Of a stretch of DNA of 64,000 bases, positions 1-64,000 are shown piece by piece. The notes under the pieces are model-generated. The model saw only the letters and a list, made by a program, of their open reading frames with translations. It was not told where the DNA came from and searched no databases. The position numbers and the translations under genes are program-made. The stretch's first letter is position 1; every line of letters begins with the position of its first letter. The stretch is from Rickettsia typhi (lineage in GTDB: Bacteria > Pseudomonadota > Alphaproteobacteria > WRAU01 > Hepatincolaceae): the NCBI GenBank assembly GCA_945888065.1, contig CAMCZU010000001.1, positions 62,001 through 126,000 on the forward strand, in the 5' to 3' direction.

Positions 1-126
1 TTGAGAGTTATTATATTGATTAGAGTTCATACTATTATAATTATTTAAACCACCAGTATTAGAAGCAAAAGAACTTTTATTTTGGTTATAATTACTATTA
101 GTTTTAAATCTGCTATTATATGCCAT
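1..126 (-). CDS. Partial CDS (N-terminus only), Asn/Ser-rich protein MAYNSRFKTNSNYNQNKSSFASNTGG...
   Basis: Open minus frame from ATG (124-126) running off the window start; no recognised domain. Confidence 0.5.
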   Translation of the reverse strand, partial: MAYNSRFKTNSNYNQNKSSFASNTGGLNNYNSMNSNQYNNSQ

Positions 127-198
127 AATACTACACTTTACTTGTTAAGTTAAAAATTATATTCACTTCAACTGATATATAGGTTAAAATATATTTGT

Positions 199-846
199 AT
201 GCAACTTTACCTACACTACATTATAGATTATAAGAGACATAAAATGATAAATCAACTAAAAAATACAAGTTATTTCTCTGAATTATCTTTTTTAAAAATT
301 AATTATAATACAAAAATTGGTATTTTTGGAGGATCATTTAATCCGCCTCATATGGGTCATTTGTATATTGCTAACACTGCAATTAAAAAGCTTAATCTAG
401 ATTTTATTATTTTTATGATCACCCCTCAAAATCCAAATAAAAAAAATATTGACACCTATTCCTTAAATGAAAGAATAAATTTATCCAAAAAATTATGCAA
501 CAACAATCCTAAAATTAAAATTATAAGCATTGAAAAATCTCTACATCTGCATTATACTTACCTAAGTATGTTATTCATAAATAAATTTGTTAGTAATAAA
601 ACACAATTATTTTGGATAATGGGAGAAGATAATTTAACTAATTTTCATTTATTTAAATATTGGAAAAATATTGCAACTAGCTTTAATATTGCTGTATTTT
701 CTAGAAATAAACATTCTATAAAATCTTTATATTCAAAAGCTTCTATTTTTTTAAAATATCAAAAAATAAATAAATTAAAATTTTTTTTAATACCTAAAAA
801 TGATTTATCTTCTACTAAAATTAGAAATAAAATAAAGGAATCATAA
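199..846 (+). CDS. nadD: Nicotinate-nucleotide adenylyltransferase
   Basis: GIFGGSFNPPHMGHL nucleotidyltransferase motif; followed by rsfS and rlmH. Confidence 0.92.
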   Translation: MQLYLHYIIDYKRHKMINQLKNTSYFSELSFLKINYNTKIGIFGGSFNPPHMGHLYIANTAIKKLNLDFIIFMITPQNPNKKNIDTYSLNERINLSKKLCNNNPKIKIISIEKSLHLHYTYLSMLFINKFVSNKTQLFWIMGEDNLTNFHLFKYWKNIATSFNIAVFSRNKHSIKSLYSKASIFLKYQKINKLKFFLIPKNDLSSTKIRNKIKES

Positions 847-1185
847 TTGAATAACTCTGAAAAGTTAAAAGAATTAATTTTACAAACAATTGATGATCAA
901 AAGGGTCAAGATGTATTGTGTATACCTTTGCAATCAAAAAGCGATATTGCAGACTATATTATAATATCTAGTGGAACCTCTTCTAAGCATATTTTTAGTA
1001 TTAAAGAAAAAATTTATGAAAATATAAAAAAATCTGGATATAAAAAAATTTCTATAGAAGGAGAAGATGGTCTAAATTGGATTGTAATTGATTTAGAAGA
1101 TATTATAATTCATTTGTTTAAACCTGAAGTGCGTGATTATTATAATCTTGAAAAAATTTGGAATTATGAAACAAATAAATTATAA
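847..1185 (+). CDS. rsfS: Ribosomal silencing factor RsfS
   Basis: ADYIIISSGTSSKHI...GLNWIVIDLEDIIIHLF; TTG start abutting nadD. Confidence 0.92.
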   Translation: MNNSEKLKELILQTIDDQKGQDVLCIPLQSKSDIADYIIISSGTSSKHIFSIKEKIYENIKKSGYKKISIEGEDGLNWIVIDLEDIIIHLFKPEVRDYYNLEKIWNYETNKL

Positions 1186-1188
1186 CAA

Positions 1189-1638
1189 ATGAAAATAAAT
1201 TTAATTTGTGCATCAAAAATTAAACAAAACTCTCCTCTTTTAGCAATATTTAATGATTATTACAAACGAATTACTTCATTTAAAATATCTTTATTTGAAA
1301 TTGATGATAAAAACTTTTCTCAATTAGATACAAATAAAGCCCTTTTCTCTTTTGTTAAAGAATCATCTTTTACAATATTACTAGATGAGCAAGGAAAATT
1401 AGTTAGTTCACAAGACTTATGCAATATTTTTTATAAATTTCCACATCAAAATATATCAGTAATAAATATTTTAATTGGCGGAGCAGATGGATTTTTAACA
1501 GAATATAAAAAAAAAGCAGATATGATGCTTTCTTTAAGCAAATTAACATTTCCACATCAACTTGCAAGGATAATATTAATAGAACAACTATATAGAATAC
1601 AAACTATTAATCAGGGTCATCCATATCATAGGGAATAA
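1189..1638 (+). CDS. rlmH: 23S rRNA (pseudouridine1915-N3)-methyltransferase RlmH
   Basis: LIGGADGF...LSLSKLTFPHQLARIILIEQLYRIQTINQGHPYHRE C-terminal signature. Confidence 0.93.
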   Translation: MKINLICASKIKQNSPLLAIFNDYYKRITSFKISLFEIDDKNFSQLDTNKALFSFVKESSFTILLDEQGKLVSSQDLCNIFYKFPHQNISVINILIGGADGFLTEYKKKADMMLSLSKLTFPHQLARIILIEQLYRIQTINQGHPYHRE

Positions 1639-1655
1639 TTTATTACTTATTTTTA

Positions 1656-3017
1656 TTATATTGGTAAAATAATGTTTATTTCTAAGCCTCCTAAGTGCTT
1701 TGATTTATTTAAAAAAATATTACCGCCATTTTTTACAACAATATCTTTTACAATATATAACCCTAGCCCTACACTACTATTATTTGATGTTCTTGCTTCA
1801 TTTATTCTAAAAAATGGTTTAAAAACATTTGCATAATCTTTTTCATCTATGCCAATACCATCGTCACTAATTTGAATAGATATAGAATTATAACCTATAT
1901 TTTTTACTATAATTTCAATGTTTTTAGCATATTGCATAGCATTAACAATTAAATTATCAATAGCTCTTTTAAATAAAACTTCATTAATTTCAATATGTTT
2001 TGTAATATTTTCATTTTTAAAAGTAATATTTATTTTAGATGTGTAATAAGAAATACACTCAAGAAAAAATTTTTTTATATTGAGCTTTGATTTTACATTT
2101 TCTGCATAATCTGATTTTGTAAAAATTAAATATGATTTAATCATTTCAATCATATTATTAATTTCTTTTTTTATATCACTATTTTCATCAAAATTAGTAT
2201 ATAAATCTAACATTAGATTAATTTTTGTTAATGATGTTTTTAAATCGTGAGATACCGAAGATAACATTAAGCTACGTTGTTCTAAAAAATTTTCAATTTG
2301 TCCTTTCATTTCATTAAAAGCTATGGTTGCCTGACGAATTTCTATAGATCCACTTGGTATTAAATAAGAAACTTTTTCTCCTTTCCCAAATTTTTTAGTA
2401 GCTTTAGCTAATTTAATTAGAGGTCTAATTTGTAATCTAAAAAATTGAGCAACAATAAGAATTGCTAAAAAATAAAAAACAATCATTAAAATTACTAAAA
2501 TATCTAAAGATTTTATAAAAAATAATTCTTTTTCTAAATAAAAAGATAAATATGCATCATATTTGATATGTATTAATAATTTTAAAATTTTATATTTATC
2601 ATCATATTCATAAATATAAATAGGGTTAGAGATTAAGCTTTGTAAATTTTGTTTTAATAAAGACTCAATATCAGTAATTTTTTTATTATATTGTGTGGGG
2701 ATATCTTTTAATAAAACTAAACTAGGCTGTATGCCTTTATAACCCTTCCAATCATCAATTAAAATACTTAAATCTTCTATTGTGTCTGTTTTGTTTGCCA
2801 AATAAACTATGTGTGCAATATTAATAACAACATTAGATATAAGACTATTTTTAATTTTACGCCATTGATTGTCATAAAACAATACCACCACAAGGGTTTG
2901 AATAAATAATAAAATAAAACCTATAATAATTAAGCTTCGTAAAAAAAATGTTTGTGGGACAATTTTTTTAAATATAAACACTAATTTTAAAAAATTACCC
3001 CTATAGTTTTTTTTCAT
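1656..3017 (-). CDS. Sensor histidine kinase (EnvZ/PetR-type, HAMP + HisKA + HATPase)
   Basis: Two TM segments, HAMP-like region, SVSHDLKTSLTKI H-box, GLGLYIVKDIV G-box; adjacent response regulator. Confidence 0.88.
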   Translation of the reverse strand: MKKNYRGNFLKLVFIFKKIVPQTFFLRSLIIIGFILLFIQTLVVVLFYDNQWRKIKNSLISNVVINIAHIVYLANKTDTIEDLSILIDDWKGYKGIQPSLVLLKDIPTQYNKKITDIESLLKQNLQSLISNPIYIYEYDDKYKILKLLIHIKYDAYLSFYLEKELFFIKSLDILVILMIVFYFLAILIVAQFFRLQIRPLIKLAKATKKFGKGEKVSYLIPSGSIEIRQATIAFNEMKGQIENFLEQRSLMLSSVSHDLKTSLTKINLMLDLYTNFDENSDIKKEINNMIEMIKSYLIFTKSDYAENVKSKLNIKKFFLECISYYTSKINITFKNENITKHIEINEVLFKRAIDNLIVNAMQYAKNIEIIVKNIGYNSISIQISDDGIGIDEKDYANVFKPFFRINEARTSNNSSVGLGLYIVKDIVVKNGGNIFLNKSKHLGGLEINIILPI

Positions 3018-3021
3018 CTAT

Positions 3022-3708
3022 CTACCTTCTGGTTAACACAAAACCCTTATTTCTAATAGTTTTTATATATTTTGGATTATGAATATCTTTTTCAATTTTT
3101 TTTCTTAATCTCATAATTGATACATTCAAAGAATTAAGATTACTTTGAGTAATAGGTTTACTTAACCCCTTCAAAATGAATTCTTTAGTTAAAATTTCAT
3201 TTATATTATTAACAAAAATCATCAATATTTGAACTTCTTGATCTGATAGCATTATTTCTTTATCTTTAATTTTTAAAGATAAATTTTTAATATCAAACAT
3301 TAGCTCTCCTATTTGGATATGGCTAGAATTACCATATATAAAATCTATATCTTTTTTTATTAAATTGTTTACTCTTAATAATAATTCTTTAGAATTAAAT
3401 GGTTTAGACAAATAATCATCACTAGCATACTCAAGTGCTGTTAATTTGTTATTTATGTCATCTATAGCTGTTAACATAATTGAAGGAATAATAATATTGT
3501 TTAGCTTTAAATTTTTTAAAAAATCAATTCCATTTTGCTTTGGCATCATATAATCAACCAATAAACAATCTATAGCAATATAATTTATAATAGTGTTAGC
3601 TTCATCAATATCTGTAGCATAAAAGGATATAAAATTATTTTCACTAAACAATTGATATAATAAGCTACATATAGTGCTATCATCATCTACTATTAAAATT
3701 TGCTTCAT
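3022..3708 (-). CDS. OmpR-family response regulator
   Basis: Receiver domain (ILIVDDDS, LLVDYMMP, LSKPF) and winged-helix C-terminus (SIMRLRKKI...IRNKGFVL). Confidence 0.9.
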   Translation of the reverse strand: MKQILIVDDDSTICSLLYQLFSENNFISFYATDIDEANTIINYIAIDCLLVDYMMPKQNGIDFLKNLKLNNIIIPSIMLTAIDDINNKLTALEYASDDYLSKPFNSKELLLRVNNLIKKDIDFIYGNSSHIQIGELMFDIKNLSLKIKDKEIMLSDQEVQILMIFVNNINEILTKEFILKGLSKPITQSNLNSLNVSIMRLRKKIEKDIHNPKYIKTIRNKGFVLTRR

Positions 3709-3722
3709 TAATTTAATTCTAA

Positions 3723-4508
3723 TTAATTGTCTTGATACAACTCAATATTATTTATTACATAATTAAATGCTTCATCTATAGAATCTGTAATAATAAATAA
3801 ATCCATATCAGATTTTTTTATTAACCCGTATTTAATTAAGGTATCAAAATTTAACAAATTGTTAAAAAATTCAGTTCCAAACAACACAACTGGAATTCTT
3901 TTTTTCATTTTATGAGTTTGTAGCAATGTTAAATTTTCAAACATTTCATCAATCGTGCCAAACCCACCAGGAAAAACAACCAATGCCTTAGCTAAATAAG
4001 AAAACCAAAATTTACGTAAAAAAAAGTAATTAAAATTAAAAATCAAATCTTTTGTAATGTAAGGATTAGCATCTTGCTCAAAAGGTAGCACAATATTAAA
4101 GCCTAAATTTTTTTCTTCTGCTTCAAATGCTCCTAAATTAGTTGCTTCCATAATTCCACCACCTCCACCACTACACATATAACATTTTTTATGTGATGGT
4201 AAAGTTTTACTCCATAATGCAAACTTATATGACAACTTCCTTGATAGCTCATAATATTGAGAAATTTCTACTTGATCTTTATAATAAGATAAATCTTTAT
4301 TCTCTAACTTTGCTTTTTCTAAGCTTTCTTTAGCTACATCTAAAGGCAATATCCTTGCAGAACCAAAATGAACGATAATGTTTTTAATATTATGTTTATC
4401 AATTTTAGACTTTGTTTCTAAAAACTCTAATAATATTTTAGCAGATCTTCCATCTGAACTATTAATAAAATTAACATCATTCATTATTTTATCAAATTCT
4501 ATACTCAC
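3723..4508 (-). CDS. LOG family protein (TIGR00730-like, cytokinin-activating/nucleotide phosphoribohydrolase fold)
   Basis: MCSGGGGGIMEATNLGA and VFPGGFGTIDEMFE motifs. Confidence 0.85.
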   Translation of the reverse strand: MSIEFDKIMNDVNFINSSDGRSAKILLEFLETKSKIDKHNIKNIIVHFGSARILPLDVAKESLEKAKLENKDLSYYKDQVEISQYYELSRKLSYKFALWSKTLPSHKKCYMCSGGGGGIMEATNLGAFEAEEKNLGFNIVLPFEQDANPYITKDLIFNFNYFFLRKFWFSYLAKALVVFPGGFGTIDEMFENLTLLQTHKMKKRIPVVLFGTEFFNNLLNFDTLIKYGLIKKSDMDLFIITDSIDEAFNYVINNIELYQDN

Positions 4509-4531
4509 CTAATATAATATCCTTTAAGTTT

Positions 4532-5098
4532 TTATTCATCACTTACAATATCTTTATAAACTTTTATTATATAATCTAAACCACTAATAAAAGAAATAAT
4601 CATAGATACATAAGTTAATACTATTCCCGTATACTCAATACAAATTAAGAAAATATTTTCTTGACCACCTAAAATTAAAAAACCTAAACAAATCATTTGA
4701 ATAGTTGTTTTATACTTTCCCAATTTACTTACATGTATAACAATTTTTTTTACAGCTAAGCCTTCTCTAATTCCAGAAATAACAAGTTCTCTAACTAAAA
4801 TAACCATTATAGGAATTACAATATAAGGAGCATAAGAAATATTTTTTACTAACAAGACAATAAAAACAACTAAAATTAAAGATTTATCAGCAATTGGGTC
4901 AAAAACTCTTCCAAAAGTTGTATTTATATTGTATTTTCTAGCCAAATAACCATCAAAAAAATCTGTAATACTAGCATAAATAAACAAAGCTAAAAATATT
5001 ATGCGATATTCTAAAGAATCATCAAATAAAAACAAACTAAACAAAGGAACAACAGCTAACCTTGTTAATGTTAAAATATTTGGTATTTTTGAATTCAT
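4532..5098 (-). CDS. pgsA: CDP-diacylglycerol--glycerol-3-phosphate 3-phosphatidyltransferase
   Basis: IPNILTLTRL start and D-G-x2-A-R CDP-alcohol phosphatidyltransferase motif (TDFFDGYLARKYN...FDPIADK). Confidence 0.93.
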   Translation of the reverse strand: MNSKIPNILTLTRLAVVPLFSLFLFDDSLEYRIIFLALFIYASITDFFDGYLARKYNINTTFGRVFDPIADKSLILVVFIVLLVKNISYAPYIVIPIMVILVRELVISGIREGLAVKKIVIHVSKLGKYKTTIQMICLGFLILGGQENIFLICIEYTGIVLTYVSMIISFISGLDYIIKVYKDIVSDE

Positions 5099-5156
5099 AA
5101 TTAAAAAAGCCTCTATAAAAATAAAATTAATATATATTCTAAATTAGAATACCATA

Positions 5157-7007
5157 TTAATGAAACCAGTTAAATATTTTTATTGCAACTGCATTGTTTA
5201 TATTTGGAACTTTTAATAAGTCTTTTATAGATGCTTTTTTAATATTATCTAAAGATCCAAAATAATTTAACAAATCTTTTTTTCTTTTTAAACCAATTTG
5301 AGGAATATCATCTAGCTCTGACTTAACTAAGTTGGTAGAAATTCGTTTTTTTAAAGATTGAATAGCAAATCTATGTGCTTCATTTCTTAACATTTGAATA
5401 AAATGTAAATCAGAAGAATATTTATCTAGATTAATTTGACTATTATCTATTAAAATTAATTTTTCTTCCCCTGCATTACGCTTAGCACCTTTTGCTACTC
5501 CTACCATTGGAATATTTAGCTTTAAATCACACATCACTTTATATGCAACCTGAAGCTGACCTACCCCACCATCTATTAAAATTAAATCTGGTTGAATATC
5601 TTTATTTTCAACAATTTTAGATAATCTTCTTGTGAAAACTTCTTTTAAAATACCATAATCATCATTTCCCATAATATTTTTATTTTTAAGATGAAAAATT
5701 CTATAGTTTTCTTTTGCAAAACCACTATGTGTTGCTGACACCATTACACCTAATGAAAGAGTTCCGTATAAATGTGAGTTATCGTATATTTCAATAACAT
5801 TAATTGGATTACTTAATTTAAAAAGTGTTTGTAATTGATCAAAATTGTGTTTCCATTTAGATTGCTTTAAATGCTTTTTTTCTAAAGATTCTCTACCATT
5901 TCTTATTACAATATCCATAATATTTTTATCTATAGGAGTATTTGGATTTTTTATTGTAATTTTTTTATTATTTGCTTTTTTTAAAACATTTTCAAGAAGT
6001 TTAAAATCTAAAGAATTAGATTTATTTATATTATAATTAATATAAACGCTTTGTGGGCAATCTCTGTGGGTATAAAAATGTAATAAAAATTTTTGCCACA
6101 CGTTGTTTATATCTTCATCTATTTTTTCTTCAAAAGCTACATCTAAAGCACCATAATGTCGTCCGTTTCTAAATAAAAAAATTTGTCCCAAATACTGATT
6201 GCTATTTTTAACAAGTGCAATAAAATCTGCATTTTGATTTTTATCTAATAAAATAGATTGCTTATTTGTTAATTCATTTAAATTTTTTATTCTGTCTCTA
6301 ATTACAATTGCTTGTTCGTAATTTTGATTTTTTTTCAAAAATTCAAGTTGTATACTTAATTGCTTTTTTAGCTCTTGATTATCACCTTTTAAAAATTTTA
6401 CTAATTGATTTATAGAATCTTTATAATCAAAGTCATTAATTTTATTAACACACGGAGCAGAACATCTTTTAATTTGATACAAAATACAAGCTCTTTGCCT
6501 GTGAGAAAAAACATTATCAGAACAAGATCGTATTTTAAACAAACTTTGTGCAATTTTAATATTATCATCAACAACCTCAGAGGAAGCAAAAGGTCCAAAA
6601 ACCCCATCAATAGCTGTAGATGTTTTGCTTCTAAATTTAAAAATCCTAGGATACTTATGATCTAAACTAAGCTTAATAAATGGGAATGTTTTATCATCTT
6701 TTAATAAAATATTATATTTAGGTTGAAACTGCTTAATTAAATCAGATTCTAAAAGTAAAGCATCTTGTTCTGAACTAGTAATAATCCATTCTATAAAATG
6801 AATTTGTGATACCATATGCTCTATTCTTGGTGTTAAATTTGAATTTGCATATGATAAAACTCTATTTTTTAAATTTTTTGCTTTCCCAATATAAATTATT
6901 TTATTTTTAATATCAATCATTTTATAAATACCACTATTAGTTGGTATTTGTGAAGACAAAAATTTTATTAACTCTTTACCTATAAAATTATTTTTTTTTA
7001 TTGACAT
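5157..7007 (-). CDS. uvrC: Excinuclease ABC subunit C
   Basis: GIY-YIG domain (SGIYKMIDIKNKIIYIGKAKNLKNRV), UVR motif, RNase H-like domain (DNSHL, LILIDGG), HhH C-terminus. Confidence 0.96.
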   Translation of the reverse strand: MSIKKNNFIGKELIKFLSSQIPTNSGIYKMIDIKNKIIYIGKAKNLKNRVLSYANSNLTPRIEHMVSQIHFIEWIITSSEQDALLLESDLIKQFQPKYNILLKDDKTFPFIKLSLDHKYPRIFKFRSKTSTAIDGVFGPFASSEVVDDNIKIAQSLFKIRSCSDNVFSHRQRACILYQIKRCSAPCVNKINDFDYKDSINQLVKFLKGDNQELKKQLSIQLEFLKKNQNYEQAIVIRDRIKNLNELTNKQSILLDKNQNADFIALVKNSNQYLGQIFLFRNGRHYGALDVAFEEKIDEDINNVWQKFLLHFYTHRDCPQSVYINYNINKSNSLDFKLLENVLKKANNKKITIKNPNTPIDKNIMDIVIRNGRESLEKKHLKQSKWKHNFDQLQTLFKLSNPINVIEIYDNSHLYGTLSLGVMVSATHSGFAKENYRIFHLKNKNIMGNDDYGILKEVFTRRLSKIVENKDIQPDLILIDGGVGQLQVAYKVMCDLKLNIPMVGVAKGAKRNAGEEKLILIDNSQINLDKYSSDLHFIQMLRNEAHRFAIQSLKKRISTNLVKSELDDIPQIGLKRKKDLLNYFGSLDNIKKASIKDLLKVPNINNAVAIKIFNWFH

Positions 7008-7361
7008 TGATTTGCTTAATTCTTATTAAACTTTGTAAGTTATCACTACCATTTATACTATAGCAGAAAAAATTAAAAAAATTATTTTATCTTAACACTC
7101 AAGCTAAATTTGTTGCGAATCAAAATAGTTAATTTTTTATCCACAAAAATGTGGATAACTTTGTGGATAAAAATTTTAATATATAATTAACAAGATTATA
7201 TATTAAAAACTTATAATAATTATACAATACTTTAAAAGCAACATATATAAAGGCTTTTAGATATTATTACAAGATTTGTTTACAATTGTTCATATAAAAA
7301 ATCAACACTTAAAAGCATTGTGTATAACTTATATAAAAAATATCAATTATGTTAATTTTTG
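7008..7361. promoter_or_regulatory. Candidate replication origin or DnaA-binding region: three perfect DnaA boxes, one variant box and one CtrA-like site
   Basis: TTATCCACA at 7137-7145 (+), 7150-7158 (-) and 7162-7170 (-); variant TTATACACA at 7319-7327 (-); TTAA-N7-TTAA at 7176-7190; large non-coding AT-rich gap. Confidence 0.55.
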
Positions 7362-7829
7362 TTAATAATTAGTTAAAAATTTATTCATAATACCATAATT
7401 TATAATGCTACTATAAATTTCTTTTTTAAAAGCTACTGCTAAATTTTCTACCTCTAAATAATTAATCCATTTCCAATCATCAAATTCTGGTCTAGCTTCA
7501 AAATTAATATTAATATCTGTATCTGCACCTAAAAATTTTAAAAAAAACCATTTTTGTTCTTGACCAACAAATTTACCACTCCATAAAGTTTTTGCAACAT
7601 CAATTGGTAAATCATATTTTAAAAGTGGAGTGCTTCCTAAAATTTGAAACTGATTTATACCTACCTCTTCTTTCATTTCTCTTGCAATAGCATCTTCATA
7701 TGTTTCACCAAACTCAGTTCCACCTTGTGGCATTTGCCACTCGTATTGAGTATTTTTTCTTTTACCTACAAAAATCAATCCTTTTTTATTAATTAAAACA
7801 CCGCCTACACCTGACCTATATTTTGTCAT
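7362..7829 (-). CDS. rppH: RNA pyrophosphohydrolase (Nudix)
   Basis: Nudix box GGTEFGETYEDAIAREMKEEVG; YRSGVGGVLIN N-terminus. Confidence 0.93.
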   Translation of the reverse strand: MTKYRSGVGGVLINKKGLIFVGKRKNTQYEWQMPQGGTEFGETYEDAIAREMKEEVGINQFQILGSTPLLKYDLPIDVAKTLWSGKFVGQEQKWFFLKFLGADTDININFEARPEFDDWKWINYLEVENLAVAFKKEIYSSIINYGIMNKFLTNY

Positions 7830-7836
7830 TTTTTTC

Positions 7837-9114
7837 CTATAAGTTAATTTTATATCTTTTTATAATTTTTAAAGCATATTGCAACTGATAATCAATATAA
7901 GAATTTTGACTATCATTTAAAATATCATACAAGGTATCATCTTCTAATTGTTGATATTTTTGTAAAGATTTTTTAGAGCATTTATTACATAATGTGCCAT
8001 TAGAGAATACATAAATATTTGGTTGAATACCATATTTATTAATAGATACTCCGCTTGGTATATAATATTCACCAGTAGTTAATTTAATTTCTTCACCTAT
8101 TTTGCTTAAAGGAATAATGCTTTGAATTAAGCCTTTTCCATAGCTTTTGTTTCCAACAATAATTGCACGATTATTATCTTTTAAGGCTCCTGCTACAATT
8201 TCAGCAGCAGATGCTGAATTTTTATTAATTAATACTACTATGGGCTTTCCTTTTAATTTATCTTTATGCTTTGCATAATAAATTTCTTTAGAATATTTAG
8301 ATTCAACAGATACTATAACACTATTTTTTGGTAAAAAATTATCTGCAACCATAATCCCTTGATCTAATAACCCGCCTGGATTATCTCTTAAATCTAAAAT
8401 TAAACCCTCTAGATTAGATTTTCTAGAAAAAGAATTTAATAGTTTTAACAACTCTTTGTTAGATCTTTCATTAAAAGAATTAATTTTAATGTATGCAATA
8501 TCATCATACATTTTTCCCATTACTACAATTGGTCTTATTTTTTCTCTTATTAGGTTTAAGCTATAAGACTTTTTACCCCTATATAAAATTAATTTAATTT
8601 TACTACCAACATTACCTTGCAACAACTTAGATATATATTTTATATCTAAGTTGGTTAGTTCAATATTATTAATACTTTTAATAATATCTCCAGCTAAAAT
8701 GCCACCCTTATATGCAGGGGTATCATACAAAACTCCAACTACCTCTGCTTCTTGAGATTCATTTTTTATAATTTGAATTCCAACACCACTAAATTCTCCC
8801 CGTGTAGTATTAATTAAAGATGCATTGTCTTCATTATTTAAATAAGATGAATATGGATCCAAGTTATCAAAAATACCTTTTACTGCATATCTAATTAAAG
8901 TGCTTATTGGAATATCATTATAATAATATTTTTGAACATTAAAAATAACTTCAGTAAACAAATTTATACTATCATAAATATTTTCTGGTGATTTGCTAAA
9001 ATTATTGTTTACAATAATTTTATCCTGATTATTTTTAGCTATAAAAGCTAATATAAATGGTATCAAAAATAATAAAAACCATATTTTAAATAATATTTTT
9101 TTTAATTTAATCAT
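7837..9114 (-). CDS. ctpA: S41 family C-terminal processing peptidase (PDZ domain)
   Basis: PDZ domain; LRDNPGGLLDQG; NKNSASAAEIVAGALKDNNRA; SYGKGLIQ (Ser/Lys dyad present). Confidence 0.92.
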   Translation of the reverse strand: MIKLKKILFKIWFLLFLIPFILAFIAKNNQDKIIVNNNFSKSPENIYDSINLFTEVIFNVQKYYYNDIPISTLIRYAVKGIFDNLDPYSSYLNNEDNASLINTTRGEFSGVGIQIIKNESQEAEVVGVLYDTPAYKGGILAGDIIKSINNIELTNLDIKYISKLLQGNVGSKIKLILYRGKKSYSLNLIREKIRPIVVMGKMYDDIAYIKINSFNERSNKELLKLLNSFSRKSNLEGLILDLRDNPGGLLDQGIMVADNFLPKNSVIVSVESKYSKEIYYAKHKDKLKGKPIVVLINKNSASAAEIVAGALKDNNRAIIVGNKSYGKGLIQSIIPLSKIGEEIKLTTGEYYIPSGVSINKYGIQPNIYVFSNGTLCNKCSKKSLQKYQQLEDDTLYDILNDSQNSYIDYQLQYALKIIKRYKINL

Positions 9115-10163
9115 TTTATAACCTTTATTTGTTCTTTTTTACCTAACCACAAATTAGGGTTAATAGGCTGGTTGTTATGCTGAATCTCAAAATAAATTGG
9201 TAACAATTTAGGATTAGAAATAGCAATTGTTTCGTGAGTTTTTACCAATTGAGTTGGCTTAACAAAACTTTCAAATTTACCAGAAATAATCGTAAAATAT
9301 GAAGCAGAATGCTTAATAATTATTAAATTATCATAATTTGTAAAATTATCTACAAACAAAATTTCACCATCAAAAGGAGCTACTATTTGTGAATGGGGAT
9401 TAGCTAATAGTGTGATGCCATTGTAATAAATAGATTGGCTTTTATTTTTATGAAAATCGCTATATAAATATCCAGATACAGGTAGCACAAAATTACCTTT
9501 GTTTTTTATAAATAAACTATCTTCTTTGCTCCAAGATGGTAATTTATAAGATTTATTTAAATAAATCATTAAATTAAATAAGTCATCACTTTTAGAAATA
9601 AAAGATTTATTTTGATTTATCACCTCTTGAATATCTTGATCAAAGCTTTTTTTATCAACTAGCATACTTTTTAATTTTTTTAAATTAATACTTATTGCAT
9701 TATTTATCTTAATAATTTGTTTTTCTATTTTTGCTAACTCATCAGAATTTTGTTTAATAACATACAAATGCTCATATACTTCATTCATTTGCATTTGAAT
9801 ATAAGAGCTATAGTAATTTAACAATGCATAAGATATAGCAATATCATCATAAGATTTTTTACTTAATAACAAATTTTCAAAAGGAATACTGCTAAGTTTA
9901 TATAGTGATACTATAGCTTCAGATATATTATTTTTATATACAAATAATTTTTTGTTATTATATATTCTTTTTACTTCTAAGGATTGCTTATATTGCTGTA
10001 AATTATCTAATGCAATCTCATTATCTCTAATTTGTTTAGATAAATCTATAATTTCATTTTGAAGATTAATAAACTTAGCATTTAAACAACTAACAATTAA
10101 AAATAAAAAAACAATTATATCAATAACAAAAATTGTTTTATTTTTTAAGCAATGAACACCCAT
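9111..10163 (-). CDS. envC: Murein hydrolase activator EnvC-like, coiled coil + LytM/M23 domain
   Basis: Coiled-coil N-terminus, degenerate M23 region (GITLLANPHSQIVAPFDGEILFVDNFTNY); located between gpmI and ctpA as in alphaproteobacteria. Confidence 0.8.
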   Translation of the reverse strand: MGVHCLKNKTIFVIDIIVFLFLIVSCLNAKFINLQNEIIDLSKQIRDNEIALDNLQQYKQSLEVKRIYNNKKLFVYKNNISEAIVSLYKLSSIPFENLLLSKKSYDDIAISYALLNYYSSYIQMQMNEVYEHLYVIKQNSDELAKIEKQIIKINNAISINLKKLKSMLVDKKSFDQDIQEVINQNKSFISKSDDLFNLMIYLNKSYKLPSWSKEDSLFIKNKGNFVLPVSGYLYSDFHKNKSQSIYYNGITLLANPHSQIVAPFDGEILFVDNFTNYDNLIIIKHSASYFTIISGKFESFVKPTQLVKTHETIAISNPKLLPIYFEIQHNNQPINPNLWLGKKEQIKVIK

Positions 10164-11670
10164 TCATTTCAACCGGTTGCTCAACATTCATTAAACTTAA
10201 AATTGTGGGAGCTACATCAGCTAACTTTCCATTGATTAATCCATTGTAAGATCCTTTATGATTAACTACAATGCACCTTACTAAATTAGTAGTGTGTTGT
10301 GTATGAGGAACATTATTTCTTTCATCCCACATTGTTTCACAATTGCCGTGATCTGCAATTAAAACCCAAATATAATCATTTTCTATCACTGCTTTTTCTA
10401 TTTTTGCTAAACATTTATCAACTGCACTTGTAGCTTTTTTTCCAGCTTCTAATACTCCTGTATGCCCTACCATATCACCATTGGCATAATTTACCACAAT
10501 AAAATCATATTTTTTAGAATCTATAGCATCTACTAATTTATCTGTAATTTCAAAAGCTGACATTTCAGGCTTTAGATCATAAGTTGGAACATCTTTAGGC
10601 GATGGAACTAAAATTCTGTCTTCTCCAACAAAATTTTCTTCACGTCCACAACTAAAAAAGAAAGTTACATGTGGATATTTTTCAGTTTCTGCTACTCTTA
10701 ATTGTTTTAAATTTTTATAAGCTAACCACTCACCTAAACCATTTTTTAAATTAATAGGCTCAAAAATAATATCTAATTTTTGTGCTAAGCTATCAGAATA
10801 ACTAACCATACCCAAAGATTTAGCAAATCTTACAATTTTTTTTCTATCAAACCCTTTAAAATCTTCAACTACCAAAGAATCTAAAATTTCACGAGCTCTA
10901 TCAGTTCTAAAATTAACCATAAATAGCATATCACCATCATTAGCACCACTATAATTACCAATTGTGCTAGGCAAAATAAATTCATCATTAATGTTGTTAT
11001 TATACGAATTTTCTAATACATCTTCATAAGAATTAAAATTTGGAGCATCTGCTAATACAATTGCTTTATAAGCTAATTCAACTCTATCCCATCTGTTATC
11101 TCTATCCATAGCATAATATCTACCGCAAAGAGTTGCTAAAGATATATTTGAGTGCTGATTTAACAATTTTTCTAACACACTAAAATAACCTTTTGCACTT
11201 TGAGGTGGAGTATCACGACCATCACTAAACAAATGTAGCTTTACATTTATTCCATTTATAGCGAATAATTTAGCACAATACAAAATATGATCTAAATGAG
11301 AATGCACTCCACCATTAGAAAATAATCCCATAATGTGGATTGATTTTTTAGAATCTTTTAAATATGTAATAGCTTTTTGAATTTTTGAATTATTTTCAAA
11401 AGATTTATCTTCAATAGCTTTATTTACACGAGGAAGTTCTTGGAATACAATTCTACCTGCCCCAATATTTGTATGGCCTACTTCAGAATTTCCCATTTGA
11501 CCCTCTGGTAAGCCAACATCTAATCCAAAGGTTATTAAATTAGAATTTATATTGTCTTTTAATAGGCGATGCCAAGTTGGTGTATCACCTTGTTCTACGG
11601 CATTATATAGTGTGTTTTTATCTTCACCCCAACCATCTAATATACTAAGCAATACTTTTTTATTAGCCAT
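10138..11670 (-). CDS. gpmI: 2,3-bisphosphoglycerate-independent phosphoglycerate mutase
   Basis: LLSILDGWG, GNSEVGHTNIGAGR, HSHLDHI, NYANGDMVGHTG, ADHGNCETM. Confidence 0.97.
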   Translation of the reverse strand: MANKKVLLSILDGWGEDKNTLYNAVEQGDTPTWHRLLKDNINSNLITFGLDVGLPEGQMGNSEVGHTNIGAGRIVFQELPRVNKAIEDKSFENNSKIQKAITYLKDSKKSIHIMGLFSNGGVHSHLDHILYCAKLFAINGINVKLHLFSDGRDTPPQSAKGYFSVLEKLLNQHSNISLATLCGRYYAMDRDNRWDRVELAYKAIVLADAPNFNSYEDVLENSYNNNINDEFILPSTIGNYSGANDGDMLFMVNFRTDRAREILDSLVVEDFKGFDRKKIVRFAKSLGMVSYSDSLAQKLDIIFEPINLKNGLGEWLAYKNLKQLRVAETEKYPHVTFFFSCGREENFVGEDRILVPSPKDVPTYDLKPEMSAFEITDKLVDAIDSKKYDFIVVNYANGDMVGHTGVLEAGKKATSAVDKCLAKIEKAVIENDYIWVLIADHGNCETMWDERNNVPHTQHTTNLVRCIVVNHKGSYNGLINGKLADVAPTILSLMNVEQPVEMNGCSLLKK

Positions 11671-11740
11671 TTTTTTTACTTTATCCTTTATATATAAATT
11701 ATTTTTGTATATTCAAAATATTATCATTTTATTTTAAAAA

Positions 11741-12841
11741 TTAAACATTAAATCTAAATAAAATTATATCACCATCGCATACAACATAATTTTTACCTTC
11801 TTGCCTCATTTTGCCATTTTCTTTAGCTTTTTGTTCTCCACCAAGTTTTATAAAATCTTCATAAGCTATTGTTTCTGCACAAATAAAACCTCTTTCAAAA
11901 TCTGAATGGATTTCTCCTGCTGCTTGTGGGGCTTTGTATCCTACTTTAATAGTCCAAGCTCTTGTTTCTTTTGGACCCGAAGTAAAAAACGTTTGCAATC
12001 CTAAAAGTGAAAAAGCACATTTTACTATTTTATCTAATCCTGTTTCATTTAATCCTAATGCTTGTAAATATTCTTGTCTTTCTTGTATATCTGTTAAAGT
12101 AGATACTTCTTGCTCTATTTTTGCACAAATTATTACATATTTAGCATTTTCTTTTTTTGCTAATTCTGCGACCATTTTAACATATTTATTTTCTATTAAT
12201 AAATCTTCTTCTGCAACATTACACACATACAAAACAGGCTTTGATGTTAATAAAAATAAGCTTTTTACAACTAATTTTTCTTCTTCTAAAAATTCAATTG
12301 ATCTTACTGGTAAGCCTTGTTTTAATACAGGTAATATTTTATTAATAACATCTAGTTGTTCTTTGCAAATTTTATCTCCAACTTTTGCTTTTTTTTCTAA
12401 ATTTGGAAGCCTTTTTTCTAGGGAATCTAAATCTGCAATCATAAGCTCTGTATCTACAATTTCAGCATCTCGCACAGGATTAACAGAATCTTCAACGTGA
12501 ATAATATTGTTATCATCAAAACAACGCAATACATGAATAATAGCATCTACCTCTTTGATATTACCTAAAAACTGATTACCTAAACCTTCTCCACTATGTG
12601 CTCCTTTTACAAGCCCTGCTATATCTACAAATTCTAGCTTTGCTGGTAAAATTGTTTGTGATTTTGTAATGTTAGCAATTTCAAATAAACGTGCATCATT
12701 TACATCTACAATCCCACGATTTGGTTCAATTGTGCAAAATGGGTAATTTGCAGATTGTGCATTTTGAGTAGATGTAAGAGCATTGAATAGTGTAGATTTT
12801 CCAACATTTGGTAATCCCACTATTCCACAATTTAAACTCAT
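11741..12841 (-). CDS. ychF: Ribosome-binding ATPase YchF (Obg family)
   Basis: CGIVGLPNVGKSTLFNALT, IAGLVKGAHSGEGLGNQFL, C-terminal TGS domain. Confidence 0.97.
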   Translation of the reverse strand: MSLNCGIVGLPNVGKSTLFNALTSTQNAQSANYPFCTIEPNRGIVDVNDARLFEIANITKSQTILPAKLEFVDIAGLVKGAHSGEGLGNQFLGNIKEVDAIIHVLRCFDDNNIIHVEDSVNPVRDAEIVDTELMIADLDSLEKRLPNLEKKAKVGDKICKEQLDVINKILPVLKQGLPVRSIEFLEEEKLVVKSLFLLTSKPVLYVCNVAEEDLLIENKYVKMVAELAKKENAKYVIICAKIEQEVSTLTDIQERQEYLQALGLNETGLDKIVKCAFSLLGLQTFFTSGPKETRAWTIKVGYKAPQAAGEIHSDFERGFICAETIAYEDFIKLGGEQKAKENGKMRQEGKNYVVCDGDIILFRFNV

Positions 12842-12855
12842 TTTTTTAATTCTCC

Positions 12856-13410
12856 TTAATTATTTATATTATTTATAAATTCATTAAATTTTTTTTCTAT
12901 TAATAAATCAAAACTATTAATTATTTTATTAGAAATAACCTCTATATCAATTAATTGATTCTGAGAAAAATTACTCAATACATAAGAAGATACATCAACT
13001 AAATTATTTGGTCTTCCTATACCAATTTTAATTTTATGAATATTTTTACCTATTTTATTTTGGATATCTTTAATACCATTGTGCCCACCATCTCCAGAAT
13101 TAGTTTTATATTTAATTTTTCCAAAATCTAAGTCTAGATCATCTTGAATAATAATTACATCTTGTGGTAAAATTTTATAAAAACTACACAAACTTGCAAC
13201 ACAATCACCAGATAAGTTCATAAAAGTTTGAGGCTTTACAAAAATTACTTTATTTTGTAAAAAATTTTTTTCACTCAATAAACCCTTAAAATTTAATTTC
13301 CACGACAAATTATAAAACTTGGCAATACAATCTAACACCATAAATCCTACATTATGCTTTGTAAGTTTATAGTTATCACCAATATTACCAAGCCCTACAA
13401 TTAATATCAT
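12856..13410 (-). CDS. pth: Peptidyl-tRNA hydrolase
   Basis: ILIVGLGNIGDNYKLTKHNVGF; PQTFMNLSG; GGHNGIKDI; KIGIGRP. Confidence 0.96.
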   Translation of the reverse strand: MILIVGLGNIGDNYKLTKHNVGFMVLDCIAKFYNLSWKLNFKGLLSEKNFLQNKVIFVKPQTFMNLSGDCVASLCSFYKILPQDVIIIQDDLDLDFGKIKYKTNSGDGGHNGIKDIQNKIGKNIHKIKIGIGRPNNLVDVSSYVLSNFSQNQLIDIEVISNKIINSFDLLIEKKFNEFINNINN

Positions 13411-13425
13411 ATAGCAATCAATAAA

Positions 13426-14025
13426 TTATTTAGATGCTTGAGAATCTTTTTTAACTTCTTCTTCAGTAGCAGCTGTAATAGATGCAATAGGATAACCCTT
13501 TGGATAGTAAGTTTTAATTCCAGTAGGTAATTTAATATCTTCTATTTTTATCACACTACCAACTCTAGTATCTGCTAAATCAATTTCAATTTGATGTGGA
13601 GCATTTTTAGGATTACAAGCTACCTCTAAGCTATGTGCTATAATATTTAACAATCCACCAGCTTTAAGCCCTGCTGATTTAGAATGATTTTTAAATATAA
13701 CAGGAATATCTAATCTAGTAATTGTTTTTGCACCTACTCTAAGTAAATCAACGTGAATTGGGATATCTTTTACAGGATGTAATTGAATATTTCTCACTAA
13801 AACTTCTTGTTGTTTGTTATCTATACTAACTTTATAAATGTTAGAATATAATGTGCTTTTTACAATTTGAGACATAATCTCTTTAGGATTTAAACAAATA
13901 GATAAAGGCTCTTTATTATCGCCATAAATAGTAGCAGGAACATGTCCTTCGCGTCTATTTAATCTTGAGGCCCCCTTACCTACTTTTTCTCTTTTAATTG
14001 CATTAAATACGAATTGTTCACTCAT
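13426..14025 (-). CDS. rplY: 50S ribosomal protein bL25 (Ctc form)
   Basis: RLNRREGHVPATIYGDNKEP; VRNIQLHPVKDIPIHVDLLRV; upstream of pth. Confidence 0.94.
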   Translation of the reverse strand: MSEQFVFNAIKREKVGKGASRLNRREGHVPATIYGDNKEPLSICLNPKEIMSQIVKSTLYSNIYKVSIDNKQQEVLVRNIQLHPVKDIPIHVDLLRVGAKTITRLDIPVIFKNHSKSAGLKAGGLLNIIAHSLEVACNPKNAPHQIEIDLADTRVGSVIKIEDIKLPTGIKTYYPKGYPIASITAATEEEVKKDSQASK

Positions 14026-14165
14026 AATTTATCTCCAAAAATTTCAAATAAATAGTTTTTAAATAAAAATAACTTACCTCCAAGGGTGTAAGCATTTAAG
14101 CATTATAATATAACTATTGCAATTTGTCTATTGCTTTTATTTTTTATATAAACTATCATTAATTA

Positions 14166-14198
<33 letters not shown>

Positions 14199-14594
14199 AT
14201 GACAACTAAAGTAATAACATTTGGAACTTTTGATTTATTCCACATAGGTCATCTTCGCATTTTACAAAGAGCAAAAGCATTAGGCGATGAATTAATTGTT
14301 GGGGTATGCACAGATGAATATAGCTTTGAGAGAAAAAATAAATACCCTATCAATAATCAAAATCAAAGATATGAAATATTAGATGCACTAAAATGCGTTA
14401 ATAGTGTATTTTTTGAGGAATTTGATAATAAAAAATTTTATATTCAAAAATATAAAGCAGATATTATGGCAATGGGAAGTGACTGGGAAAATCATTTTGA
14501 TTACTTACAAACTTATTGTAAAGTGCAATATTTGCAACGCACTTCCTCTATATCTACTACCCTTATTATAGAAAAAATTATTAATGAGATGTAA
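14199..14594 (+). CDS. TagD-like glycerol-3-phosphate/choline-phosphate cytidylyltransferase family protein
   Basis: TFGTFDLFHIGHLRILQRAKALGDELIVGV nucleotidyltransferase HIGH motif and C-terminal RTSSISTT. Confidence 0.9.
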   Translation: MTTKVITFGTFDLFHIGHLRILQRAKALGDELIVGVCTDEYSFERKNKYPINNQNQRYEILDALKCVNSVFFEEFDNKKFYIQKYKADIMAMGSDWENHFDYLQTYCKVQYLQRTSSISTTLIIEKIINEM

Positions 14595-14597
14595 AAA

Positions 14598-15422
14598 ATG
14601 ACAGAAGATTTAAAAATTCTTTTACATTATGAAAATTGCAATTATTCTCAAATTGGATATAAAAAATTATTGCAAGATTTATTATTAAAACAACTTAAAA
14701 TATTTGATAAAATTTGCAAAAAACATAATATTGAATATTTTTTCACACATGGAACTTTACTTGGAATTATTAGATACCAAAAAATGATACCTTGGGATAT
14801 TGATATTAATATAGGAATGCTTAGAGCAGAATACAATAAGTTTAAACAAGTTTTTAATATATACTCAAATATTATTAGCCTAAAATTTGATGAAAAACAT
14901 ATCTTAGAATATGGTGTAAGCTACTTGTATCATCAAGATATAGCAATTTATCAAAAAATTCAAATTATGCCTTTTGATATTATTTATAAAAAATTTTCAG
15001 TTGGAGAACAAACTGATTTTGCAAAAAATATTTATCAAATTACAAAACAAATCCTTAATAAGGAAATAGATTATAATTATAAAGTAAATGATTATGAATC
15101 TTTTAAAGATAGTATTGATATAAAAAATACAACTATTATACAAAATATTAATTATCCTTATTCAGCAAAGCCAGTTGTATATTTTTATGATGATATCTTC
15201 CCTCTTAAAAATTGTATTTTTCATAATCATAAATATAAAGCATTAATAAATAATTACAATAAATACATATATACAATGTATGGCATAAATACAGAATATA
15301 TAAATTATCAAGCATACAATTATAAAAATGATAACCTACAACTAACTATTGATCTATTAATAAAAGATAGATTAGATAAAAAAATAGAAGAATATTTATT
15401 AAATGATGATGAAATTATTTAA
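14598..15422 (+). CDS. LicD family protein (phosphocholine/phosphoglycerol transferase-like)
   Basis: FFTHGTLLGIIRYQKMIPWDIDINIGM resembles the LicD motif; follows the cytidylyltransferase by 3 bp. Confidence 0.82.
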   Translation: MTEDLKILLHYENCNYSQIGYKKLLQDLLLKQLKIFDKICKKHNIEYFFTHGTLLGIIRYQKMIPWDIDINIGMLRAEYNKFKQVFNIYSNIISLKFDEKHILEYGVSYLYHQDIAIYQKIQIMPFDIIYKKFSVGEQTDFAKNIYQITKQILNKEIDYNYKVNDYESFKDSIDIKNTTIIQNINYPYSAKPVVYFYDDIFPLKNCIFHNHKYKALINNYNKYIYTMYGINTEYINYQAYNYKNDNLQLTIDLLIKDRLDKKIEEYLLNDDEII

Positions 15423-15434
15423 CAATAAACAATT

Positions 15435-16139
15435 TTAATCTTTCTTTTTTTTAAGTCTAATTTTTTCTTTTACATCTAACATTGAAGATGCAATTAATGC
15501 CGTTGGGATTGAAAAAAGTGCAATACCTAAAAATAATAAAATTGTTGTTATAATTTTTCCTGCAACACTCTGAGGTATCATATCACCATATCCAACCGTT
15601 GTTAGTGTGATCACACACCACCAAAGGGATGCAAAAATTGAAGAAAAAGTTTCAGGTTGAAGAGGATTTTCAAAATAATATACAATAGCAGAAAAAATAT
15701 AAATTAAAATACAAGCTACTAAAAATACTCCAAATAATAATACTTTAATTTCTGCTAATGCTTCAAAAAAAACTTCAAAAAGACGATCATTTTTATAATT
15801 AAAATAATTTAAAATTCTCAACAACTTAAAAAGTCTAATTAGCCTAAAAATTTGTAATGGCTCTATAAAAATTACAATTACAGATAAAAAATCAATTATA
15901 CCCCAAAAGCTAAATATATATTTTTTTTTATATTTTGTTAAAAAAATTCTTGTAGCATATTCTATAGTAAAAATAATATTAAAAATCCAATTACCTAGTT
16001 TGTAATATTTTTCATTAATATAACTTAAAGATAGAGAATCAAAAGAATATAAAAGCACATATAAAATAATTATACTTAAGCTACTTAATTCTAAAATTTC
16101 TTTCCATAAATGCTTTTTGTTAAATAATTTCAAATTCAT
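15435..16139 (-). CDS. Voltage-gated K+ channel family protein (6TM, TVGYGD filter)
   Basis: TTVGYGDMIP selectivity filter; S4-like FRLIRLFKLLRIL; multiple TM segments. Confidence 0.92.
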   Translation of the reverse strand: MNLKLFNKKHLWKEILELSSLSIIILYVLLYSFDSLSLSYINEKYYKLGNWIFNIIFTIEYATRIFLTKYKKKYIFSFWGIIDFLSVIVIFIEPLQIFRLIRLFKLLRILNYFNYKNDRLFEVFFEALAEIKVLLFGVFLVACILIYIFSAIVYYFENPLQPETFSSIFASLWWCVITLTTVGYGDMIPQSVAGKIITTILLFLGIALFSIPTALIASSMLDVKEKIRLKKKKD

Positions 16140-17103
16140 TGCTGTCTAAAATTTCTAAACTTAAATATTTTTTATTATCATAACTCATTACTACAAAATT
16201 ATTATATACATCTTTTATATAATTAGTATAATCACTTTTTACAATTAGTTGCTGTATTAAAAATTTAATTATTAAAAAATATGGTAAATATGTTTTTTGA
16301 TTCCTATTTAAAAAAATCAGATCATAATTAGTATTAATAAATCTATTAATACTAGAATTAGATTCAACTTTTATAAAAGATTCTCTATCTAAAACTTTAT
16401 CATAATGAGAAACAATATCCCTAATTCTTTTAACATCTGTTAATATTGGTATAAACATTTTATAATTAGAAATACCAAAAAAATTAGCTACTTTATTTTT
16501 TATATCATCATTAAAACTGCATAATTTATAAACATCAATTAATGCACCAAAACTTAGTCCTTCTAAAGCTATCCAAGCTGGAGCAGGTTTAGCATTGCAC
16601 TTACACTTGCTGTATTTGGTTTTTTTGCATTTACAATTCTTTTTAAAATAATAATCAATATGAATATTATTTTGACTTGTAGCTTGAGATTGAATATTAT
16701 TAAATTTTTTATCAATATCTTCATTTGATTTTATATTTGATTTTTTTGCTATATATAAATTTCTTTTTGCATAAAAAGAAGGATCTTTTTTGGAGAAATG
16801 ATAAATTAGCTGAGTTTTAAATGCAATTTCTATAAATTGTAGTAATTGAGATAATAAGGCTTTATATTGTATATCTAAATAATATAAATTTACAATTTCA
16901 CTAAATTTTGCTTCATTTTTATAAATATCTTTACATATATTTTTATCTTTTAAAAAGGGAAATCTATAAGAATTAAACCTATGGTAAGATGTTATGCTTA
17001 AAAAATTTTCAGCATTTTTATTATCATCAATATTCAAACCTCTTTCTTGCATCAAACTTATTTGACTTTCAAAAGATTTCCATTGTTTGTTGTTTTTAGA
17101 CAT
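16120..17103 (-). CDS. Abi_2 (AbiD/F-like) family protein with HEPN-type RX4H motif
   Basis: Abi_2-like N-terminus (ISLMQERGLNIDDNKNAENFLSITSYHRFNSYRFPFL), WIALEGLSFGAL, RDIVSH; overlaps the channel gene by 20 bp. Confidence 0.83.
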   Translation of the reverse strand: MSKNNKQWKSFESQISLMQERGLNIDDNKNAENFLSITSYHRFNSYRFPFLKDKNICKDIYKNEAKFSEIVNLYYLDIQYKALLSQLLQFIEIAFKTQLIYHFSKKDPSFYAKRNLYIAKKSNIKSNEDIDKKFNNIQSQATSQNNIHIDYYFKKNCKCKKTKYSKCKCNAKPAPAWIALEGLSFGALIDVYKLCSFNDDIKNKVANFFGISNYKMFIPILTDVKRIRDIVSHYDKVLDRESFIKVESNSSINRFINTNYDLIFLNRNQKTYLPYFLIIKFLIQQLIVKSDYTNYIKDVYNNFVVMSYDNKKYLSLEILDSNEFEII

Positions 17104-17121
17104 TTTCTTTTTGGTTATAAA

Positions 17122-17169
17122 AAAAAGGATTATAAAATAAATAATAAAACTTACTTCATAATCCTTTTT
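17122..17169 (-). terminator. Hairpin terminator candidate downstream of prs
   Basis: Inverted repeat AAAAAGGATTAT (17122-17133) / ATAATCCTTTTT (17158-17169). Confidence 0.5.
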
Positions 17170-17261
17170 AAAAAATACATTTTACCCGATCCCGGGATTC
17201 ATAAAATATTATACCTTAATTTTTAAAAAAATACAATTAAAATATAAAAAAATATATATAA

Positions 17262-18200
17262 TTAACTTAAAAATAAATCAGACATAGATTTATTTTCTAC
17301 AGTTCTTTTAATACTTTGTGCTAAAAGCTGTGCTACAGATAAATACCTAATTTTTTCAATATGATTGGTTTTAGCAATAGAGTTTATTGAATCTGTGCAA
17401 ATAAATTCTACAATTGGAGAATTATTAATATTAACAATAGCTTTACTAGAAAATACTCCGTGGGTAACATAAGCATATACAGAAGTTGCCCCTGCTTTAT
17501 TTAAAGCAATAGAAGCATTACAAAATGTTCCTGCTGAATCTGCAATATCATCAATTAAAATACAATTTTTATCTTTTACTTCTCCAATAATATTCATTAC
17601 CTCTGATACACCTGGGACTGATCTTCTTTTATCTATAATTGCTAAATCGCAACCTAACCATTTAGCAACACTTCTTGCTCTCATTACTCCACCAATATCT
17701 GGAGAAACAATTACAACATCACTAAGGGAGCTAAATTTAGCTCTAATATCTTCTACAAATAAAATATTTCCATATAAATTATCCACAGGAACATCAAAAA
17801 AACCCTGAATTTGAGCTGCATGTAAATCTAGGGTTATTAACTTATCTACCCCAGCCTTAGTTATTAAATTAGCTACTAATTTTGCAGAAATTGGAGTGCG
17901 AGGAGCACTTTTTCTATCTTGCCTTGCATATCCAAAATAAGGAACTACTGCTGTAATACTTTTTGCAGAGGCTCTTTTTAATGCATCTATAATAATTAAT
18001 AATTCCATTAAGTTATCATTAACAGGGTATGATGTAGATTGTATTATATACACATCTTCCCCCCTCATGCTTTCTAATATTTCTACACTAATTTCACCAT
18101 CTGCAAAATTTGTAATATTAGATTTTACACAAGACACACCTAAAATTTGTGCGATTTTTTCTGCCAAGGGCTTATTAGCATTTCCAGAAATTAATTTCAT
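17262..18200 (-). CDS. prs: Ribose-phosphate pyrophosphokinase
   Basis: YFGYARQDRKSAPRTPISAKLVANL; VIVSPDIGGVMRARSVA; ILIDDIADSAGT. Confidence 0.97.
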   Translation of the reverse strand: MKLISGNANKPLAEKIAQILGVSCVKSNITNFADGEISVEILESMRGEDVYIIQSTSYPVNDNLMELLIIIDALKRASAKSITAVVPYFGYARQDRKSAPRTPISAKLVANLITKAGVDKLITLDLHAAQIQGFFDVPVDNLYGNILFVEDIRAKFSSLSDVVIVSPDIGGVMRARSVAKWLGCDLAIIDKRRSVPGVSEVMNIIGEVKDKNCILIDDIADSAGTFCNASIALNKAGATSVYAYVTHGVFSSKAIVNINNSPIVEFICTDSINSIAKTNHIEKIRYLSVAQLLAQSIKRTVENKSMSDLFLS

Positions 18201-18246
18201 TTGATAACTCTTAATTAATAATATTTTATAATTCTTATTTTATTTA

Positions 18247-19029
18247 TTATTTTAAAAAAATACAAGACATTTGCAATCCACGATTTTTCTCTCCCCTTAG
18301 AGTAGATCTTCTATGACTAAAAAATTGTTCTTCATTTTCACAAGTATCAATAGCTAAATCATCAATATTTTGTTCTAAAATGCCAGAACTTATTAATCTA
18401 TATTTTGCATAACCTTTTATATCAAATAAAAATTTATTGTTGTTTACTGAGGTAAAAAATTCTTTTGAGGATTCATCTATTTTTAAGTGCTCTATATAAA
18501 AATCACTCCCCACTTCATAAGATTTCTTTCCAATTGAAGGACCAATTGCAACAAATATTTGAGAATTAAAATAAGTATTTGAGTTAATTTGAGATATTGT
18601 ATTTTCAATAATTCCTCTCAATAAACCCTTCCATCCACAATGAATAGCACCAACTATTTTATGAGTTTCCTCTACAAATAATAAAGGAATACAATCAGCA
18701 GTAAAAATACCAATTGGTAAATTTTGCATTTTACAAATTAATCCATCTCCTTGAATATTTTGCATATTTTCTGTGGATAATATATTAGTAATATTAAACA
18801 CATCTGTTGAATGAACTTGCTTTAGAGTAGAAATTGGATTTTTACATTTTAGATAATTTTCAATCATTTTTCTATTTTGTAAAATATTTTCTTGAGAATC
18901 TTGAGTAAAAAAAGATGCATTTAAAGAATCAAAATCTCCACTACTAAACCCTTTTTTTTCATCTAAATGCCTTCCAAAAAAACAATGTTCAATAAAATCA
19001 AATTTTTTTAATAATTTAGATTGATACAT
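18247..19029 (-). CDS. pgeF: Purine nucleoside phosphorylase / laccase-domain protein (YfiH family)
   Basis: LKQVHSTDV; GLICKMQNLPIGIFTADCIPLLF; AIHCGWKGLLRGI; IGPSIGKKSYEV. Confidence 0.94.
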   Translation of the reverse strand: MYQSKLLKKFDFIEHCFFGRHLDEKKGFSSGDFDSLNASFFTQDSQENILQNRKMIENYLKCKNPISTLKQVHSTDVFNITNILSTENMQNIQGDGLICKMQNLPIGIFTADCIPLLFVEETHKIVGAIHCGWKGLLRGIIENTISQINSNTYFNSQIFVAIGPSIGKKSYEVGSDFYIEHLKIDESSKEFFTSVNNNKFLFDIKGYAKYRLISSGILEQNIDDLAIDTCENEEQFFSHRRSTLRGEKNRGLQMSCIFLK

Positions 19030-19034
19030 AATTT

Positions 19035-20147
19035 TTATTTCTCTCCTATTTTATAAAATCCATAAGGATTATCCACATTACAAGAATTTAACATTACTTT
19101 AAATTTTAATCCCATATCATTTTCATTAATTAACAAATTGCATCTTTGCAAAAAATTTTCTCTATCTTTAGATGATAAATTATTTGCTAAAATATCTCGC
19201 CTATTTTCAAATCCTAAAGAAGTTAAAAATTCTTTTTGAGTAATTAAATTATAACAATCTATATTGTTTTTTTTTGCTAACTCTATTAAAGAGCCAAAAT
19301 TTAGATTATATGTAATATCACACATACCTGCATTTTGTAAAATTTCATCTATATTTAATATATTACCATCTAAATATCCCCTCAAAGAAGATAATTTAGA
19401 AGGCAAAAAACTTCCATAATCAATGCTTAAAATTACTCCACCATTTTTTTTAATAATATTTAATAATTGAGTATAAATTTTATTAGCTAAGATAGAAATC
19501 TCTAAAACATCATTTTCTTTATAATTATCATTAGTTAAAGTAGAATTTTTATTTAAAACTAGCTGTAATTTTTTATTACTATCATTCAATCCTACAAATA
19601 CTTCATATAATTGATTATTTTTACAAATATATTGTTTTATTGGTAAAGCATCAAAAAATTCATTTGAATATATAAATGTTAATTGTGTAAAATTAATTTC
19701 ATCAACAGATTTATACCATTTAGTTTTTTGTAAAATATGTGGATATCTAGCTATTTCGTTTGTTTGTAAGCTTTGCAAAATAGGATTAATTTCTACAATG
19801 TGTAAAGATAAATTTTTATGAAAACCATCTATCTTAGATGTAGATCTTAAAATATCATTAATTAAAGATCCACTACCAGCTCCTAATTCTAATAAATTAA
19901 AATTAATTCTTCCACATTTATCCCATAAATCTACTAACCATAAGCCTATGAGTTCTCCAAAAATTTGAGATAACTGAGGTGATGTAATAAAATCTTGCTT
20001 TCTTTGTGAGCTATAAAAAAAAGGATTAATATTTTGATAATAACCAAACTCAGATATTAAAGCTAATTTTAAAAATTCATCTAATGGAATTGCTTTTGAA
20101 TTTTTAATAATTTCATAAATTTTTTTATGGTTATTTAATTGATTGAT
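19035..20147 (-). CDS. midA: SAM-dependent methyltransferase, MidA/NDUFAF7 family (complex I assembly); full-length frame has no standard start codon
   Basis: Manual extension of the 19035-19778 ORF: the same frame stays open upstream to a TAG at 20178-20180 and encodes LALISEFGYYQNINPFFYSSQRKQDFITSPQLSQIFGELIGLWLVDLWDKCGRINFNLLELGAGSGSLINDIL. 5' end (ATC at 20145-20147) is a guess. Confidence 0.8.
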   Translation of the reverse strand: MNQLNNHKKIYEIIKNSKAIPLDEFLKLALISEFGYYQNINPFFYSSQRKQDFITSPQLSQIFGELIGLWLVDLWDKCGRINFNLLELGAGSGSLINDILRSTSKIDGFHKNLSLHIVEINPILQSLQTNEIARYPHILQKTKWYKSVDEINFTQLTFIYSNEFFDALPIKQYICKNNQLYEVFVGLNDSNKKLQLVLNKNSTLTNDNYKENDVLEISILANKIYTQLLNIIKKNGGVILSIDYGSFLPSKLSSLRGYLDGNILNIDEILQNAGMCDITYNLNFGSLIELAKKNNIDCYNLITQKEFLTSLGFENRRDILANNLSSKDRENFLQRCNLLINENDMGLKFKVMLNSCNVDNPYGFYKIGEK

Positions 20148-20928
20148 TCTTATAACTCCAGTGCAAAATAATAAAACCTAATACTATCATTAAAAAGCAC
20201 AATATTTGACCCATAGATATTATATTAAAAAAATAAATTTCTCCTACTCTAAAAAATTCTATAGCAAACCTAAAAGATCCATAACAAAGCATTGCTAAAG
20301 AAGATATAAAGCCTACTTTTTTATAATAACCTTTTAAAAACAAAATTAGTAAAATTAAAAATAATACTAAACCTTCAAAAAATGCTTCATAAAGTTGGCT
20401 AGGGTGCCTTGCTTCTATCATATTAGGAAACACAACACCCCAAGGCACATTAGTAATTTTTCCATATAACTCAGCATTAATAAAATTAGCTATTCTACCT
20501 AAAAACAACCCTATAGGCATTGCTAATGCTAGTATATCTGTAATTGCAAACAAATGTTTTTTATATTTTTTTGATATTAAATAAGAAGTAAAAATTACCC
20601 CTAATAATCCTCCGTGGTAAGACATACCACCTTCCCATAAATAAAAAATTTTAATTATGTTATGTAAATAATACTCATATCCATAAAATAAAACATAACC
20701 TAACCTTCCACCTATTAAAATGCCTAAGAGAGAATAAAAAAATAAATCATCAAAAAAATTTTTTTCTTTATCTTTTGATATCATAAAAAACTTAGAATTT
20801 AAAAATTTTAAATAAAATAAACCCAATAAAGAACCAATTATATATGCCAAAGAATACCATCTTATATCCAAAGAACCTAAAGAAAATGCAATTGGAGTAA
20901 TAGAAGAAGAAAAAATTATTGTATACAT
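20131..20928 (-). CDS. lgt: Prolipoprotein diacylglyceryl transferase
   Basis: LGSLDIRWYSLAYIIG; GGRLGYVLFY; GGMSYHGGLLG; GRIANFINAELYG; HPSQLYEA. Confidence 0.97.
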   Translation of the reverse strand: MYTIIFSSSITPIAFSLGSLDIRWYSLAYIIGSLLGLFYLKFLNSKFFMISKDKEKNFFDDLFFYSLLGILIGGRLGYVLFYGYEYYLHNIIKIFYLWEGGMSYHGGLLGVIFTSYLISKKYKKHLFAITDILALAMPIGLFLGRIANFINAELYGKITNVPWGVVFPNMIEARHPSQLYEAFFEGLVLFLILLILFLKGYYKKVGFISSLAMLCYGSFRFAIEFFRVGEIYFFNIISMGQILCFLMIVLGFIILHWSYKNQSIK

Positions 20929-20952
20929 AAGAATACCCTGTTTAAAATGATT

Positions 20953-21369
20953 TTATTTTGATTCAATAGAAATAATTTTTAACTCTCTTTCTACATTTTT
21001 CTTTTTTAATTCAATTGTTAAGATTCCATGATCTAAAAATGATTTTACAGGCTCTATACCTTCTGCTAATAAAAAAGTTTTAGAAAATCTTCTAAAAGAA
21101 AGTCCTCGATGTATATAAACATTCCCAGAAGATTCACTTTTGTCTGTTAATTTATTTCCACATACAATTAACTGATTTCCCTCTTGAGATACACTAAGCT
21201 CGTTTTCATAAAACCCCGCCACAGCTAATTTTATTACTAAAAAATTATCTTGTGTTTGCTCTATATTATATGGAGGATAGTTATCTGAACACTTAGATAA
21301 TTTGTCTATAACCGCTTCAATATGATCAAATCCTAACATTAAGGGATTATTAAATAATAACTTTGTCAT
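20953..21369 (-). CDS. Hsp20/alpha-crystallin family small heat shock protein
   Basis: YPPYNIEQTQDNFLVIKLAVAGF...IHRGLSFRRFSKTFLLAEGIEPVKSFLDHGILTIEL. Confidence 0.93.
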   Translation of the reverse strand: MTKLLFNNPLMLGFDHIEAVIDKLSKCSDNYPPYNIEQTQDNFLVIKLAVAGFYENELSVSQEGNQLIVCGNKLTDKSESSGNVYIHRGLSFRRFSKTFLLAEGIEPVKSFLDHGILTIELKKKNVERELKIISIESK

Positions 21370-21411
21370 AATATTATATTTATTTTTTTATATATTATAA
21401 TTCACAATAAC

Positions 21412-22050
21412 TTAATCAATTAACTTTAAAATATCTTCTTTAATAATATCTAAGCCTATTTTTCTTTTTGAGCTACATAATAAAGATATCTTATTATATA
21501 AAATTTTTTTCTCAAATAAAAAATTTTTTATTTCGCATATAGTATTATTTAATAGCTTATCAGATATACGATCTATTTTTGTTAAAATAATTTGATAATC
21601 TTTACCAATATGATCTAAAAACTCTATAGCTTCTTTGTCTATTTTTAATAATCCAACCTTAGAATCAATCAAAAGATAAATTTTTTTTAAATTTATACTT
21701 TCATCTATAAATGAAACACTTAAATCTGTCCATTTTTCTTTTTTATTTTTATCAAATTTAGCATAACCATACCCGGGTAAATCTACAAAATAAATTTTTT
21801 CACATAAAGAAAAAAAATTTATCTCTCTTGTTCTACCTGGTGTATTTGATACCCTAACTAATTTTTTTTTATTAAAGATGGAATTTAATAAAGAAGATTT
21901 ACCAACATTAGATCTCCCCCAAAAAGCAATTTGAGGAATGTCATTCATCGGAAGTTGCTTTAAATTAACAATTCCTAGACAAAACTTAGCTTCATAATTA
22001 AAAATATTTTTTATTGCACTTTGCTTAATATTTGTATTAATAATATTCAT
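21412..22050 (-). CDS. engB: Ribosome biogenesis GTPase EngB/YsxC
   Basis: IAFWGRSNVGKSSLLN; SNTPGRTREINFF; FVDLPGYGYAKF. Confidence 0.95.
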   Translation of the reverse strand: MNIINTNIKQSAIKNIFNYEAKFCLGIVNLKQLPMNDIPQIAFWGRSNVGKSSLLNSIFNKKKLVRVSNTPGRTREINFFSLCEKIYFVDLPGYGYAKFDKNKKEKWTDLSVSFIDESINLKKIYLLIDSKVGLLKIDKEAIEFLDHIGKDYQIILTKIDRISDKLLNNTICEIKNFLFEKKILYNKISLLCSSKRKIGLDIIKEDILKLID

Positions 22051-22053
22051 AAA

Positions 22054-23769
22054 TTATTTTTTTCTTTTCAATAAATCTGAATGCACTTTTTTGTTAATAA
22101 AATATTGCTGAATAATAGATAAAACATTGCTCCAAGTCCAGTAAATCACAAGACCCACAGGAAATTTAGCTAATACAACAGTTAAAAACACAGGCATCAT
22201 ATTCATAATACGCTGTTGCATTTTATCAAGAGTTTGAGCTGTGCTTAATTTTTGTTGAATATACATAGTTAAACCCATTAAAATAGGCCAAACACCTATA
22301 TGCAACAAATCAGGTGTATTCCAAGGAAGCAATCCAAATAAAGTAAATAAATTCGTGTTATCCATAGCAGATAAATCGTGTATCCAACCCCAAAAAGGTG
22401 CATGCCTCATTTCAATGCTAACAAATATTACTTTATAAATAGAAAAAAATATTGGAATTTGTAATAAAATAGGTAAACAACCTGACAAAGGATTTACCTG
22501 CTCTTTTTTATACAGATCCATCAACTCTTTATTATATCTTTGCATATCGGATTTATACAATTCTTTTAATGATTTCATTTTAGGTTGCAAATCTTTCATT
22601 TTTGCCATTGACACATAAGATTTATAAGCAATAGGTAAAATTGCTAACCTAATAATAATAGTAAATACTAAAATTGCTAATCCAAAATTACCAATTAAAG
22701 AGTGAATCCATAGTAAAAATTTAATCATAGGCTTAGTAAAAAAGAAAAACCATCCAAAATCAATTGTATCATCAAATTTACTTAAATTTAAAGCTGTATT
22801 GTAATTCTTAATAACATTATACTCTTTAGGACCAACAAAAATCTTAGTTGTAATAGAATATAAATCATTAGGGTTAATTCTTACAACAGATCCATTTGAA
22901 CTAACTTTATAATTATTTAATCCTAAAGAATCTTTATAAGATGAAAAACTAACATTTTCTTCATTGCTAGATAATACTATAGCTGACAACCAATATTTAT
23001 CTGTAAACCCTATAAATCCACCTGATGTTTTATATTCATATGATTTTGTTAAAACATCTTTATAATCAATACGCTCTAGTGTTCCTGCAACATCACCTAC
23101 AAATCCTTCGTGGGAAATAAATAAATCTTCTACCTGAGGATCATTGTGTCTTAAAATATAATTATAAGGAACTAATGAGATAGCTTTATTACTTTTATTT
23201 ATAACTTCATCTACAATTGTAATTAAATATGAATTATCTATAGAAATAATCTTTTTAAATATTAAACCATTTTTATTACTTGTTAATGTAATTGAATTAT
23301 TTGGGGTTAGCTTTAATGCATTAGCTTTCCATAGACCATCTAAAAAAATTTCTTTTTGCTCAGACTCACTAAACCATCCACTTTTAAAAAAATAAGCATT
23401 TTGAGTATTTTGCAAATCAAAAATTCTAACATTTTGGCTTTTATACTCAAGAGAATTTTTATATTTTTTTAAAGAAATATCATCAATCACACCATCAAAT
23501 AAAGACAAACTACCATTTACAACATCATTGTTAATAACAATCCTAGGAGTTTTTAATAAAATATCTTCACGCTTAGGCAAATCATTTATTTTTTTTTCAA
23601 TATTTATATTTTTTAATTGTTTATTTTCTGCTTTTATAATTTCTTGATTTTTTATATTTTCAGCTTCTCTTTGATCTTTTAAAAAAAAATAATCCCATAA
23701 AATTAAAAGTAAAATAGCCATAACCATAGCTAACCAAAACTTACCACTAAACATACTGCTATCTTGCAT
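22054..23769 (-). CDS. yidC: Membrane protein insertase YidC
   Basis: N-terminal TM + periplasmic domain; LAILPIAYKSYVSMAKMKDLQPKMKSLKELY; NPLSGCLPILLQIPIFFSIYKV. Confidence 0.97.
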   Translation of the reverse strand: MQDSSMFSGKFWLAMVMAILLLILWDYFFLKDQREAENIKNQEIIKAENKQLKNINIEKKINDLPKREDILLKTPRIVINNDVVNGSLSLFDGVIDDISLKKYKNSLEYKSQNVRIFDLQNTQNAYFFKSGWFSESEQKEIFLDGLWKANALKLTPNNSITLTSNKNGLIFKKIISIDNSYLITIVDEVINKSNKAISLVPYNYILRHNDPQVEDLFISHEGFVGDVAGTLERIDYKDVLTKSYEYKTSGGFIGFTDKYWLSAIVLSSNEENVSFSSYKDSLGLNNYKVSSNGSVVRINPNDLYSITTKIFVGPKEYNVIKNYNTALNLSKFDDTIDFGWFFFFTKPMIKFLLWIHSLIGNFGLAILVFTIIIRLAILPIAYKSYVSMAKMKDLQPKMKSLKELYKSDMQRYNKELMDLYKKEQVNPLSGCLPILLQIPIFFSIYKVIFVSIEMRHAPFWGWIHDLSAMDNTNLFTLFGLLPWNTPDLLHIGVWPILMGLTMYIQQKLSTAQTLDKMQQRIMNMMPVFLTVVLAKFPVGLVIYWTWSNVLSIIQQYFINKKVHSDLLKRKK

Positions 23770-23786
23770 TTTATAACCCTATTAAC

Positions 23787-24044
23787 TTATTTTTTATCTA
23801 CTGGATCATACCCACATCCACCCCAAGGATTACATTTTGCTATCCTAATTAAAGACACATAAAAGCCTTTAAATAAACCAAATTTTTGTAAACTTTCAAA
23901 AACATACTCAGAGCAAGTAGGTGTAAATCTACAATTATTTCCCAACCAAGGGGAAATAAAAAATTTATAAAACTTAAATAATAAAACAATTATCATAAAA
24001 ACAATTTTATTATAAATAAAATCATATGTTTTTTTTAATAACAC
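23787..24044 (-). CDS. yidD: Membrane protein insertion efficiency factor YidD
   Basis: FYKFFISPWLGNNCRFTPTCSEY; CNPWGGCGYDPV. Confidence 0.95.
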   Translation of the reverse strand: MLLKKTYDFIYNKIVFMIIVLLFKFYKFFISPWLGNNCRFTPTCSEYVFESLQKFGLFKGFYVSLIRIAKCNPWGGCGYDPVDKK

Positions 24045-24357
24045 TTAATAATTCCTGCTTCATATAATCAAAATTTAAAAAATAAGATTGTTTTTTTGCA
24101 ATATAGCATATCTTTAAATATTGATTATCATTAAAAACATCAGCAATAAAAGAACTCAAAGATCTAAGTCTTCTTTTTATGCGATTTCTAAATACAGCAT
24201 TGCCATTTTTTGAACTTACAATCCACCCTATATAAAACCTTTCTAAAGAAGAATCATTTAGTATAAATACTACAAACCCCTTACATACAAACTTTTTTCC
24301 ATATTTTGTAATATAATTAAAATCACTTTTTGAAGAAATTACATCAAATTTTTTCAT
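24022..24357 (-). CDS. rnpA: Ribonuclease P protein component
   Basis: Position between rpmH and yidD; VSSKNGNAVFRNRIKRRLRSL RNase P signature. Confidence 0.92.
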   Translation of the reverse strand: MKKFDVISSKSDFNYITKYGKKFVCKGFVVFILNDSSLERFYIGWIVSSKNGNAVFRNRIKRRLRSLSSFIADVFNDNQYLKICYIAKKQSYFLNFDYMKQELLSVIKKNI

Positions 24358-24492
24358 TTATGCAGTAAGCTTGTGTCTGCCTTTTGCTCTTCTATTGCTA
24401 ATAATTTTTCTACCACCTTTAGTAGACATTCTTTGCCTAAATCCGTGCCTTCTTTTCCTAACCAAAGCACTTGGTTGATAAGTTCTTTTCAC
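24358..24492 (-). CDS. rpmH: 50S ribosomal protein bL34
   Basis: Manual translation, absent from ORF track: [44 protein letters not shown] (GTG start). Confidence 0.97.
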
Positions 24493-24596
24493 AACAATAA
24501 CCCTCTACAATATTAAATTTAATTAAAATATAAATAATTAATCCATTTATATTATATTTAATACAAAAAATAGTCAATATAATATTAACTTCTTAA

Positions 24597-24932
24597 TTAT
24601 TTATATAAATAAATATTAATATAGTCTTCACTGCTAAATGAATCAACTAATTTATATTTTAAATTATTAGTTTTACAAAAGTTAATAATTAAGGATACAG
24701 CTTCTTGGTTATCATCTGTTAACCAACTATGATAATTAACTACAACAATTATTGTTGCTTTGTTTAAAGCGCTATAAGATAGCAAATCAATTAATGTTGT
24801 TGAATCCATATTTTTTGTTGTTTGAATTGTTTTATAAGGGTTTAATAAAAATTTATCTTTTTTAAAACAAGAAGATAAATTTAAACTAAAAACGAAAACT
24901 ATTATAATTTTAACAAAAAAGAGAATTTTCAT
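24597..24932 (-). CDS. Small putative lipoprotein of unknown function
   Basis: Signal peptide with lipobox LSSC near residue 22; no recognised domain. Confidence 0.6.
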   Translation of the reverse strand: MKILFFVKIIIVFVFSLNLSSCFKKDKFLLNPYKTIQTTKNMDSTTLIDLLSYSALNKATIIVVVNYHSWLTDDNQEAVSLIINFCKTNNLKYKLVDSFSSEDYINIYLYK

Positions 24933-25042
24933 AATATTTTTAACTTGATTTTATAACCTATAATGATTTATTATACTATATATATTAAGTATAATAAAAT
25001 ACTTAATTAAAAGTTATTTTTATATTCTATTAAAATAAAAAA

Positions 25043-25119
25043 GCACCCGTAGCTCAACAGGATAGAGCGTCTGACTACGAATCAGAAGGCTAGGAGTTCG
25101 AGTCTTCTCGGGTGCACCA
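25043..25119 (+). tRNA. tRNA-Arg (anticodon ACG), CCA encoded
   Basis: 7-bp acceptor stem GCACCCG/CGGGTGC, anticodon loop CTACGAA, T-loop GTTCGAGTC, 3' CCA. Confidence 0.97.
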
Positions 25120-25135
25120 ACAAAAAGGTTGCTAA

Positions 25136-27631
25136 GTGAGTTTATTTAGAAGTGTTTTGAGCTTTGTATATTATTATGTAAACAATATAAAAAACAATAA
25201 AAATTTAAAATATGGGTTCATATTAGCTCCAATAGGATTTAACATAGATTATCAAGATAGCAAAAATACATACAATCTATTAAGATCTAAAAACACTAGC
25301 GAAGACGAAGACGACGATGAATACGAAGAAGAATACGAAGAAGATCTTATTTCTACTGAAAAAGATGATAATGTAGATGATTTAGAGACCGAAGAAGAAA
25401 CACAAGATGAAGATCAAGACGAAGATGATTGGTTAAATCAAAGAATAAAGAAAAAACAGCAACAAGAAAAAATTAAGGTAAAAACTGAAGACGAAATAAG
25501 AGCAGAGATAGACTATAGCAATCTTAAAAAACCTAAAGATAAACCAAAAGCAGATAGGTTAATTAAGTTATATACAGAATCAGCAGAAGTTGAAACACCA
25601 GAATATGATCAGGCAGAATCAAATGAATACATTAAGTCTTCATTTGATGTAAAAAACGATCGTAGTGTGTTTTCTGGAAAATTAAGAATAACAGCTATAC
25701 TTCTTGGTATTATATTTTCTATATTATTTCTTGTAGGAAATTATCTAAATACTTCTAATCCATTGATACCATTAATGTCTACAACAAGTAAACCTTTTGT
25801 TATCAATATTCTAGATAAAAATAATATAAAAATTTTTGAAATGTCTACGATTAATTCAGGTAAAGATAGTTTAAAAATACCAGAAATATTATCAGGGACA
25901 TTATTAGCATTGCATTCAATTTTAGATAAAAAAAGAGATAGCTTTATTGAAGATGAAGATGATGTATTATCAGAAGATATAGTAGATCTATTTCAAGAAA
26001 AGCAAGAAAATAAAGAGCAAATTGAAGCAAAAAAACATAAGAAAAATTTATCTATAATTGACTCTAACTGCAGGATCTATAAAAATAATATTGAGTTTGC
26101 TAATTATCAATGTCCTTTTTCTTATACATCTTTTTTAATCAACAACTTACTTCCAGATGAAAACCAAGCGGGTAATGACAATTTTATTTCAAAAATAATT
26201 AATTCATCTGAAATGATTAAAACTCAGCTATTATTAGGTTGGCTTAAAAGCAATGTAACACCTGAGGATTTTTATAAATTATACTTTACTTATGTATATT
26301 TTGGTTATAATGCAATAGGAATAGAGTTAGCTACAAAAAAATATTTTAATAAAACTACCGATAAATTATCTTTAGCAGAAAGCATATTTTTAGTAATGCA
26401 GGCTTACAAAAACAATTATAATTTATATGGAACAAATATTAATATTACTTATGATGAAATTTTAGAAAAACTAATTCATAATGGCATTATTGAGATGAAT
26501 GAAGTTCCAATAATAATAAAAGAATTAAATTCTATACCTGAAATGCAAGAAAACAATTCTTTTATTTTTTATTTGGAAGATATATTTAATGCTGGTTATA
26601 AAAAATATACAACATCAAATATTGCCAATGTTCAAACTTCTTTCGCAATATCTATTCAAAATTCTTTTATAGGGTTAGCAAAAAATGAAATGCTAAAGTT
26701 GCGTATACCTAATGCTTCTGGAATTATTTTAAATAAAACCAATGTTGTTTCAGGATTTACAATTGGTTTAAAAGATTTTGAAGATACAAAATCTTTTAAT
26801 AATTTTATTTTTTATAAAAATATACCCAATACTTATGTTTTAAACTTATTAAAGCCTTTTTTATATTTAACACTAAATAAAAGAGGTGTTCAAACCCCCA
26901 ATTTATTACTACAAAAACAATATCAAAATTTAATTTTTTCTTATAATATATACAATACTTATATTCATGACCAAAACAAAGTATTGCCAACTATAGGGAA
27001 TGAAGAAAAACAAGACAGTGAAAGTATGAAAAAAGATCTTCAAAAATCTTTTTCAACAAATGAAAATCCATCTCTGTCAGTTTTAACACAAACCAATTTA
27101 GATATAGCTCCAGAATTTTTTAGAAAAAAATTTGCATCTCAAATTTTATATTTAGAGCAAGTATTGTTTAATAAACTAACCGTAGATGATTATTCACAAA
27201 CTCTTGCTACTTTCAATTTAGATTTAAAAGTAGACTCAATAGATAATATATTTAGTTATAAAACAAAATTTAATGTTCTTGATTTAGTTAAAGCATATAG
27301 TGTATTTTCAAACAACAGCAATATGTATAATACAAGATATTTAATTAATATTAATAACGAACCTATTCCATACGAAAGAAAAACATTAGCCACATTTGAT
27401 GCAAGCTTTATGGATATATTACAAGGATCATTTTTTAATAGCATAACATTTAAAACCAGCAATGTAACTTTATACTATATATTAGATATAAATTCTGCAA
27501 TTTTATTTTCAGATAAATATACAATGATAATTTGGTTAGGGGATATAAAAGATGAATCACTTAGCAAAGATAACTACACTCAATCTTTATATAATATAGT
27601 AACAGGAATGGCAGCTATTTTACAAAACTAA
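25136..27631 (+). CDS. Class A penicillin-binding-protein-like (GT51 + transpeptidase) protein with acidic N-terminus; probably catalytically degenerate
   Basis: TYVYFGYNAIGIELATKKYFNKTTDKLSLAESIFLV matches the GT51 signature; later regions resemble the PBP1 transpeptidase domain but catalytic motifs are altered. Confidence 0.75.
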   Translation: MSLFRSVLSFVYYYVNNIKNNKNLKYGFILAPIGFNIDYQDSKNTYNLLRSKNTSEDEDDDEYEEEYEEDLISTEKDDNVDDLETEEETQDEDQDEDDWLNQRIKKKQQQEKIKVKTEDEIRAEIDYSNLKKPKDKPKADRLIKLYTESAEVETPEYDQAESNEYIKSSFDVKNDRSVFSGKLRITAILLGIIFSILFLVGNYLNTSNPLIPLMSTTSKPFVINILDKNNIKIFEMSTINSGKDSLKIPEILSGTLLALHSILDKKRDSFIEDEDDVLSEDIVDLFQEKQENKEQIEAKKHKKNLSIIDSNCRIYKNNIEFANYQCPFSYTSFLINNLLPDENQAGNDNFISKIINSSEMIKTQLLLGWLKSNVTPEDFYKLYFTYVYFGYNAIGIELATKKYFNKTTDKLSLAESIFLVMQAYKNNYNLYGTNINITYDEILEKLIHNGIIEMNEVPIIIKELNSIPEMQENNSFIFYLEDIFNAGYKKYTTSNIANVQTSFAISIQNSFIGLAKNEMLKLRIPNASGIILNKTNVVSGFTIGLKDFEDTKSFNNFIFYKNIPNTYVLNLLKPFLYLTLNKRGVQTPNLLLQKQYQNLIFSYNIYNTYIHDQNKVLPTIGNEEKQDSESMKKDLQKSFSTNENPSLSVLTQTNLDIAPEFFRKKFASQILYLEQVLFNKLTVDDYSQTLATFNLDLKVDSIDNIFSYKTKFNVLDLVKAYSVFSNNSNMYNTRYLININNEPIPYERKTLATFDASFMDILQGSFFNSITFKTSNVTLYYILDINSAILFSDKYTMIIWLGDIKDESLSKDNYTQSLYNIVTGMAAILQN

Positions 27632-27632
27632 A

Positions 27633-28337
27633 ATGACAACTAAGCACCCTATTAATACTAATTTAAATCTAACATTACTATTGGCACAATTTTTACCATT
27701 GTGCCCTATGTTTTTATTGCAAAAATTTTTAGACAAAGCTATTAATCAAATGTTAAACAAACATCCTAGAGTTTTTAACAAAATTGATCAATTAAATTAT
27801 AAATTTTTAATTGATGCATACGATTTGCCTATTAATTTTTATCTAGTTCCAAGCACCACTACTCCTATTTTAAAAGCAATTTATAAAAATGAAAAAGTTA
27901 AAGTAGATGCAACAATTAAAGGTTCTCTAGTAAATTTGCTAAAAATGTTTGAGGGTAAGCTAGATGGAGATGCAGCGTTTTTTTCTAAAGAAATAATTAT
28001 AGAAGGATCAACATCGGCATCTGTAGCATTAAGAAATGCAATAGATGGAGAAGATATGAATATTGTAGATGATTTATCTTCTATAATAAATAACCCTATA
28101 TTATCTAAAACAATCAAAAATGCCTCTTACATAGGAATTAACAAATATAATTTATTGCAAAACAAACTAGATGACTTAATTTATGCCAGTAATTTTAATC
28201 TTCACAAGGAACAAAATGAATTAAATTTAAAAATTAATGATATACACAAAGAACTAGATGATATACATATGGTAATCAAAAAAATTACCAAAGAGCAAAT
28301 TAGAAAAAAATCAGATTATATATCCAACAACACTTAA
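27633..28337 (+). CDS. ubiT: UbiT-like SCP2-domain protein (O2-independent ubiquinone biosynthesis accessory factor)
   Basis: SCP2-like region VKVDATIKGSLVNLLKMFEGKLDGDAAFFSKEIIIEGSTSASVALRNAID; adjacent to ubiU. Confidence 0.82.
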   Translation: MTTKHPINTNLNLTLLLAQFLPLCPMFLLQKFLDKAINQMLNKHPRVFNKIDQLNYKFLIDAYDLPINFYLVPSTTTPILKAIYKNEKVKVDATIKGSLVNLLKMFEGKLDGDAAFFSKEIIIEGSTSASVALRNAIDGEDMNIVDDLSSIINNPILSKTIKNASYIGINKYNLLQNKLDDLIYASNFNLHKEQNELNLKINDIHKELDDIHMVIKKITKEQIRKKSDYISNNT

Positions 28338-28347
28338 AGGTAATCAA

Positions 28348-29355
28348 ATGACAACAAATAAATTAGAAATTATATGCCCTGCAGGAACACTATCAGCATT
28401 AAAAACAGCGGTAGATGCAGGAGCAGATTGTGTATATTGTGGCTTTAACAATGAAACAAATGCACGTAATTTTCCAGGGTTAAACCTATCTAAAGAAGAG
28501 CTAAAAGAAGGTGTAGATTATGCTAAATCTAAAAATGTAAAAATTTTAGTAGCTATTAATACCTATCCATCTGCTGGAAATGTATCTCTGTGGCATAAAG
28601 CAATTGATGATTCGGTAGAATGTGGTGCATATGCCTTAATTTTAGCAGATATAGGACTTCTTGATTATGCTTATAAAAAGCATAAAGATTCTATAAGAAG
28701 ACATTTATCTGTTCAAGCAACCGCCTCTTCAATTGAAGCAATTAATTATTTTGTAGAAAGCTATGGAGTAAGTAGAGTTGTGCTACCAAGAGTTTTAACA
28801 TTAAGACAAATACAACAATACAAAGAAAAAACAAAGGCAGAAATAGAAGTTTTTGTTTATGGTGGATTATGTGTAATGGCAGAGGGAAAATGCTCACTAT
28901 CATCATACATTACAAGCAAAAGCCCTAATAAAAATGGAGTATGTTCCCCTGCTGAATATGTAGAATATGAAGACAGCGGAAGAAATTTAGTAAGCAAATT
29001 AAATGGTTCTGTAATAAATAAATTTAAAAAAGAAGAATCCCCAGGTTATCCTACTATTTGCAAAGGTAGATTTAATGCTGAAAAAGATACATCTTATTTA
29101 TTTGAAGAACCATCTTCACTAGATATTATAAATATGTTGCCTCAGCTAAGGGATGCAGGAGTAGTAGCCTTAAAAATAGAAGGTAGGCAAAGAGGAAAAG
29201 CTTATGTGCAGTCTGTAGTGAAATTATTTAAAGAGGCAGTAACCAAAGTAAATAATTACGAAGATTATGATGTAAACTCTCTTATAGGAATATCTCAAGA
29301 TTTATCAGAAGGAAATGCCAATACAAATGGAGCCTACACTCGCAAATGGATGTAA
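28348..29355 (+). CDS. ubiU: UbiU, U32 peptidase-family Fe-S protein (O2-independent ubiquinone hydroxylation)
   Basis: ICPAGTLSALKTAVDAGADCVYCGFNNETNARNFPGLN; GGLCVMAEGKCSLSSYITSKSPNKNGVCSPA; GYPTICKGR; VALKIEGRQR closely resemble E. coli YhbU. Confidence 0.92.
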   Translation: MTTNKLEIICPAGTLSALKTAVDAGADCVYCGFNNETNARNFPGLNLSKEELKEGVDYAKSKNVKILVAINTYPSAGNVSLWHKAIDDSVECGAYALILADIGLLDYAYKKHKDSIRRHLSVQATASSIEAINYFVESYGVSRVVLPRVLTLRQIQQYKEKTKAEIEVFVYGGLCVMAEGKCSLSSYITSKSPNKNGVCSPAEYVEYEDSGRNLVSKLNGSVINKFKKEESPGYPTICKGRFNAEKDTSYLFEEPSSLDIINMLPQLRDAGVVALKIEGRQRGKAYVQSVVKLFKEAVTKVNNYEDYDVNSLIGISQDLSEGNANTNGAYTRKWM

Positions 29356-29381
29356 TGTTTTGTAAATATTAAAAGCTTGTT

Positions 29382-32300
29382 ATGACTAAACAAAACTTAC
29401 AAGAACAATATCAAAAAGCTCTACAAAATGGGGTTATAAAAAATACTTTTTTAGATAATTCTTTATTTAATAAGTATTTTTTAGCACCCACCTTACAACA
29501 TAACTTACAAGAAGAACAATCTTTTTATGAGCCTTATAAAAACGATGATTTAAACTATGAAAATATAGGTAAAAAAAATCTTTTTGCAAAATTACCTAAA
29601 TCTTCACAAATACAGAGAAAAAATTTTGAAAACTTTACCAAAATTTTTAAACAAATATCTAATTTCTTTAATTCAAATTCAAGCAAACCAAATTTTTTTG
29701 AATCCCTTTCAGAGGCAGATATTGAACACAAAATTGTATCTCCTTTATTAAATGCACTGGGTTTTGAATATGTATCTCAATATAGCACAACAATTGCAGA
29801 TATAACTTACAGAGTAGATTTTTTAGCTTTTTCTAGTAATTATGCCTATGAAAAATATCAAACAAATCAACAAATAGATAAAAGCTGTGTAATTGTAGAA
29901 GTAAAAAAATGGGATACCCCCTTTGATAGAAAAATCTCTAATAATGACACAAATTATCCTCAAAGGCAATTGCTAAACTATTTATATACACTGGGCTTAA
30001 GTAGAGGAATTTTAACAAGTGGAAATAAATGGTGGTTATACGATGTATCACAACAATCTAAAAATGCTTTAATTTTAGGGGTAGATATTTTTAAAATGTT
30101 TACTCAAGATTCTGGAATTTCTGAAAATAATTTTTATAATCTATTTAATGCTAAAAATTTTAGTAGTGAAAACTTTTTTGAAGAGCTTCATCATAAAAAT
30201 TTAACTCTTTCTGAAAAACTAGAAGAAGATTTAAAAGAAGTAATTTATGGAGAAGTATCAATTTTAGAAGAAATTGGTAAAGCAATTTATAAATTAAATC
30301 AACAAGCACAACTGCAAGATATTTATTATAATGCTTTAATTTTTCTCTTTAGAATCATCTTTATGCTTTTTTATGAAAATAAATATGGATATTTTTTGTA
30401 TTTACATAGAAGCTACAAATTATATTCAATTTATGAACTTTTTAAAGATTTACAAGAAAATAAAGCATCTTTTAAAGATTTAATCAAAATTTGGACTTAT
30501 CTAAATGAAGGAGATGAAACTCACAATATACCCCTACTTAATGGTGGATTATTTGATAATAACACTTATCAACTGCTTAATGATGCAAATTTATTTTCTA
30601 ATGATGAACTGGAAAAGATTTTAACTAAACTAATTACTAATAAAGATTATAAAAACCTATCTACAACACAACTTGGCAATATTTATGAAGGTTTATTAAA
30701 TTATGAATTTAAAATTGCCTCTACACATACTTATTTAGTGCAATATAAAGAAAAAAGCAAAACTACAAGCTACACTTTTTTAGATTTTTATTTTTATGAA
30801 AAAATGCTTAAATATTCTCAAAGTAAATCATCAAATATAGAAAATTTTAAACTAATACAACAATATTTACCTAGGCAACTATATTTAACATCTTTAAGTG
30901 ATCAAAGAAAAACCTCTGCAAGTTATTATACTCCAATGGATTTATGCGATTATATGGTAGAGCAAAGTATTACTAACCAATTAAATAATAATGTAGCAAT
31001 TGATGAAATTAAAATTATAGATAATGCTTGTGGAAGTGGGCACTTTTTAGTATCTGCCTTAAATTGTTTTTCTAACATTATAGAAAATAATGAAAATTAT
31101 AAAGCTAGTTTGCAAAAAATTTTTGATACTGAAAAAGCTCAAATTTATAACAATATTAATGCAATATCACCAAGTGATGAAATTGCTAAAACACTCTATC
31201 CAAGTGATAGGCAAATTATTAAAAGAATTTTATTAAAAAAATCTATCTACGGAGTAGATTTAAACCCAATTGCCATAGAAATTACTAAAATTTCTTTATG
31301 GATAGAAACTTTTATATTTGGCACACCCCTATCTTTAATAGAGCATCATATTAAGGTTGGAAATTCTTTAATTTTTAGTTCTCTGCAAGATTTAGATTCT
31401 AAATTACCACAAGATGATTTATTTTTTGATAATAAATGGAAAGAAGAAATTAATAATTTAAAAACAGAATTTAAAAAGCTAGAGCAACTAAATGATATTA
31501 ATGCAAATGAAATTAAACAAAGTAAGCAAATTCACCAAAAAAATAATTTAATTATTGAAAAACTCAATAAATATTTAAATTTTATTAATTATGTAGATTT
31601 TTGTAATGCTAATAACTTAAAAATTGACACACTTGCAGAATATAATTTATTTTTAAGCAATTCAAATATTAAATTTAATAATTTTGTAAAAACTTATAAC
31701 CCATTTAATATAGATTTACAATTTATAGATTCTTCAAAATTTAATTGTGTTGTTGGTAATCCACCTTGGGATGTTACATCTTTTGGTGAAAAAGATTTTT
31801 ACAGCCAATATTATTCTAATTATAGAAACTTAAGCAATAATGAAAAAAATCAAACTAAAGAAATTTTACATAAAAGCTTTTTATTTTTAAAATGGAGCAA
31901 AGAAGAAAACCAAAATTATATAAAAAGCATAAATAATTACTATAAATATAAGTATCCTTATAATAAAGGTGCTGGAAAAAACAATTTATTTCAATTTTTT
32001 TTAGAAAGAAATTTAAGTTTATTAAAAAAAGGTGGAGATTTATATTATTTAACACCATCTATATGGATGTTTGCAGATAGTGGAGAAAATATTCGCAAAT
32101 ATATTTTTAATAATTTTAATTTAAAAACTCTTTACCAATTTCAAAATGAAAAATTAATTTTTAAATCTATAGCATCTAACTATAAATTTTGTATTTATAA
32201 TATCAATAATACAAAAGAAAGTAATTTTACTAAATGCTTTTTTTTACAAAACGATGTATCTAAACTTCAAGATGATACTATAAAAATTAATTTATCTCTG

Positions 32301-33149
32301 CAAGAAATTAAAGCTTATTCTCCACATAAATTAAGTATTATTGAATTAAGCACACAAATAGATAAAAATATAATTTTTAAAGCCTATAAAAAATTTAATA
32401 CTTTAGAAAATAAAAATTTTATAGAATTTACAAAAATTAATGAAGCACCTAAAACAATTACTACAGAAAAAGAAAATTTATCTTATATAAAAGTTTTTGA
32501 AGGTAAAACAATGGATGCATTCAATTCACAAGCAGAAAATATTAGATACTGGGTAGATCCAAAGAATTTAAAAAATAATCTTTATAAAAATTATAGATTA
32601 GCATACAGAGATATTGCTAGAAATACAGATAGCAGAACTTTAGTATCTTGTATTTTACCAAAAAATAATATCTCTACAGATACGCTTGTAATTTCTAAAA
32701 ATTATATTGACCTTAAAATACTTTTATTTACACAAGCTTTATTTAACAGCATAATATGTGATTATATTATAAGAAGATATGTAGATTTACATGTAAGCAT
32801 TACATACCTTAAACATATTCCTATGCCTCAACCTAACATAGACGAACTACAAGAAAACGAAATTTTTAAGCAATTAATTTATAATTCTGCACTACTTAGC
32901 TATATTTATGCACCACAAGATTTTATAGAATTTGTAGAAAAATTTAATTTACAAATTAATACTATTCCATTAGATGAAATAATAAAAGAAAGATTTATAG
33001 ATGAACTTAAAGTGCAAAATGATTGTTTAATTTTAAAGTTATACGAAATTACAAATAATGAACTTAAATATATATTAAGCACTTATAAAGCACTTAATAA
33101 TAAATCACCTCAATTTGTGCAGTTATTGTTAAATTCTTATAATGATTAA
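29382..33149 (+). CDS. Type IIG-like restriction-modification enzyme (fused nuclease + N6-adenine methylase)
   Basis: N-terminal nuclease-like region (YRVDFLAF...VIVEVKKWDTPF), methylase motif I DNACGSGHFLVSALN, motif IV GNPPWDV. Confidence 0.87.
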   Translation: MTKQNLQEQYQKALQNGVIKNTFLDNSLFNKYFLAPTLQHNLQEEQSFYEPYKNDDLNYENIGKKNLFAKLPKSSQIQRKNFENFTKIFKQISNFFNSNSSKPNFFESLSEADIEHKIVSPLLNALGFEYVSQYSTTIADITYRVDFLAFSSNYAYEKYQTNQQIDKSCVIVEVKKWDTPFDRKISNNDTNYPQRQLLNYLYTLGLSRGILTSGNKWWLYDVSQQSKNALILGVDIFKMFTQDSGISENNFYNLFNAKNFSSENFFEELHHKNLTLSEKLEEDLKEVIYGEVSILEEIGKAIYKLNQQAQLQDIYYNALIFLFRIIFMLFYENKYGYFLYLHRSYKLYSIYELFKDLQENKASFKDLIKIWTYLNEGDETHNIPLLNGGLFDNNTYQLLNDANLFSNDELEKILTKLITNKDYKNLSTTQLGNIYEGLLNYEFKIASTHTYLVQYKEKSKTTSYTFLDFYFYEKMLKYSQSKSSNIENFKLIQQYLPRQLYLTSLSDQRKTSASYYTPMDLCDYMVEQSITNQLNNNVAIDEIKIIDNACGSGHFLVSALNCFSNIIENNENYKASLQKIFDTEKAQIYNNINAISPSDEIAKTLYPSDRQIIKRILLKKSIYGVDLNPIAIEITKISLWIETFIFGTPLSLIEHHIKVGNSLIFSSLQDLDSKLPQDDLFFDNKWKEEINNLKTEFKKLEQLNDINANEIKQSKQIHQKNNLIIEKLNKYLNFINYVDFCNANNLKIDTLAEYNLFLSNSNIKFNNFVKTYNPFNIDLQFIDSSKFNCVVGNPPWDVTSFGEKDFYSQYYSNYRNLSNNEKNQTKEILHKSFLFLKWSKEENQNYIKSINNYYKYKYPYNKGAGKNNLFQFFLERNLSLLKKGGDLYYLTPSIWMFADSGENIRKYIFNNFNLKTLYQFQNEKLIFKSIASNYKFCIYNINNTKESNFTKCFFLQNDVSKLQDDTIKINLSLQEIKAYSPHKLSIIELSTQIDKNIIFKAYKKFNTLENKNFIEFTKINEAPKTITTEKENLSYIKVFEGKTMDAFNSQAENIRYWVDPKNLKNNLYKNYRLAYRDIARNTDSRTLVSCILPKNNISTDTLVISKNYIDLKILLFTQALFNSIICDYIIRRYVDLHVSITYLKHIPMPQPNIDELQENEIFKQLIYNSALLSYIYAPQDFIEFVEKFNLQINTIPLDEIIKERFIDELKVQNDCLILKLYEITNNELKYILSTYKALNNKSPQFVQLLLNSYND

Positions 33150-33157
33150 CAAAATAA

Positions 33158-34516
33158 TTACACACTAATTATGCTATCTATGCTATCTATAATTTCTTTA
33201 GCCAATCCATTAGCACCATCTAGGGATTTGCCCTCTACCATTACACGAATTAACTTTTCTGTTCCAGATTTTCTAATTAAAATTCTATAATCTGGATTTT
33301 GTTTAGCAACCTCATCTATATATTTTTTTACACTTGGATTATCTAGAGGATTTTCATTAGAATACTTAAAATTTTTTAAACACTGAGGTGCAGGATTATA
33401 TAAATTAAATGCTATACTAGGATTTTTTTTATGTTTTGTATCATTAACTAAATAATTTAAAACTTCTAAAAATGCTACAAGCCCATCACCTGTTGTATTA
33501 TATTTAGGTAAAATTATATGCCCTGATTGCTCTCCACCTAAATTTAAATCTTCTTTTTCTAAAATTTCAGATACATATCTATCTCCTACGGCAGACCGCC
33601 TTAATGATACTCCAATAGATGTTAAATAGTCTTCAAACCCTTTATTTGCCATAACTGTGCCAACTACAGCATTATTGTTAAGCTTATTTTTTAACTTCCA
33701 AGATGTAGCAATAATAGCTAAAATTTTATCCCCATCTATAATATTACCTTTTTCATCTACAATTATTAATCTATCTGCATCACCATCAAAAGCAACACCT
33801 ATATCTGCTCCGCTATCTAATACTTTTAACTTTAAAGTTTCTATATGAGTTGAACCACAATTTTGATTAATATTTAAACCATTTGGATTATTACCAATAG
33901 CAATTACTTCTGCACCCAGTTCATACAATACAACAGGTGCAATTTTATAACTAGCACCATTTGCACAATCTACCACAATTTTTAAGCCCAAAAGAGAAAA
34001 ATTATCATCAAATAAATTTTTTACAAATTCTATATATCTACCTGTAGATTCTTTTAAGCGTTCAACTTTTCCTATTTTTTCTGGCTTTACTAAATAAGAT
34101 GATAAATCACTATTAACTAAATGAGTAATTTCTTCTTCCAAATCATCACTTAATTTATAACCTTTATTATCAAAAATTTTAATACCATTATCATAATATG
34201 GGTTATGTGAGGCAGAAATCATAATTCCTAAATCACTTCTTGTAGATCGTGTTAACATTGCAACCGCTGGAGTTGGCATTGGACCCAACAATAAAACATT
34301 TTTACCCATACTAGATAACCCTGCTGTAAGGGCTGTTTCTAGCATATAACAAGAAAGTCGGGTATCTTTACCTATAACCACCCTATTAGTATTAAGCTTT
34401 CTGTTATCTAACACAATAGCAACTGCCATTCCTACCTTTAGTGCTAATTCAGATGTCATAGGATAACTATTAGCTTGACCACGAATACCATCTGTTCCAA
34501 AAAGCTTTTTCATCAT
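33158..34516 (-). CDS. glmM: Phosphoglucosamine mutase
   Basis: LFGTDGIRGQAN; MISASHNPYYDNGIK; AFDGDADRLI; IRKSGTEKLIRVMVE. Confidence 0.97.
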   Translation of the reverse strand: MMKKLFGTDGIRGQANSYPMTSELALKVGMAVAIVLDNRKLNTNRVVIGKDTRLSCYMLETALTAGLSSMGKNVLLLGPMPTPAVAMLTRSTRSDLGIMISASHNPYYDNGIKIFDNKGYKLSDDLEEEITHLVNSDLSSYLVKPEKIGKVERLKESTGRYIEFVKNLFDDNFSLLGLKIVVDCANGASYKIAPVVLYELGAEVIAIGNNPNGLNINQNCGSTHIETLKLKVLDSGADIGVAFDGDADRLIIVDEKGNIIDGDKILAIIATSWKLKNKLNNNAVVGTVMANKGFEDYLTSIGVSLRRSAVGDRYVSEILEKEDLNLGGEQSGHIILPKYNTTGDGLVAFLEVLNYLVNDTKHKKNPSIAFNLYNPAPQCLKNFKYSNENPLDNPSVKKYIDEVAKQNPDYRILIRKSGTEKLIRVMVEGKSLDGANGLAKEIIDSIDSIISV

Positions 34517-34539
34517 AAAATAAAAATCCTGTATTTTTT

Positions 34540-36447
34540 TTAATCTTCAAAATCTACAGATGGTAAGCCACCTATTTCTTTTGTAGATTGTGGCTTTACT
34601 AATTCACTTTTTTTGTTAATATTTTTTACATCAAACAAAGATTCTCCTGCACAAATTCTTTTTGCCTCATCTCCGCTTAATGTTTCTACCTCAAGCAAAG
34701 CTTGGGATAAATCTTCAAGTGCTTTAGCATTTGTAGTTAAAACTTCACGAGCTTTATTTTCAGCATTTGAAATTAAATTTTTAATTTCTTCTTCAATTTC
34801 TTTTGTGCTTAATTCAGATGTTTCTCTATATCCAGAATAACTAGCTACATTAGAATTAATATATTGGATTCTTCCTAATTTATCACTAAATCCCCACTCT
34901 GTTACCATTCTTTTAGCAATATTTGTTGCCATTTGAATATCCATAGAAGCACCTGTTGTGATATTTTCTTTGCCAAAAATTAACTCTTCTGCCATTCTAC
35001 CACCAAAAAGAACTGCTAAATTAGCAATTAATTGTTTATAAGATTTATTATATTCATCTTTTTCTGGTAAAAAACTTGTTACCCCCAAAGATGATCCACG
35101 AGGAATAATTGTTACCTTATGCACAGGGTAAAAACCATCTACTCTAAAAGATACCAAAGCGTGTCCTGCTTCGTGATATGCTGTTAGCTTTTTATCTTCT
35201 TCTGTCATTTTAGAAGATTTACGCTCTGCACCCATTATAATTTTATCTTTAGCTTGTTCAAAATCTATCATTTCTACAAAAGATTTATTATGTTTTGCTG
35301 CTACAATGGCTGCTTCATTCACTAAGTTAGCTAAATCTGCACCAGAAAATCCTGTAGTTCCTCTTGCAAGAATATTAATATTTACACTTTTATCTACAGG
35401 TATTTTTGCAACATATATTTGTAATATCCTTTCTCTACCTACCACATCTGGCAAAGGAACCATTACTTGCCTATCAAATCTGCCTGGTCTTAGCAAAGCT
35501 TTATCTAATACATCTGATCTATTAGTAGCTGCTATTACTATAATACCTGTATTTGCACTAAACCCATCCATTTCTACTAAAAGCTGATTTAAAGTTTGCT
35601 CTCTTTCATCATTTCCACCGCCAACTCCAACTCCTCTTTGCCTTCCTACTGCATCTATTTCATCTATAAATACAATACAAGGAGCTTTCTTTTTAGCTTG
35701 AAGAAACAAATCTCTAACACGAGAAGCACCAACACCTACAAACATTTCTACAAAATCTGATCCAGAAATTGAAAAAAATGGAACTTTAGCCTCTCCTGCA
35801 ATTGCTTTAGCTAAAAGAGTTTTTCCTGTTCCTGGAGGACCTACAAGCAAACATCCTTTAGGAATTTTAGCTCCTAGTTTAGAAAACTTATTAGAATCTT
35901 TTAAAAATTCTACCAATTCTTGTAAATCTTCTTTTGCTTCATCTATTCCTGCAACATCTCCAAAGGTTATAGTTCCTTCTTCGGGGGTTAAAAGACGAGC
36001 CCTTGATTTACCAAAACTGAATGGTCCTTGTTGCATATTAGTTGAATTTTGTGAACTATCTGTAGAATTTTTAGTAGATCTAAACAATATATAAATAAAA
36101 CCAATTACAGATAAAATTATAAAAATTGCACCCCATCCAGAACCACCACTATCAGGGCTTACAACATTAATATCTACTTTTTTAGCTTTTAATTCACTAA
36201 TAAAATTTACATCATTAAGGGGATAAGAAAACTTATACACTTTAGCATCTATAGTTTCAACTTTAGCTAAATTATTATTTAAACTAATTTTAGTAATCTT
36301 ATTAGATTCTAAATCTTTCAAAAAAGAAGAATAAGATACACTAGTATCTTTTTGCATTAATCCCCTTGAACCCATAGAAAATTGATAAATTACTAAAATT
36401 AACATTACACCAAGAACTAACATTACAATTTTATTATTAGATTTCAA
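34540..36447 (-). CDS. ftsH: ATP-dependent zinc metalloprotease FtsH
   Basis: [35 protein letters not shown] region; HEAGHAL. Confidence 0.98.
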
Positions 36448-36513
36448 AATATCCTCTTTTTTTATAAACTATTGCAATATACTATTATAACAAAAAAATA
36501 ACAAAAAAATAGA

Positions 36514-37767
36514 TTATATATTTATAAATTCATTCATAAATAAACTATTTTTTAAATACAAAATTAACTCTACATACTTATTGTTTACCCAACCCTTTTG
36601 ATTTAAACTTTTATAACACCAAGGGAGGCTTTGTATATTCTCCATATTAATTTCATAATTTTTAAAATATTTTTTAAATTCTTTATTTTGTAATAAAATG
36701 TTTTTATCATCTTGTGATAATGTTTTAATCTCATAATTATTATTTTCAACTAAAAATCTATCATCCCATCTGTTATTTTTTATTATGTTATGGCTATGAG
36801 AAGGCTCTTTAAAAATTGTAATATTATCTTTATTAACACTAATAATTGTTTTACCTAAGGAGTATTTTTTAATTTTATACAAATTACTTAACAATACCTT
36901 TACTTTTTTAATATTAACCTTATAAGATTCACCATTGCTATAACAAATTAAATTTCTTAATAACAAAATTTTAATATTTTCATCTTGTATATTAAATAGT
37001 GCGATATTAATTTTTATCAACCCAAATTGATTAATCTTAACCATTTTTATATAACAACTTAACAAATTAGCTTCTAATTCTTTCCTTTTTTTATAATTAT
37101 AATGCAATCTTTGAATTAGTAATTGTTTTTCTTTTACTTCAACTTTGTTTAAATAATTTCTTACTTTTACTCTTTCATATTTTTCATTTTTATTAGATGG
37201 ATCTTCAATCCAACTTATTTTATTATCTATTAAAAATTCTATAATTTCATTTTTAGTAAAATTTAATAGTGGACGCAATAAAATTGCTTTTTCTAAAACC
37301 AATTTTGCAGACATCCCAGAATCACCTACCAAATTGATTCCGCTATTCTCTCTTAAAACCATAGTTTCAATTTGATCATCCAAATGATGTGCTATTAACA
37401 AATAAGATGCTTTTAACTCAAAGCATTTATCTAGTAATAAATTATAACGATCAAATCTTGCTGTTTCTTGTATTTTAGAAGTTAAAGATACTTGTTTTCG
37501 TTCTAAGATAATATTTTCAACTTTTAATAAATCTAATGCTTTTGATACATTAATAGATTCTTCTTTAGATTCTATTCTTAAATTATGATTTACAATTAAT
37601 GCTATTAGTCTAATATTGTGTGCCTTACACCATTGTTTTGCTAGCAATGCTAATAGCATACTATCTGCACCACCTGATACCCCAACACATATAGTAGAAT
37701 TTTTATAAAAAATTCCTAAATTACTCATATTAACATTAAATTTTTTATAAATATACGATTTTTCCAT
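36514..37767 (-). CDS. tilS: tRNA(Ile)-lysidine synthetase
   Basis: GVSGGADSMLLALLA PP-loop; HHLDDQIET; upstream of ftsH. Confidence 0.94.
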   Translation of the reverse strand: MEKSYIYKKFNVNMSNLGIFYKNSTICVGVSGGADSMLLALLAKQWCKAHNIRLIALIVNHNLRIESKEESINVSKALDLLKVENIILERKQVSLTSKIQETARFDRYNLLLDKCFELKASYLLIAHHLDDQIETMVLRENSGINLVGDSGMSAKLVLEKAILLRPLLNFTKNEIIEFLIDNKISWIEDPSNKNEKYERVKVRNYLNKVEVKEKQLLIQRLHYNYKKRKELEANLLSCYIKMVKINQFGLIKINIALFNIQDENIKILLLRNLICYSNGESYKVNIKKVKVLLSNLYKIKKYSLGKTIISVNKDNITIFKEPSHSHNIIKNNRWDDRFLVENNNYEIKTLSQDDKNILLQNKEFKKYFKNYEINMENIQSLPWCYKSLNQKGWVNNKYVELILYLKNSLFMNEFINI

Positions 37768-37780
37768 ATAACAAATCTAA

Positions 37781-38620
37781 TTAATCGCAAGGATAAGCAT
37801 CTTGCAATGATTTTAATCTACCAATATAAAATGTGTAATTTTTATTTTGCTCAAGATCTAGTGTTTGCTTAATTCTTAATAAAGTGAAGCATAGTTCTTT
37901 ATTTTTATTTTGCAAAGCAAATATTATGGATATTTTAAATAAAGAATTTATAGATACATCATAATCATTTGATAATTTATATGATTCGCTAAAATAACTA
38001 AAAGATTCTTTTAGATTCATATTTAATAATTTAATTTCTCCCATAAAAAAATTACTTTTAGAGAGAAAAATATTATCATAATTTACTTCAGGTTTTTCAT
38101 TTAGCACCACAGCATCTTCTGCTTTACTCTCAGGCTTAACCTCATTATTATTTAATATATTTTCTTTTTGAATATTGTTATCAACAACACCTTTATCTTC
38201 TTTTATAAAATCTGTAAAAAATTTTTCAGCTGATATATAATCTTTTGCTAATAAGGCATCATAGCCTTGATTGTAATTGTTATTTTTGTCATTTTTAATA
38301 TTAAATGGTGGAGTTATCAATAATGATTGCAAATCTTTTTCTGAATTATCAGCAAAATTTTTTTTAAAATCTTTATCTTTATATTGTAAGATTTCTTTTT
38401 TTAAATTTTCTTCTACTTTGTCTTTTTCATCTAATTTAGACTTTAAATCTTCTATTTGAGAGTTTAAATTTTGAATCTCTTCTCTTATATTATCTTGATC
38501 TGTTAAAGATTCAGAAATGCTATTGCTAACTGATTTATCAACAATAGCATTTTCTGCATTTAAAGAGAAAGAAAATATATTAACAAAAATAAAACATAAA
38601 AAATATAATATACTTAACAT
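37781..38620 (-). CDS. cpoB: Tol-Pal system protein YbgF/CpoB-like
   Basis: Signal peptide, coiled coil, TPR-like region (YNQGYDALLAKDYISAEKFFTDFI); downstream of pal. Confidence 0.82.
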   Translation of the reverse strand: MLSILYFLCFIFVNIFSFSLNAENAIVDKSVSNSISESLTDQDNIREEIQNLNSQIEDLKSKLDEKDKVEENLKKEILQYKDKDFKKNFADNSEKDLQSLLITPPFNIKNDKNNNYNQGYDALLAKDYISAEKFFTDFIKEDKGVVDNNIQKENILNNNEVKPESKAEDAVVLNEKPEVNYDNIFLSKSNFFMGEIKLLNMNLKESFSYFSESYKLSNDYDVSINSLFKISIIFALQNKNKELCFTLLRIKQTLDLEQNKNYTFYIGRLKSLQDAYPCD

Positions 38621-38644
38621 TTAATATTACAATTATTTAATTAA

Positions 38645-39124
38645 CTATTCTTGTATATTAGTTACAGTTCTTCTATTTTGTTCACGAGCACTATCTGTTA
38701 AAGCACTATCTACAGGCTTATCTTTTCCATAAGATACAACTTTAATACGTGATGCTTTTACACCATTTTTAACTAACACAGATTTAGTTGTATTAGCACG
38801 TCTTTCGCCTAATGCTAAATTATATTCACGAGTCCCTAGATAATCTGTATGACCTTCAACAGTAATAGCAGATTTATTGTTTTTTAAATAAGTAGATTGT
38901 TCTACTACCTTAGATTTTTCCATATCATTTAGATTAGACTTATCAAAATCAAACAAAACAACTGATATAGTATTAAAATCAATTTCTTTTTCTACATTGT
39001 TTTTTGAACTATCTTCAACTACATCATTTTGATTAGATGCATTTTGTTTATCTACCTTAGGTGTGCTACATGCATATAAAGCACATAACATTAACAAAGA
39101 CATAGCTAATTTAATAATTTTCAT
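38645..39124 (-). CDS. pal: Peptidoglycan-associated lipoprotein Pal
   Basis: Lipobox CALYAC; OmpA-like VEGHTDYLGTREYNLALGERRANTTKSVLV. Confidence 0.96.
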   Translation of the reverse strand: MKIIKLAMSLLMLCALYACSTPKVDKQNASNQNDVVEDSSKNNVEKEIDFNTISVVLFDFDKSNLNDMEKSKVVEQSTYLKNNKSAITVEGHTDYLGTREYNLALGERRANTTKSVLVKNGVKASRIKVVSYGKDKPVDSALTDSAREQNRRTVTNIQE

Positions 39125-39187
39125 TTTTTATTCCTTTAATAATTTTTTACTAATAAAGATCAATAATATTACATTTATAATATTATT

Positions 39188-40555
39188 TCAATAATATTGT
39201 ATTTTTTGAACCATATTATTAAAGCTATTTAAGTATAACTTAGATACAATTGGATCCATTACATTTTTACTAGGAGAAATGAAAAACTTTTTGCCAGAAA
39301 TAATATCTAAAATACAAAATTTATACAATTTTTCTTTATTATTAATCTTGTATACAAATTGATATATAATATGCCTATCATCGTATACCCAAGATGGGCT
39401 TTCAGCAAAGTCTTCGTTTATATCGCTTACAATTTTTTCTTCTCCATCTAGGCTTAACAACCCAATGTAAAATTTTTTGTTATAAATTTTAGTAAATAAC
39501 ACAACATTTATATTGTATGCAAAGCTCGGATTATAATAAGATCCGCTGTTTTTACTTATTTTTTTAATTTTTTTTGTGTTTTTTTCAAATAAATATATGT
39601 GGGGATTTTTTGCTTTATCTGAATTAAATACAATCATAGAATCATCGTAAGAATAACCGCCTGCTAAGTTAATATTATTATCATTAGTAATTGTAGAATA
39701 ATTTTTAGTAGATAAATTAATTTCTATAATATTTGTTTTTCCATTGTTAGCAATAGAAAATAATAAAAAATTATTATCTTTAGAAAATCTAGGTGATAAG
39801 CTTAAACCATCAAATTCCCCAAGCTTCACTGATGATTTATAATCAAAATCGTATAGATATATAATGCTAACTCCTTTTATTAACTCAACATAAGCTAAAT
39901 ACCTGTTGTTAGAAGATAAGCTAGGACCATATATTTTACCCTTAGAATCTACAATTTTTACAGCATTATTACCAGTATAATCAGATATCATAAGATTTTT
40001 TTCATTTTCAACATAAATTAATGAAGAAGCAAAATATCCATCAATACCTAATAAATTTTTATAAATATCATTTGAAATTAGATGGCTTACATATTCAAGA
40101 TTATATTTGTCAATTTTTTGCAAACTAACTTTATATTTAGTATTTAAAATTATTTCATTATCTTTATTAAAAATTACTAAAGCAAACTTATAATCCATCT
40201 TTTCTTCATTATAAATACATTTAGAACTAACTAAAATATCATAATTATCATAAGGTATACTTGAAATCTCAAAATTACTTATTTCCTTATTAAAAATAAT
40301 ATTGCCATCATTGCTAATATTAACAAGAAAAGCTCCAGAATTTTCTAAATCTTGCTTAACAATATTTATTATGTCATTACTATAATTTTTACATAGTTTG
40401 TTGTCATCTATGTTGTCATCTATAGTTTTAGAAAAAAGAATTGATACAGGTCTATATTTAGAATTAAAAATATCTACCTCTAAATCTATAGCAAACAAGC
40501 TATAAGTTATAAAAGTAGATAAAAATATAATATGTATAACAAGCTTTATATTCAC
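39188..40555 (-). CDS. tolB: Tol-Pal system beta-propeller protein TolB
   Basis: Signal peptide; WD40-like PD40 repeats (GPSLSSNNRYLAYV, SLSPRFSKDNNFLLFS); tol operon. Confidence 0.9.
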   Translation of the reverse strand: MNIKLVIHIIFLSTFITYSLFAIDLEVDIFNSKYRPVSILFSKTIDDNIDDNKLCKNYSNDIINIVKQDLENSGAFLVNISNDGNIIFNKEISNFEISSIPYDNYDILVSSKCIYNEEKMDYKFALVIFNKDNEIILNTKYKVSLQKIDKYNLEYVSHLISNDIYKNLLGIDGYFASSLIYVENEKNLMISDYTGNNAVKIVDSKGKIYGPSLSSNNRYLAYVELIKGVSIIYLYDFDYKSSVKLGEFDGLSLSPRFSKDNNFLLFSIANNGKTNIIEINLSTKNYSTITNDNNINLAGGYSYDDSMIVFNSDKAKNPHIYLFEKNTKKIKKISKNSGSYYNPSFAYNINVVLFTKIYNKKFYIGLLSLDGEEKIVSDINEDFAESPSWVYDDRHIIYQFVYKINNKEKLYKFCILDIISGKKFFISPSKNVMDPIVSKLYLNSFNNMVQKIQYY

Positions 40556-40556
40556 T

Positions 40557-41363
40557 TTAAAAAAATCCTTTTAAGTTTAATTTAATAGAAAAATTTTTCC
40601 AAGATAAAAATTTGTCTTTTGGTAATAATAACTCTTTACACGATGTATTGCTAAAAATTTTATTAAGATTATTTTGAATACTATTAATTTCATTTATATT
40701 ATCAATATTTAAAACTTTAATATTAAAATTTTTAATTGTCCTATCTTCATTCATAGTAAAATTTATTACTATTTCTATAGTTTTATCTTTTATGTACTGC
40801 GATGAAATCCAACATTTTTTAATTTGATTAGACAAAATATATTTTTCATTTTGATTTAACATATTATTATCTTCTAAAATATCTTCGGTAAAATTTGTTT
40901 CATTTAAAAATTTTTCAAAATTTTTAAATTCATCACTATTTTTATCAATAATATTGCTTGAATTGCTTTGTGTTATATTGGCCTTATCTACAATAATAAA
41001 ATTATTAACTATAGTTTGTGTTTTTAATTTTTTATCTTCATTTTTTGATGTTTTTTTATCTTCATTTATAGTTTGTGGTTTTGATTTTTTATATTCATTT
41101 TTTGATGTTTTCTTGTCTTTTAGTTTGTTATTTGTTTTATTATCATATTGTTTTTTTATAGTATTTTTTACAGGTAGCGGTTTTTTAATATTATTAATAA
41201 TAACATTTTTTTCATTATTTTCATTGCTTTCATTTTCAAACACAATATCAATATAAGTTGAATTATCTATATTTATTTTTGTAGTATTTACAAAAGAAAA
41301 AACTATAAGAAATATGCTAAAAGCAATATGTAAAATCGCAGATATAAAAATAAATTTATTCAT
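40557..41363 (-). CDS. tolA: TolA-like protein (TM anchor + low-complexity Lys/Asn-rich linker + C-terminal domain)
   Basis: N-terminal TM, low-complexity linker, position between tolB and tolR. Confidence 0.8.
   Translation of the reverse strand: MNKFIFISAILHIAFSIFLIVFSFVNTTKINIDNSTYIDIVFENESNENNEKNVIINNIKKPLPVKNTIKKQYDNKTNNKLKDKKTSKNEYKKSKPQTINEDKKTSKNEDKKLKTQTIVNNFIIVDKANITQSNSSNIIDKNSDEFKNFEKFLNETNFTEDILEDNNMLNQNEKYILSNQIKKCWISSQYIKDKTIEIVINFTMNEDRTIKNFNIKVLNIDNINEINSIQNNLNKIFSNTSCKELLLPKDKFLSWKNFSIKLNLKGFF
41011..41124 (-). repeat. Two tandem copies of a 57-bp (19-aa) repeat inside tolA
   Basis: ATAGTTTGTG recurs at 41011 and 41068; protein repeats KKTSKNEYKKSKPQTINED / KKTSKNEDKKLKTQTIVNN. 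Confidence 0.85.
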
Positions 41364-41374
41364 TTATAAATATT

Positions 41375-41779
41375 TTAATTTTCTTTTGTAATTAAAGAGA
41401 TATTTTTAAATCCACTAGCATTTACTTGATTCATTACATTTATAATATTTTTATATGGGGTGCTTTTATCACCTTTAATAAAAATTTTTGTGTCTTTTTT
41501 ATTATATGTATTAAGTATTGATTGCATTTCTTTAAAATTTATTTTTTTATTTTCTAAAAAAATACCACCTATATTATCAATTGTAATAATTAATAAAATT
41601 TTATTATCATTTGTAATTTGTTGCTTAGAAGCCTCAGGCAAAGATACTTCAAAGCCATTATCCATCATAGGAGCAACTACCATAAAAATAATTAATAATA
41701 CCAATAAAACATCTACAAAAGGTGTAATATTAATTTCTGATATTAATTTAGAATGTTTTTTTTTATTTAATATTTTCAT
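41375..41779 (-). CDS. tolR: Biopolymer transporter TolR/ExbD
   Basis: EINITPFVDVLLVLLIIFMVVAPMM; KGDKSTPYKNIINVM. Confidence 0.95.
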   Translation of the reverse strand: MKILNKKKHSKLISEINITPFVDVLLVLLIIFMVVAPMMDNGFEVSLPEASKQQITNDNKILLIITIDNIGGIFLENKKINFKEMQSILNTYNKKDTKIFIKGDKSTPYKNIINVMNQVNASGFKNISLITKEN

Positions 41780-41792
41780 AATATAAATATAT

Positions 41793-42416
41793 CTATGTTT
41801 TAATAGATAAAATATAGATCATTTTATCTATTATTTGCTCTTCTTTTGTTTCAATATTATCTAAATACATATTTATTATATTAAATGCTACAGAAGCAGG
41901 AATTGCAACAAATAAACCCAAAGCAGTTGCATATAAAGCTTCTGATATACCTGGAGCAATAGAAGCTAAAGAAGTAGAAGAATTTTTAGCTATTTGTTGG
42001 AAACTATTTACCACACCAATAACAGTGCCTAATAAGCCAATAAATGGTGCAGAATTAGAAATTACAGCTAAATATCCTACCCTGTAAGATAATCCATAAT
42101 TTTTTTTTGCTAACAAAGTATAACAATTTTTTTTTATATTTTCAGCAGATAAGGATTTATAATTGCTTAAAATAAAAGTTAACATTTCTGAATAATCATT
42201 TTTTCTGGAAAAAATATAAGATTCTAAAGATAGTGTGCTTGTTGAATTTAATGCCAATTCTAATGTTTTCAAAAGAGTTAAATTATTATATATGCTCTGT
42301 AATTTTTGTAAAATTAAAGCCCAAGAAAATATAGAAATTACAACTAATAATAAAAATAATAATTGATTTATTAATCCTGCATTTATAAATGAAGATAGTA
42401 TATTAAAATTTAACAT
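41793..42416 (-). CDS. tolQ: Proton channel TolQ/ExbB
   Basis: APFIGLLGTVIGVVNSFQQIA...LASIAPGISEALYATALGLFVAIPASVAFN. Confidence 0.96.
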   Translation of the reverse strand: MLNFNILSSFINAGLINQLLFLLLVVISIFSWALILQKLQSIYNNLTLLKTLELALNSTSTLSLESYIFSRKNDYSEMLTFILSNYKSLSAENIKKNCYTLLAKKNYGLSYRVGYLAVISNSAPFIGLLGTVIGVVNSFQQIAKNSSTSLASIAPGISEALYATALGLFVAIPASVAFNIINMYLDNIETKEEQIIDKMIYILSIKT

Positions 42417-42419
42417 TTT

Positions 42420-42824
42420 TTAATCCTTTTTAATAAAATGACTTATTTTTTCAAGATAATCATTTTGTATGCGAATTGGCTTACCTTGTTGATTAATACT
42501 TAAAATATGTGTTCTTACTATACAGCTTAACATATTATTAACAAATAACTTTTGTATAAAAACAAAACTTGCCATTTTTAAATCTTCAACCATAGTCTCA
42601 ACAATAATTGTATCATCTAACTTAGCAGGATACAAGTATTCAGCAGAAGTAGATTTGACGGCCCAATTTTGGGTATCATTTAATCTTATACTACCAAAAA
42701 GAGTTTTTATAAATATGCTTCGTGCTTTTTCTGCATAATTAAAATAATTAGCAAAATATACAACACCAGCTACATCAACATCTTGATAAGTAATTTCAGT
42801 TGTAAATTGAGGAATTTTATACAT
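42420..42824 (-). CDS. ybgC: Acyl-CoA thioesterase YbgC
   Basis: YQDVDVAGVVYFANYFNYAEKARSIF hotdog-fold signature; tol operon. Confidence 0.94.
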   Translation of the reverse strand: MYKIPQFTTEITYQDVDVAGVVYFANYFNYAEKARSIFIKTLFGSIRLNDTQNWAVKSTSAEYLYPAKLDDTIIVETMVEDLKMASFVFIQKLFVNNMLSCIVRTHILSINQQGKPIRIQNDYLEKISHFIKKD

Positions 42825-42875
42825 AATTATATTTCAATATTTTATTCAACAATTAATAATTATATATAATTTTTA

Positions 42876-43892
42876 TTATTCATCAAATAAAATAGGTTCT
42901 TGAGTAGTTTTTTTTGCACCGATATGATTCCAAGCATACTTTGTCATTATTCTACCTCTTGGACTTCTTGATATAAAGCCTATTTGCAATAAAAAAGGTT
43001 CTACCGTATCTTCAATGGTATCTTTACTTTGTGATAGCATAGTTGCAATTGTATCAATACCAACAGGACCGCCATCATAAAATTTTGCAATAGATTCTAA
43101 ATATTTTCTATCTAAATTGTCTAATCCTAGCTTATCTACTCCTAGCTGAGTGAGTGCATTATCTACTAATTTTTCATCTATGTGATTTTGCTCTGAGATT
43201 GTTAAAAAATCCCTTATTCTTTTTAACATTCTATTTGCAATTCTAGGTGTTCCTCTAGAGCGTTTTGCTATTTCAACAATTGCTGATTTTGTAATATCAA
43301 TGTTTAAAATATTTGCTGATCTTAAAATAATTTGTTCTAATTCTTCTATTTCATAAAATTCTAATTGCAAAGTAATTCCAAACCTATCTCGCAGAGGAGA
43401 AGAAAGCAATCCATATCTTGTGGTAGCTCCTACTAGTGTAAATTTAGGTAAATCAATCCTAATTGATCTTGCAGTTGCTCCTTCTCCTACTACAAAATCT
43501 AACTTAAAATCTTCCATAGCAGAATATAAAACTTCTTCTACAGAAATAGGAAGCCTATGAATTTCATCAATAAATAAGATATCTCTAAATTCTAGCGTAG
43601 AAATAATGGCAGCTAAATCTCCTGATTTTGAAATTGCAGGACCTGATGTAAATTTTATTTTAGCTTCCATTTCATTTGCAATAATTTGAGATAATGTAGT
43701 TTTTCCTAAACCTGGTGGACCATAAAACAAAGTATGATCTAAACTTTCTTTTCTTAATTTAGATGCTTGTAAAAAAACTTTTAAATTATTTTTTAATTTT
43801 TTTTGACCAATAAAATCATCAATTTTTTTAGGTCTTAAATTAGAATCAACCTCATTATTTTGTGCTATATTAGATAAAATCGGATTTTTCAT
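42876..43892 (-). CDS. ruvB: Holliday junction helicase RuvB
   Basis: LDHTLFYGPPGLGKTTLSQIIANEM; LFIDEIHRL; GATTRYGLLSSPLRDRFGI. Confidence 0.98.
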   Translation of the reverse strand: MKNPILSNIAQNNEVDSNLRPKKIDDFIGQKKLKNNLKVFLQASKLRKESLDHTLFYGPPGLGKTTLSQIIANEMEAKIKFTSGPAISKSGDLAAIISTLEFRDILFIDEIHRLPISVEEVLYSAMEDFKLDFVVGEGATARSIRIDLPKFTLVGATTRYGLLSSPLRDRFGITLQLEFYEIEELEQIILRSANILNIDITKSAIVEIAKRSRGTPRIANRMLKRIRDFLTISEQNHIDEKLVDNALTQLGVDKLGLDNLDRKYLESIAKFYDGGPVGIDTIATMLSQSKDTIEDTVEPFLLQIGFISRSPRGRIMTKYAWNHIGAKKTTQEPILFDE

Positions 43893-43901
43893 ATGTAAAT
43901 C

Positions 43902-44516
43902 TTATAAACCTTTTGATATATGTTGCAAAGCATACTTAATTATATCTTCCACCGATGTATTGTTATCAATTACTCCTACTAAAGCAGACATAATTTTTTG
44001 AATTTCAAATTTAGAATATCCCAAGCTTTCTAAAGCAATCATTGCTTCATTTAACTGATTAGTATTTTGTATTTTAGAATTTTCATTAATATTTAATTTA
44101 TCATTTATATTAAATATTTTAGTAATTTTATCTTTTAATTCATTAATAATTCTTTGAGCAACTTTTATACCTACTCCAGGGATTGTTTTTAAGGTTTCTA
44201 TGTCTTGAGTTATAATAGCTTTTTGCAAATCATCAAAAGAAATTTTAGATAACATTATTAAGGCAATTTTTGGACCTACTCCTTGCACTAAAATTAACAA
44301 ATTAAATAATTTTTTTTGATTTACATCTAAAAAACCATATAAAGCAATAGAATCTTCTTTTACAATAGTTTGAATGTATAAAGAAACTTCTTTTTTACTA
44401 GATAATAAACTCATATAATGTGAAGGAATAAAAACTAAATATCCAACACCACTAACATCAACAATACAATTATCTTCATCTATATAATCAAGTAAACCAC
44501 TTAATTTTGCAAACAT
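43902..44516 (-). CDS. ruvA: Holliday junction DNA helicase RuvA
   Basis: LFNLLILVQGVGPKIALIMLS HhH; IPGVGIKVAQRIINELKDK. Confidence 0.96.
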   Translation of the reverse strand: MFAKLSGLLDYIDEDNCIVDVSGVGYLVFIPSHYMSLLSSKKEVSLYIQTIVKEDSIALYGFLDVNQKKLFNLLILVQGVGPKIALIMLSKISFDDLQKAIITQDIETLKTIPGVGIKVAQRIINELKDKITKIFNINDKLNINENSKIQNTNQLNEAMIALESLGYSKFEIQKIMSALVGVIDNNTSVEDIIKYALQHISKGL

Positions 44517-44564
44517 TTATTTTTCTCAATTTTTTATTATTTAATATTTTTATTAAAACATAAT

Positions 44565-45056
44565 TTAAACTTTTAATCCATTTTGATGATATAAATGACA
44601 CAAGGCAATAGCTATAGCATCTACAGCATCATCTTTTGCTTCATCAATAATTAATGCAGACTTAGGAATCACCATTTTTACCATAGAACGAATTTGCTCT
44701 TTATTTGCATGTCCGTTACCTGAGACAACTTTTTTAATTGTTGTAGGAGCATATTCATTTACCTCTAGCTTAAAAATAGAAGGAATCATTAACACAACAC
44801 CCCTTGCATATCCTAATTTTAGTGCAGATCTAGGATCTGAATTAACAAATATTTCTTCTAAAGACACACAAGAAGGAGAAAACTCTTGAATTCTTTTACT
44901 AAGATGAGTAAATATATGATGCAATCTTAAAGAGGTAGAATCTTTTGCACTTGGAGTAATAATTCCAAAATCTAATAAACAAATAGTAGAATTAATTTCT
45001 TCAATAACAGCCCACCCTGTAAAATTTAATCCTGGATCAATTCCTAAAATTCTCAA
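44565..45056 (-). CDS. ruvC: Crossover junction endodeoxyribonuclease RuvC
   Basis: ILGIDPGLNFTGWAVIE; LEEIFVNSDPRSALKLGYARGV; DEAKDDAVDAIAIALCH. Confidence 0.97.
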   Translation of the reverse strand: MRILGIDPGLNFTGWAVIEEINSTICLLDFGIITPSAKDSTSLRLHHIFTHLSKRIQEFSPSCVSLEEIFVNSDPRSALKLGYARGVVLMIPSIFKLEVNEYAPTTIKKVVSGNGHANKEQIRSMVKMVIPKSALIIDEAKDDAVDAIAIALCHLYHQNGLKV

Positions 45057-45073
45057 TTACTTATAAACTCCAC

Positions 45074-45292
45074 TTATTTAAACAAATTTTCTTGTAATGG
45101 TAGTTTATTATATTTTTGCAAATTTTGTTGTGCTAATTTAAAATATTTATTGTTTATTTCATATCCTATAAATTCTCTGCTGTTTTTTATACAAGCAACT
45201 CCAGATGAACCTAATCTCATAAAGGGATCTAATACTTTAAATTCATTAAAAGACACAATTTTTACAAAATTTCCTTTATAAAAAATATCCAT
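45074..45292 (-). pseudogene. C-terminal remnant of a DNA methyltransferase (N4/N6 class) inserted between ruvC and yebC
   Basis: LDPFMRLGSSGVACIKNSREFIGYEINNKYFKLAQQNL resembles the DPFxGSGTT...R.(Y/F)IGiE...Y...A..R end of DNA methyltransferases; remainder absent. Confidence 0.7.
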
Positions 45293-45293
45293 T

Positions 45294-46046
45294 TTAACCT
45301 AATTTTTCTAATAATTCTTCGGATATATCAAAATTAGCAAAAACTTTTTGCACATCATCTAAATCTTCTAGGGCATCTATTAATTTTAAAATTGATTTTG
45401 CTTGATCTTCATTATCAATTTGAATTTCTATTTTAGGCTTATATTCAATAGATATAGCACTCGGTTCTTCTTTAATTTGAGATATAATATTACCTGCTAC
45501 TAAATGAACATCTTCTGGCTTTGTTTCTATTATAAAACTAGATTCTTCTTGCAAAATATCTAAAGCTTCTGCTTCTATTGCAACTTCAAACATTTTATCA
45601 AAAGATAATTTATTTATCTTATATTTTATAATGCCTAAACGTTCAAACATAAAAGCAACAGAATTATCTGCACCTAAAGATCCACCATTTTTAGCAAAAG
45701 TTGCTCTAACCTCAGGTCCTGTTCTATTACGATTATCACTTAAGGCTTCAACAATAAAAGCAACTCCACCTACTCCATATCCTTCATAACGAATATTTTC
45801 CCAATTATCACCTGCTTCAGCTCCAGATCCTTTTTTAATAGCTCTATCAATATTATCTTTTGGCATATTAACTTCTTTTGCTTCAGCAATTGCAGATCTT
45901 AACCTTGGATTGCTATCATAATCTGATGAACCTAATTTTACTGCTACTGTTATTTCTCTAATAATTTTAGTAAAAATTTTTGCTCTTTTTTTATCTTGTG
46001 CACCCTTACGATGCATTATATTTTTAAACTTTGAATGCCCTGCCAT
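45294..46046 (-). CDS. yebC: YebC/PmpR family transcriptional/translational regulator
   Basis: MAGHSKFKNIMHRKGAQDKKRAKIFTKIIREI; YEGYGVGGVAFIVE. Confidence 0.97.
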   Translation of the reverse strand: MAGHSKFKNIMHRKGAQDKKRAKIFTKIIREITVAVKLGSSDYDSNPRLRSAIAEAKEVNMPKDNIDRAIKKGSGAEAGDNWENIRYEGYGVGGVAFIVEALSDNRNRTGPEVRATFAKNGGSLGADNSVAFMFERLGIIKYKINKLSFDKMFEVAIEAEALDILQEESSFIIETKPEDVHLVAGNIISQIKEEPSAISIEYKPKIEIQIDNEDQAKSILKLIDALEDLDDVQKVFANFDISEELLEKLG

Positions 46047-46063
46047 TTATTTCTCACAATACC

Positions 46064-46603
46064 TTATATCATTCTTTTTATATCATTATGTTTTTTTACT
46101 ATTAAATTAAATATTATTGCTAAAATATGTAAAAAAATCAATGCTAATAAAATCCACTGCACTATTACTTTATGCATAAATTTCATCACCATAGCAAAAT
46201 CTTTTATACTAACCCCTATATAATTAATTACAATATCATTTATACATTTTATGTAATACAAACTAGGAAGGTTGAAAAAGTATAAATATACACCATTTGG
46301 GCTACCTAAATATCCAAAAATTGGAATTATTAACAACAAAGTATATATAAAAATGTAAATTAAATATTGAATATTTTTTTCTACAATAGATGATGCTGTT
46401 GATTGTGGATAAATATTAAATATTCTCCATACAATACTTATCACAATTATTATAAACAATAAACTACCAAAAATTTTATGCATATAAAAATAAGAACCAT
46501 CACCAATCCACGCAAGACAATAAATATTTATTAACAAAAACACACGAATCCAGTGTAATACTTTGGTAATATAACTATAAGATTCTTGAGTATCAAAGTG
46601 CAT
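46064..46603 (-). CDS. Cytochrome b561-family membrane protein
   Basis: Four predicted TM segments; HFDTQESYSYITKVLHWIRVFLL; HKIFGSLLF; FMHKVIVQWILLALIFLHILA. Confidence 0.85.
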   Translation of the reverse strand: MHFDTQESYSYITKVLHWIRVFLLINIYCLAWIGDGSYFYMHKIFGSLLFIIIVISIVWRIFNIYPQSTASSIVEKNIQYLIYIFIYTLLLIIPIFGYLGSPNGVYLYFFNLPSLYYIKCINDIVINYIGVSIKDFAMVMKFMHKVIVQWILLALIFLHILAIIFNLIVKKHNDIKRMI

Positions 46604-46714
46604 TTTTAATATAATCCTTAATTAATAAATATGTTAATGATAATATTTATTATACAATATATATTTATAATTAATTGCTAAATTTAAAAAAGTTAATAAC
46701 AGTGAGCTTTAATT

Positions 46715-47530
46715 TTGAGAGAATTAAATATTTTATTTTGTGGTGATATTGTAGGCAAATCTGGCAGGTTAGCTATTGAAACACACTTATCAACATTACA
46801 GCAAAAATACAACATTGATTTTACAATTATTAATGCAGAAAATTCAGCTCACGGATTTGGTATTACAACAAATATAGCTCAAGATTTGTTGAAACAAAAT
46901 ATTGATTGCATAACACTTGGTAATCATAGCTTTGATAAGCAAGAAATTATTGAATATTTATCTATAGAATCTAAAATTCTTCGCCCTCTTAATTATATAG
47001 ACAATTATCCCAATCCGTTTGGTGTATATGATATAAAAGGATACAAATTACTAGTTGCTAATTTATTAGGCAAATTATTTATGCACTCTAAAATAAAATT
47101 CTCTGATCCATTTGAATCAATAACAAAATTATTAGAAATATATAAATTAACACACAATATAAATGGAATTTTTGTTGATTTTCACGCTGAAACTACAAGT
47201 GAAAAAAATGCAATGGGCCACTATTTAGATGGAAAAATTTCTGCATTAATTGGCACACATTCTCATATTCCAACAAGTGATTTTAAAATCTTACCAAAAG
47301 GAAGTGGCTATCAAAGTGATGTTGGAATGTGTGGTGATTATAATTCTGTTATAGGAATGGATGTTTCTTCTTCGTTAAATATTTTTTTAAATTCACAAAA
47401 AAGTAAATTGCAACCATCAAATAATGAAGGAACTTTGTGCGGAACTTTTATACAAATAGATACATCTAATGGGTTATGTAAAAAAATTAAGCATCTACAA
47501 ATTGGTGGATCTTTACAGAATAACTTTTAA
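46715..47530 (+). CDS. YmdB-family metallophosphoesterase (TIGR00282)
   Basis: LNILFCGDIVGKSGRLAIE; INAENSAHGFGIT; CITLGNHSFD; VDFHAETTSEKNAMGHYLDGKISALIGTHSHIPTSD. Confidence 0.93.
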   Translation: MRELNILFCGDIVGKSGRLAIETHLSTLQQKYNIDFTIINAENSAHGFGITTNIAQDLLKQNIDCITLGNHSFDKQEIIEYLSIESKILRPLNYIDNYPNPFGVYDIKGYKLLVANLLGKLFMHSKIKFSDPFESITKLLEIYKLTHNINGIFVDFHAETTSEKNAMGHYLDGKISALIGTHSHIPTSDFKILPKGSGYQSDVGMCGDYNSVIGMDVSSSLNIFLNSQKSKLQPSNNEGTLCGTFIQIDTSNGLCKKIKHLQIGGSLQNNF

Positions 47531-47540
47531 AAAATACAAA

Positions 47541-47687
47541 AGCCAGAGAATAGTCGCATAAGATTCTTTAATAGGCATCTTATAAAATGGGTGCCATATG
47601 AAATAAAAAATATTTTAAATCAGATGATAGCTCCCAACATTGAACTTGTAGCCCTAAGAATAAATTGTACTAACTAATTCCCCAGCC
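47541..47687 (-). ncRNA. ssrS: 6S RNA candidate
   Basis: Directly downstream of zapA on the same strand; 14-bp closing stem (5' GGCUGGGGAAUUAGU with 3' ACUAUUCUCUGGCU, one bulge), internal hairpin, T-tract downstream. Confidence 0.75.
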
Positions 47688-47711
47688 ATATATAAGTATA
47701 CTACAGATAAT

Positions 47712-48095
47712 TTATGTTTTAAGAATTTTTTTTAATTTTTTAATATTTTCATCTATTTTATCTACTTTAATATCAATATCTTCTAAAATATCAATATTAT
47801 CAGGTAATGCTTCTAAAAAATTTTGATTTGTATTATCATACTTTATTTTAGAATCACCTTTTTCAGAAAGCAATAACAAGCATTGAAACAAAAACACACG
47901 CTCATCATTAAGACCCAAGAAAAAACTAGGATTTTCCTCTTTTAAAGATTTAATTCTTAAATTCAGTTCTTTTGAATATTTTTTAATCTTTTCTTTATCT
48001 TCTTTTTCACACCCAATTTGATAAACCTTAGAATTAATTATAACTTCTACAATAGCCATATGAAATATCGTTGTGTTAATGTTGATTTCTTTCAA
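47712..48095 (-). CDS. zapA: Cell division protein ZapA
   Basis: VEVIINSKVYQIGCEKEDKEKIKKYSKELNLRIKSLKEE. Confidence 0.88.
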   Translation of the reverse strand: MKEININTTIFHMAIVEVIINSKVYQIGCEKEDKEKIKKYSKELNLRIKSLKEENPSFFLGLNDERVFLFQCLLLLSEKGDSKIKYDNTNQNFLEALPDNIDILEDIDIKVDKIDENIKKLKKILKT

Positions 48096-48354
48096 TTAAA
48101 ATTGTTTTGAGATTTTCATCCATATGATTAATATCTTCTAATAAATTTTCTAATAAATTTTTATAATTATCAATATCCACTTTTAGTTTTGAATTTTCTG
48201 TTTCTAATAATTCTATTTTTTTTTCTAAAATATTTTCAAAAAAATTTGGTTCTAAAGAGCTTGTGCTACTATTAAGTAATTTATTAGATATTTCTTGAAT
48301 GTCGCTTTCTATATTATCTAACTTAGATATTAATCTTAATTTAATATTCTTCAT
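48076..48354 (-). CDS. Small coiled-coil protein preceding zapA (DUF4164-like)
   Basis: Predicted coiled coil; overlaps zapA start by 20 bp. Confidence 0.6.
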   Translation of the reverse strand: MKNIKLRLISKLDNIESDIQEISNKLLNSSTSSLEPNFFENILEKKIELLETENSKLKVDIDNYKNLLENLLEDINHMDENLKTILIERNQH

Positions 48355-48526
48355 TCAAAAATTTAATTACTTAATGCTACATTACTAATTTTAAATAATA
48401 ATATCAAAAGTAAACATAGTCAAGGACTCTATTAATACAACCAAAATAATATATTAACATATGCTACTAAATATGTTATTATTTTTACTTGATAGATAAT
48501 TATAATTATATATAGGAGAGACTAAC

Positions 48527-49534
48527 ATGGTAATTCGTGTAGCTATTAACGGCTTTGGAAGAATAGGTCGTTTAACATTAAGAGCAGTATTAGAAAATAG
48601 TAAAAACAATGTAGAAGTTGTTGCTATAAACGATTTAGGGTCGCCTGAATCTAATGCTCACCTTTTTAAATATGATAGTGTGCATGGAATATTTAATGGA
48701 ACTGTTGAAGCAAAAAATGATTCTATTGTGGTTAATGGAAAAGAAATTAAAACTTTTGCAGAAAGAGATCCTAAAAACTTACCTTGGAAGGCACACAATA
48801 TTGACATAGTTTTTGAATGCACAGGTATTTTTACAGCTAAAGAAAAAGCTTCTATGCATTTAACAGCAGGAGCAAAAAAAGTTTTAATTTCTGGACCAAG
48901 TGAAGATGCTGACTTAACCGTTGTATATGGTGTTAATCACGATAAAATTACAAAAGATCATTTAATCATATCTAATGCATCTTGCACAACAAATTGCTTG
49001 GCTCCTGTTGTTCATGTATTACATAAAGCATTTGGAATTGAAAAAGGTTTTTGCACAACAGTGCATTCTTATACTGGGGATCAACCTATTGTAGACACAT
49101 TTCATAAAGATCCAAGAAGAGCTAGAGCAGGAGCTTTATCAATGATACCAACTACAACTGGTGCAGCAAAAGCAGTAGGCTTAGTATTGCCAGAGCTTAA
49201 GGGTAAACTTGATGGTTCTTCTATAAGAGTCCCTACTCCAAATGTATCTTTAATTGATTTTAAATTTACAACTTTAAAACCAACTACAGCAGAAGAAATT
49301 AATAAGCTAATATCACAAGCAAGTGAGGGTTATTTAAAAGGGGTTCTAGGTGCTAACAATGCTCCTTTAGTTTCTTCAGATTTTAATCATAATCCATTAA
49401 GTTCAATTTTTGATTTAACTCAAACAAAAGTAATGGATGGTAATTTTGTAAGAGTTGTATCTTGGTATGACAACGAATGGGGATTCTCTAACAGAATGTC
49501 TGATACTGCTACAGAAATGATGAAAAAAATATAA
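48527..49534 (+). CDS. gapA: Type I glyceraldehyde-3-phosphate dehydrogenase
   Basis: INGFGRIGRLTLRA; SNASCTTNCLAPV; WYDNEWGFSNRM. Confidence 0.98.
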   Translation: MVIRVAINGFGRIGRLTLRAVLENSKNNVEVVAINDLGSPESNAHLFKYDSVHGIFNGTVEAKNDSIVVNGKEIKTFAERDPKNLPWKAHNIDIVFECTGIFTAKEKASMHLTAGAKKVLISGPSEDADLTVVYGVNHDKITKDHLIISNASCTTNCLAPVVHVLHKAFGIEKGFCTTVHSYTGDQPIVDTFHKDPRRARAGALSMIPTTTGAAKAVGLVLPELKGKLDGSSIRVPTPNVSLIDFKFTTLKPTTAEEINKLISQASEGYLKGVLGANNAPLVSSDFNHNPLSSIFDLTQTKVMDGNFVRVVSWYDNEWGFSNRMSDTATEMMKKI

Positions 49535-49556
49535 TTATTTTTTTTATAAAGATATA

Positions 49557-49591
49557 TATAGAGATTATTTTTATATACAATAATCTCTATA
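49557..49591 (+). terminator. Hairpin downstream of gapA
   Basis: TATAGAGATTAT (49557-49568) / ATAATCTCTATA (49580-49591). Confidence 0.6.
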
Positions 49592-49966
49592 TTGTCTCAA
49601 TTAACAATGAATATTATTCATATAAATAATTATGAAGATTGTGTAAAATATTTACAAACTTTAGTTTTTAATAATGAAATTTGTATTTTAGATTATTATT
49701 TTATTCACAATGTTGGTATTAAATTATTAAAAAATACAATAGACACACTAAATATTAACACAAAAACAAGCTTTATTTTTAATTGCAAAGATAGCTTGTC
49801 TTATGTTTTATATTGTATTGAATCTAAAATACCTTATATAATTTATCAACAAAATAACAATAATTTAGATAATTTGTATAATTTAGCTCTAAAGAATAAT
49901 TCATTAATTTTTCAAAACATAGAAAAAAGCATTGAGTATTTTAAAAATATTTACTACACTAATTAA
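49592..49966 (+). CDS. Hypothetical protein; start probably at the downstream ATG (49607)
   Basis: ORF in good context upstream of efp; no recognised motif. Confidence 0.5.
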   Translation: MSQLTMNIIHINNYEDCVKYLQTLVFNNEICILDYYFIHNVGIKLLKNTIDTLNINTKTSFIFNCKDSLSYVLYCIESKIPYIIYQQNNNNLDNLYNLALKNNSLIFQNIEKSIEYFKNIYYTN

Positions 49967-49997
49967 TATTTAAAAATTAATTCCAAGGATATAAAAA

Positions 49998-50564
49998 ATG
50001 AAAATTGGTGGTAATGCTATAAGACCAGGAATGATAATTCAACACAACAATAAATTATTAAAAGCTGTTAAAATTCAACATGTAAAACCAGGTAAAGGAC
50101 CTGCTTATTTACAAACAGAACTAAAAGACATAGTTAGTGGAACTAAAATTCACGAAAGATTCAGAAGCGATGAAAGTGTTGAAAAAATATCTTTAGAACC
50201 AAAGCATTGTCAATTTTTATACTCAGATCAAGAAGTGTTTTATTTTATGGATAAAGAAAATTTTGAACAAATACCAATAGTTGAATCAGAAATTGCAGAA
50301 GATCAACTTCCTTATTTAACAGAAGGAATAGAAGTTACAATAGAATTTTTTGATAATAAACCAATAAGCATTTTACTACCACCAAGTGTGATATTAGAAA
50401 TAGTTGAAACACAAGCTGTTATTAAAGGTCAAACAGCAACTAGCTCTTTTAAACCAGCAATTTTAAGCAATGGAATTAAAACTATGGTTCCACAGCATAT
50501 AGAAGTTGGAACAAAGGTTGTAATAAACCCAGAAGATTCAAGTTATGTAGAAAGAGCAAAGTAG
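49998..50564 (+). CDS. efp: Elongation factor P
   Basis: GGNAIRPGMIIQHNNKLLKAVKIQHVKPGKGPAYLQTELK. Confidence 0.96.
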   Translation: MKIGGNAIRPGMIIQHNNKLLKAVKIQHVKPGKGPAYLQTELKDIVSGTKIHERFRSDESVEKISLEPKHCQFLYSDQEVFYFMDKENFEQIPIVESEIAEDQLPYLTEGIEVTIEFFDNKPISILLPPSVILEIVETQAVIKGQTATSSFKPAILSNGIKTMVPQHIEVGTKVVINPEDSSYVERAK

Positions 50565-50570
50565 TATTTT

Positions 50571-51293
50571 ATGTATAGCAACATTTTAATTTTACTTACT
50601 ACAGCACTTAAAAAAGGATCTAATTTAGTTATTAGGGATTTCAATGAAATAGAAAATTCATTATCTAATTCTTCTTATGCATTAAACTACTCAAAGCAAA
50701 CACAAAGTAAATTACAAGAATTTTTACACACAGATATAGCTAAATTTAAAAATAATTATTCTTTTTTTATACCTCCATCTAATAATATAAAAAACAAAGA
50801 TGAATCAAATACTTTTGTTTTACATGGAATCATAGGATTAGAAAATTTTATGAGGGCAATTCCATACTTTGCTATGGCAATTTCTTTAAAGCGTGATAAT
50901 AAAATTTATGCTTCAGTAATATATAATCCAATTACTAATGAAATTTTTTCTGTAGAAAAAAATAATGGAGCTTTTTTTAATCAAAAAAAAATAAAAATTG
51001 CTAATTATAAAAATAAAAACATACAAAATCCATTGATTACAACAGATACAAAAAGCATTAATTTAGATTCAGATTTATTATCTAAAAATATTAATATTTC
51101 TCAATGCAAAATATTAGATCTATGCTATGTTAGCATTAATAAAATCAATACTGCAATTTTTCACAACGATATTTTAGAATACGACATAAGTCCTGCTATA
51201 TTGTTTGCTCAAGAATCTGGGTTATTAGTCCATAGCGAAATTATTAACAACAACATCACAAAACTAACTGCTTCAAATGTTTTGCAATCTTAG
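50571..51293 (+). CDS. Inositol monophosphatase/SuhB-like protein with altered catalytic motifs
   Basis: Overall IMPase layout (ENFMRAIPYFAMAISLKRDNKIYASVIYNPITNEIFSVEKNNGAFFNQKKI; EYDISPAILFAQESG) but no GEE or DPxDG motif; follows efp. Confidence 0.8.
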   Translation: MYSNILILLTTALKKGSNLVIRDFNEIENSLSNSSYALNYSKQTQSKLQEFLHTDIAKFKNNYSFFIPPSNNIKNKDESNTFVLHGIIGLENFMRAIPYFAMAISLKRDNKIYASVIYNPITNEIFSVEKNNGAFFNQKKIKIANYKNKNIQNPLITTDTKSINLDSDLLSKNINISQCKILDLCYVSINKINTAIFHNDILEYDISPAILFAQESGLLVHSEIINNNITKLTASNVLQS

Positions 51294-51501
51294 AATTAAT
51301 TATATTTTGTTTTATTTAATTATAATTACATTATGCACCAAATATGATGTTTATTATAATGCTAATAAAAACTATGAAATGGAAGAAAAAAATTGTAAAA
51401 GCACTTTACATATCAATTTCAAAGAGCAAAGCAACTCAACAATTAATAAAAGTAGCCCTAATATTAAAGCTATAAAACCTAAAACAATAAAAGTAGATTG
51501 A
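51277..51501 (+). CDS. Hypothetical small secreted/membrane-anchored protein
   Basis: Short ORF with N-terminal hydrophobic stretch; overlaps the previous ORF end. Confidence 0.4.
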   Translation: MFCNLRINYILFYLIIITLCTKYDVYYNANKNYEMEEKNCKSTLHINFKEQSNSTINKSSPNIKAIKPKTIKVD

Positions 51502-51560
51502 TGCAAACACAATTATCGTGGTATAATATTAATTTACATAAATTATAAAATGAGCAAAAA

Positions 51561-52733
51561 ATGTCTTGGTTATTTATAATAGTATTAATTGATTCAATTG
51601 GATTTGGAATCATTTTACCTTTACTACCCATTTTAGCAAAAACATTAAATATGAGTGCTTTTGATTTAGGAATTATTGTCTCATCTTTTGCATTTTTTCA
51701 ATTTTTATTTTCTCCAATATTAGGAGTTCTAAGTGATAATTTTGGAAGAAAACTTATAATTATTATTTGCTTACTTTCTATATCTTTGTCTTATCATTTT
51801 TTAGCAATATCTACAACATTTTACGAAATTTTATTTGCAAGAGGTCTTGCAGGAATATTCACAGGAAATATATCCATTGTAATGGCTAGTGCCTCTGATT
51901 TGTCTACAGAAAAAAATAGAGCACAATATATGGGATACATAGGGGCAGCTCTTGGTATTGGTTTTATTTTAGGGCCTATTATTGGAGGTCTATTAGCAGG
52001 TAGTAGCTTTGAGATAAAAGATTTAGGATTTGTGTTCAATATAGCTTCAATTTTTACATTTATTGCTGGTATATTAAGCATTTTCTTTTTAAAAGAAACA
52101 TTAACTAAGCATTCTCACATTAGACATAACTATTTTTTTTTACAAGAAATTAAATTAACTTTAAAAAATATCTTTATTGATAAACACATTGTATTTTTAA
52201 TATATTTATCAATCCTAACTTGGTTTTCTTTTTCTTCAATACAAGTATTTTTAACTAGTTGGAGTGTGGATAATTTTAATTTTGACCCCCTAGAATTAGG
52301 TATTATAAGCACTACTTTTGCTTTTATATTTGCATTAATACAAATTATATTAACTAAATTTTTAAATGGTAATAAAGCTTTACTAATAGGCTTTATAATT
52401 TCAATGATTTCAATGATTTCAATGCTAATTAACCCTAATTTGTTTCAACTAACAATTATAGTATTTGGATTAGCTTTAGGATTGGGAATATTGTTTCCTA
52501 ATTTAAACTCTAGCATTTCTTTATATGGAACAGACAAACAAAGAGGTTTTATTATTGGAATAAGCCAATCTGCTGGAACTTTAGGACAGGCATTAGGACC
52601 TATTTTTGTAGGATTTATATATACACATATTAACATTAATACAGCTTGGCTACTAATTGCAGGTGGGTTTTTACTTAGCATTATTATTACTTTGAAATAT
52701 ATGTTTTTACAAAAAAACAATCAAATATCTTGA
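51561..52733 (+). CDS. MFS transporter (TetA/DHA1-like), copy 1
   Basis: LIDSIGFGIILPLLPILAK; GVLSDNFGRKLIIIICL motif A; 12 TM pattern. Confidence 0.93.
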   Translation: MSWLFIIVLIDSIGFGIILPLLPILAKTLNMSAFDLGIIVSSFAFFQFLFSPILGVLSDNFGRKLIIIICLLSISLSYHFLAISTTFYEILFARGLAGIFTGNISIVMASASDLSTEKNRAQYMGYIGAALGIGFILGPIIGGLLAGSSFEIKDLGFVFNIASIFTFIAGILSIFFLKETLTKHSHIRHNYFFLQEIKLTLKNIFIDKHIVFLIYLSILTWFSFSSIQVFLTSWSVDNFNFDPLELGIISTTFAFIFALIQIILTKFLNGNKALLIGFIISMISMISMLINPNLFQLTIIVFGLALGLGILFPNLNSSISLYGTDKQRGFIIGISQSAGTLGQALGPIFVGFIYTHININTAWLLIAGGFLLSIIITLKYMFLQKNNQIS

Positions 52734-52797
52734 CAAATCAACTTTAATATCTATAATTAATTAGATAAAAATATAAAAATAATCAAGGGGATTTATT

Positions 52798-53034
52798 GTG
52801 AAAAAAGGCATACATCCAGAATATCACAAAATTATTATACAATTTACCGATGGAACTCAAGTTGAAACTAAATCTACTTGGGGAAAAGAAGGTGAAGTAA
52901 TGAAACTAGATATAGATTGCAAAACTCATCCAGCTTGGACAGGATCTCAAAGGCTAGTAGACAATGCAGGAAGATTATCTAAATTTAATGCTAAATTTAA
53001 TGGTCTTAATATAACAAAACAGCGTGATGCTTAA
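52798..53034 (+). CDS. rpmE: 50S ribosomal protein bL31
   Basis: MKKGIHPEYHKIIIQFTDGTQVETKSTWG; HPAWTGSQRLVDNAGRLSKFNAKF; GTG start. Confidence 0.95.
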   Translation: MKKGIHPEYHKIIIQFTDGTQVETKSTWGKEGEVMKLDIDCKTHPAWTGSQRLVDNAGRLSKFNAKFNGLNITKQRDA

Positions 53035-53045
53035 GAGATTTTATA

Positions 53046-54209
53046 ATGAAAAAAATTAATCCAATTTTTATTTTAGCTTTAATGACAGCTGTTGATATGA
53101 TAGGTTTTGGAATTATATTTCCACTTCTTCCTATTATGCAAGTTAAATTTGGTATGGATTCTAGACAATTAGGATATTTAGCATCTGTTTTTGCAGTATC
53201 TGGGTTAGTTGGAACAATATTATTTGGATATTTAAGTGATAAAATAGGTAGAAAAATTTTACTTTATGTTCCATTTTTTTTATTATCTATAACTTATTTA
53301 ATGACAGCCTATGCAACAACATACATAGATTTATTGATTCTAAGAGCTTTAGGTGGTTTTTTATCAGGCAATTTGTCTGTTGCATTTGCAGCAGCTTCTG
53401 ATATTTCAAAACCTGAAGATAAGTTTAAAAATATGGGAATTTTGGGAGCATCTTTTGGGTTAGGATTTATGTTTGGTCCAGCGATTGGAGGTTTTTTAGC
53501 AGGTAATTCTAACAATTTAAATCTTGTAAATTTACAAATACCATTTGTTTTTGCATTTTGCATTACATTGGTTTCTGGATTAATTGCATTATTATTTTTT
53601 AAAGAAAGTTTATCAAAAAAAGATAGACTAGAAGATAAAACAAGCAATGTTATAAGTTCTTTAATTGAAGTATTAAAAAATAAAAAAATCTTATTTTTTA
53701 CTTATTTAAGTATTTTATTATCTTTGATTTTATCTGGTGTTGAAGTATATTTAGGTCCTTGGCTTAAAGATTTGTTTAATTTTACATCTCAAGATATTGG
53801 CATATATTGGGGGATTTTTGCATTGTGTATTACTATATCTCAGCTAACATTAACACGATTTTTAAATGCAAAAACTGCTATTATTATTGGATTTTTTGTA
53901 TTTAGTGCTTCCCAATTTATGTTGCTAATTACAAATAATCTATATCTATTAGGCTTAAATACATTGCTAATGACTTTTGCTATGGGAATTATTTTCCCTA
54001 GTATTAATGTTGGTATTTCTTCAGAAGGTGCTAAAAATCAGCAAGGTTTGATTTTTGGAATTAATCAATCTGTAGGCAACATAGGTAGAATTTTAGGTCC
54101 ATATATTTTAGGAATACTATACAGCTATCACCCTGATTATGCTTGGATTTTTATTGGAATTATTTCAATAATAACAGCTTTATTTACTTTAAAATTTTTG
54201 CAACATTAA
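53046..54209 (+). CDS. MFS transporter (TetA/DHA1-like), copy 2
   Basis: VDMIGFGIIFPLLPIMQ; GYLSDKIGRKILLYVP motif A; similar to neighbours. Confidence 0.93.
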   Translation: MKKINPIFILALMTAVDMIGFGIIFPLLPIMQVKFGMDSRQLGYLASVFAVSGLVGTILFGYLSDKIGRKILLYVPFFLLSITYLMTAYATTYIDLLILRALGGFLSGNLSVAFAAASDISKPEDKFKNMGILGASFGLGFMFGPAIGGFLAGNSNNLNLVNLQIPFVFAFCITLVSGLIALLFFKESLSKKDRLEDKTSNVISSLIEVLKNKKILFFTYLSILLSLILSGVEVYLGPWLKDLFNFTSQDIGIYWGIFALCITISQLTLTRFLNAKTAIIIGFFVFSASQFMLLITNNLYLLGLNTLLMTFAMGIIFPSINVGISSEGAKNQQGLIFGINQSVGNIGRILGPYILGILYSYHPDYAWIFIGIISIITALFTLKFLQH

Positions 54210-54229
54210 TACATAAAGCTATATAGCAA

Positions 54230-55384
54230 ATGCCAATTTTATTTTTAATTACATTTATTTCTATGATGGGGTTTGGAGCAATATTTCCACTATTCCCATT
54301 ATTTAAGGTAAAATTTTCTCTAAATGACATTGAACTTGGTTATATTATATCTATATCTGCATTCTTTTCATTAATTGGAAGTTTATTTTTAGGATGGCTT
54401 AGTGATAAAATTGGAAGAAAATTACCTTTAGCTTTACCTATGTTTGGATTAGCTATATCTTATTATTTTACTGCCACAGCGGATAATATCACATCGTTTT
54501 TTATTTTAAGGATTTTAAGCGGTTTTTTTATAGGTAATTTTGCAGTAGCTTTTGCTTCAGCTTCAGATATGTCTACTCCTCAAACTCGTATTAAGTATAT
54601 GGGACTCATTGGTGGATCTTTTGGGTTAGGCTTTGTATTTGGACCTGCTATTGGTGGATATTTTGCAGGTGGAAGTAATAATATATCTAGCATTGATTTT
54701 GCAACTCCATTTAATATTTCTGCTTTTTCGTGTTTATTTGTAGGTTTTTTATGTTTATTCTTTTTTAAAGAAACACTTTTACCAAATGAAAGAAAAATTA
54801 AAATTGATTCTGATAATATATTTAAACAATTAAAAAAATTATTTATAAATAATGAGTTTTTATTTTTTACTATTATTGCTTTGATTTTCAATACTTTATC
54901 TTCTGGTATTCAAGTTTTTCTAGGTATTTACTTAAATATTAGCTTAGATTACACACCAAGAGATATTGGATTTTATTGGGGAATATATGGAATTTTAATG
55001 TCTTTAACACAAATTTTCTTCACAAAATATTTTAATACTAAAAAAGCTTTAATATATGGATTTTTATCTTATGGTATATCTGTTGGATTACTATCTTTTG
55101 CTACAAATACATATTGGTTAATTTTACCTACGCTTGGTATGGTATTATCTTTTGCAATTATTGGACCTAATATTAATACCAATTTATCTTTGCAAGGAGA
55201 AAAAAATCAACAAGGAATTATTTTTGGAATAAATCAATCTTTTGGTAGCATTGGTAGAATATTAGGACCTAACTTACTAGCTTTTATTTATTACTACAAC
55301 CACAATATCATTTGGTTTTGTGTTAGTATTGTTTGTTTGATTACATCTATAGCTATATATTTACACATCAATAAAAAAAAATGA
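54230..55384 (+). CDS. MFS transporter (TetA/DHA1-like), copy 3
   Basis: ISMMGFGAIFPLFPLFK; GWLSDKIGRKLPLALPM motif A; similar to neighbours. Confidence 0.93.
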   Translation: MPILFLITFISMMGFGAIFPLFPLFKVKFSLNDIELGYIISISAFFSLIGSLFLGWLSDKIGRKLPLALPMFGLAISYYFTATADNITSFFILRILSGFFIGNFAVAFASASDMSTPQTRIKYMGLIGGSFGLGFVFGPAIGGYFAGGSNNISSIDFATPFNISAFSCLFVGFLCLFFFKETLLPNERKIKIDSDNIFKQLKKLFINNEFLFFTIIALIFNTLSSGIQVFLGIYLNISLDYTPRDIGFYWGIYGILMSLTQIFFTKYFNTKKALIYGFLSYGISVGLLSFATNTYWLILPTLGMVLSFAIIGPNINTNLSLQGEKNQQGIIFGINQSFGSIGRILGPNLLAFIYYYNHNIIWFCVSIVCLITSIAIYLHINKKK

Positions 55385-55456
55385 TTTTTCTAAAAAAATA
55401 GAATATAATTTATATTATCTAAGAATTTTTATATAAAATTAAAAAAGGAGTCTTTT

Positions 55457-55996
55457 ATGTCAAAACCTTTAATGCCTAAAGCTACAGCAGTTTGGTTAAT
55501 TGAAAATACCAAATTAACTTTTAAACAAATTGCAGATTTTTGTATGTTGCATGTAATTGAAATAGAAGCATTAGCAAATGAAGAGCATTTTCGTTCTTTA
55601 AAAGGAATTAACCCAATTTCAAGTGGTGAACTAACAGAAGATAGTATAAAAAGATCTGAGGATGATGAAAATTTACCCCTACAATATGCAAATAATGATG
55701 AATATAATAAATATGTAAAATCTTTAAAAAAAGACAATACAAAGCAAAGTAAATTTAAAAGAAAAAATAAACCAGAAGCTATTTTATGGTTAGTATTAAA
55801 CTACAAACATATAAATGACTACCAAATTGCTAAGTTATTAAGCACTACAACAAATACAATTAAATCTATTCGTTCTAAAAGTTATTGGAATTACAAAAAC
55901 TTATCACCTAAAAATCCAGTAACACTAGATCTTTGCTCTGAAGAAGATCTATACAAAATTTTACATAATACAAAAGAAGAACATACACAAATTTAA
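55457..55996 (+). CDS. DUF1013 family protein (alphaproteobacterial putative transcriptional/cell-cycle regulator)
   Basis: MSKPLMPKATAVWLIENTKLTFKQIADFCMLHVIEIEALANEE. Confidence 0.88.
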   Translation: MSKPLMPKATAVWLIENTKLTFKQIADFCMLHVIEIEALANEEHFRSLKGINPISSGELTEDSIKRSEDDENLPLQYANNDEYNKYVKSLKKDNTKQSKFKRKNKPEAILWLVLNYKHINDYQIAKLLSTTTNTIKSIRSKSYWNYKNLSPKNPVTLDLCSEEDLYKILHNTKEEHTQI

Positions 55997-56013
55997 TATA
56001 CAAAATTTGAAAT

Positions 56014-56041
56014 AAGAGGTAAATTAAATTATTTACCTCTT
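56014..56041. terminator. Bidirectional hairpin between convergent DUF1013 gene and pfkA
   Basis: AAGAGGTAAAT (56014-56024) / ATTTACCTCTT (56031-56041). Confidence 0.75.
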
Positions 56042-56055
56042 GTATAAATAAATAA

Positions 56056-57171
56056 TTATTTATCTCCAAATGATATTCCAACACCTCTTGCTGTATTAAC
56101 TAAATCACCATTAATATCAACTTCGCCTGTTGTATTTACAATTTCATTTAAATCAACATCAATAACTTTTCTATTCATCCAACCTACTACTCTTTTTGTT
56201 TTACCTGAAGCTAGTAAATCAACAGCCTTTACTCCAAAAGCTGTGCCAATAATTCTATCTAAAGGAATTGGCGATCCACCCCTTTGTGTATGACCTAAAA
56301 CAGTTACACGAGTTTCAAATCCTGTTAATTTTTCAATTGCATCACCAATAACATAACCAACTCCACCATATTTTTTATTATCTTGACCCGCAGAAAAAGT
56401 TTGCAATCCATCTTTACTACGCGCTGCCTCAGATACTACAATAATTGAATAATCCCTTCCAGATTGATAAATTTGTTTAACTTTCTCAGCTACAATATTA
56501 ATATCATATGGAATTTCAGGAATTAAAATTACATCTGCCCCAGATGCAATACCAGAAGATAGTGCAATATGTCCAACATCACGACCCATTACCTCAGCAA
56601 CCATAACTCTTTTATGGCTTAAAGCAGTATCATGCAATCTTTCAATACTTTCAACAGCAACATTAACAGCTGTCATATATCCAATGGGAAATTCTGTAAA
56701 TGGAACATCATTATCAATAGTTTTAGGTATACCTATAAATCTAATATTTCCAAGATTAGTTAATTTTTCAATTATTCTCATACTTCCATCACCACCTATA
56801 GCAATTAAAGCATCTAATCCTAGTTCTTTATAACCATCTACAATTTCCTGAGATCTATCTTTAAAGCTACCATCTATCATTGGATAGTTAAATGGATCAC
56901 CTTTATTGATTGTTTTTAACAAAGTTCCACCAGTGCGTAATAAATCAACCCCAGTATTAGTTAAATCTAATTTAGTATATTTCATAGGTCTTTGCATTAA
57001 TCCAACTGTTCCTTCGTGTATGCCAAACACCTCCCAACCAAACTGATGAGCACGTCTTACAACTGCCCTAATAGCAGAATTTAACCCCGAACAATCTCCA
57101 CCACTAGTTAAGACACCTATTTTTTTTATATTAACCATTTTTTCCTCATTGTTTAAATCTTGATTATTCAT
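56056..57171 (-). CDS. pfkA: 6-phosphofructokinase (PfkA family)
   Basis: GVLTSGGDCSGLNSAIRAVVRRA; AIGGDGSMRI; GIPKTIDNDV; GRDVGHIAL; LGHTQRGGSP. Confidence 0.95.
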   Translation of the reverse strand: MNNQDLNNEEKMVNIKKIGVLTSGGDCSGLNSAIRAVVRRAHQFGWEVFGIHEGTVGLMQRPMKYTKLDLTNTGVDLLRTGGTLLKTINKGDPFNYPMIDGSFKDRSQEIVDGYKELGLDALIAIGGDGSMRIIEKLTNLGNIRFIGIPKTIDNDVPFTEFPIGYMTAVNVAVESIERLHDTALSHKRVMVAEVMGRDVGHIALSSGIASGADVILIPEIPYDINIVAEKVKQIYQSGRDYSIIVVSEAARSKDGLQTFSAGQDNKKYGGVGYVIGDAIEKLTGFETRVTVLGHTQRGGSPIPLDRIIGTAFGVKAVDLLASGKTKRVVGWMNRKVIDVDLNEIVNTTGEVDINGDLVNTARGVGISFGDK

Positions 57172-57300
57172 AATTATATCTTAAATAATTAATTAAAGTA
57201 AAGATTTTAATATAATTAATTATTAGTTGCAAACGGCTATATTTTTATATATTATGAATAGTGATAATATGTTTTATGCAAAGGGGGTGACTATAAGTCA

Positions 57301-57507
57301 ATGGTAACTGTTAATGTAAGAGAAAACAATGTAGAGCAATCTTTAAGAATCTTAAAAAAGAAACTTCAAAGAGAAGGTATTTTTAGAGAACTAAAGCTAA
57401 GAACTGGTTTTGAAAAGCCCTCTAAAAAGAAAACTAGAGAAAAATCTGAAGCAATAAGAAGATCAAGAAAACTTGCTCGTAAAAAAGTAGAAAAACAAGG
57501 TTTTTAA
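57301..57507 (+). CDS. rpsU: 30S ribosomal protein bS21
   Basis: [43 protein letters not shown]. Confidence 0.95.
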
Positions 57508-57520
57508 TCAAAAATATTTT

Positions 57521-57555
57521 AAAAAGCTATAAAAATTAATATTTTATAGCTTTTT
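57521..57555. terminator. Bidirectional hairpin between convergent rpsU and pntB
   Basis: AAAAAGCTATAAAA (57521-57534) / TTTTATAGCTTTTT (57542-57555). Confidence 0.8.
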
Positions 57556-57561
57556 AAATAT

Positions 57562-58959
57562 TTAATCTAAAGAATTAACAATTGATTCAGTAATTGCTTT
57601 TGCATCACCTAAAAGCATTATAGTATTGTTTTTATAAAACAAATCATTATCAACTCCACTATATCCAACCCCCATAGATCTTTTTACAAACAATACAATT
57701 TTAGCTTTTTCTACATCTAAAATAGGCATACCATAAATTGGACTATTTTTATCTGTTTTAGCAGCTGGATTAGTAATATCATTTGCACCTATTACATAAA
57801 CAACATCAGCACTAATAAACTCATTATTAATTTGTTCTAATTCAAATACATCATCATAAGGTATATTTGCCTCAGCTAGTAATACATTCATATGCCCTGG
57901 CATTCTTCCTGCTACTGGATGAATAGCATATTTAACATCAACACCGCGATTTTTTAATTTATCTACCATCTCTTTAAGAACATATTGAGCTGAAGATACA
58001 GCCATACCATAGCCAGGAACAATAATAACTTTAGATGCATTTTCTAACATAAAACTTGCATCTACCCCGCTACCTATTTTATAAGGCTTTTGCTCTTTTT
58101 GGTTAGCATTACTATTCACAGAAGAAGTTTTAGTAGATCCAAAAATTACATTTAAAATTGATCTATTCATAGCTTTGCACATAATATACGATAAAATTGC
58201 ACCAGAAGATCCAACTAACGCACCTATAATAATTAAAGCTGGATTAGACAATGTAAACCCAATACCCGATGCAGACCATCCAGAATAAGAATTTAACATA
58301 GAAACCACAACTGGCATATCTGCTCCCCCAATAGGGATAATCAATAACACACCTAATACTATAGATAATATAACAATCAACCAAATATATGTTGAATCTG
58401 ATGATATACATAGCATTAAAACAAAGATACATATAAATAATGCTAACACAAAATTTATTATATTATGAAATTTAAAAATAATAGGAGAACCACCTATTAA
58501 GCCACCTAGCTTACCAAATGCAATTAAAGATCCAGAAAAAGTAATGCCTCCAATTGCTATTCCTATTGACATTTCTATTAAACTTTTTAAATCAATTATT
58601 GTTAAACCATCTTTAATTATACTAATATGAAAAATTTGAGGGTTATAAAAAGTTGCAATAGCTACTAATACAGCTGATAAGCCTACAAATGAATGAAATA
58701 AAGCCATTAATTCTGGTAATTTAGTCATATCTATTTTATAAGAAATAAAAGCACCGATACTTCCACCTATAAACAAAGCTAATACAATCATTTTATAATC
58801 TACTATAGATGGCAAAACCATAGTGGTTATAACTGCTATGGTTATACCTGTAATACCATACAAAACACCTTTTAAAGAAGTTTTTGGAGAATTAAGACCA
58901 CTTAAAGATAAAATTGCCAACATAGCAGACAACAAATAAAACAAACCATATATAAACAT
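57562..58959 (-). CDS. pntB: NAD(P) transhydrogenase subunit beta
   Basis: VIIVPGYGMAVSSAQYVLKEMVDKLKNRGVDVKYAIHPVAGRMPGHMNVLLAEANIPYD. Confidence 0.97.
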   Translation of the reverse strand: MFIYGLFYLLSAMLAILSLSGLNSPKTSLKGVLYGITGITIAVITTMVLPSIVDYKMIVLALFIGGSIGAFISYKIDMTKLPELMALFHSFVGLSAVLVAIATFYNPQIFHISIIKDGLTIIDLKSLIEMSIGIAIGGITFSGSLIAFGKLGGLIGGSPIIFKFHNIINFVLALFICIFVLMLCISSDSTYIWLIVILSIVLGVLLIIPIGGADMPVVVSMLNSYSGWSASGIGFTLSNPALIIIGALVGSSGAILSYIMCKAMNRSILNVIFGSTKTSSVNSNANQKEQKPYKIGSGVDASFMLENASKVIIVPGYGMAVSSAQYVLKEMVDKLKNRGVDVKYAIHPVAGRMPGHMNVLLAEANIPYDDVFELEQINNEFISADVVYVIGANDITNPAAKTDKNSPIYGMPILDVEKAKIVLFVKRSMGVGYSGVDNDLFYKNNTIMLLGDAKAITESIVNSLD

Positions 58960-58980
58960 ATAAAATCACCTATATTTTTA

Positions 58981-59265
58981 TTATTTTTTAATTTTCTTTT
59001 TAAACATTTTAATCATTCTATAAGTTATAATGAAACCACCAAAAATATTAATAAAAGCTAATATTAAAGCAATAAAGCCAAATATAGAAGATAAATCCAT
59101 AACAGCAGAACCACTTGCTATTATTGCCCCTACAATCACAATAGATGAAATAGCATTAGTAAGAGACATTAAAGGAGAGTGCAAGGCAGGAGTAACATTC
59201 CAAATAACATAAAAACCTATAAAACACGATAAAATAAAAATAATTAATAAATATAAAAATTCCAT
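58981..59265 (-). CDS. pntAB: NAD(P) transhydrogenase subunit alpha, part 2 (membrane)
   Basis: FYVIWNVTPALHSPLMSLTNAISSIVIVGAI. Confidence 0.95.
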   Translation of the reverse strand: MEFLYLLIIFILSCFIGFYVIWNVTPALHSPLMSLTNAISSIVIVGAIIASGSAVMDLSSIFGFIALILAFINIFGGFIITYRMIKMFKKKIKK

Positions 59266-59269
59266 TTCA

Positions 59270-60379
59270 CTAATTTCCTTCTATAAAAAATTTATTAACA
59301 ATAACACCATCTTTACTCAATAAACTACCTATAATAATTTCATCATCATAATTAATATCTAAAATTCCACTATCTTTAATATGTGGAGATAAAAAATTAA
59401 AAACATTTTTTGCAAATAGCTTAGATGCATCAGATGGAATAGAATTAATAATATTATAACCAATAATTTTTATTCCATTTTTTTCTATTATTTTATTAGG
59501 TTGAGAAAAAACGCAATTACCCCCACTAAAAACTGCTAAATCTACAATAACAGAGCCTTTTTTTATAACCTGAAACATTTCCTCGTCAATTAATATAGGA
59601 GGCTTTTTCCCTAAAATTAAAGCAGTAGTAATTATAATATCTTGCTTTGAAATGTGATTTAACAATACTTCTCTTTCTTTTTGTTTATAATCATCACTCA
59701 TTTGCTTTGCATAAACACCAGAAATATTTTCTTTAGAATCAACACAAATAAATTTAGCACCTAAGCTTTCTACTTGCTCTTTAGTATCTGCTCTAACATC
59801 ATATGCACTAACAATGCAACCTAATCTTTTTGCTGTTGCAATTGCCTGAAGACCAGCAACCCCAGCCCCAATAATAAATGCTTTAGCAGGGGGTATGCTT
59901 CCTGCAGATGTTATCATCATTGGTAATACAAAGCCACCTAAATAACTTGCTTGAATAACAGAATGATATCCAACTAAATTGCTTTGTGATGATAGAATAT
60001 CCATTGATTGCGCTCTTGAAATACGAGGTATTAATTCTAATGCGTATGCTTGAATTTTCTTTGTTTTTAACAAATCAAATAATTTTTGATTATCAAAAGA
60101 ATTCATATGGCATATTAAAATTGATTTATCTTTAAATAACATTAATTCTTCTAAATCAGGAGCATTTATTTTAATAATAATATCACAATTATAAACAATA
60201 ACTTTATCACTTAAAATACCACCTGCATTTTGATATTCTAAATTAGAAAAATTAGATTTTATACCGCAATCATTCTCAAAAAAAACTTCAAATCCCTTTT
60301 GAACTAAATTATTAACAATATTAGGAGTAATTGATACCCTATATTCATTACTATCTTCTTTTAAAATACCAATTTTCAT
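59270..60379 (-). CDS. pntAA: NAD(P) transhydrogenase subunit alpha, part 1; start trimmed to MKIGILKED
   Basis: MKIGILKEDSNEYRVSITPNIV; FIIGAGVAGLQAIATAKRLGCIVSAYDVR; ATG at 60377-60379 avoids an 18-codon extension into the upstream MFS gene. Confidence 0.94.
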   Translation of the reverse strand: MKIGILKEDSNEYRVSITPNIVNNLVQKGFEVFFENDCGIKSNFSNLEYQNAGGILSDKVIVYNCDIIIKINAPDLEELMLFKDKSILICHMNSFDNQKLFDLLKTKKIQAYALELIPRISRAQSMDILSSQSNLVGYHSVIQASYLGGFVLPMMITSAGSIPPAKAFIIGAGVAGLQAIATAKRLGCIVSAYDVRADTKEQVESLGAKFICVDSKENISGVYAKQMSDDYKQKEREVLLNHISKQDIIITTALILGKKPPILIDEEMFQVIKKGSVIVDLAVFSGGNCVFSQPNKIIEKNGIKIIGYNIINSIPSDASKLFAKNVFNFLSPHIKDSGILDINYDDEIIIGSLLSKDGVIVNKFFIEGN

Positions 60380-60389
60380 AATTTTCCTA

Positions 60390-61559
60390 TTAATTTTTAA
60401 TATTTTTAATAAACATTTTATTTGCAAGAACAATAATAAACATTAAAAATATCATTGCTGTAATTAAAAATACAATATAAGAATTATTTTCATCAAAAGC
60501 AAATATTTTTAATAAATATTTAAAAAACAAAGGTGAAACAAATTGACCCAAATAAAGACCGCTAAAAAAAATAACCAGTGCGCCAACTCTATTAACCTTA
60601 GAAGTTAATTCAGAAATCCTAGAAACCAAACCATTACCTAAACTTCCAAAACCTAACCCTAACAAAATTGAAGAAACATAGATAATATATAAATAATTAT
60701 TTAAAAAAGATAAAAATAAAAATGCTATACAAATAAAAGTAAATTGGCACAAATATAAAACATCATTAGAAATTTTTTTAATAGGAATCATAGCAAAATT
60801 AGACAAAACAGCAAACAACATATACAAACTTTGAGCATAAGCTGACTGCAAGTTCCCACCTAATTTATTTAACACAATTAAAAAAGAAATATTAGAAAAA
60901 TAAATAAAAACCAAAGTCATACATATAAAATAAAAAACACAAATCAACCATACCTTAGGCTTTAAAACAAATGAAAACAACATTGGATAAGTATGAACAG
61001 AATTTAATAAAGGATGAGGAACATACTTCCATAAAAACCATAAGGGTATAAAAGCAACAAAATGTACTAAAAATGCTAATCTCCAATGCAATTGTGATAA
61101 TAATCCAGCTAACAGCAAAATTACAACACCACCAACAAATGTTAATACCCCTGCATAAGATATCATTTTAAATCTTTTATTAGGAACAAAATAATCTGCA
61201 AATAAAGAATTAGAATATGGAACTACAAAACCTGCACCAACACCTAACATAACTCTAAAAAACATTAACCAGAAAATATTAAAAGATAAAATACAACCAA
61301 GTCCGCTAATAATATATAACAACAACCCAAAAATAACTAAATTTCTTTTCTTAAAATAAAAAGTTAAAATACTGCTTAAAAACAAGAAAGGAATAACAGC
61401 TAAAGATGGGAGTGTTAAAAACAATTTTGATAAAAAAGCACCATCACTGCCAACAAACTTTGCAACATCTGGCAAAATTGGTGATAAACCTGATCCAACT
61501 AAAATAGGAGTAAGAAAGATAGATAAAATTCCAGCTTTTAATTTAAAATTTTTAATCAT
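60390..61559 (-). CDS. MFS transporter, distinct from the tandem trio
   Basis: 12-TM pattern; GSGLSPILPDVAKFVGSDGAFLSKLFLTLPSLAVIPF. Confidence 0.88.
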   Translation of the reverse strand: MIKNFKLKAGILSIFLTPILVGSGLSPILPDVAKFVGSDGAFLSKLFLTLPSLAVIPFLFLSSILTFYFKKRNLVIFGLLLYIISGLGCILSFNIFWLMFFRVMLGVGAGFVVPYSNSLFADYFVPNKRFKMISYAGVLTFVGGVVILLLAGLLSQLHWRLAFLVHFVAFIPLWFLWKYVPHPLLNSVHTYPMLFSFVLKPKVWLICVFYFICMTLVFIYFSNISFLIVLNKLGGNLQSAYAQSLYMLFAVLSNFAMIPIKKISNDVLYLCQFTFICIAFLFLSFLNNYLYIIYVSSILLGLGFGSLGNGLVSRISELTSKVNRVGALVIFFSGLYLGQFVSPLFFKYLLKIFAFDENNSYIVFLITAMIFLMFIIVLANKMFIKNIKN

Positions 61560-61560
61560 T

Positions 61561-63003
61561 TTATTTTAATCTTTTTTTAAAACTCTCTATATTACTATTA
61601 GATTGCAAATACAAAATAGCACATCCTAAAATATAATCACTATTTTCATAATTAGATGGGCATTTTTTTTCAAGAACACTTATCTTTGGAGATCTAATAA
61701 CATTATTAATATCACTGGTTTTTAAATAATTTGGATAGTCTTTTTCTCTAAAAACTTTCGTCTTAGAATCTACTATTTCAATATCAGGAGCAATACCTAT
61801 ACCTTGAAATGTAGAATTCTTTGGTCCATAAAAAAGTTGAGTAGTAATATTAAAAATACTTTTATCACTTAAGTTATAACTACTTTGAACACTCCATTTT
61901 CCAAATGTTGATTCTCCCATTAAAACTGCTCTATTATTAATGGCTAAAGCACCAGATAGCAATTCTGAGGCAGAAGCAGATAGAGAGTTAATTAATACCA
62001 CAATTGGTATATCATCTTTAACTAATATTTTATTAATAGATAAAAAAGTTTTATTATAATTTTCGTCCCTACCCTTAATAGACACTATTTTTTCTCCAGA
62101 TAGAATATTATCAGCAACTAAAACAACAGCTGGTAAAAGCCCCCCTGGATTATTTCTTATATCAATAATAAGGCCATCTAGCGAATTTAAACTAGTAGCA
62201 TAAATAGCATTCCTAAACAAAGTAGCCGTGTCTTGATTAAAACTATTAATAACAATATAAGCATACTTATTATCATATATTTTATATTCCACAGAAGGCA
62301 CATAATAATCCCCTCTAGTTACTAATACATCTATTAATTCATCATCTCTTTTAAGGGTGATTTTAACAGTTGTGCCATCAGAACCCTTTATAGTATTTAT
62401 AATCTCATCTAGTTTATCATTTATAGTGATTTGCTTTGCATTTACTGCATAAATATAATCATTTTTTTGAATACCAGCTTTTTTAGCAGGAGAATTATCA
62501 AATACTTTAATAATTTTTAATAAATTTTTCGTTTTATCAAAATTAAACATTACCCCTATACCCTTATATTTGCCAGTTAAGTGAGATGTAAACTCATCTG
62601 CCTTAGATGGAATCATATATACAGTATGGGCATCTATAGAATTAAAAAGTGCTAACATAGTGTTTTGCATTAATGTTTTTGCTGAAACTTCTCTAGTTGT
62701 AGACTTTAATTTATCATTTTCTATTTTTAAATATTCAATTGCTTTATTTATTAAATCATCTTTAGCTTTATCATTATATTCATAAATATAATTTTTTATT
62801 AATAAATCATATGCTTCTTTAAAAATTTTTTCTTCTTCTTTAATATTCTTTTTTTCAGCATTTGAAATATATTGCTCATAGGCAGAAAAAAATTTAGATA
62901 AATGACTATCTGTAAAATTAAAAAAACTTAAAGCATTTAAAGTATTAAACACAAAAATACATAAAAAAACATTAATAATAATTGTGTATCTAACAAAAAA
63001 CAT
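61561..63003 (-). CDS. S41 family carboxy-terminal processing peptidase (second paralogue)
   Basis: PDZ domain; IRNNPGGLLPAVV; NSLSASASELLSGALAINNRAVLMGESTFGKWSVQ. Confidence 0.92.
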   Translation of the reverse strand: MFFVRYTIIINVFLCIFVFNTLNALSFFNFTDSHLSKFFSAYEQYISNAEKKNIKEEEKIFKEAYDLLIKNYIYEYNDKAKDDLINKAIEYLKIENDKLKSTTREVSAKTLMQNTMLALFNSIDAHTVYMIPSKADEFTSHLTGKYKGIGVMFNFDKTKNLLKIIKVFDNSPAKKAGIQKNDYIYAVNAKQITINDKLDEIINTIKGSDGTTVKITLKRDDELIDVLVTRGDYYVPSVEYKIYDNKYAYIVINSFNQDTATLFRNAIYATSLNSLDGLIIDIRNNPGGLLPAVVLVADNILSGEKIVSIKGRDENYNKTFLSINKILVKDDIPIVVLINSLSASASELLSGALAINNRAVLMGESTFGKWSVQSSYNLSDKSIFNITTQLFYGPKNSTFQGIGIAPDIEIVDSKTKVFREKDYPNYLKTSDINNVIRSPKISVLEKKCPSNYENSDYILGCAILYLQSNSNIESFKKRLK

Positions 63004-63075
63004 AAAAACCTACATTAAACTTATTGACATATATTGTGATTATATAATATTTTAATAAACTATTCACCTGATTAT

Positions 63076-63672
63076 TTAAGGATAAAGCAACTTTTCATTC
63101 CATTTATCATCTTCAATTTTGGTATATAGCTTACGTATATGCAAACGAAAAGATTTTTCGTGCCAAAATTCTATAGTTGATGGTCTAATAATATAACCTC
63201 CCCAATAGTTGGGTTTTGGAGGGTTAATAGGATATTTTATTGAATACTTAGAAATTCTGTGTAAAAAATCCTGATAGGAAGATAGCTCCATAGATTGCTT
63301 AGATGCCCAAGCTCCAATTTTACTTAAATAAGGCCTACTTTGAAAATATTTTTCAGATATAACAGAATCCACAGGTAATGCTTTACCTGTAATTCTTATT
63401 TGTCTGCTAATACATTCCCAATAAAATAACATTGCCACATTTTGATTACTTTGAATTTCAATAGATTTTTTACTTTCTAAATTAGTAAAAAAAATAAAAC
63501 CATCTTTATTATAATCTTTTAATAACACCATACGAGAGGTTGGCATATTGTTATAACAAGTAGACAAAGCAAAAGAATTAAAATTTTTTAAAGAATTTTT
63601 TTCATAAACCTTATTAGCATAGTCAAACCAAAGAGTAAATTTAGTTAAAATATCATTATTTGAATATATCAT
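63076..63672 (-). CDS. pdxH: Pyridoxamine 5'-phosphate oxidase
   Basis: MPTSRMVLLKDYNKDGFIFFTNLESKKSIEI; FWHEKSFRLHIR. Confidence 0.94.
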   Translation of the reverse strand: MIYSNNDILTKFTLWFDYANKVYEKNSLKNFNSFALSTCYNNMPTSRMVLLKDYNKDGFIFFTNLESKKSIEIQSNQNVAMLFYWECISRQIRITGKALPVDSVISEKYFQSRPYLSKIGAWASKQSMELSSYQDFLHRISKYSIKYPINPPKPNYWGGYIIRPSTIEFWHEKSFRLHIRKLYTKIEDDKWNEKLLYP

Positions 63673-63683
63673 TTGAATATAAA

Positions 63684-64000
63684 TTAACTAAGCTTAATAT
63701 TAAACGAATCTAAAATTAAGCTATGCAATATTTCTTCAAGTTTATCATTAGATGTATCACCATTAATCTCTTTAAGAACTATGTTATAAGCACTATCTTC
63801 ACCAAAGCTAAGCAAAACATCGCTATTATTTTTTGATATAGTTGCATTCAGATTATTTAAATCAGAATTTTGAACACAATCCCCAATGTCAATTTTATCG
63901 TTAGTAATATTATAACCCCAAATTTCAATTTCATTTTGATCTAAAAAACTATCTTTTAATATTTTATAAATATCACCATCTTGTTTTTTTTCTACAACAA
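63684..64000 (-). CDS. Partial CDS (C-terminus), possible type I secretion C-terminal/RTX-like domain protein
   Basis: Manual translation ...KIDIGDCVQNSDLNNLNATISKNNSDVLLSFGEDSAYNIVLKEINGDTSNDKLEEILHSLILDSFNIKLS*; general resemblance to T1SS C-terminal domains. Confidence 0.5.
   Translation of the reverse strand, partial: VVEKKQDGDIYKILKDSFLDQNEIEIWGYNITNDKIDIGDCVQNSDLNNLNATISKNNSDVLLSFGEDSAYNIVLKEINGDTSNDKLEEILHSLILDSFNIKLS

What the first reader, a model, noticed from the sequence alone, without database searches (positions are those of the whole stretch)
15435..17103. Overlapping HEPN/Abi_2 + voltage-gated K+ channel gene pair: candidate undescribed two-gene defence module
An Abi_2-family gene carrying the HEPN-type RX4H motif (RDIVSH) overlaps the start of a 6TM K+ channel gene (S4-like arginines, TVGYGD filter) by 20 bp on the same strand, implying translational coupling. 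Abi_2/AbiD/F proteins are linked to phage abortive infection and membrane-channel effectors are common in abortive systems. A HEPN sensor or RNase paired with an intact K+ channel would be an unusual architecture. I cannot verify novelty without a database search.
Basis: partly seen in the sequence, partly recalled or inferred. Interest (0 to 1): 0.7.

Follow-up and report, generated by a model that had tools for sequence, protein, structure and literature searches.

The report
RNA-controlled AbiF toxin beside ion channel
The pair is a member of a known family of RNA-cutting toxins (AbiF, relatives of the ancestor of Cas13) that most likely carries an unrecognised, divergent RNA antitoxin just upstream; the potassium channel gene behind it was found in no other genome beside such a toxin and is probably a passenger.

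Summary
In detail: on the minus strand an intact Abi_2 gene (16120-17103, HEPN motif RDIVSH) overlaps by 20 bp an intact Kv-type potassium channel gene (15435-16139). The proposed two-gene defence module is not supported. The channel is missing from the three other genomes held of the same order (GTDB WRAU01, Hepatincolaceae). No channel lies near 57 other Abi_2 loci, and no Abi_2 gene near 23 channel relatives. What recurs is upstream and was missed. All four genomes of the order have an abi_2 gene, each at a different place, and each is preceded by the same layout: a sigma-70-like promoter (17-nt spacer), a 4-bp hairpin with compensatory changes 9-11 nt after the -10 box, a terminator-like hairpin, then the start codon. 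This is the layout of AbiF systems, type III-like RNA toxin-antitoxins from which Cas13 evolved; the predicted fold matches only the AbiF-RNA structure 8VZ6. The RNA does not match Rfam's abiF family RF03085 or a new model from 28 abiF RNAs. Best reading: an AbiF-type HEPN RNase toxin held by a divergent short RNA antitoxin, with the channel a recent, non-conserved downstream gene. Toxicity, RNA expression and phage defence are untested.

The parts
17231..17236 (-). -35-like hexamer TTGTAT, 17 nt before the -10
   Evidence: same 17-nt spacing in all four genomes of the order
17208..17213 (-). -10-like hexamer TATAAT
17115..17201 (-). predicted small structured RNA, about 85 nt (ends inferred from promoter and terminator)
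   Evidence: folds 4.4 sd below dinucleotide shuffles (z -4.35); the same two-hairpin fold in L002, L003, L004
17185..17196 (-). 5' hairpin CCCG-GGAT-CGGG; homologous stems CCCG/CGGG, CCAG/CTGG, CCTT/AAGG in relatives
   Evidence: only the four abi_2-linked copies among 12 pattern matches in the four genomes form the stem
17122..17169 (-). 21-bp hairpin followed by a U run: terminator between the RNA and abi_2
   Evidence: equivalents in L002, L003, L004. The terminator scan (15300-17300) did not list it, as that scan needs at least 3 G-C pairs in at most 20 counted pairs
16120..17103 (-). abi_2 / AbiF-like HEPN protein, 327 aa
   Evidence: PF07751, AbiD, closest solved structure 8VZ6 PbAbiF-ncRNA by profile E=5.9e-43 and by fold prob 1.00, TMt 0.71
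16405..16422 (-). HEPN RX4H motif, R228-DIVS-H233
   Evidence: alignments A1, A6
16597..16635 (-). Cys-rich insertion (C157, C159, C167, C169), family-specific, possible metal site
   Evidence: present in the order's proteins, absent from the Bacteroidota and other AbiF proteins aligned
15435..16139 (-). six-TM voltage-gated K+ channel (Kv/KvAP type), 234 aa; overlaps abi_2 by 20 bp; probable passenger
   Evidence: absent from sister genomes
15582..15599 (-). selectivity filter TVGYGD of the channel
   Evidence: sequence
14199..15422 (+). cytidylyltransferase and LicD-like genes sharing the same prs-rplY insertion, convergent with the channel; not part of the toxin module
   Evidence: prs and rplY lie 160 bp apart in G001

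Best explanation
This is an AbiF-type, type III-like toxin-antitoxin unit. A strong constitutive promoter makes a short two-hairpin RNA that mostly stops at its own terminator; occasional read-through makes the mRNA of the HEPN RNase AbiF (and of the downstream channel). The RNA binds the AbiF dimer and keeps its R-X4-H active site off; disturbance of RNA supply, for example by phage takeover or loss of the locus, frees the toxin, which cuts cellular RNA and stops growth. The channel is a separate Kv-type potassium channel that happens to be co-transcribed after insertion of this cassette between prs and rplY. Shown here: the genes, motifs, fold match, conserved RNA layout with compensatory stem changes, and lack of channel association. 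Inferred: transcription, RNA-protein binding, toxicity, trigger, and that the channel is a bystander.
For: Protein: PF07751 and AbiD models; RX4H kept in all four genomes of the order; the only PDB fold match with E below 0.001 is 8VZ6, PbAbiF bound to its ncRNA (E=1.1e-8, prob 1.00), which is also the top profile hit (5.9e-43). RNA: the four orthologous upstream regions share promoter spacing of 17 nt, a CC-NN-loop-NN-GG hairpin 9-11 nt after the -10, and a terminator hairpin. Stems differ but stay paired (CCCG/CGGG, CCAG/CTGG, CCTT/AAGG). Folding z-scores are -4.4, -4.9, -5.5, -2.7. Chance of a CC-stem in all four shuffled leaders is about 2e-11 if they were independent. The same promoter-RNA-terminator-abiF layout is shown by experiment to be an RNA antitoxin in C. 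difficile (PMC12373285). Channel: absent in G001-G003, 0 of 57 Abi_2 loci, 0 of 23 channel loci near Abi_2.
Against: The RNA matches neither RF03085, even at E<=10, nor a new abiF model R1 that finds held-out abiF loci. It may thus be only a leader or attenuator, not an antitoxin. The four leaders are related, so the chance figure is only a guide. No expression data exist. The 20-bp overlap could mean the channel does belong.
Confidence: 0.7

Rival explanations
1. One reading: Abi_2 and the channel form one defence system in which the HEPN protein senses or is triggered by infection and the channel depolarises the cell, a parallel to Cas13b with its membrane pore Csx28.
For: 20-bp overlap and intact frames; the channel sits under the same RNA-controlled promoter; membrane effectors that depolarise cells are known in defence (Cam1, PMC10808066, listed); tight downstream genes of AbiF loci are often defence genes.
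Against: No recurrence in 57 Abi_2 loci or in three sister genomes; no defence-model match for the channel; channel relatives in plasmid records sit in ordinary neighbourhoods such as opp-ion transporter-cls; no defence genes between prs and rplY besides abi_2.
Confidence: 0.07
2. The upstream element is a transcription attenuator or riboswitch-like leader that limits AbiF expression, without acting on the protein in trans.
For: The conserved parts are a promoter, a small hairpin and a terminator; no abiF motif is recognised.
Against: The 5' hairpin is conserved by pairing and is separate from the terminator; well-studied AbiF relatives use this position for a trans-acting antitoxin RNA (PMC12373285).
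Confidence: 0.17
3. The abi_2 gene is a domesticated or decaying relic with a host regulatory role and no toxin-antitoxin function.
For: Small, reduced genome (867 kb); present in all four genomes of the order.
Against: Full-length frame, intact catalytic motif and conserved RNA in four genera at four different places, which looks like a mobile, maintained unit.
Confidence: 0.06

Closest known systems
AbiF / AbiFr (PbAbiF, PDB 8VZ6; Zilberzwige-Tal 2025, cited in PMC12373285 and PMC12737573)
   Same: HEPN fold (prob 1.00, TMt 0.71), RX4H motif, structured RNA between promoter and gene
   Different: RNA has no recognisable abiF motif; protein has a Cys-rich insertion; downstream channel
AbiF-Cd / RCd22 of Clostridioides difficile phages (PMC12373285)
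   Same: promoter, small RNA, terminator, abiF in one transcription unit; RNA antitoxin proven there
   Different: RCd22 has two RF03085 motifs; phage-borne in a lysis module; about 25% identity in the protein
Bacterial 'ion transporter' / KvAP-type voltage-gated K+ channels
   Same: Ion_trans domain, S4 charges, TVGYGD filter
   Different: at most 38% identity to channels of the 385 class genomes searched; placed behind abi_2
Cas13b with Csx28 (from my own knowledge; named in papers listed)
   Same: idea of a HEPN RNase paired with a membrane pore
   Different: Csx28 is not known to be a Kv channel; the pairing here does not recur

Membership tests
AbiF/AbiD (Abi_2, PF07751) | Abi_2 domain above the curated cut-off | tested here: met
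   104.8 bits, cut-off 25.6
AbiF/AbiD (Abi_2, PF07751) | HEPN R-phi-xxx-H catalytic motif | tested here: met
   R228-DIVS-H233; R/H kept in all relatives where the region is covered
AbiF/AbiD (Abi_2, PF07751) | AbiF fold | tested here: met
   AlphaFold2 model pLDDT 77.4; best PDB match 8VZ6
AbiF type III-like RNA toxin-antitoxin | structured RNA between promoter and terminator directly upstream of the gene | tested here: met
AbiF type III-like RNA toxin-antitoxin | abiF RNA motif RF03085 | tested here: not met
   no hit at E<=10 in 17090-17270, nor with custom model R1
AbiF type III-like RNA toxin-antitoxin | toxicity neutralised by the RNA in trans | not testable with these tools
   needs expression experiments
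Two-gene Abi_2 plus channel defence system | recurrent adjacency in other genomes | tested here: not met
   0 of 57 Abi_2 loci, 0 of 23 channel loci, absent in sister genomes
Two-gene Abi_2 plus channel defence system | protection against phage | not testable with these tools
   needs phage challenge
Voltage-gated K+ channel (Kv/KvAP type) | S4 charges and TVGYGD filter in an Ion_trans domain | tested here: met

The most novel reading that the evidence does not exclude
The RNA-held AbiF toxin and the voltage-gated K+ channel act together: release of AbiF from its RNA antitoxin during phage infection is coupled to depolarisation through the channel, an independent, pre-CRISPR counterpart of Cas13b with Csx28, here seen in a single lineage.
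Probability: 0.06. Interest if true: 0.8.

Novelty: new variant of a known kind. Interest (0 to 1): 0.4.

Why it matters
AbiF with its RNA is the proposed ancestor of Cas13. A whole order of gut symbionts in which all four sequenced genera held here keep AbiF but use a much shorter RNA with no recognisable abiF motif would show how far the RNA half can change while the toxin stays controlled. The protein insertion that goes with it gives a testable case of protein-RNA co-evolution. The channel claim, if followed as written, would have led to the wrong experiment.

Tried and rejected
Two-gene module: tested by sister genomes, 57 Abi_2 loci and 23 channel loci, rejected as unsupported. RF03085 membership of the RNA: tested three ways, not met. 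Matches of the leader to snoR31 or psbA 3'UTR rejected as AT-rich chance hits far below gathering scores. Search for relatives of both proteins in viral contigs: none confirmed.

Full report
OBSERVATION. The Abi_2 protein matches PF07751 (E=8.9e-30), PADLOC AbiD (2.9e-31) and a PHROG of abortive-infection proteins. The channel matches Ion_trans (1.3e-27) and aligns with KvAP and Kv4/Kv1 chains. It has S4 charges R99, R102, K105, R108 and the filter TVGYGD. Both frames are intact.

SETTING. The window lies in an 867-kb, 85.9% complete assembly of 26 contigs. Its order holds only four genomes here, one per genus. PMC11724238 identifies the WRAU01 MAG, from the termite Labiotermes labralis, as Hepatincolaceae and equates that family with GTDB order and family WRAU01. 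The organism is therefore most likely an undescribed genus of Hepatincolaceae, extracellular gut bacteria of arthropods and other ecdysozoans. That placement is inference from one named relative. The window's abi_2 sits in an insertion of about 3 kb between prs and rplY, with LicD-like and cytidylyltransferase genes on the other strand. In G001 prs and rplY are 160 bp apart; in G002 dihydroxyacetone-kinase-like genes (my reading of the sequences, not searched) lie between them.

THE CHANNEL DOES NOT TRAVEL WITH ABI_2. All four genomes of the order have abi_2 (41-44% identity to the window's), each at a different place: prs-rplY here, beside yraN/gshB-like genes in G001, between mutM-like and thiD-like genes in G002, and between recN-like and rpoZ-like genes in G003, where the gene is split over two contig ends (neighbour names are my reading of the translations). 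None of the other three has a channel match. I drew 57 Abi_2 loci from a genome scan, 398 phylum genomes, plasmids and phages. A channel profile found nothing near any of them, while it scored 150-370 bits on the window and nine known channel loci, the window being one of its three training sequences. Some loci are cut by contig ends, so the 95% upper limit on adjacency is roughly 5%. In reverse, none of 23 channel loci had an Abi_2 gene nearby. Of five plasmid channel neighbourhoods read, two were the ordinary opp-ion transporter-cls arrangement and none held an Abi gene. Nineteen of the 57 Abi_2 loci have a same-strand ORF starting within 60 bp of the Abi_2 stop. Of the nine tested, two were HsdS-like, three HsdR-like, two Fic, one a ResIII helicase, and one had no hit. 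A tight downstream gene is therefore usual and changeable, which weakens the argument from overlap, though it leaves open that such partners are often defence genes.

WHAT DOES RECUR: AN RNA ELEMENT UPSTREAM. Reading the 160 bp before each abi_2 start in the four genomes shows one layout: a -35-like hexamer, 17 nt, TATAAT or TATACT, then 9-11 nt, then a hairpin with a 4-bp stem and 4-5 nt loop, then a terminator-like hairpin with a U run, then the start codon. The stems are CCCG/CGGG (window and G003), CCAG/CTGG (G001) and CCTT/AAGG (G002): the third and fourth pairs change on both sides and stay paired. Each leader folds into the same two hairpins, with z-scores -4.35, -4.93, -5.54 and -2.67 against dinucleotide shuffles. 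In shuffled leaders a CC-starting stem appears in 0.04-0.6% of cases. The product, 2e-11, assumes independence that related sequences do not have. A loose pattern for the element occurs 12 times in the four genomes; the four copies upstream of abi_2 form the stem, and by inspection the other eight do not. A second Abi_2 paralogue in G001 (L006) has no such element.

WHAT IT WORKS LIKE. In Clostridioides difficile the same order of parts, promoter, small RNA, terminator, abiF, is a proven toxin with an RNA antitoxin: the RNA represses expression by termination and neutralises the protein in trans, and toxicity is lost when R202 and H207 are changed (PMC12373285). A review describes PbAbiF bound to its RNA (8VZ6) as the ancestor type of Cas13 (PMC12737573). 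The window protein's predicted fold (pLDDT 77.4) has one PDB match with E below 0.001, 8VZ6 chain A, E=1.1e-8, probability 1.00, TM 0.71 by target length. The same chain is the best profile match (5.9e-43). I therefore take the unit to be an AbiF-type RNA toxin-antitoxin.

WHERE IT DIFFERS. Many of the other Abi_2 genes I read have the known abiF RNA just upstream; RF03085 scores 37.6 bits in phage phiC2 and 31.5 in a Bacteroidota locus. The window's RNA does not score with RF03085 even at E<=10. A model I built from 28 abiF RNAs finds held-out loci (L046, L051, L053, L054, L078, L080) but none of the four Hepatincolaceae leaders. That model is weak in structure (4 pairs). The proteins of this order also carry a Cys-rich insertion (C157, C159, C167, C169 here) absent from the other AbiF proteins aligned. 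The two changes may go together; that is inference.

LIMITS. Four RNA sequences is few, the stem is short, and no expression or binding data exist. RNA ends are inferred. The channel's role cannot be settled by sequence; no genus-mate of the window was available. PMC12373285 reports no abiF in Rickettsiales; this order is distinct from them, so there is no conflict.

Noticed in passing
L006 (G001), 1237-2172: A second, more distant Abi_2 paralogue in a Hepatincolaceae genome, without the promoter-hairpin-terminator element upstream.
   Followed up: partly
window 16597-16635: Cys-rich insertion (four Cys in 13 residues) in the AbiF protein, specific to this order, possibly a metal site near the HEPN entrance.
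   Followed up: partly
L005 2300-2500 / L084 (G041): Another alphaproteobacterial Abi_2 gene has a different leader (CCCCTCC...GGAGGGG enclosing AGCTCAATCTTAGAGATTGATG) that neither RF03085 nor model R1 recognises.
   Followed up: no
L046, L058, L066, L052, L056, L045, L074: Abi_2 genes closely followed, mostly overlapped, by type I restriction subunits (HsdS, HsdR) or Fic genes in several Pseudomonadota.
   Followed up: partly
window 29382-33149: 1255-aa Eco57I/MmeI-type restriction-methylase protein on the plus strand next to peptidase U32 and SCP2 genes.
   Followed up: no
window 51561-55384: Three MFS transporter genes in tandem, similar in length, perhaps a recent expansion; a fourth MFS gene at 60390-61559.
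   Followed up: no
L033 64-139: Group II intron 3' domain about 160 bp upstream of an Abi_2 gene in a Saprospiraceae MAG.
   Followed up: no
prs-rplY interval in G000, G001, G002: The same interval is empty in G001, holds dihydroxyacetone-kinase-like genes in G002 and the abi_2/channel/LicD cassette here: a variable site.
   Followed up: partly
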